From contig DCTO01000043.1 in the NCBI GenBank assembly GCA_002329285.1, positions 24,073-47,731 of the forward strand: DNA of 23,659 nt, in the 5' to 3' direction. Numbering within the stretch: position 1 is the first letter of the stretch; each line of letters starts with the position of its first letter. Position numbers and translations under genes: made by a program. Under the pieces are notes generated by a model, which had not been told where the DNA came from, did not search any database, and was given only the letters and a program-made list of their open reading frames with translations. The stretch is from Ruminococcaceae bacterium UBA1438. Lineage in GTDB: Bacteria > Bacillota > Clostridia > Oscillospirales > Acutalibacteraceae. Of the stretch, positions 1-23,659 are shown in pieces.

Positions 1-264
1 ATCCAGGGCATCGGCGCAGGCTTTGTGCCGGAAACCCTCAACACCGATATTTATGATGAAATCATCGCTGTTCCCAATGACGCTGCCTTTGAAACGGGCA
101 ACCGCATTGCAAAAACAGAGGGCGTTCTCATCGGCATTTCAAGCGGCGCGGCTGTTTGGGCTGCAACCCAGCTTGCAAAGAAAGAGGAAAACAAGGGCAA
201 AAATATCGTTGTTATCCTTCCCGATACGGGCGACCGTTATCTTTCAACTCCCCTTTTCTCATAA
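1..264 (+). CDS. cysK: Cysteine synthase (O-acetylserine sulfhydrylase), 3' end only
   Basis: The left edge of the window cuts this gene, leaving the last 87 codons in frame 1. The visible part reads [14 protein letters not shown], then [11 protein letters not shown], and ends near [17 protein letters not shown]. These are hallmark C-terminal motifs of PLP-dependent cysteine synthase A: the GIGAGF segment, the GISSGAA loop and the LPDTGxRYLST end. The family makes L-cysteine from O-acetylserine and sulfide in the cytoplasm. The PLP lysine and the N-terminal domain lie outside the window. A hairpin with a T-rich tail follows 20 bases after the stop, so this is the end of its transcription unit. 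CysM or a cystathionine beta-synthase-like paralogue is possible, but the ending is closest to CysK. Confidence 0.93.
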
Positions 265-283
265 GAGTATTGCGTCATCAGTA

Positions 284-326
284 AAAGCCGAGGCTCATTT
301 TGGGCCCCGGCTTTCTTTTGTGTTTT
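284..326 (+). terminator. Rho-independent terminator of cysK
   Basis: A stem AAAGCCGAGGCTC / GGGCCCCGGCTTT (284-314, with one A-C mismatch and one G-T pair) is followed by the T-rich run TCTTTTGTGTTTT. It sits 20 bases downstream of the cysK stop. Confidence 0.8.
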
Positions 327-355
327 AATAATTAACAGGATGAAAATTTTTCTTC

Positions 356-384
356 TTGATATTATTATTAAAATAGTTTATTAT
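356..384 (+). promoter_or_regulatory. Sigma-A type promoter of the Pce-like gene
   Basis: TTGATA at 356-361, a 17-bp AT-rich spacer, and TATTAT at 379-384. The start codon is at 416 with AAGGTG just before it. Box identity and spacing are read from the sequence; activity is inferred. Confidence 0.6.
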
Positions 385-415
385 ATTTAAGACTTTTGAG
401 CAAAAAGGTGTTTTT

Positions 416-2416
416 ATGAAAAGAAATTCAGTTTTAATATCTCTTATACTTGCGGTGCTGATGCTTTTCAGCGCCCTGCCCTCTTATGCCCTTGAGCAGA
501 ATCAGGCGCCGGACGGCACGGTTTATTTTTACAATCTTTGCGGCAGAGGTTATTTAAACGGGGATTGCATTTTCATTCAATCTGGCGATTCCTGGGGAAT
601 GATAGACACGGGGCACAGATATGAAAACACCATAACCGATTCAACCGGCAGGCTTATGAATGCCTCCAGGGAGCAGGGCCTTTCAAATCAGGAGCAATAT
701 AAAAACGGGCGTGAAGCCGTGCTCTTTATGATGGAAAATTACGGATTAAAGCATATTGATTTTATCATTGCAACCCATTCGCATTCAGACCATATCGGCG
801 GCGTGCCTGAAATTGCAGAGCTCAAAAGCAATGACGAAAACGGCAATTCAAGCTATATTGTTGATGAAAACACCGTTTATTTTTACAAGCAATATCGCCA
901 CATTAATAACCGCAACGACGATTTGGAAAACCCACTTGGTGATTCCTGGCACAATCAGGCGTTTTATTATCAGGCAGTTAAGGCAATGCAGCAGCGCGGA
1001 GCGCTTTTGGTGGAGGTTTCAAAGGGCGGCACCTTCGGAATTCCCGGCAAATATGCCGCCTCCTTTGCCGATGATTTGAAAGCAATAAACAATATGCCCT
1101 CTCTCAGCGGCGCATATTATAACGGCGGCGCGGCAAAGGATTATTATGACGATGTGCTTTCCTTCAGAATGGGCGCGCTTCAAATCAGCCTTTACAATCT
1201 TTTTGCGCATAATTCAAGCTTTGATGAAAACGTTAATTCAATTGCCGCGGTTATAACAAACGGCAGTCAGAAAATCGTTTCCATGGCAGATCTGAATATT
1301 GAGGATGAGGCAGAGCAGAAAACTGCCGCGGCAATAAGCAAAACCTTCGGAACGGTTGATTTGTTCAAAGCAAATCATCACGGCAGCAACTCTTATTCAA
1401 ATTCAGGCGCTCTTATTGACAGCCTGCAGCCAAAATATGTTGTTATCACAAGAAACGATCCCATTGCAACGCAGCTGAGCAACAGGGGCGGGCTTTCCCT
1501 TGCAATGCTTTATGCAAAGGAGAATTACGGCACGGATTTCTATGAGGTTGGCGCAACAGGCTTTGCGCTTGCAGCAGAGCTTTCAGCGCAGGGGCTGGAG
1601 TTTTATGCCGTTTCCCAAAGCGAAAGCGGCGTTGAATTCACCGATGCTTCGCCCTGCATAAACATGGTTTCTCCAACAGAGGGATGGAATGCATGGCCAA
1701 CGGAAATCGCAGGATATTCGGATTATTTTTACATTGAAAACGGCAGCTTTCACACGGGCTGGCTTGATTACAATGAAAACCGCTATTACTTTGCCGAAAA
1801 CGGGCAGATGCTGCGCGGCTGGCTTGAAATCGAAGGCAAGCAATATTTCTTTGCTTACAGCGGCGAAATGAAAACCGGCTGGGTGAAAAACGGCGGCTGG
1901 TATTATATGAAGTCTGACGGCGGCTATGAAACCGGCTGGCTTAAGCTTAAAGACGGGATTTATTATTTGGGCACAGACGGCGTTATGGTAACCGGCGCAT
2001 ATATTATTGACGGCAATGTTTTCGTTTTCGATGCAAGCGGCGATATGCAAACCGGTTGGGTTAAGGCCGGCGGCGAATGGTATTATTGCGGCGATGACGG
2101 ATGCGCCCTCACCGGCTGGCAAAAAATCGGCGGCAAATGGTATTTCTTTGATGATTACGGCGTTATGCAAACCGAATGGCACCGCGAAGGCGGCAGCTGG
2201 TTTTATCTCGGCGCGGACGGCGCAATGAAAACGGGCTGGCAGAAAATCGGCGGCATTTGGTATTATTTCAACGAACACGGCGTTATGCAGGTAAGCTGGA
2301 CGCGGCTTGGCGGAATATGGTATTATTTCAATTCAAGCGGTGCAATGCAAACCGGCGCGCAAAGAATTAACGGCAGAACTTATAAATTCAGCGCTTCGGG
2401 CGCATGGGTGATGTGA
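416..2416 (+). CDS. Secreted metallo-beta-lactamase-fold protein with choline-binding-type repeats (Pce/CbpE-like)
   Basis: The product is 666 aa. Residues 1-25 form a signal peptide (MKRN, a hydrophobic stretch, then likely cleavage after SYA). Residues about 35-400 form a metallo-beta-lactamase domain with THSHSDHIGG (H121, H123, D125, H126), MADLN (D292) and NHHGS (H321, H322), so a di-metal hydrolase site looks complete. Residues about 436-660 hold roughly eleven 20-residue repeats of the GWxxxxGxWYYF type, which bind choline on teichoic acids or similar wall glycans. The architecture matches pneumococcal Pce/CbpE, a phosphorylcholine esterase, which also has an MBL domain followed by repeats. 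The HHGS motif is nearer to the ComEC/Rec2 type of MBL domain, so a secreted nuclease or phosphodiesterase is an alternative. It acts outside the cell, held on the wall. Its stop overlaps the next start (TGATG), so ylmH is translationally coupled. The fold and location are well supported; the substrate is inferred. Confidence 0.85.
   Translation: MKRNSVLISLILAVLMLFSALPSYALEQNQAPDGTVYFYNLCGRGYLNGDCIFIQSGDSWGMIDTGHRYENTITDSTGRLMNASREQGLSNQEQYKNGREAVLFMMENYGLKHIDFIIATHSHSDHIGGVPEIAELKSNDENGNSSYIVDENTVYFYKQYRHINNRNDDLENPLGDSWHNQAFYYQAVKAMQQRGALLVEVSKGGTFGIPGKYAASFADDLKAINNMPSLSGAYYNGGAAKDYYDDVLSFRMGALQISLYNLFAHNSSFDENVNSIAAVITNGSQKIVSMADLNIEDEAEQKTAAAISKTFGTVDLFKANHHGSNSYSNSGALIDSLQPKYVVITRNDPIATQLSNRGGLSLAMLYAKENYGTDFYEVGATGFALAAELSAQGLEFYAVSQSESGVEFTDASPCINMVSPTEGWNAWPTEIAGYSDYFYIENGSFHTGWLDYNENRYYFAENGQMLRGWLEIEGKQYFFAYSGEMKTGWVKNGGWYYMKSDGGYETGWLKLKDGIYYLGTDGVMVTGAYIIDGNVFVFDASGDMQTGWVKAGGEWYYCGDDGCALTGWQKIGGKWYFFDDYGVMQTEWHREGGSWFYLGADGAMKTGWQKIGGIWYYFNEHGVMQVSWTRLGGIWYYFNSSGAMQTGAQRINGRTYKFSASGAWVM
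1757..2395 (+). repeat. About eleven 60-bp coding repeats (cell-wall/choline-binding repeats)
   Basis: A regular 20-codon period runs through the 3' third of the gene. Units open with GWL, GWV or GWQ and carry GG-W-YY-F plus DG-M-TG. The DNA shows recurrent ACCGGCTGG and GGTATTATTT. This arrangement invites recombinational change in repeat number. Confidence 0.85.
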
Positions 2417-3141
2417 TGAAGCAGGCTGAAAACAGATTTCTTGAGCTGGCAGAACGGGCGGAGGAATGGTGCTGCGCGCAGTTTTCCGAATTCCTTAATA
2501 TGGAGGAGCAAAGCGCCCTTGCCCTGCTGAAACTCAAAACGCCGCACAGGCTTTGGGGCGGCTATGAAAACGCAGAGCGCTGCATTGCCGTTTTCGGAGA
2601 GGCTGAAAATTCAGAGCTTCCGCTTGCGATAATCAAGGCGGAGCCGCTTAACCGAAAATTTGCCGATGCGCTTTCCCACCGTGATTTTCTCGGCTCGCTT
2701 ATGGGGCTTGGAATTCGGCGCGAGGTGATTGGCGATATCGTTATCAGCGAAAACGTGGCTTATATTTTCTGCCTTTCCTCAATTGCTGAATATATCATGC
2801 GGAGCCTTGGCAAGGTTAAGCACACAAGCGTTAAATGCAGCTGTGTTGACGCCCTGCCCGAAAACGCTCAGGCAAAGCCGCAGGAGCAAAGCGTTATCGT
2901 TGCCTCCGAAAGGCTGGACGTTTTGATTGCGGCGGTCTGTAAGCTTTCCCGAAATCAGGTTAAGGAGCTTTTCGGTTCTCGGCGAATTTTTGTTAATTCC
3001 GCTCTTTGCGAAAACTTCTCTTTTCTTCCGAAGGAGGGTGACGTCATCTCCGTGCGTGGCTTCGGCAGATTTGTTTATTGCGGCGTTCAGGGTAAAACAA
3101 AAAAGGGCAGGCTTGCGGTTGACATTCTGCTTTATAAATGA
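2416..3141 (+). CDS. ylmH: YlmH-family S4 RNA-binding protein
   Basis: The product is 241 aa from the ATG at 2416, which overlaps the upstream stop as TGATG. An in-frame ATG lies at 2404 but would only add four residues inside the preceding gene. Residues 1-150 carry the YlmH N-terminal region, including GLGIRREVIGDIV (97-109). Residues about 164-222 are the S4 domain, with SERLDVLIAAVCKLSR and FVNSALCENFSFLPKEGD, ending in GRLAVDILLY. YlmH proteins bind RNA and the ribosome. In other Bacillota the family acts in ribosome-associated quality control and is usually encoded with sepF, ylmG and divIVA in the division cluster. None of those genes is nearby here. A strong promoter for pnuC starts inside its last codons. 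Confidence 0.9.
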   Translation: MKQAENRFLELAERAEEWCCAQFSEFLNMEEQSALALLKLKTPHRLWGGYENAERCIAVFGEAENSELPLAIIKAEPLNRKFADALSHRDFLGSLMGLGIRREVIGDIVISENVAYIFCLSSIAEYIMRSLGKVKHTSVKCSCVDALPENAQAKPQEQSVIVASERLDVLIAAVCKLSRNQVKELFGSRRIFVNSALCENFSFLPKEGDVISVRGFGRFVYCGVQGKTKKGRLAVDILLYK

Positions 3142-3147
3142 TATAAA
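3119..3147 (+). promoter_or_regulatory. Promoter for the pnuC leader, inside the ylmH 3' end
   Basis: TTGACA at 3119-3124 (perfect -35), a 17-bp spacer, and TATAAA at 3142-3147. Transcription would start near 3154 and give a leader of about 115 nt before pnuC. Confidence 0.7.
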
Positions 3148-3172
3148 TATATTACAATAAAAAAGAAAAGCC

Positions 3173-3185
3173 GCCACCGGGTGGC
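3173..3185 (+). promoter_or_regulatory. Small GC-rich hairpin in the pnuC leader
   Basis: GCCAC-CGG-GTGGC forms a five-pair stem with no T-tract after it, so it is not itself a terminator. GGGTGG in its 3' arm is also the only Shine-Dalgarno-like sequence before the ATG at 3189, so folding could hide that site. Its role is inferred. Confidence 0.4.
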
Positions 3186-3188
3186 AAT

Positions 3189-3245
3189 ATGTTGAAAATC
3201 AGCATTCGTTTGCGCTTCGTTAGGTCTTTGAAAAAGCGCAGGTGA
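3189..3245 (+). CDS. Possible 18-codon leader peptide before pnuC
   Basis: The reading frame MLKISIRLRFVRSLKKRR (18 residues, eight of them Lys or Arg) opens at ATG 3189 and stops at TGA 3243-3245. It has a GGGTGG motif 5-10 bases upstream. It lies wholly in the leader of the predicted pnuC transcript. Its codons 5-10 cover the first arm of the downstream terminator, and its stop lies in the second arm, so a translating ribosome would block the hairpin. This geometry is typical of attenuator leader peptides, but the frame is short and could be chance. Confidence 0.3.
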   Translation: MLKISIRLRFVRSLKKRR

Positions 3246-3255
3246 ATGCTTTTTT
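3201..3255 (+). terminator. Intrinsic terminator/attenuator directly upstream of pnuC
   Basis: A 17-bp stem pairs 3201-3217 with 3234-3250 with no mismatches if G-T pairs are counted, with a 16-base loop, and is followed by TTTTTTG. It ends only 13 bases before the pnuC start codon, so it lies within the pnuC leader rather than after a gene. The position suggests conditional termination. Confidence 0.7.
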
Positions 3256-3268
3256 GATAAGGTGAAAT

Positions 3269-3961
3269 ATGAAGCACAATCCTTTTAAAAATCTTGAAAA
3301 GCACGAATGGGCGCTGTGGCTTGCCTCAATTGCGGTGGTTGCCGTTTCCTCATTCGTTGCGGGCAGCGGTGGCCTTTTGAGCGCGGCGGCATCGGTTGTT
3401 GGCGTAACCGCGCTGATTTTCGTTGCAAAGGGCGATGCTTACGGCCAGGTTTTCACAATCCTTTTCGGCCTTCTTTACGGCGTCGTTTCCTTTCAGTTTC
3501 GCTATTACGGCGAGGTGATAACCTATATCGGCATGAGCGCGCCGGCAGCGTTTGTAACTCTGATAAGCTGGCTGAAGCATCCTTATAAGGACAGCGATGA
3601 GGTTGAGGTTTCGCGCCTGACCCCGGCAAAGCTTGCGGCGGTGCTGTTTTCCTCTGCGGCGGCAACGGCGGTGTTTTATTTCATTCTGCGCGCGCTCGGC
3701 ACGGCAAATCTTGCCGTCAGCACCGTTTCGGTTTTCACAAGCTTTGCGGCTTGTATGCTGCTGATTATGCGCCTGCCGCATTATGCGGTTGCTTATGCGG
3801 CGAACGATGTTGTTTTAATTGTTCTTTGGGTGCTTGCATCGGTTAAGGATATCAGCTATTTGCCGATGGTGCTTTGCTTTTTGATGTTTCTGATTAATGA
3901 TTTATATGGCTTTTATAACTGGCGCAGGATGAAAAAACGCCAGAATTCCGAAAAAAACTAA
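3269..3961 (+). CDS. pnuC: PnuC-family nicotinamide riboside/NMN-type vitamin transporter
   Basis: The product is 230 aa with about seven hydrophobic segments and a basic C-terminal end (NWRRMKKRQ). Family signatures include AKGDAYGQVFTILFGLLYG (about 53-71), FRYYGEVITYIGM, and YAANDVVLIVLWVLA near the C-terminus. PnuC proteins carry out facilitated uptake of nicotinamide riboside, which is trapped by intracellular phosphorylation. Close relatives carry thiamine (PnuT) or riboflavin (PnuX), so the substrate is a family-level inference. AAGGTG precedes the start. It has its own promoter and an attenuator-like terminator in the leader, and a perfect 10-bp terminator stem follows the stop. It is a single-gene unit apart from possible read-through. 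Confidence 0.88.
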   Translation: MKHNPFKNLEKHEWALWLASIAVVAVSSFVAGSGGLLSAAASVVGVTALIFVAKGDAYGQVFTILFGLLYGVVSFQFRYYGEVITYIGMSAPAAFVTLISWLKHPYKDSDEVEVSRLTPAKLAAVLFSSAAATAVFYFILRALGTANLAVSTVSVFTSFAACMLLIMRLPHYAVAYAANDVVLIVLWVLASVKDISYLPMVLCFLMFLINDLYGFYNWRRMKKRQNSEKN

Positions 3962-3966
3962 CAGGC

Positions 3967-4005
3967 GCGGCATATTGTCAGTTGATAATATGCCGCTTTT
4001 ATTTT
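3967..4005 (+). terminator. Rho-independent terminator of pnuC
   Basis: GCGGCATATT (3967-3976) and AATATGCCGC (3987-3996) form a perfect 10-bp stem with a 10-base loop, followed by TTTTATTTT. Confidence 0.85.
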
Positions 4006-4010
4006 ATAAT
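3982..4010 (+). promoter_or_regulatory. Promoter of the acetyltransferase operon, embedded in the pnuC terminator
   Basis: TTGATA at 3982-3987 lies in the loop and second arm of the terminator, followed by a 17-bp spacer and a perfect TATAAT at 4005-4010 at the end of the T-tract. The predicted start near 4017 leaves a leader of only about 11 nt before the ATG at 4028. Confidence 0.6.
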
Positions 4011-4027
4011 TAAGGCGAGGTGGGAAT

Positions 4028-4672
4028 ATGAGTTTTGATGATTTTGAAAAAATAATGCTCTCAGGCGAGATTTATGACCCGAATGAGAGCGAGATTATTT
4101 CCGTTCAGGAAGCCCTGATTGAAAGGGTGAATGAGTTTAACAAAACCCCCGCAACTTCCGAAGGGCTGCAGCGGCGGGCTCAGCTGCTTGGCGAAATGTT
4201 TGGCGAAATCGGAGAAAATGCTTATATTGAGCCTCCGTTTCATTCAAACCTCGGCGGCAGGCATTGCCATATCGGCAAAAATTTTTATGCGAATTTTAAT
4301 TTAACCCTGGTTGATGACGGCGAGATTTTCATCGGCGATAACGTTCTTTGCGCCCCTAATGTTACAATTGCAACGGCGGCGCATCCCTTCAGCCCTATGC
4401 TGCGCGAAAGGGCGCTGCAATATAATCTGCCCGTTAAAATCGGCAACAATGTTTGGATAGGCGCGGGCGCGATTGTTTTGCCCGGAGTCACCATCGGCAG
4501 CAACAGCATTATCGGCGCCGGCTCGGTTGTAACAAAGGATATTCCGGAAAACTGCATTGCCGTGGGCAATCCGTGCAGGGTGCTGCGCTCCATCACGGTT
4601 GAGGATTATTTCACCTATGACCACGGCAAGCCGATTCCGAAGGAAATTTTAGAGAAATACGGAGAAAAATAA
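4028..4672 (+). CDS. Maltose/galactoside O-acetyltransferase-like hexapeptide protein
   Basis: The product is 214 aa, the usual size for the Maa/LacA/NodL group. An N-terminal helical part (LSGEIYDPNE) is followed from about residue 60 by a left-handed beta-helix of hexapeptide repeats: GRHCHIGKNFYANFN, IGDNVLCAPNV, IGNNVWIGAGAIVLPGVTIG and IGAGSVVTKDIP. H119 in TAAHP is the expected catalytic histidine. The family transfers acetyl from acetyl-CoA to sugar hydroxyls in the cytoplasm as a trimer; the true acceptor cannot be read from sequence. AGGTGGG precedes the ATG. The stop TAA overlaps the ATG at 4672 (TAATG), which points to coupling with the lipase gene. Confidence 0.88.
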   Translation: MSFDDFEKIMLSGEIYDPNESEIISVQEALIERVNEFNKTPATSEGLQRRAQLLGEMFGEIGENAYIEPPFHSNLGGRHCHIGKNFYANFNLTLVDDGEIFIGDNVLCAPNVTIATAAHPFSPMLRERALQYNLPVKIGNNVWIGAGAIVLPGVTIGSNSIIGAGSVVTKDIPENCIAVGNPCRVLRSITVEDYFTYDHGKPIPKEILEKYGEK

Positions 4673-4691
4673 TGGCAGAAAAAAACTCTTG
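4672..4691 (+). other. A7 tract separating the best start codon from the lipase frame
   Basis: ATG 4672 has GGAG at 4661-4664 with ideal spacing and overlaps the preceding stop. Read from there, the frame is MAEKNSCG and ends at 4854. The lipase frame instead begins at TTG 4689. One extra A in the run at 4679-4685 would join them as MAEKKLLRLFALFLA followed by LILSSC, a textbook lipoprotein signal peptide. The site is a candidate for slippage, phase variation or a sequencing indel. Confidence 0.7.
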
Positions 4692-5855
4692 CGGCTTTTC
4701 GCTTTGTTTTTGGCAACGGCGCTTATTCTTTCCTCCTGCGCGGCAAAGCCGGCCTCCGTCACCGTTAAGGATGATTGGAGCACGAATTATAAATATGTGT
4801 TTGTTCACGGCCTTTCCGGCTGGGGCAGTTATGATTTTCAGAATAAGTTTTTAAAATATTGGGGCATGCGCGGCGGCGATCTGATGGCTTATCTCAATGA
4901 TGAGGGCTTTGATTGTTATTCTGCTTCCGTTGATCCTTACGGCAGCGCATGGGACCGCGCTTGCGAGCTTTATGCCCAGCTCACCGGCTCTGTTGTTGAT
5001 TACGGCGCAGAGCACAGCGAGCGCTGCAATCACGAGCGCTTTGGCAAGGATTATTCCGAAAAGCCCCTGATTGATTCCTGGAGCGAAGATGATAAAATCA
5101 ACCTCATCGGCCATTCCTTCGGCGGGGCAACAATCCGCCTGCTTTCAGAGCTGATGGCAAACGGCAGCGAGGCGGAGCAAAGCGCAACCCCCGCGGAGGA
5201 ATTATCGCCGCTTTTTGAGGGAGGAAAGGGCGATTGGATTTACAGCATAACCTGCCTTGCCTCTCCCCACAACGGCACCAGCGCTTATTACGTTGATAAC
5301 GGCAGCGTTGACGTCAGCAGCGAGCTTGGCTTCATTGAACGCAAAACGGCGGACATGGTTGGCTCTGCAACCGCCGGCAGCGGAGACGGCAGAGCGGATT
5401 ACGATTATGCTAACCATGATTTAACGATTGATAATGCCCTTGCCCTTAACGAGCAGATTTCAACCTTTGATAATATTTATTATTTTTCCGTTCCCTGCTC
5501 CTCCTCCGTTTTGCAGGAGGATGGCACCTATGCCCCGAACAGGGATATAACGGAGGTAATGTTTGTTAAATCCGCGCTTCTGATGGGCAGAGTTACCGGA
5601 ACAACCCCCGGCGGCGAAAGCTTTGATGAGGCTTGGCTTGATAACGACGGGCTTGTTAACACCGTTTCGGCAAAAGCGCCGTCAAACGCGCCGCAGGCGT
5701 CTTTTGATGAGGGCAGCATAAATGCCGGCATCTGGAACGTTATGCCCGTTTACGAGGGGGATCACATGTCCCTTCAAGGCGGCCTTTTCAAGAAAAACGA
5801 TGTTCGCCTGTTTTTTGCGGAGCATCTGAATATGATTAATTCAATTAAGGAGTAA
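4689..5855 (+). CDS. Lipase-like alpha/beta-hydrolase lipoprotein (family I.5 type)
   Basis: The product is 388 aa from TTG 4689. The hydrophobic start ends in a lipobox (ILSSC, C17), so it is probably a surface lipoprotein. FVHGLSGWG (38-46) is the oxyanion region. GHSFGG carries S143, DNDGLVNTVS carries D320, and GDHMSLQG carries H359, completing a Ser-Asp-His triad. D89 (WDRACELYAQL), H109 and H115 (DYGAEHSERCNHERFG) and D244 align with the zinc ligands known in Geobacillus lipases. The family hydrolyses acylglycerols or other carboxyl esters. TTG 4689 has no clear ribosome site; the well-placed ATG 4672 is out of frame by one base at an A7 run, so expression may need slippage or a length change. 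The gene overlaps the acetyltransferase stop, and the next gene begins 5 bases after it. Confidence 0.85.
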   Translation: MRLFALFLATALILSSCAAKPASVTVKDDWSTNYKYVFVHGLSGWGSYDFQNKFLKYWGMRGGDLMAYLNDEGFDCYSASVDPYGSAWDRACELYAQLTGSVVDYGAEHSERCNHERFGKDYSEKPLIDSWSEDDKINLIGHSFGGATIRLLSELMANGSEAEQSATPAEELSPLFEGGKGDWIYSITCLASPHNGTSAYYVDNGSVDVSSELGFIERKTADMVGSATAGSGDGRADYDYANHDLTIDNALALNEQISTFDNIYYFSVPCSSSVLQEDGTYAPNRDITEVMFVKSALLMGRVTGTTPGGESFDEAWLDNDGLVNTVSAKAPSNAPQASFDEGSINAGIWNVMPVYEGDHMSLQGGLFKKNDVRLFFAEHLNMINSIKE

Positions 5856-5859
5856 AGCC

Positions 5860-6252
5860 ATGGATGTTTTTATCACGGTGAGCGAGCTTGAAAAGCTGAT
5901 TTCCTTTCAGCAGGGAGAGCTTGATGCAGTGCTGATGTATAAAGCGCTTGCAGAAAAAATGAAAACGGAAAAGGAAAAAGAGGTGCTGCTTTCCATCGCC
6001 GCAGATGAGGGCAGGCACGCCGCAATCCTTCGCCAATACACAAAAAAGAAGCTGGAGCCGAAAAGCACGCTTGCAAGGCTGCTGCCTCCGCTTTATAAGA
6101 TTATGGGCAAGAAACGCCTGTTCCCGATTGTTTCAAAATTTGAGGCAGGCACCGTTGCAAGCTATGAGCCCTATTTTAAAAAATTCCCGGAAATCAAGGG
6201 AATTGCGGCGGACGAGGCCCGCCACGCAGAGCTTTTAAAGTCAATAATGTAA
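5860..6252 (+). CDS. Rubrerythrin/ferritin-like di-iron protein
   Basis: The product is 130 aa. It shows the two-fold E...ExxH pattern of a four-helix di-iron protein: E20 (QQGELDA), E50 and H53 (ADEGRHA), E95 (KFEAGTV) and E119 and H122 (ADEARHA). There is no C-terminal rubredoxin CxxC domain, so it is an erythrin-only form, shorter than standard rubrerythrin. Relatives reduce peroxide or handle iron in anaerobes; the exact activity is not shown. AAGGAG (5847-5852) in the lipase end is its ribosome site and the gap is four bases, so it is the last gene of the acetyltransferase-lipase unit. A perfect palindromic terminator follows. Confidence 0.82.
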   Translation: MDVFITVSELEKLISFQQGELDAVLMYKALAEKMKTEKEKEVLLSIAADEGRHAAILRQYTKKKLEPKSTLARLLPPLYKIMGKKRLFPIVSKFEAGTVASYEPYFKKFPEIKGIAADEARHAELLKSIM

Positions 6253-6256
6253 AACA

Positions 6257-6288
6257 AAAAGGATGTTTCCGATCGGAAACATCCTTTT
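6257..6288. terminator. Bidirectional terminator between convergent genes
   Basis: A perfect 14-bp stem, AAAAGGATGTTTCC / GGAAACATCCTTTT, with loop GATC. T-rich runs lie on both outer sides, and it serves the rubrerythrin-like gene (+) and the aminopeptidase gene (-). Confidence 0.9.
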
Positions 6289-6292
6289 GATT

Positions 6293-7693
6293 TTATTTCG
6301 TGAAGAAAACATTGATTGCCTTATAGGTCATATAAACATCAATTTTTGCAACGATTTCATAAGGCGCATGCATTGAAAGCACCGGAACGCCGACATCAAT
6401 CGTGTCCACATCCAGATTTGCAACATACATTGCAACGGTTCCGCCGCCGCCGACGTCAACCTTGCCGAGCTCGCCGCTCTGCCAAAGAACGCCGTTGTTT
6501 TCAAGCAGCGCTTTAACCCAGCTGACAAATTCCGCGCTGGCATCGCTTGTGCCGCTCTTGCCGCGGGAGCCGGTGAATTTCGTTACGCAAACACCGTTAT
6601 TAATAAAGCTTGCGTTGCTCTTTTCATAAGCGAAGGACCATGTTGGATCAAACGCCGCATTAACGTCTGCAGAAAGGCATTTGCTGTGGCGAAGCACATC
6701 CCTGCCCTCAAAGCCCTCAAGGCGCGCAAGATCCTCGATAAAATATTTCATATAGCTTGAATTAAGGCCTGTGTTGCCGTCGCTTCCGATTTCCTCTTTA
6801 TCGGTGAGCACGGTGATCGCAGTGTATTCGGGCACCTCGTCAATATCAAGAATTGCCTCAAACGCCGGATAAGAGCAAACTCTGTCATCATGGCCGTAGC
6901 CGCCGATCATAGAGCGGTCAAAGCCAATATCATCAACCGTAAAGGCCGGCACAAGCTCCAGCTCTGCAGAGAGGAAATCACGCTCAACAACGCCGTATTT
7001 CTCATAAAGCAGCTTCAGAATTGCAAGCTTGATTCTTTCGCTTTCTTCATCATCCTTAAACGGACGGGAGCCGATAACAACATTAAGCTCCTCGCCCTTT
7101 ACAAGATCGCTTGATTTGCGGGCATACTGCTCGTTTGCAAGATGGGGCAGAATATCGGTTATGCAGAATTTCGGCTCGCCTGCCTCCTCGCCGAGGCGGA
7201 TGTCAACAAAGCTGCCGTCATTCTTGCAGATTCTGCCGTGAAGGGAAAGCGGAATCGCAGTCCACTGATATTTCTTAATGCCGCCGTAATAATGGGTTTT
7301 GAAAAACGCCATTGAGCCATCCTCATAAACGGGGCACTGCTTTAAATCAATTCGCGGGGAATCAATATGGGCTGCGGCAATGCGCACGCCCTCGTTAATC
7401 GGGCGCCTGCCCTTAACGCAAAGGATGATTGATTTTCCCCTGTTTGCATAATAAACCCTGTCGCCCGGCTTCAGCGGAGCGCCGAATTCATCAAATTTAA
7501 CAAAACCGGCGGCCTTTGCAGTCTGCTCCGCCCACGCAGCAACCTCGCGCTCTGTTTTGCATTCGCCGAGGAAGGCCTTGTAACCCTCGCAGAAATCATC
7601 GCAGATTTTTAGCTCTTCCTCGCTCATGAAATCAACGCCGTTCTGCTTGTCGTTGAAAAGAAGCTTTTTAAGCTCTTTTGCTGTTTGTTCCAT
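6293..7693 (-). CDS. M18 family aminopeptidase
   Basis: The product is 466 aa from ATG 7693. An upstream TTG at 7702 was rejected because AAAGGAG abuts it but sits nine bases before the ATG. M18 signatures are present: AAHIDSPRIDLK (H109), YGHDDRVCSYPAF (D269/D270), TDKEEIGSDGNTG (E300, E301), SADVNAAFDP (D343) and MHAPYE (H442). These supply the ligands of a di-zinc site. The family is cytoplasmic, dodecameric, and removes N-terminal residues from peptides. It is the last gene of the DUF951-prfA-sua5/coaE run, 14 bases after the fusion gene, and ends in a bidirectional terminator. Specificity (aspartyl or broader) cannot be told from sequence. Confidence 0.92.
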   Translation of the reverse strand: MEQTAKELKKLLFNDKQNGVDFMSEEELKICDDFCEGYKAFLGECKTEREVAAWAEQTAKAAGFVKFDEFGAPLKPGDRVYYANRGKSIILCVKGRRPINEGVRIAAAHIDSPRIDLKQCPVYEDGSMAFFKTHYYGGIKKYQWTAIPLSLHGRICKNDGSFVDIRLGEEAGEPKFCITDILPHLANEQYARKSSDLVKGEELNVVIGSRPFKDDEESERIKLAILKLLYEKYGVVERDFLSAELELVPAFTVDDIGFDRSMIGGYGHDDRVCSYPAFEAILDIDEVPEYTAITVLTDKEEIGSDGNTGLNSSYMKYFIEDLARLEGFEGRDVLRHSKCLSADVNAAFDPTWSFAYEKSNASFINNGVCVTKFTGSRGKSGTSDASAEFVSWVKALLENNGVLWQSGELGKVDVGGGGTVAMYVANLDVDTIDVGVPVLSMHAPYEIVAKIDVYMTYKAINVFFTK

Positions 7694-7707
7694 ATATAAC
7701 AACTCCT

Positions 7708-9276
7708 TTAAAGATAATTATTAATAAATTCATCAAGTTGGCAGCTAACGTCTCTGCCGTCATTTATAATAACAAAATCCGCCTTGCTTTGCAATACCTT
7801 ATTATCAAGCTGGGCATTCATTCTTTCAAGCGCCTGCTGCTGCGAAATACCGTCCCGCTTCATAATGCGCTCAAGCCTGATATCCTCGGGCGCGCTTACG
7901 CAAAGAATTCTTGAGCAAAGCTTATCCGCTCCGCTTTCAAAAAGCTGGGGCGCATCAAGCACGCAGGGGCATTTTGCATCCGCGAGGCACATTTCAATGA
8001 TTGCGGGATGCATAATCTCATTGAGCAGCGCCGTTTTTTCCTTTGATGAAAAGGCGCGCTTTGCAAGCAGAGCACGGTTAAGAACACCGTCCTCAATAAT
8101 ATCCTGCCCGAATTCCCTTGCAAGAACCGGCAGGAGGGATGAATTTTTTTCAACCGCCCTGCGGGCATAAGCATCCGTATCCAGAATCTGAAAACCTTTT
8201 TTTGAAAGGCAGTTGCAAACATAGCCTTTGCCGGCGCCGGTTAAGCCGGTTAAGCCGATTGTGAATGGCTTTCTTAAATCCAGCACGCAAAACGCCGCCG
8301 CCCTGATAAGGCGGTTATAAACCGCCATGCCCACTCCGCTTTTTTCTGGAGCGCGGGCATATGCTTTTTTTGCGCCGATTTCATCAAGCCTGCGTAAGGC
8401 GGCAAAAATGCTGTGGGACTGGCTTAAATCATCCCCCTCAACGCCGAAGGTGACCTTGGGAACGGTGATATTATCCCCCTCAAAGCAGAGCGCCGCCGCA
8501 TCGCTTTGCAGATTAACGAAGCGCTCATAAGCCTCCCTGCTTCCCTCAACAAGAATTACGCGGGTTTGGGGGGCATAATGCTTATATTTCATTCCCGGAG
8601 AGGCGGCGGTTTCATTTTCGCCAATCTCGTTAAGCACGGCATACGAAAGCCGCACCCTGCCGATAACTGCCTCTATCATCTCCTGCGTAACCGCGCCGGG
8701 ACGCAGGATAACGGGCTCCTCCCCCGCAAGGGTGATAACGGTTGATTCAACGCCGAATTCGCATTCGCCGCCATCAACAATTGCATCAATCCTGCCGTTC
8801 ATATCCTCAAAAACATATTGCGCATTGGTTGGGCTTGGCTTGCCGCTTGTGTTTGCACTTGGAGCGGCAATCGGGCATCCCGCCGCCGCAATCACGGCGC
8901 GCGCGGTTTCATTTTGCGGCATACGCACGGCAACCGTGCCGAGCCCGCCGCTAACCGTGCTGCCGATTAAATCGCTTTTCGGCAAAATAACCGTTAAGGG
9001 CGCAGGGAAAAACGCATCAATGAGCGCCTGCGCCTTTGGTGTGATTTCCTTAACGAGGGGCGCAAAATCCTCTTTCCTTGCAATATGCACAATCAGCGGA
9101 TTATCGCTTGGCCTGCCTTTTGCGGCATAAATGCTTTTGACCGCCGCTTCATCAAGCGCATTTGCGCCGAGGCCGTAAACCGTTTCCGTTGGAAACGCAA
9201 CAAGTCCGCCGCTCTTGAGAATCCTGCCCGCTTCTTCAATATCCTGTTTTGACGTTGTTAGTAATTTAGTGTTCAT
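7708..9276 (-). CDS. Fused threonylcarbamoyl-AMP synthase (Sua5/YwlC) and dephospho-CoA kinase (CoaE)
   Basis: One uninterrupted 522-residue frame carries two enzymes. Residues 1-332 are Sua5: FPTETVYGLGANA (28-40), KGRPSDNPLIVHI (53-65), APSANTSGKPSPT (138-150), and the linker SPGMKYKHYAP into a complete Sua5 C-domain. It makes threonylcarbamoyl-AMP for tRNA t6A37. Residues about 336-522 are CoaE: P-loop GLTGAGKG (344-351), DTDAYARRAV (367-376), NEIMHPAI and DAPQLFE, ending in the usual IINDG region. It phosphorylates dephospho-CoA to CoA. The CoaE P-loop lacks the common GGIASGKS form but keeps G-x4-GK. The gene lies eight bases after prfA. No strong ribosome site is seen, so coupling to prfA is likely. 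The two activities are not consecutive in one pathway, and the fusion is unusual. Confidence 0.9.
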   Translation of the reverse strand: MNTKLLTTSKQDIEEAGRILKSGGLVAFPTETVYGLGANALDEAAVKSIYAAKGRPSDNPLIVHIARKEDFAPLVKEITPKAQALIDAFFPAPLTVILPKSDLIGSTVSGGLGTVAVRMPQNETARAVIAAAGCPIAAPSANTSGKPSPTNAQYVFEDMNGRIDAIVDGGECEFGVESTVITLAGEEPVILRPGAVTQEMIEAVIGRVRLSYAVLNEIGENETAASPGMKYKHYAPQTRVILVEGSREAYERFVNLQSDAAALCFEGDNITVPKVTFGVEGDDLSQSHSIFAALRRLDEIGAKKAYARAPEKSGVGMAVYNRLIRAAAFCVLDLRKPFTIGLTGLTGAGKGYVCNCLSKKGFQILDTDAYARRAVEKNSSLLPVLAREFGQDIIEDGVLNRALLAKRAFSSKEKTALLNEIMHPAIIEMCLADAKCPCVLDAPQLFESGADKLCSRILCVSAPEDIRLERIMKRDGISQQQALERMNAQLDNKVLQSKADFVIINDGRDVSCQLDEFINNYL

Positions 9277-9283
9277 AAAAATA

Positions 9284-10360
9284 TTACGATTCTTGGGAAG
9301 CTTTCAGCTTCTCCGCCGTGTCCGCAGTAATGAGCGCGTCAATCAGTTCATCCAAATCGCCGTTTAAAATCTGTTCTAATTTATAAAGAGTGAGGCCGAT
9401 GCGGTGATCGGAAACCCTGCCCTGCGGGTAATTATAGGTGCGGATTCTTTCGCTTCTGTCCCCGGTGCCGACCTGCGCCTTGCGCTCGCCCGCAATCTCC
9501 GCGTCATGCTTTGCCTTTTCGGCATCATAAAGGCGCGCGCGCAAAACCTTGAGCGCCTTTTCCTTGTTCTTATGCTGGCTGCGCTCATCCTGGCATTCAA
9601 CAACGGTGCCCGTTGGGATATGGGTGATTCTGATTGCAGAGCTGGTTTTATTAATGTGCTGGCCGCCCGCGCCGCTGGAGCGGAAGGTGTCTATCTGCAA
9701 ATCCTTTTCGTTAAGCTCAAAATCAACGTCCTCCGCCTCCGGAAGCACGGCAACTGTTGTTGTGGAGGTGTGAATGCGGCCCTGGCTTTCGGTTTCGGGA
9801 ACGCGCTGAACGCGGTGAACGCCGCTTTCAAACTTGAAGCGGCTGTAAGCCCCGTCGCCATCAACGGAAAAGCTGATTTCCTTATAACCGCCAAGCCCCG
9901 TTTCGTTAGCGGAAAGCACCTCTGTTTTAAAGCCCTTTGCCTCCGCATACATTGAATACATTCTGAAAAGCACGCCGGCAAAAAGGGCGCTTTCCTCGCC
10001 GCCCGCGCCGCCGCGGATTTCAATGATAACGTTTTTATCATCATTCGGATCTCTCGGAAGAAGCAGAATTTTAAGCTCCTCGGATATGCGCTCCATATCC
10101 TCCTTGCTTTGCTCAAGCTCCTCGCGCACCATCTGCGCAAAATCCGAATCAAGGCCACCCTCATCAAGCATCATTTTGCTTTCCTCAAAGGTTTCCTTTG
10201 CCTTTTTATATTCCCTGAATTTATCAACAACGGGGGTTAGATGCTTTATTTCCTTCATCAGCTTGGTGTATTGCTGCTGGTCTGAAACAACCTCCGGCTG
10301 ACACACGAGCTCATTAATCTCATCAAACCGCTTTTCAACCTCTGTTAATTTATCAAACAT
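9284..10360 (-). CDS. prfA: Peptide chain release factor 1
   Basis: The product is 358 aa, normal for RF1. The GGQ catalytic loop ([18 protein letters not shown]234) triggers peptidyl-tRNA hydrolysis. PET at 188-190 lies at the P-x-T stop-codon recognition site that marks RF1, which reads UAA/UAG, rather than RF2 (SPF). The start overlaps the end of the DUF951 gene by 8 bases, with AAGGA just upstream. prmC, which methylates the GGQ glutamine and often follows prfA, is absent here; the next gene is the sua5-coaE fusion. Confidence 0.97.
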
Positions 10361-10535
10361 TTTCCTTCACCGCCTTAATATTCTTTTCCGCCTTAATGCG
10401 CGGAATGATAACCTCCCTGCCGCAGGTGCAGCATTTAAGCTTGTAATCCACGCCGAGGCGCAGAAGTTCAAATTCCTTTGAGCCGCAGGGATGGGGCTTT
10501 TTCATAATCAAAATATCATGAAGCTTTAAATCCAT
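10353..10535 (-). CDS. DUF951 small cysteine-containing protein
   Basis: About 60 aa from ATG 10535; ATGs at 10538 and 10547 are in frame, and GGGTG at 10545-10541 favours one of the two inner starts. It contains [18 protein letters not shown] and [13 protein letters not shown], the DUF951 signature, with a C...CxxC arrangement that may bind a metal such as zinc. Its function is unknown. It is the first gene of the prfA transcription unit and overlaps prfA, which suggests a link to translation, although that is inference. Confidence 0.85.
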
Positions 10536-10570
10536 CATTTCACCCATAACTTATAATATACTAAATATGT

Positions 10571-10599
10571 ATTCTAACACATTTGCAAAATCTTATCAA
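10571..10599 (-). promoter_or_regulatory. Promoter of the DUF951-prfA-sua5/coaE-aminopeptidase operon
   Basis: On the minus strand, TTGATA (10599-10594), a 17-bp spacer and TAGAAT (10576-10571). It lies about 36 bases before the DUF951 start. Confidence 0.55.
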
Positions 10600-10664
10600 C
10601 ATAATTAATCGCTCTTTTGCATACATTTAATACGGACAAAATAAACACAAAAAAGAGTGATGTT

Positions 10665-11576
10665 ATGAAATTCTATCCGGAAGGAACAAATCCTGCGCTT
10701 TGCCGCAGCTTTGAATCAATAGAGGAAATTAAGGCGGCAATGCAGGCGGGCATCGTGATTGAAGCGCGCGTTATTATGTGCGACAGCGAGCATAACCTGC
10801 ACATTGACCTTGGCATTATCAAAGGAATAATTCCGCGCGAGGAGGGCGCAATCGGGATTGACGATGGCTCCACGCGGGACATTGCCCTCATCTCAAAGGT
10901 TAACAAAACCGTTTGCTTCACAATTCTGGGCTTTCAGCGAGAGGAAAACGGCAACGTTTGCGCTGTGCTTTCCCGCAAGGCGGTGCAGCTTGGCTGCAAG
11001 CGCGGCTTTATTGACAATCTGCGGGAGGGCGATATTATTAACGCCGCCGTTACCCATTTGGAAAAATTCGGCGCTTTTATTGACATCGGCGCAGGCATTA
11101 ACGCGCTGATTCCGATTGATATGCTTTCGGTTTCCCGAATCAATCACCCCGCAGAGCGCCTTTATGAGGGCGAAAAAATCAGGGTTGTTTTAAGAAAGCG
11201 CGAGCCGCATAAGCTGACTTTTTCGCTAAAGGAGCTGCTTGGCACATGGGGCGAGAACGCCGCCCTGTTTGAGCCGGGCGAAACCGTGACGGGCATTGTG
11301 AGAAGCATTGAAACCTACGGCGTTTTCGTTGAGCTGATGCCGAATTTGGCAGGGCTTGCAGAGCCATGCGATTATCTGTTTGAGGGGCAGGAGGTTGCCG
11401 TTTACATAAAATCAATTCTGCCGGACAAAATGAAAATCAAGCTGGTTATCGTTGAGGCGTTTGCAGAGGCCGCCGCACCCGCGCCGCTGACTTATTTCGT
11501 GCGTGACAGCCACATCCCCCGCTTTGATTATTCCACCCCCGGCGCACCAAAAGAAATAATAACGCTGTTTGATTAA
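10665..11576 (+). CDS. S1-domain RNA-binding protein (ribosomal protein S1-like)
   Basis: The product is 303 aa from ATG 10665. An in-frame ATG at 10617 is less likely because no ribosome site precedes it. Three S1 (OB-fold) units are visible: a degenerate one at about 28-105 (VIEARVIMC, LHIDLGIIKGIIPREE), a clear one at 121-192 (GDIINAAVTHLEKFGAFIDIGAG, ending KLTFSLKELLGTW) and a third at about 204-262 (GETVTGIVRSIETYGVFVELM). SLKELLGTW is typical of Clostridia S1-like proteins. Such proteins bind single-stranded RNA at the ribosome or in decay complexes. The C-terminal 40 residues are Ala/Pro-rich then unassigned. Only weak promoter boxes are seen; a perfect terminator follows. Confidence 0.82.
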   Translation: MKFYPEGTNPALCRSFESIEEIKAAMQAGIVIEARVIMCDSEHNLHIDLGIIKGIIPREEGAIGIDDGSTRDIALISKVNKTVCFTILGFQREENGNVCAVLSRKAVQLGCKRGFIDNLREGDIINAAVTHLEKFGAFIDIGAGINALIPIDMLSVSRINHPAERLYEGEKIRVVLRKREPHKLTFSLKELLGTWGENAALFEPGETVTGIVRSIETYGVFVELMPNLAGLAEPCDYLFEGQEVAVYIKSILPDKMKIKLVIVEAFAEAAAPAPLTYFVRDSHIPRFDYSTPGAPKEIITLFD

Positions 11577-11583
11577 AACTCAA

Positions 11584-11613
11584 AAAACGGTATCGGAAAT
11601 CCGATACCGTTTT
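11584..11613. terminator. Bidirectional terminator between the S1-like gene and cpsB
   Basis: A perfect 13-bp stem AAAACGGTATCGG / CCGATACCGTTTT with loop AAAT, flanked by T/A runs on both sides. It lies between convergent genes. Confidence 0.9.
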
Positions 11614-11616
11614 GCT

Positions 11617-12333
11617 TTATTCAAAAATACTGTTTGCGCGCATTATTAATCTTTGCAAGGTGCGCTCGCCGCATTTATCAATAATTGCCTGCGCGCCCGC
11701 CTCATAGCTTGGGCTGCGGCTGCTCATATTATGGCAATCAGAGCCGATTAAATCAATCCGCCCGCTTTCAAGATATTTGAAAAGGCGGCGCTTGACTGAT
11801 TTGGGGGCGTCATCAAAGCTGTTTATATTAACCTGGGTTAAGCAGCCGATTTCACGCAAAACATCAATTATGCCCTTCTTTTCCATCAGCGGCTTATATC
11901 TTTCAATATGCGCCAGAATCGGAACGACGTTATAATCATAAGAAAGGCGCTCAATGCGGTTAATCGTTTTCTCCCCGAAATCATCGGAAAAGGAATGCTC
12001 TAACAGCAGATAGCGCGTGCCTTCCACGCAAACGGGCGTGAGATTCTCATTATTCAGCAGAAAGCGGCTGATGTAAACCTCAGCGCCGAGCAGAATTTGA
12101 GGGCTGTCATAAGGCAGGGCGGCTTTAAGCTTGCGATAAGCCTCATTGCGCCGCTGAACAAAATCCTCAAGCGAGATTGAATCGCTGTAATAATGCGAGG
12201 TGGCAATGATTTTTTCCGCGCCCTGCGCTTTTAATGCGGCAATCATCTGCAGGCTGGTTTCAACATCCTTTGCGCCATCATCAATTCCGGGCAGAATATG
12301 GCAATGGGTTTCAATAAGCTTGTTGATTACCAT
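11617..12333 (-). CDS. cpsB: PHP-type protein-tyrosine phosphatase of the capsule system (CpsB/YwqE-like)
   Basis: The product is 238 aa. ETHCHILPGIDDGAKD (8-23) is the first PHP metal motif. LGAEVYI, LAHIERY and GSDCHNM carry further histidine and acidic ligands of the manganese-dependent PHP phosphatases (CpsB, YwqE, CapC). The family dephosphorylates the tyrosine tail of the cognate BY-kinase and so sets the length and rate of polysaccharide assembly. GGTGAT is the ribosome site, 17 bases after cpsD. It is the last gene of the cpsC-cpsD-cpsB unit. Confidence 0.92.
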   Translation of the reverse strand: MVINKLIETHCHILPGIDDGAKDVETSLQMIAALKAQGAEKIIATSHYYSDSISLEDFVQRRNEAYRKLKAALPYDSPQILLGAEVYISRFLLNNENLTPVCVEGTRYLLLEHSFSDDFGEKTINRIERLSYDYNVVPILAHIERYKPLMEKKGIIDVLREIGCLTQVNINSFDDAPKSVKRRLFKYLESGRIDLIGSDCHNMSSRSPSYEAGAQAIIDKCGERTLQRLIMRANSIFE

Positions 12334-12350
12334 AAAATATCACCGCCGTT

Positions 12351-13154
12351 TTATTTTTTCTTGGGCTTTGCGCCATATTCATAGCTGGCATAATCGCCGT
12401 AAGAATAATCGTAATTATAGCCGTATCTGTATCTATAATATCTGCCGTAGCCGTAGCGCTTTTTGTTTGACTGCTCAAAATTAACAACAAAGCCAAGCAC
12501 CTTTGCATTTATGAATTCAAGCGAGGTTAACGCCTTATCAAGCTCCGGATAAGTTGATGCGTTTGAGCGTACAATCAGCACAACGCCATCCGTTTCCTTA
12601 ATGAGCGGATAAGCATCTGAAACAACATTGAGCGGAGGAGTGTCTATGATAATATAATCATATTTATCCGAAAGCTCCTCAAGAAAATCGCTCATCGGCT
12701 CTGAACCGAGAATTTCAGACGGATTCGGCGGAATTGAGCCTGACGCAAGAATGGAAAGATTTGGGATATCCGTTGGATGAATAACGCTGAAAAGATCCAT
12801 TCTGCGGCTATTGTTAACCATTGAGCCAAGATAATTTGTGAGCCCCGGTGAATTCGGGATTGAGAAATAATGATGAGTTTTCGGCTTTCTTAAATCGCCG
12901 TCAATCAAAAGCACTCTCTGATCCGCCTCTGCAATTGAAATTGCAAGATTAATCGTTGTTGTTGTTTTGCCCTCGCTTGGCGCAGAGGAGGAAATAACAA
13001 TTTTTTTGCAGCCCTTTTTCATAACGGAAAGCATAATATTCGCCCTGACGGATTTATATGCTTCCTCCGCCTTGAATTTAAGGCTGGAATTAAGCGGCAT
13101 ATCCTTGAGCAGAACACGGGAGGACCTTGATGTGCTGTCATTCTTCTTTGCCAT
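12351..13154 (-). CDS. cpsD: Bacterial tyrosine kinase (CpsD/YwqD-like) with a very Tyr-rich tail
   Basis: The product is 267 aa. It has Walker A (SSAPSEGKTTT, K63), Walker A' (LLIDGDLRKP, 82-91) and Walker B (IIIDTPP, 168-174), the BY-kinase arrangement of MinD-like ATPases. EEAYKSVRANI near residue 30 is the usual oligomer-interface motif. The tail from residue 234 to 260 holds 13 tyrosines, more than the three to seven or so common in such tails; these are the expected autophosphorylation sites. It works on the inner membrane face with CpsC as activator and CpsB as phosphatase. GGGAGG is its ribosome site inside the end of cpsC, two bases away. Confidence 0.93.
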   Translation of the reverse strand: MAKKNDSTSRSSRVLLKDMPLNSSLKFKAEEAYKSVRANIMLSVMKKGCKKIVISSSAPSEGKTTTTINLAISIAEADQRVLLIDGDLRKPKTHHYFSIPNSPGLTNYLGSMVNNSRRMDLFSVIHPTDIPNLSILASGSIPPNPSEILGSEPMSDFLEELSDKYDYIIIDTPPLNVVSDAYPLIKETDGVVLIVRSNASTYPELDKALTSLEFINAKVLGFVVNFEQSNKKRYGYGRYYRYRYGYNYDYSYGDYASYEYGAKPKKK

Positions 13155-13156
13155 AA

Positions 13157-13936
13157 TTATTTACCTCCCTTTTTTGATTTGTTGCTGCCGTCATCAAAAT
13201 AAGGCACAGAGCCAAGCACGGGGATTGCATATTTTTCAGCAAGATCATCCGCGCCCTTAATTCTGATATCAAACAAATCCTTGATAATAACGAATGCTGC
13301 TGCAAGAATAATCCCCGCAAGTGCGCCGATGAGGCATTTTTTGGGATAATTCATGCTTTCAGCGCTGCCGGCCTTTAGCGGCGGATCCTCAACAGACGCA
13401 AGCACAAGCCCCTTGTTAGTATTCGCCATGGATTCAGGCACGCATTCCACAAGAGATTGCGCGATATAGTAGCTGTAATCGGCATTCGTCGTTGTAACCT
13501 TCATTCTGAACATCGAGGTGTCCTCAATAGCCTCAATAACGGTGCTCGCCTTGATTGCGCCTGCCGAATACTCTATGCCGTAATTCTTGAGCAGATGCTC
13601 TGAAACGGTTTCGTTAAAAGCAGTTGTTGAGAAAACCTCAATATATGTGGCCAGCATTTTCATGGCATAATTCATTTTGCTGGTTTGGCTGATTCGCTGC
13701 TGCTCGTTTGTTGATGAGCCGTTGCTGCTTTGGGCAGCGGAGCTGCTGTCCTGAAGCTCCTGATTAGTGTCATCAACATAAGCAAGGAATTCAACCGTTG
13801 AGGTGTAAGTGAGGGTTGTGAAGCGGTTTGTGTAAGCATAGGCAATAATTGTGCCTATCAAACCGAAAATCACAAGCAGCTTCCATTTTTTAAGCAATAT
13901 TGCAATTATTTTTTGGATGCTTTCATCAATATTCAA
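13157..13936 (-). CDS. cpsC: Wzz/CpsC-type polysaccharide co-polymerase and kinase activator
   Basis: The product is 259 aa with a membrane segment at about 16-36 (KLLVIFGLIGTIIAYAY), an external domain, and a second segment at about 203-222 (CLIGALAGIILAAAFVIIK) followed by a short cytoplasmic tail (KYAIPVLGSVPYFDDG). This is the CpsC/YwqC pattern, in which the tail activates the separate kinase CpsD. The outer domain contains a low-complexity S/Q/N stretch at about 62-83. The start is TTG 13936, preceded by GGAGG eight bases away; no ATG in frame has a comparable site. It is the first gene of the capsule regulatory unit, about 60 bases from a strong promoter. Confidence 0.9.
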   Translation of the reverse strand: MNIDESIQKIIAILLKKWKLLVIFGLIGTIIAYAYTNRFTTLTYTSTVEFLAYVDDTNQELQDSSSAAQSSNGSSTNEQQRISQTSKMNYAMKMLATYIEVFSTTAFNETVSEHLLKNYGIEYSAGAIKASTVIEAIEDTSMFRMKVTTTNADYSYYIAQSLVECVPESMANTNKGLVLASVEDPPLKAGSAESMNYPKKCLIGALAGIILAAAFVIIKDLFDIRIKGADDLAEKYAIPVLGSVPYFDDGSNKSKKGGK

Positions 13937-14004
13937 AGCCTTTACCTCCGCTTATTTATTTGAAGCGCCGCTAAAAATGCAGTGCTCATAAAAATCCAAT
14001 TTTG

Positions 14005-14033
14005 ATTTTACTTTAAAATAAAAACTTTGTCAA
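14005..14033 (-). promoter_or_regulatory. Promoter of cpsC-cpsD-cpsB
   Basis: On the minus strand, TTGACA (14033-14028), a 17-bp spacer and TAAAAT (14010-14005). The -35 box is one arm of an inverted repeat shared with the divergent promoter. Confidence 0.65.
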
Positions 14034-14057
14034 CATTCCATTCAATATATTGACAAA
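14026..14057. repeat. Inverted repeat TTTGTCAA-N16-TTGACAAA spanning both -35 boxes
   Basis: Perfect 8-bp arms at 14026-14033 and 14050-14057, centred between divergent promoters. Each arm contains a TTGACA box facing outward, so the symmetry may come only from the two boxes or may also be an operator. Confidence 0.6.
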
Positions 14058-14078
14058 AAACAATAAATATTTAATAAT
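14050..14078 (+). promoter_or_regulatory. Promoter of the metallophosphoesterase gene
   Basis: TTGACA at 14050-14055, a 17-bp spacer and AATAAT at 14073-14078, about 38 bases before the start codon. Confidence 0.6.
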
Positions 14079-14115
14079 ATAGTTATAAAATTTTAATAGA
14101 TAAGGGGCTGTTAAA

Positions 14116-15795
14116 ATGGCAAACCGAATTTTCGGCGCGGATAATGCGCCGCTTAAAATCCAGTTTATAACGGATTTGCATTATTATTCAAGAAAATGCG
14201 GCACAGAGGGAAAGGCTTATGAAAACGCCGAATCCAAAAGCCAGAAGATTATCAAGGATTCCGATTTGGTTATCAAGGCGGGATTTGATATTCTTTGCGA
14301 GGATACCTCAACCGATATCATCGTGCTTGCGGGTGACACCACTAAGGACGGCGAAATTGATTCCCACAAGGAATTCATTGAAATGCTGCGCGATCTGAAA
14401 AAGCGCGGCAAGCGCATTTACGTTATCACCGCAACCCACGATTTCCGCACGGAGGGATACACAAAGGGCTACCGCGGCGATGAGGAAATAAAGGTTCCCG
14501 CTGTTGCAAACAGGCTTGATTTGTGGGATATGTATTATGAATTCGGCCCGAATGAAGCAATCTCAACCTTCAGGGAGGGCTTGAGCTACGTTGTTCAGCT
14601 TGCACCGGGTTATCGCCTTTTTGCGCTTAATGACGACACTAACGGCAAGCCTGACGGCGAGCGCGGCTCCGGTTATTCAGACGAATGCATGAAATGGATT
14701 ATGGAGCAGCTTGAGGACGCGAAGAAAAACGACCAGTTTGTTATCGCGATGACTCACCACCCGATGGTTTCACCCTCCCCGTTTTATTCAATAATCGGCA
14801 GCGGCGATATGCAGCGCAACCATGAAATTACGCGCGAAATTTTTGCTGACGCAGGGCTTCAGGTTATGCTCACGGGCCACACCCACGTTCATGACATCGG
14901 CTTTGTTACAACGAAAAAGGGCAACCGCTTTTATGATATCGCCTGCGGCGCAATGCTTGGCTGCCCGCCAACCATGCGAAACGTTATCCTTGACCCGGCT
15001 AACGCCAAGGTTGATGTTGACACAATTATGATTAAAGAGGTGCCCGGGCTGGACACCGGCGGCAAGCCTTTTGACGAATATATGCGCGGCTTCTTCTTTG
15101 GCATGATAGGCGAGGTTGTTAACGCGCTTGCAAATGATTATGACCGCTTCACCGAAATGGCAGGCTCCTTCTCAATCAGCCCTGCAAAGGCAAAGAAGCT
15201 TAAGCCGATTTTAAGGCCCGTTGGCAAATTCCTTAACAAGCTCACCTTCAAAAAGGTTTGGCGCCTTTGCAAAAAGGAATGCGGCCTTTCAAAGGCGGAC
15301 ATTGCCGATATCGCAGACAACAAGGTTGTTGATTTCATTCTTGAGCTTGTTCAGAATTTATACTGCGGCGATTCGCCTTACGGCCCGGAAACCAGGGAAT
15401 ACAAGCTCACCTGCGGGCTTCTTAACGTTATCGATTCCTTCCTTAACACGATTCGTCTTTCGATCGGCAAATTCCTTAAGGGCGCAACCAGCGTCAGAAG
15501 CCTTGTTGAGCCGCTGCTTTGGAATTCAGGTTATTGTGACGACCATGCAACACTGCCGCTTTATCCCATTTTTGATGATGAAAACCCTGCGCCCGCAGAG
15601 ATGTTTGAGGAAAAGGAATTTGTTGACACGGTTAAGCCAAGCAAGAAAGGCCCTCTTATTCTGTGCCTGCTGATTCTTGCAGTGCTGCTTGTTCTTGCAA
15701 TTCTTGTTTGCCTCATCGTGCTTATCGTTAAGGGCATTATCGCTCTTGTTCATCTTGCGGCAGGCAAGGCTTTGCTTGGCTTTTTGCTCTCATAA
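14116..15795 (+). CDS. Calcineurin-like metallophosphoesterase with a C-terminal membrane anchor
   Basis: The product is 559 aa. The N-terminal 310 residues carry the metallophosphoesterase motifs: TDLHYY (D20, H22), AGDTTKDG (D74), MTHHP (H214) and TGHTHVH (H255, H257). The block that is normally GNH[D/E] reads ATHD (106-109), so the metal-binding Asn is replaced by Thr 107. Residues about 310-510 match no domain I recognise. Residues about 515-555 are strongly hydrophobic (LILCLLILAVLLVLAIL), giving one or two membrane spans. No signal peptide is visible, so the enzyme domain is probably cytoplasmic and tethered by its tail. AAGGGG precedes the ATG. The gene shares a promoter region with the capsule regulators. 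The substrate is unknown; phosphodiesters of the lipid-carrier or glycan type are only a guess. Confidence 0.8.
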   Translation: MANRIFGADNAPLKIQFITDLHYYSRKCGTEGKAYENAESKSQKIIKDSDLVIKAGFDILCEDTSTDIIVLAGDTTKDGEIDSHKEFIEMLRDLKKRGKRIYVITATHDFRTEGYTKGYRGDEEIKVPAVANRLDLWDMYYEFGPNEAISTFREGLSYVVQLAPGYRLFALNDDTNGKPDGERGSGYSDECMKWIMEQLEDAKKNDQFVIAMTHHPMVSPSPFYSIIGSGDMQRNHEITREIFADAGLQVMLTGHTHVHDIGFVTTKKGNRFYDIACGAMLGCPPTMRNVILDPANAKVDVDTIMIKEVPGLDTGGKPFDEYMRGFFFGMIGEVVNALANDYDRFTEMAGSFSISPAKAKKLKPILRPVGKFLNKLTFKKVWRLCKKECGLSKADIADIADNKVVDFILELVQNLYCGDSPYGPETREYKLTCGLLNVIDSFLNTIRLSIGKFLKGATSVRSLVEPLLWNSGYCDDHATLPLYPIFDDENPAPAEMFEEKEFVDTVKPSKKGPLILCLLILAVLLVLAILVCLIVLIVKGIIALVHLAAGKALLGFLLS

Positions 15796-15802
15796 AAAGC
15801 TA

Positions 15803-15831
15803 TTGCATTGAAGAATAAAACTTGATATAAT
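15803..15831 (+). promoter_or_regulatory. Promoter of the GtrA-like gene
   Basis: A perfect TATAAT at 15826-15831 with a weak TTGCAT 17 bp upstream (15803-15808). No terminator is obvious after the phosphoesterase gene, so read-through may also occur. Confidence 0.4.
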
Positions 15832-15876
15832 AAAAATGCTAAATTTAAATTTTACATAAGTTAAGGAGTAAAAATT

Positions 15877-16680
15877 ATGGCAAACGAAAAGAAAAAGATT
15901 TCTCTCGGCGGCATTGACGGCGCTGCAGAGGAAAAGGGCTCGTTTATCAAAACAATTTGGCAGCTTGTTAAGTTCCTTGTTGTTTCAGGCCTTGTAACAA
16001 TCATTCAGCTTGTTTTGGCAAACGTGCTTCCGCTCGTTTTTGACGGCTTGCGCGCTGAAATCCCGAATTTCCTTCAGGGCATTTTTGCACCGAACACAAT
16101 TTTTGATGCTTCTGTTTTCACAGGCTCCATCAATGATTGGCTTGAATCCGCAAAAACCTTTATGAATGAAACCTTCACAAAGGTGGACACCACTGCGCTT
16201 AAAGCTGCTAAAGACACCTTGGGCGAGGGTTATAAGATTATGAAAACCCAGGTTAACACTTACGTTGATATTAATAAATACGTAAACGGCTTTGCTATTG
16301 AAAACGGCTCAATCGTTTCCGGTGTTATCACTTGGGGTTATCTTCTTCCTTTCTTCCTTTCAAATCTTATTGCTAACATTTACGGCTTCTATCAGAACAA
16401 GAAAACCACCTTTAAATCAGACGCGCCTTGGTATAATTTTGCAATCTATATCTTCCTTATGATTGCTCTTATCCTCTTCTCAACCTGGTTCCAGGGTTGG
16501 TTATACGGCGTTCTTCTTAAAGCTCCGTGGACATGGCTCAGCGATCTTGCAAGAACAATCGGCGGTTTGGCTGCCGGCTTTATCCAAATGGTTGTTCTCT
16601 TCCCGATTGAGAAATTCGTTCTTCTCAAGGAAAAGAAGCCCGCAGAGGGCGAGGAAGCAGTTGAGGAAGCTGCTGAATAA
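15877..16680 (+). CDS. Integral membrane protein, possibly GtrA-like with a large inserted loop
   Basis: The product is 267 aa. Hydrophobic segments lie at about 27-57 (IWQLVKFLVVSGLVTIIQLVLANVL begins here in part), 148-170, 186-214 and 226-250. NIYGFYQNKKTTFKS (167-181) resembles the N-x3-N[RK]xxTF signature of GtrA/DPMS-type proteins, and the opening VKFLVVSGLVTIIQ resembles their first helix. GtrA-type proteins are four-helix membrane proteins thought to move polyprenyl-phosphate sugars. Here some 90 residues (about 58-147) separate the first and later helices, and the C-terminus is an acidic tail (EGEEAVEEAAE). TAAGGAG is a strong ribosome site. The GtrA assignment is a motif-level inference. 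The neighbours fit a cell-envelope glycan role. Confidence 0.6.
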   Translation: MANEKKKISLGGIDGAAEEKGSFIKTIWQLVKFLVVSGLVTIIQLVLANVLPLVFDGLRAEIPNFLQGIFAPNTIFDASVFTGSINDWLESAKTFMNETFTKVDTTALKAAKDTLGEGYKIMKTQVNTYVDINKYVNGFAIENGSIVSGVITWGYLLPFFLSNLIANIYGFYQNKKTTFKSDAPWYNFAIYIFLMIALILFSTWFQGWLYGVLLKAPWTWLSDLARTIGGLAAGFIQMVVLFPIEKFVLLKEKKPAEGEEAVEEAAE

Positions 16681-16696
16681 TCAGATAAAAACTCAA

Positions 16697-16729
16697 AAGC
16701 TGCCTTGCAAAGCAAGGCAGCTTCTTTTG
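16697..16729 (+). terminator. Rho-independent terminator of the GtrA-like gene
   Basis: AAGCTGCCTTGC / GCAAGGCAGCTT, a perfect 12-bp stem with a 3-base loop, followed by CTTTTG. Confidence 0.8.
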
Positions 16730-16751
16730 CGCCAAATCGCGGCTTGCCGGA

Positions 16752-16780
16752 TTGACACCAAAAATATAATATTGTATAAT
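16752..16780 (+). promoter_or_regulatory. Fully consensus promoter of the anchored esterase gene
   Basis: TTGACA at 16752-16757, exactly 17 bp, then TATAAT at 16775-16780. It is the only promoter in the window with both hexamers perfect, so high basal expression is expected. Confidence 0.8.
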
Positions 16781-16810
16781 TAAATATACTCATTTTAAGG
16801 GGGAATTTTT

Positions 16811-17941
16811 ATGCCTGAGGTTCAGGAGCAGGTTAAGGTTAAATCCAAAAAGAAGGGCAAAAAGGCGGGCATTATCGTGCTTTGCTGCCTTGTTGCGCTG
16901 GCGGTAATTTCCGCACTTTTTATTCATATCACAACCCTGCCGAAATATGACACGGATGAAAATATGATTCCCGTTGGCGGAATGGTTATTTCCGATTCAG
17001 TGGAATATAAGGATGCAAGCGGCGACGGTATCAGGAACAACGCCGTTATCAGAATTATGCAGATGGTTTGGCGCTTCTGCGCCGGCGGCGACGCTTCAAA
17101 GCACGCCGTGCAAACCCCGCCGGATGACGTTTTCAAGGTAAAGGACATTGCTTATGTTGACGACGGCAACATCTTCCATCAGCTGGACGTTTATTATCCC
17201 GAAAGCACGGCGGCGGATGCGCAGCTGCCCGTTATCATTGATATTCACGGCGGCGGCTGGATGTACGGCGACAAGGATTTGAACGAATATTACTGCCTTG
17301 AGCTTGCCCACAGGGGATACACCGTTTTTAACATCAGCTATCGCCTTGTTCCGGACGTTACGGTTAATGAGCAGCTGCAGGATTGCGCGCTTGCGCTGCA
17401 GTGGATTTCACAGCACATAGCTGAATATCCCTGCAACCCAAACAACATTATGCTCACGGGCGATTCAGCGGGCGGAATGCTTTCAGCATATTCCGCGGTG
17501 CTGCTTCAGAGCGCCGAGCTTCGCGAAGCCTTTGACGTGGTTGACGGCGAGCTTAATATTTCTGCGCTTGTTTTAACCTCCCCCGTTGCATTTATGAAGG
17601 ACGGCGGCGCTTTCAGCGTTTACACAAAGCCGCTTTGGGGCAAGGACTATGATAACAAGGCGAGCGCAAATTATATGGACCTTGATGCAATCGTTCCGTT
17701 TGCGCAGCTTCCGCCGACTTATCTTATCACGAGCGACGGCGATTCCCTTGCGCACGAGCAAACACTGCGCGCTTATGACGTTCTCACCGAAAACGGCGTT
17801 GACGCAACCCTTGTTGATTATGAAATGCTGGGCGGCAAAAAGCAGCCCCACGTTTTCAGCGTGCTTAACCCGTTTGACAAGGCAGGCTCAACCGCAATTG
17901 ACGGCTTAACCGAGTTTTACAACGGCGTGATTGATGAATAA
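16811..17941 (+). CDS. Membrane-anchored alpha/beta-hydrolase esterase (HSL/carboxylesterase type)
   Basis: The product is 376 aa. A Lys-rich start (KVKSKKKGKK) followed by a hydrophobic span at about 19-41 makes a type II anchor, so the enzyme domain should face outward. HGGGW (146-150) is the oxyanion motif of the hormone-sensitive-lipase group. GDSAGG carries nucleophile S219, SDGDSL carries an acidic residue (D309/D311), and QPHVF carries H347, so the triad is complete. Family members hydrolyse acyl or acetyl esters on sugars and small molecules. AAGGGGG is the ribosome site. With a consensus promoter and terminators on both sides it is a single-gene unit. Removal of acetyl groups from the surface glycan is plausible from context but unproven. 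Confidence 0.85.
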   Translation: MPEVQEQVKVKSKKKGKKAGIIVLCCLVALAVISALFIHITTLPKYDTDENMIPVGGMVISDSVEYKDASGDGIRNNAVIRIMQMVWRFCAGGDASKHAVQTPPDDVFKVKDIAYVDDGNIFHQLDVYYPESTAADAQLPVIIDIHGGGWMYGDKDLNEYYCLELAHRGYTVFNISYRLVPDVTVNEQLQDCALALQWISQHIAEYPCNPNNIMLTGDSAGGMLSAYSAVLLQSAELREAFDVVDGELNISALVLTSPVAFMKDGGAFSVYTKPLWGKDYDNKASANYMDLDAIVPFAQLPPTYLITSDGDSLAHEQTLRAYDVLTENGVDATLVDYEMLGGKKQPHVFSVLNPFDKAGSTAIDGLTEFYNGVIDE

Positions 17942-17958
17942 CAAATACTAACGAAAAA

Positions 17959-17997
17959 GCAGAGGTGCTCTCCTAAAAGAGCGCCTCTGCAATTTTT
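17959..17997. terminator. Bidirectional terminator between the esterase and GT2 genes
   Basis: GCAGAGGTGCTC / GAGCGCCTCTGC (one G-T pair), followed by AATTTTTTT on the plus strand and by TTTTTCG on the minus strand. Confidence 0.85.
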
Positions 17998-18954
17998 TTA
18001 TTTAAAAAGCTTTTCGTATTGATCGTATTCTTTTTTATTATAGAAATATTCGCGTGGCTTATCGGCAACGCCAAGCTCCTGCCACCATTCGTTTTTAAGC
18101 TTTGCATAAAGCTTATCATATGTTGGCTGAGCAATCGTGTTTATGTTCCAAAGCGAGAAATGAAGCGCATAATTGATGTAATCCTTTTCCACCTCGGCAT
18201 AAATGCCCTCTGCCTGAAGCCTTTCACGAAGCGCAATCAGCGCATTATAAAAGCAATCCCATGATTTTTCACGGGTTTTTGAAAGGCTGCCCTCAGTGTC
18301 TCTGCGCTGATGGGCAAGAATTTTTCCCTTTTCAACATATGCGATTTTCTTTGCAATTGCAATTGCGCTGAAAACGAAAAGCATATCATTGCTTGTGCGC
18401 TGCTCCTGAAACCAGAGATTATTATCAAGCACCCACCGGCGGTTATAGAGCTTATCCCACGCCCAGCCGACGAACACCTTGAATATATTATCCGTCATTG
18501 CGCGCCTGCCGAAGGGCTGATAAGGCGGCAGCTCGGCATAACGCAAAGTCCAGCCGACTTCCTTAAATTTATTCTCACCCTCAAGATACTGATCTGAGCC
18601 GAAAACGACGAAATCAGCCTGCGTTTCCTCAGCCTTGTTATATGCCTCTTCAAGCATATGCTCATCAAAGAAATCATCGGAATCAAGGAATGAGAGATAT
18701 TTGCCCTGCGCGCGGCGAAGCCCGTTATTTCTTGCCGCGCCGGCACCGCCGTTTTGCTGAGTTACGGCAATAAATCGGCTGTCCTTCTGCTCAAATTCCT
18801 TGCAGATTTCAAGGGATGAATCGGTTGAGCCGTCATCAACGCAGATAACCTCAATTTCCCTCAAGGTTTGATCTGCAATTGATTGCAGGCATTGCCTTAA
18901 ACACTTTTCAACATTATAAACCGGAACTATAACGGAAACCTTAATATCAGCCAT
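17998..18954 (-). CDS. Family 2 glycosyltransferase
   Basis: The product is about 318 aa from ATG 18954, which overlaps the end of the upstream gene by 8 bases; a TTG at 18966 would add four residues but lacks a spaced ribosome site. The GT2 GT-A fold is shown by VSVIVPVYNVEKCL (6-19), VDDGSTDSS (39-47), GAGAARNNGL and FLDSDDFF (89-96), the last being the metal-binding DxD region. It transfers a sugar from a nucleotide donor to a growing glycan in the cytoplasm. It is the last gene of the minus-strand glycan set. Donor and linkage cannot be read from the sequence. Confidence 0.9.
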   Translation of the reverse strand: MADIKVSVIVPVYNVEKCLRQCLQSIADQTLREIEVICVDDGSTDSSLEICKEFEQKDSRFIAVTQQNGGAGAARNNGLRRAQGKYLSFLDSDDFFDEHMLEEAYNKAEETQADFVVFGSDQYLEGENKFKEVGWTLRYAELPPYQPFGRRAMTDNIFKVFVGWAWDKLYNRRWVLDNNLWFQEQRTSNDMLFVFSAIAIAKKIAYVEKGKILAHQRRDTEGSLSKTREKSWDCFYNALIALRERLQAEGIYAEVEKDYINYALHFSLWNINTIAQPTYDKLYAKLKNEWWQELGVADKPREYFYNKKEYDQYEKLFK

Positions 18955-20119
18955 TTTTATTCTCAATTCCTCTTCTCTTGGAGTTTATCTTCCTGTAAAT
19001 CCTTTTCATTAAGCGGATGCATTTATTCGGGATTTTCATAATCGCTTTGCCGACTCTGTAATCACGGGAGCGCTTAATCTTATCAAGCTCCTCCTTTGCC
19101 TGCTTGAAGTTATTGTTAAAGTTTGAGCTGCCAAGATTCATCGGCAGAGCCTTAACCTTATAATAAACATTCGGCTGGTTAATCAGCAGGCGGAGATTAT
19201 CTCTTTCGCCCGGGGTGAATAAATCCTCATCAAGCTCATCCAAATCCCTTGCGCGTTTCATTTCCTTTGAGAAGCGCATAACGTAATCCTGCTTATATTC
19301 ATTTGCAATTCTGCGCAGAGTTGCAACGCAGCTGTGGAAGCGCTTCAAGGTGTAATAACCCTTAAATCTTTCCCAGGTTTCGGGATATTCCATAAGGATA
19401 TCCTTAATATGATCAAACTCAACGTTAATGCAATAAATCTTCTGCAGGTTTTTAACGGAGCTGTTTGGATTATCGCGCCTGTTCATATAATAAGGCTTAT
19501 CAACAATCATGCCCCTCTTTGCAAAGGCAAAGGTCTGGAACCAGAAGCCCGTATCCTGGAAGGAAGCGCCGGGGGTTTCATTGTGGCGGATATGCCATTC
19601 TTCAATGAAATCGCGCCTGTAAATTCCGCACCAGGTGTTCATAATGAAGCGGATTGCCTCAGGCGTGTGGCTTGGGTCAAACACCTGATTGTAATATAAA
19701 TTCTTCCTGTCCAGATGATTATATGCAAGGAACATATCGCCGTTTGTGGCGCGCTCAAAGCGGAAGAAATCCGCCTTAACCCAATCAAGATCCTTTTCCT
19801 TTGCAATCTTATATAAATCGCCGAACATATTAACCGGCACGAAATCATCCGGCTCAACGATGCCGATATATTCGCCCGTTGCCTTATCAAGGCCGATATT
19901 CATGCCGATGCCGTAACCGCCGTTTTCCTTATCAACGATTGTTATGCGGCTGTCCTTTGCGGCATATTGCTTTAATATTTCAAGAGAGCCGTCTGTTGAG
20001 CCGTCATTAATAACGATAACCTCAATATCCTCAAGGGTTTGATGGGTTATGCTTTCCATGCATTCAACAAGATATTGCTCAACGTTATAGGTTGGCACGA
20101 TTATTGAAACTTTAGGCAT
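18947..20119 (-). CDS. Family 2 glycosyltransferase with long C-terminal extension
   Basis: The product is 390 aa. VSIIVPTYNVEQYL (4-17), INDGSTDGS (37-45) and GIVEPDDFV (86-94) mark a GT2 fold, with EPDD replacing the DSDD of the two neighbouring transferases. This variant is common in a separate GT2 subgroup, so its specificity probably differs. The last about 60 residues are very basic (KRIYRKINSKRRG) and may contact the membrane. AAGGAG precedes the ATG. A palindromic repeat separates it from glf, and its stop overlaps the next GT2 start. Confidence 0.9.
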   Translation of the reverse strand: MPKVSIIVPTYNVEQYLVECMESITHQTLEDIEVIVINDGSTDGSLEILKQYAAKDSRITIVDKENGGYGIGMNIGLDKATGEYIGIVEPDDFVPVNMFGDLYKIAKEKDLDWVKADFFRFERATNGDMFLAYNHLDRKNLYYNQVFDPSHTPEAIRFIMNTWCGIYRRDFIEEWHIRHNETPGASFQDTGFWFQTFAFAKRGMIVDKPYYMNRRDNPNSSVKNLQKIYCINVEFDHIKDILMEYPETWERFKGYYTLKRFHSCVATLRRIANEYKQDYVMRFSKEMKRARDLDELDEDLFTPGERDNLRLLINQPNVYYKVKALPMNLGSSNFNNNFKQAKEELDKIKRSRDYRVGKAIMKIPNKCIRLMKRIYRKINSKRRGIENKNG

Positions 20120-20156
20120 AGTTTTATCTCCTTAACACATTGATTTAACACGCTTT

Positions 20157-20235
20157 GCCTCCCCTTTTAGGGAGGCGAGCGACCCCCTCATTCAGCTATG
20201 CTGAAAGGGTCGCCAATCTATGCTGCATATAGATT
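20157..20235. repeat. Three-hairpin palindromic intergenic element (REP/MITE-like)
   Basis: Three consecutive inverted repeats are present: GCCTCCC/GGGAGGC (20157-20176), GCGACCC/GGGTCGC (20179-20213) enclosing TTCAGC/GCTGAA, and AATCTAT/ATAGATT (20215-20235). The last includes the glf stop codon. The style of TTTTAGGGAGG next to CCCCCTCATTCAGC matches short repeats I recall as abundant in Ruminococcaceae-type genomes. There is no T-tract, so simple termination is not its obvious role. Confidence 0.6.
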
Positions 20236-21343
20236 ATTCAAACTCGGTTTCTACCGCCGCCAAAGCCGCTTCGATAACCTTATCCATATCATAATACTTA
20301 TATTTGCCGAGCCTGCCGCCGAAGATAACGTTTTCCTCGGCGTCTGCAAGCGCCTCATATTTCTGATAAAGCGCATTGTTTTCGTCGTTATTAATCGGGT
20401 AATAAGGCTCAATGCCAACGCTCCATTCAGAGGAATATTCCTTTGAAATGATTGTGCCCTTGCCCTGGCCGAATTCGAAATGCTTGTGCTCAATAATGCG
20501 GGTATAAGGCACCTCGCGCTCTGTGTAATTCACAACGGCATTGCCCTGGTAATTATCGCAATCCTCCATAATTTCGGTTTCAAAGCGAACCGTGCGGTAT
20601 TGCAAAGCGCCGTATTTATAGCCGAAATATTCATCAACGTTGCCGGTGTAAACAATCTTCATATCTGAAATATCGTTTGCCGCCTTATAATCCTCAAAGG
20701 AGGTTTCAAGCAGCACGTCAACGCCGTCAAGCATTTTTTCAATAATCTTTGTATAGCCGCCTATCGGAATGCCCTGATACCTGTCATTAAAATAATTGTT
20801 ATCATAAGTGTAACGCACGGGCAGGCGGCGGATGATGAAGGACGGCAGCTCCGTGCAACTTCTGCCCCATTGCTTTTCGGTGTATCCCTTAATCAGCTTT
20901 TCATAAACATCCTTGCCGATGAGGGAAAGCGCCTGCTCCTCAAGATTCTGCGGATTTTCAATATTATATTCAGCCTTCTGCGCTTCAATAATTTCCTTCG
21001 CCTCTGCAGGGGTTTTGATGCCCCACATTTTTGAGAAGGTGTTCATATTAAAGGGAAGGTTATAAAGCTCGTCCTTATAAATCGCAACGGGGGAATTAAT
21101 GTAATTATTAAATTCGGCAAACTGATTGATATAATCCCAAACAGCCCTGTTGCTCGTGTGGAAAATATGCGCGCCGTATTTATGCACGTTAATCCCGTTG
21201 ATGTTTTCGCAATAAATGTTGCCGCCGATGTGATTTCTTTTTTCAATCACAAGGCATTCCTTGCCCCTTTTCTTTGCCTCATAAGCAAAGATTGAGCCGA
21301 AAAGCCCGCTGCCGACAACCAGATAATCATATTTTTTGCTCAT
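20234..21343 (-). CDS. glf: UDP-galactopyranose mutase
   Basis: The product is 369 aa, normal for bacterial UGM. The Rossmann motif GSGLFGS (11-17), IEKRNHIGGNIY (33-44), HKYGAHIFHTSN (54-65), KGYTEKQWGRS and PVRYTYDNNYFNDRYQGIPIGGY-type segments are all present; these are FAD-binding and active-site signatures. The flavoenzyme converts UDP-galactopyranose to UDP-galactofuranose in the cytoplasm, so the surface glycan here likely contains galactofuranose. AGAGGT is the ribosome site. It lies 16 bases after the first GT2 gene in the same unit. Confidence 0.97.
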   Translation of the reverse strand: MSKKYDYLVVGSGLFGSIFAYEAKKRGKECLVIEKRNHIGGNIYCENINGINVHKYGAHIFHTSNRAVWDYINQFAEFNNYINSPVAIYKDELYNLPFNMNTFSKMWGIKTPAEAKEIIEAQKAEYNIENPQNLEEQALSLIGKDVYEKLIKGYTEKQWGRSCTELPSFIIRRLPVRYTYDNNYFNDRYQGIPIGGYTKIIEKMLDGVDVLLETSFEDYKAANDISDMKIVYTGNVDEYFGYKYGALQYRTVRFETEIMEDCDNYQGNAVVNYTEREVPYTRIIEHKHFEFGQGKGTIISKEYSSEWSVGIEPYYPINNDENNALYQKYEALADAEENVIFGGRLGKYKYYDMDKVIEAALAAVETEFE

Positions 21344-21359
21344 AATTCATACCTCTCGT

Positions 21360-22493
21360 TTATTTAAACTTTAAGAGCTTTTTCGCTTTATCATACAGTG
21401 CGGAATCCGCCGGAATCAGCCTGCTGATTTTCCTTGCAAGGCGGATTTTAAGCGTTTTTTCCGCATTCGCCTTGTAATAAAGCCTTGCGGCGTTTTCCTT
21501 GCGGTATTTATACATCAGAAATTCCGCCAGTGTGTGCTCCCTGATGAAAAGCATATCCTCAAGGTCATCCTTAAAATAACAGTATTCGGGAGTTAAGCGG
21601 GAATCGTTTATGTCAAAATAATCAAAGCCCTCGTCGCGGATTTTGTTATAAGCCGTGAGCATTGATTTGTCCTCCCCCAAAATCATAACCGTGCGCACGA
21701 GGCCGTTGTAAAGGCGGCTGTAAAAGCTTTGCAGCGCCTCATCCGAAATGCCGCCTGTGAGAATTTCGTTATAGATTTTGGCAAACGCCTTGTAGCCGCA
21801 GAGCGGGTCCGTTGCCGCCTTGCCCGTGATGCTTTCGCTGTTATTAACGCGGTAATAAACCAGCGGGGTGGTTACGTAAGCTATGCGCTTTGCGTAATAC
21901 ATGCACATAAAGGAAAAATAAGTGTCATTCGCGTTGCGCAGATTCTGAAATTCAATGCCGTTTTTGCGGATGAAATCGGCGCTCACAAGCTTGTTCCACG
22001 GCGCCCTTGCCGCAATATTGAAAATATATTCAGGGTGAGTTTCAATGGAAAAAACCTTTTCCCTCGGCAAAAAGCGGCGCTTAATAATCGTTTCATCAAT
22101 CGTGATTTTATCGCTGCCGTCATTAAAGGTGAAGGCGCCGCAAAGGCATAAATCCGCCTGCTCCTGCTCGCATTTTTTATAAAGCAGCTCCAGCGCATTA
22201 AGGGCGAAATAATCATCCGAATCCCAAAAGGCAAAATATTTACCCTGCGCCTGCGCCATGCCGTGATTTCTTGCAGCGCCGGCGTATTCGTTCTGCTGGG
22301 TGAGAATTTTGAATCTGCCGTCCTGCTGCGCAAAGCGGTTTAAGATTGCAAGCGAATTATCGGAGGAGCCGTCATCCACACAGATGATTTCAATATCCCT
22401 GAGCGTCTGATTAACAACCGTTTCCAGGCATTTTTCAAGATATCTTTCGGAATTATAAACGGGAATAATAACCGAAACCTTAACGTTATCCAT
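21360..22493 (-). CDS. Family 2 glycosyltransferase (first gene of the glf unit)
   Basis: The product is 377 aa. VSVIIPVYNSERYL (6-19), VDDGSSDNS (39-47), GAARNHGMAQ and FWDSDDYF (89-96) define a GT2 fold. The C-terminal part is Lys/Arg-rich (KIRLARKISRLI), as in membrane-associated polysaccharide transferases. It is transcribed from a TTGACT-17-TATAAT promoter, followed by glf and two more GT2 genes. Being next to glf makes a galactofuranosyl or acceptor-building role possible but not shown. Confidence 0.9.
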   Translation of the reverse strand: MDNVKVSVIIPVYNSERYLEKCLETVVNQTLRDIEIICVDDGSSDNSLAILNRFAQQDGRFKILTQQNEYAGAARNHGMAQAQGKYFAFWDSDDYFALNALELLYKKCEQEQADLCLCGAFTFNDGSDKITIDETIIKRRFLPREKVFSIETHPEYIFNIAARAPWNKLVSADFIRKNGIEFQNLRNANDTYFSFMCMYYAKRIAYVTTPLVYYRVNNSESITGKAATDPLCGYKAFAKIYNEILTGGISDEALQSFYSRLYNGLVRTVMILGEDKSMLTAYNKIRDEGFDYFDINDSRLTPEYCYFKDDLEDMLFIREHTLAEFLMYKYRKENAARLYYKANAEKTLKIRLARKISRLIPADSALYDKAKKLLKFK

Positions 22494-22531
22494 GGTTCAG
22501 TTCCTTTTTTTATTTGCATTTTATCTATAAT

Positions 22532-22560
22532 ATTATATATTATTAGCAAAATTAAGTCAA
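22532..22560 (-). promoter_or_regulatory. Promoter of the GT2-glf unit
   Basis: On the minus strand, TTGACT (22560-22555), a 17-bp spacer and a perfect TATAAT (22537-22532), about 33 bases before the start codon. Confidence 0.65.
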
Positions 22561-22584
22561 TCAAAAGGGATTATTTTTCTTATA

Positions 22585-22613
22585 TTGATATTAGCGCGCG
22601 TTTATGGTAAAAT
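22585..22613 (+). promoter_or_regulatory. Promoter of the GHMP kinase gene
   Basis: TTGATA at 22585-22590, a 17-bp spacer and TAAAAT at 22608-22613, about 40 bases before the ATG. It is divergent from the GT2-glf promoter. Confidence 0.6.
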
Positions 22614-22655
22614 TATTGTGTTAATCTGAATTTCAAATCAAAAGGAATTAATGAT

Positions 22656-23659
22656 ATGGATATTTCTGCAGAATTCAAAAAGAAATTCAACACGGAGGCT
22701 GAGCCTCTTTCGGTTTATTGCCCTTATCGCATTGCCCCCGTCGGCGCACATTCGGATTATCAGCACGGCCTGATTTCCGGCTTTGCGATTGACCAGGGCG
22801 TTGAAATCAAATTCCTGCCCACAGATAACGGCGAGGTTGAGATTTACAGCGGCAATTTTGACGGCAAAACAGATTTTTCCGTTTATGAGCTGCCCCAGCG
22901 CGCTTTTGACTGGGGTGATTTTCCAAAGGCGGCCTTCGTTTCGCTCAAAAGGAAGCACAGAATTGATAAAGGGCTTCAGGGCTTCATTTACGGCAGCCTG
23001 CCCGTTGGCGGCCTTTCATCATCTGCGGCGGTGCTGATTGCATATATCTGCGCAATCTGCAAGATTAACGGCATTAAACTCACCCGTTCTGAGATAATCG
23101 ATTTTGCGCTTTATGCAGAGCATGATTATCTTGAAATGAACGTTGGCAAAATGGATCAAAGCTGCGAGGTTTATTCAAAGAAGGATCACCTGCTTTTCCT
23201 TGACACGCTGGATGACAGCTATAAGCTTATCCCCACAAGCGAGAATATGCCGCCCTATGAATTTGCGGTTATCTTTTCCGGCAAGGAAAGAAAGCTTGCG
23301 AACACGGCGTTTAACTCCCGCGTTGATGAGGCGAAGGCGGCGGCTTATGCCCTGCGCGCCTTTGCGGATATTCCTTACGGCAGCTTCAAGGATTCCTATA
23401 TGCGCGATGTTCCGCGCGAGGTTTTTGACGCGCATAAGGATAAGATTCCTGCCGCCTGGCGCAGAAGGGCGGAGCATTTTTACGGCGAGTTTGAGCGCGT
23501 GCAGAGAGGCGCAAAGGCCTGGGAAAACGGCGATATAGTTGAATTCGGCAAGGTTATGTTTGAATCAGGCTATTCCTCAATTTATAACTGGGAAACCGGC
23601 TCGCCCGAGCTGCAAACGCTTTATGAAATCATGAAACGCACGGACGGCATTTACGGCGG
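22656..23659 (+). CDS. GHMP-family sugar kinase, galacturonokinase/galactokinase-like (3' end missing)
   Basis: The frame is open from ATG 22656 (AAAGGA upstream) to the window edge, giving 334 codons. PYRIAPVGAHSDYQHG (23-38) is the galactokinase-type substrate motif in the form PYRIxPxGAHxDxQxG, which I associate with galacturonokinases; classical GalK has an N-L-I-G-E-H-T-D-Y form. LPVGGLSSSAAV (115-126) is the GHMP phosphate-binding loop. YEIMKRTDGIYGG at the edge leads into the expected third motif (G-x-G-F-G-G), which is cut off. The family phosphorylates C1 of galactose or galacturonate with ATP, feeding UDP-sugar synthesis. Being divergent from glf, it could supply UDP-galactose-type donors. 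Galactokinase or another uronate kinase remains possible. Confidence 0.8.
   Translation, partial: MDISAEFKKKFNTEAEPLSVYCPYRIAPVGAHSDYQHGLISGFAIDQGVEIKFLPTDNGEVEIYSGNFDGKTDFSVYELPQRAFDWGDFPKAAFVSLKRKHRIDKGLQGFIYGSLPVGGLSSSAAVLIAYICAICKINGIKLTRSEIIDFALYAEHDYLEMNVGKMDQSCEVYSKKDHLLFLDTLDDSYKLIPTSENMPPYEFAVIFSGKERKLANTAFNSRVDEAKAAAYALRAFADIPYGSFKDSYMRDVPREVFDAHKDKIPAAWRRRAEHFYGEFERVQRGAKAWENGDIVEFGKVMFESGYSSIYNWETGSPELQTLYEIMKRTDGIYG

What the first reader, a model, noticed from the sequence alone, without database searches (positions are those of the whole stretch)
4661..4854. Lipase lipoprotein out of frame with its own start at an A7 tract
The well-formed start (GGAG, 7-base gap, ATG at 4672 overlapping the previous stop) reads into a dead end at 4854. 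The lipase frame, which has a lipobox and complete catalytic and zinc residues, is one base away across AAAAAAA at 4679-4685. With eight A the two join into an ideal lipoprotein signal peptide. This suggests an OFF state of a phase-variable surface lipase, transcriptional slippage that makes a fraction of full-length protein, or an assembly indel. Initiation at TTG 4689 is possible but lacks a ribosome site.
Basis: partly seen in the sequence, partly recalled or inferred. Interest (0 to 1): 0.75.

Follow-up and report, generated by a model that had tools for sequence, protein, structure and literature searches.

The report
Stray one-base break in lipase gene
In one draft genome of an uncultured gut bacterium, the start of an ordinary secreted fat-splitting enzyme gene is one base out of step; the relatives examined point to a chance sequencing error or a very recent mutation rather than an on/off switch.

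Summary
The sequence is as described: GGAG 4661-4664 and ATG 4672 lead into a 60-codon dead end; a complete lipase frame (TTG 4689 to 5855) lies one base away, with A7 at 4679-4685. The lipase is a Lip_C (PF24708) relative of Geobacillus-type lipases. The switch and slippage readings find no support. Of 57 other lipase loci checked, 55 have an in-frame ATG at the expected distance, one has GTG/TTG and one lacks the signal region; the window has only TTG. Seven of the 57 carry A7 or A8 near the start, read in frame, and A7/T7 runs are common in this genome. The closest relatives begin MKRKNS(L/F)RL and the window's ATG frame reads M-A-E-K-N-S, so the missing base more likely lies in 4686-4691, after the A tract. 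That evidence is modest: two of three distinct relative N-termini favour it and one is neutral. The lipase frame still looks constrained. The genome is a gapped draft in which I judged three other mid-gene frame breaks real in 265 kb. Best reading: a sporadic one-base loss, either a consensus error or a very recent mutation. No second assembly of this species was found, so reads must decide.

The parts
4028..4672 (+). upstream hexapeptide acetyltransferase gene whose stop overlaps ATG 4672
   Evidence: Hexapep and Mac Pfam matches; same neighbour in the nearest relative L032
4661..4664 (+). GGAG, likely ribosome site for ATG 4672
   Evidence: sequence
4672..4854 (+). 60-codon dead-end frame from the ATG
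   Evidence: sequence; no Pfam match
4679..4685 (+). A7 tract, read as parts of Glu-Lys-Asn codons in the ATG frame
4686..4691 (+). most likely stretch of the one-base length difference from relatives (modest evidence)
   Evidence: frame-break scan: best for P0002 and for P0003/P0004 (identical over the 22 residues used); no preference for P0005
4689..5855 (+). lipase frame (388 aa from TTG) with lipobox-like LSSC
   Evidence: lipobox read by eye
5860..6252 (+). downstream rubrerythrin-like gene, starting 4 bases after the lipase stop
   Evidence: a relative of it lies beside the lipase in 3 of 14 loci tested (L048, L011, L017), not in L032

Best explanation
This is an ordinary gene for a secreted lipoprotein lipase that, in this draft assembly, is one base short near its 5' end. 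As written, ribosomes starting at ATG 4672 leave the lipase frame within about seven codons and stop at 4854, so little or no lipoprotein would be made. The loss is sporadic, not a switch: either a consensus or assembly error (my estimate about 0.45) or a very recent inactivating mutation in the sampled population (about 0.35). Shown: the frame break in the sequence and in-frame copies in relatives. Inferred: that it is sporadic, and that it lies just after the A tract.
For: In-frame ATG 60-165 bases before the residue-36 codon in 55 of 57 other loci (29 same genus, 28 from the family search); the window fails that test, having only TTG. In the same genus it is 28 of 29, the exception L018 having GTG/TTG. 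The nearest syntenic relative L003/L032 has 21 bases from its ATG to the conserved CGG, the window 20. Frame-break scan: codons 6-7 score 48 (P0002) and 56 (P0003 and P0004) against 40 and 44 at the A tract. Lipase frame constrained: pN 0.157, pS 0.551 against L003; at 168 columns invariant in six other relatives the window alone differs at 2, L003 alone at 6, both at 5. Gapped assembly with NN runs, and three further mid-gene frame breaks judged real in 264,636 sampled bases. The gene is patchy: 38 of 80 genus genomes. PMC3711429 (passages) expects singleton frame breaks with BLASTp support to be sequencing errors.
Against: No reads, and no second assembly of the species: the window protein is alone in its cluster, so error and mutation cannot be separated and within-species variation is untested. 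Three frame breaks judged real in 265 kb is a low rate, which argues against a very error-prone platform. The break placement rests on a few residues: P0003 and P0004 are identical there, P0005 shows no preference (44 against 45), and a break after codon 1 scores 46 for P0002 against the best 48. That ATG 4672 is the same start as in L003 is likely, not certain. Six of the 120 homologs listed also have short N-termini by my reading; their DNA was not seen.
Confidence: 0.8

Rival explanations
1. Translation starts at TTG 4689 with a short signal peptide, so the gene is intact as a 388-aa lipoprotein.
For: The database gene call is this 388-aa protein. The frame keeps a hydrophobic stretch and a lipobox-like LSSC. 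Only 16 bases separate the upstream stop from the TTG, so reinitiation is possible. A few relatives seem to use GTG or TTG (L018; farthest start in L084, L088, L089).
Against: No ribosome site at a suitable distance: 24 bases separate GGAG from the TTG. In the closest relatives the matching position is an internal Leu or Phe codon after a Lys-rich start. 28 of 29 same-genus loci have an in-frame ATG.
Confidence: 0.08
2. Phase-variable OFF state: the A tract gains or loses a base to switch the lipase on and off.
For: A homopolymer near the start of a surface protein is a usual place for such switches; PMC3711429 used poly-A/T of at least 7 as a flag (passages).
Against: Neither exception among the 57 other loci shows an A-tract frame split. 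The nearest relative has no A7. A7/T7 runs occur 98 times in 265 kb. The break more likely lies after the tract. Within-species variation itself could not be tested.
Confidence: 0.05
3. Transcriptional slippage or -1 ribosomal frameshifting at GAA AAA AAC makes some full-length lipase.
For: The heptamer A AAA AAC fits the X XXY YYZ pattern in the right frame (sequence; pattern recalled). Slippage on A runs is proposed to rescue frameshifted bacterial genes (PMC1088944, passages).
Against: The passages seen concern runs of 9, and of 8 in two organisms, not 7. The heptamer is absent from the in-frame relative L003, so there is no sign of conservation.
Confidence: 0.05

Closest known systems
Lip_C lipases (PF24708), as in Geobacillus L1/T1 and staphylococcal lipases
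   Same: Matches PF24708 and 37 distinct solved-chain sequences, all named lipases, with catalytic motifs aligned
   Different: Lipoprotein-type signal region; 5' end out of frame in this assembly
Singleton frameshifted genes of the GeneTack survey (PMC3711429)
   Same: Isolated frame break in a gene with in-frame relatives
   Different: Lies at the extreme 5' end, where a TTG start call can hide it
Slipped-strand phase-variable surface genes
   Same: Homopolymer near the start of a surface protein gene
   Different: Short, common tract; no off-frame relative seen; break probably outside the tract

Membership tests
Lip_C lipase (PF24708) | match above the curated cut-off | tested here: met
   176.2 bits against cut-off 27
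Lip_C lipase (PF24708) | catalytic Ser, Asp, His and zinc-ligand positions | tested here: met
   aligned to 8yye and 2z5g; which residues bind zinc is recalled, binding not tested
Phase-variable gene by slipped-strand mispairing | tract length varies among strains or reads | not testable with these tools
   no reads; single-member protein cluster
Phase-variable gene by slipped-strand mispairing | off-frame copies at the tract among relatives | tested here: not met
   55 of 57 other loci have an in-frame ATG; the others are L018 (GTG/TTG) and L091 (no signal region); these are between-species comparisons
Programmed recoding site | slippery site and frame change conserved in relatives | tested here: not met
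   nearest relative L003 is in frame and lacks the heptamer
Intact lipoprotein gene from TTG 4689 | ribosome site for that start | tested here: not met
   only GGAG, 24 bases away

The most novel reading that the evidence does not exclude
The A7 site feeds a low, noise-driven fraction of full-length lipase through RNA polymerase or ribosome slippage, giving a cell-to-cell mosaic of a secreted fat-splitting enzyme in a gut bacterium.
Probability: 0.05. Interest if true: 0.4.

Novelty: already known. Interest (0 to 1): 0.1.

Why it matters
It shows how a gene call from a weak TTG can hide a 5' frame break, so that a probable error or fresh mutation passes as an intact gene. It also warns against reading a short A tract as a switch without looking at relatives.

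Tried and rejected
Phase variation, slippage and -1 frameshifting were weighed and rated low (see rivals). A first frame-tracking model without gene overlaps gave 100 frame-break calls and was discarded. A second, allowing overlaps, gave 48. Of these, 32 lay within about 71 bases of an N run and were dropped; 16 were read by eye: 3 judged real, 2 unclear (L056:3260, L068:10786), 11 gene boundaries, N-related or false calls. Of the 3 judged real, Pfam gave two parts of one protein type only for LysR (HTH_1, then the substrate domain); the IF-2B gene matched on one fragment and the nuclease-like gene on neither, so these two rest on reading the frames. The model cannot see breaks as close to a start as the one in this finding.

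One search failed through a wrong option of mine and gave 0 loci; one search is the corrected script. Its test (any in-frame ATG/GTG/TTG) passed 57 of 57, but the window's TTG passes it too, so I replaced it (in-frame ATG 60-165 bases before the residue-36 codon): 55 of 57. In L084, L088 and L089 the ATG may be an internal Met. Several family loci have no lipobox that I can see.

Papers: seen as listings. Passages seen of PMC1088944, PMC5574713 and PMC3711429, and section 6 of PMC1088944. PMC5574713 gave no length-specific rate in the passages seen.

Full report
What is there. The window is bases 24073-47731 of contig C76 of a 1.75 Mb, 122-contig draft genome (85.8% complete). The eight related loci carry titles of uncultured Eubacterium, Ruminococcaceae, Clostridia, Lachnospiraceae and Oscillospiraceae assemblies, the nearest from red deer; that the window comes from a gut bacterium is inferred from these. 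The features of the finding are all present at the stated places: GGAG, ATG 4672 overlapping the previous stop, A7 at 4679-4685, a dead end at 4854, and an open lipase frame from TTG 4689 to 5855.

What the gene is. The lipase frame matches PF24708 and 37 distinct solved-chain sequences, all named lipases. It lies between an acetyltransferase gene and a rubrerythrin-like gene. The order YlmH-like gene, acetyltransferase, lipase is kept in the nearest relative L032 at 74-77% protein identity; the rubrerythrin-like gene is not found there, but lies beside the lipase in 3 of 14 loci tested. One search found 4,916 homologs among the 7,997 candidates it scored and listed 120. Most of those 120 begin with a Lys/Arg-rich signal; six (P0016, P0033, P0098, P0107, P0110, P0115) have short N-termini by my reading, and I did not see their DNA.

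Where the frame changes. P0002-P0004 begin MKRKNS(L/F)RL and P0005 MKKRFSLRI. In the window the ATG frame reads M-A-E-K-N-S before leaving the lipase frame. From ATG to the conserved CGG are 21 bases in L003 and 20 in the window. Scoring break points after 0 to 13 codons against four relatives gave the best values in codons 6-7, after the A tract, for P0002 (48, tied) and P0003/P0004 (56; these two are identical over the residues used), against 40 and 44 at the A tract. P0005 shows no preference (44 against 45). A break after codon 1 scores 46, 50, 50 and 44. This is modest evidence. The bases upstream of the start align ambiguously with L032.

Is it programmed? By the test, 55 of 57 other loci (those returned, not every match) have an in-frame ATG 60-165 bases before the residue-36 codon; the window does not. 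The exceptions are L018, with GTG/TTG starts, and L091, with an ATG only 15 bases before and no signal region. The looser test (ATG, GTG or TTG) passed all 57 but would pass the window's TTG as well. Seven of 57 have A7 (six) or A8 (one) in the first 60 bases from the chosen start, read in frame. A7/T7 runs occur 98 times and A8/T8 10 times in 264,636 bases of this genome. So the tract is ordinary, and neither off-frame states at a tract nor a recoding site was seen in relatives.

Is the gene decaying? Against L003, pN is 0.157 and pS 0.551; at 168 columns invariant in six other relatives the window alone differs at 2, L003 alone at 6 and both at 5. The break is therefore recent, an error, or rescued. 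The gene is patchy: 38 of 80 genus genomes, 24 of 51 of high quality, and 67 of 300 family genomes have a match, many of them distant paralogs. Among the 37 other genus genomes with a match, six copies look disrupted: G012 by a frame break, G021 and G073 by a stop, G066 by an internal deletion, G035 and G045 by junctions to unrelated sequence. I could not tell biology from assembly in these. G011 ends at a contig end. G029 matches from residue 32 only and its start was not checked. G030 was flagged, but no stop lay inside its match.

Quality of this genome. Contig C76 holds eleven N runs, ten of exactly two bases, and the window is the stretch between two of them. In 264,636 sampled bases (2,978 of them an all-N contig) I judged three further mid-gene frame breaks real; two lie at six-base A/T runs. 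A consensus error or sporadic mutation is thus a sufficient explanation. PMC3711429 (passages) has the same expectation for singleton frame breaks.

Verdict. A sporadic one-base loss at the 5' end of an ordinary lipase gene: error or recent mutation. Switch and slippage are not excluded but unlikely. Reads would settle it.

Noticed in passing
window ends; contig C76 24071-24072 and 47732-47733: The window is exactly the stretch between two NN gaps, and reading frames jump across these two gaps and the one at 23185.
   Followed up: partly
L040:1321, L062:11884, L068:3704: Three other mid-gene frame breaks judged real in this genome, in nuclease-like, IF-2B/MtnA-like and LysR genes.
   Followed up: partly
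L043, L045, L029, L048, L047, L049: Lipase copies in six same-genus genomes look broken by frame break, stop, deletion or junction.
   Followed up: partly
window 7708-9276: One 522-aa frame that looks like a fusion of a threonylcarbamoyl-AMP synthase and a dephospho-CoA kinase (names recalled, not tested).
   Followed up: no
window 416-2416: Metallo-beta-lactamase-like protein followed by repeated Trp/Gly/Tyr-rich units like cell-wall-binding repeats (recalled, not tested).
   Followed up: no
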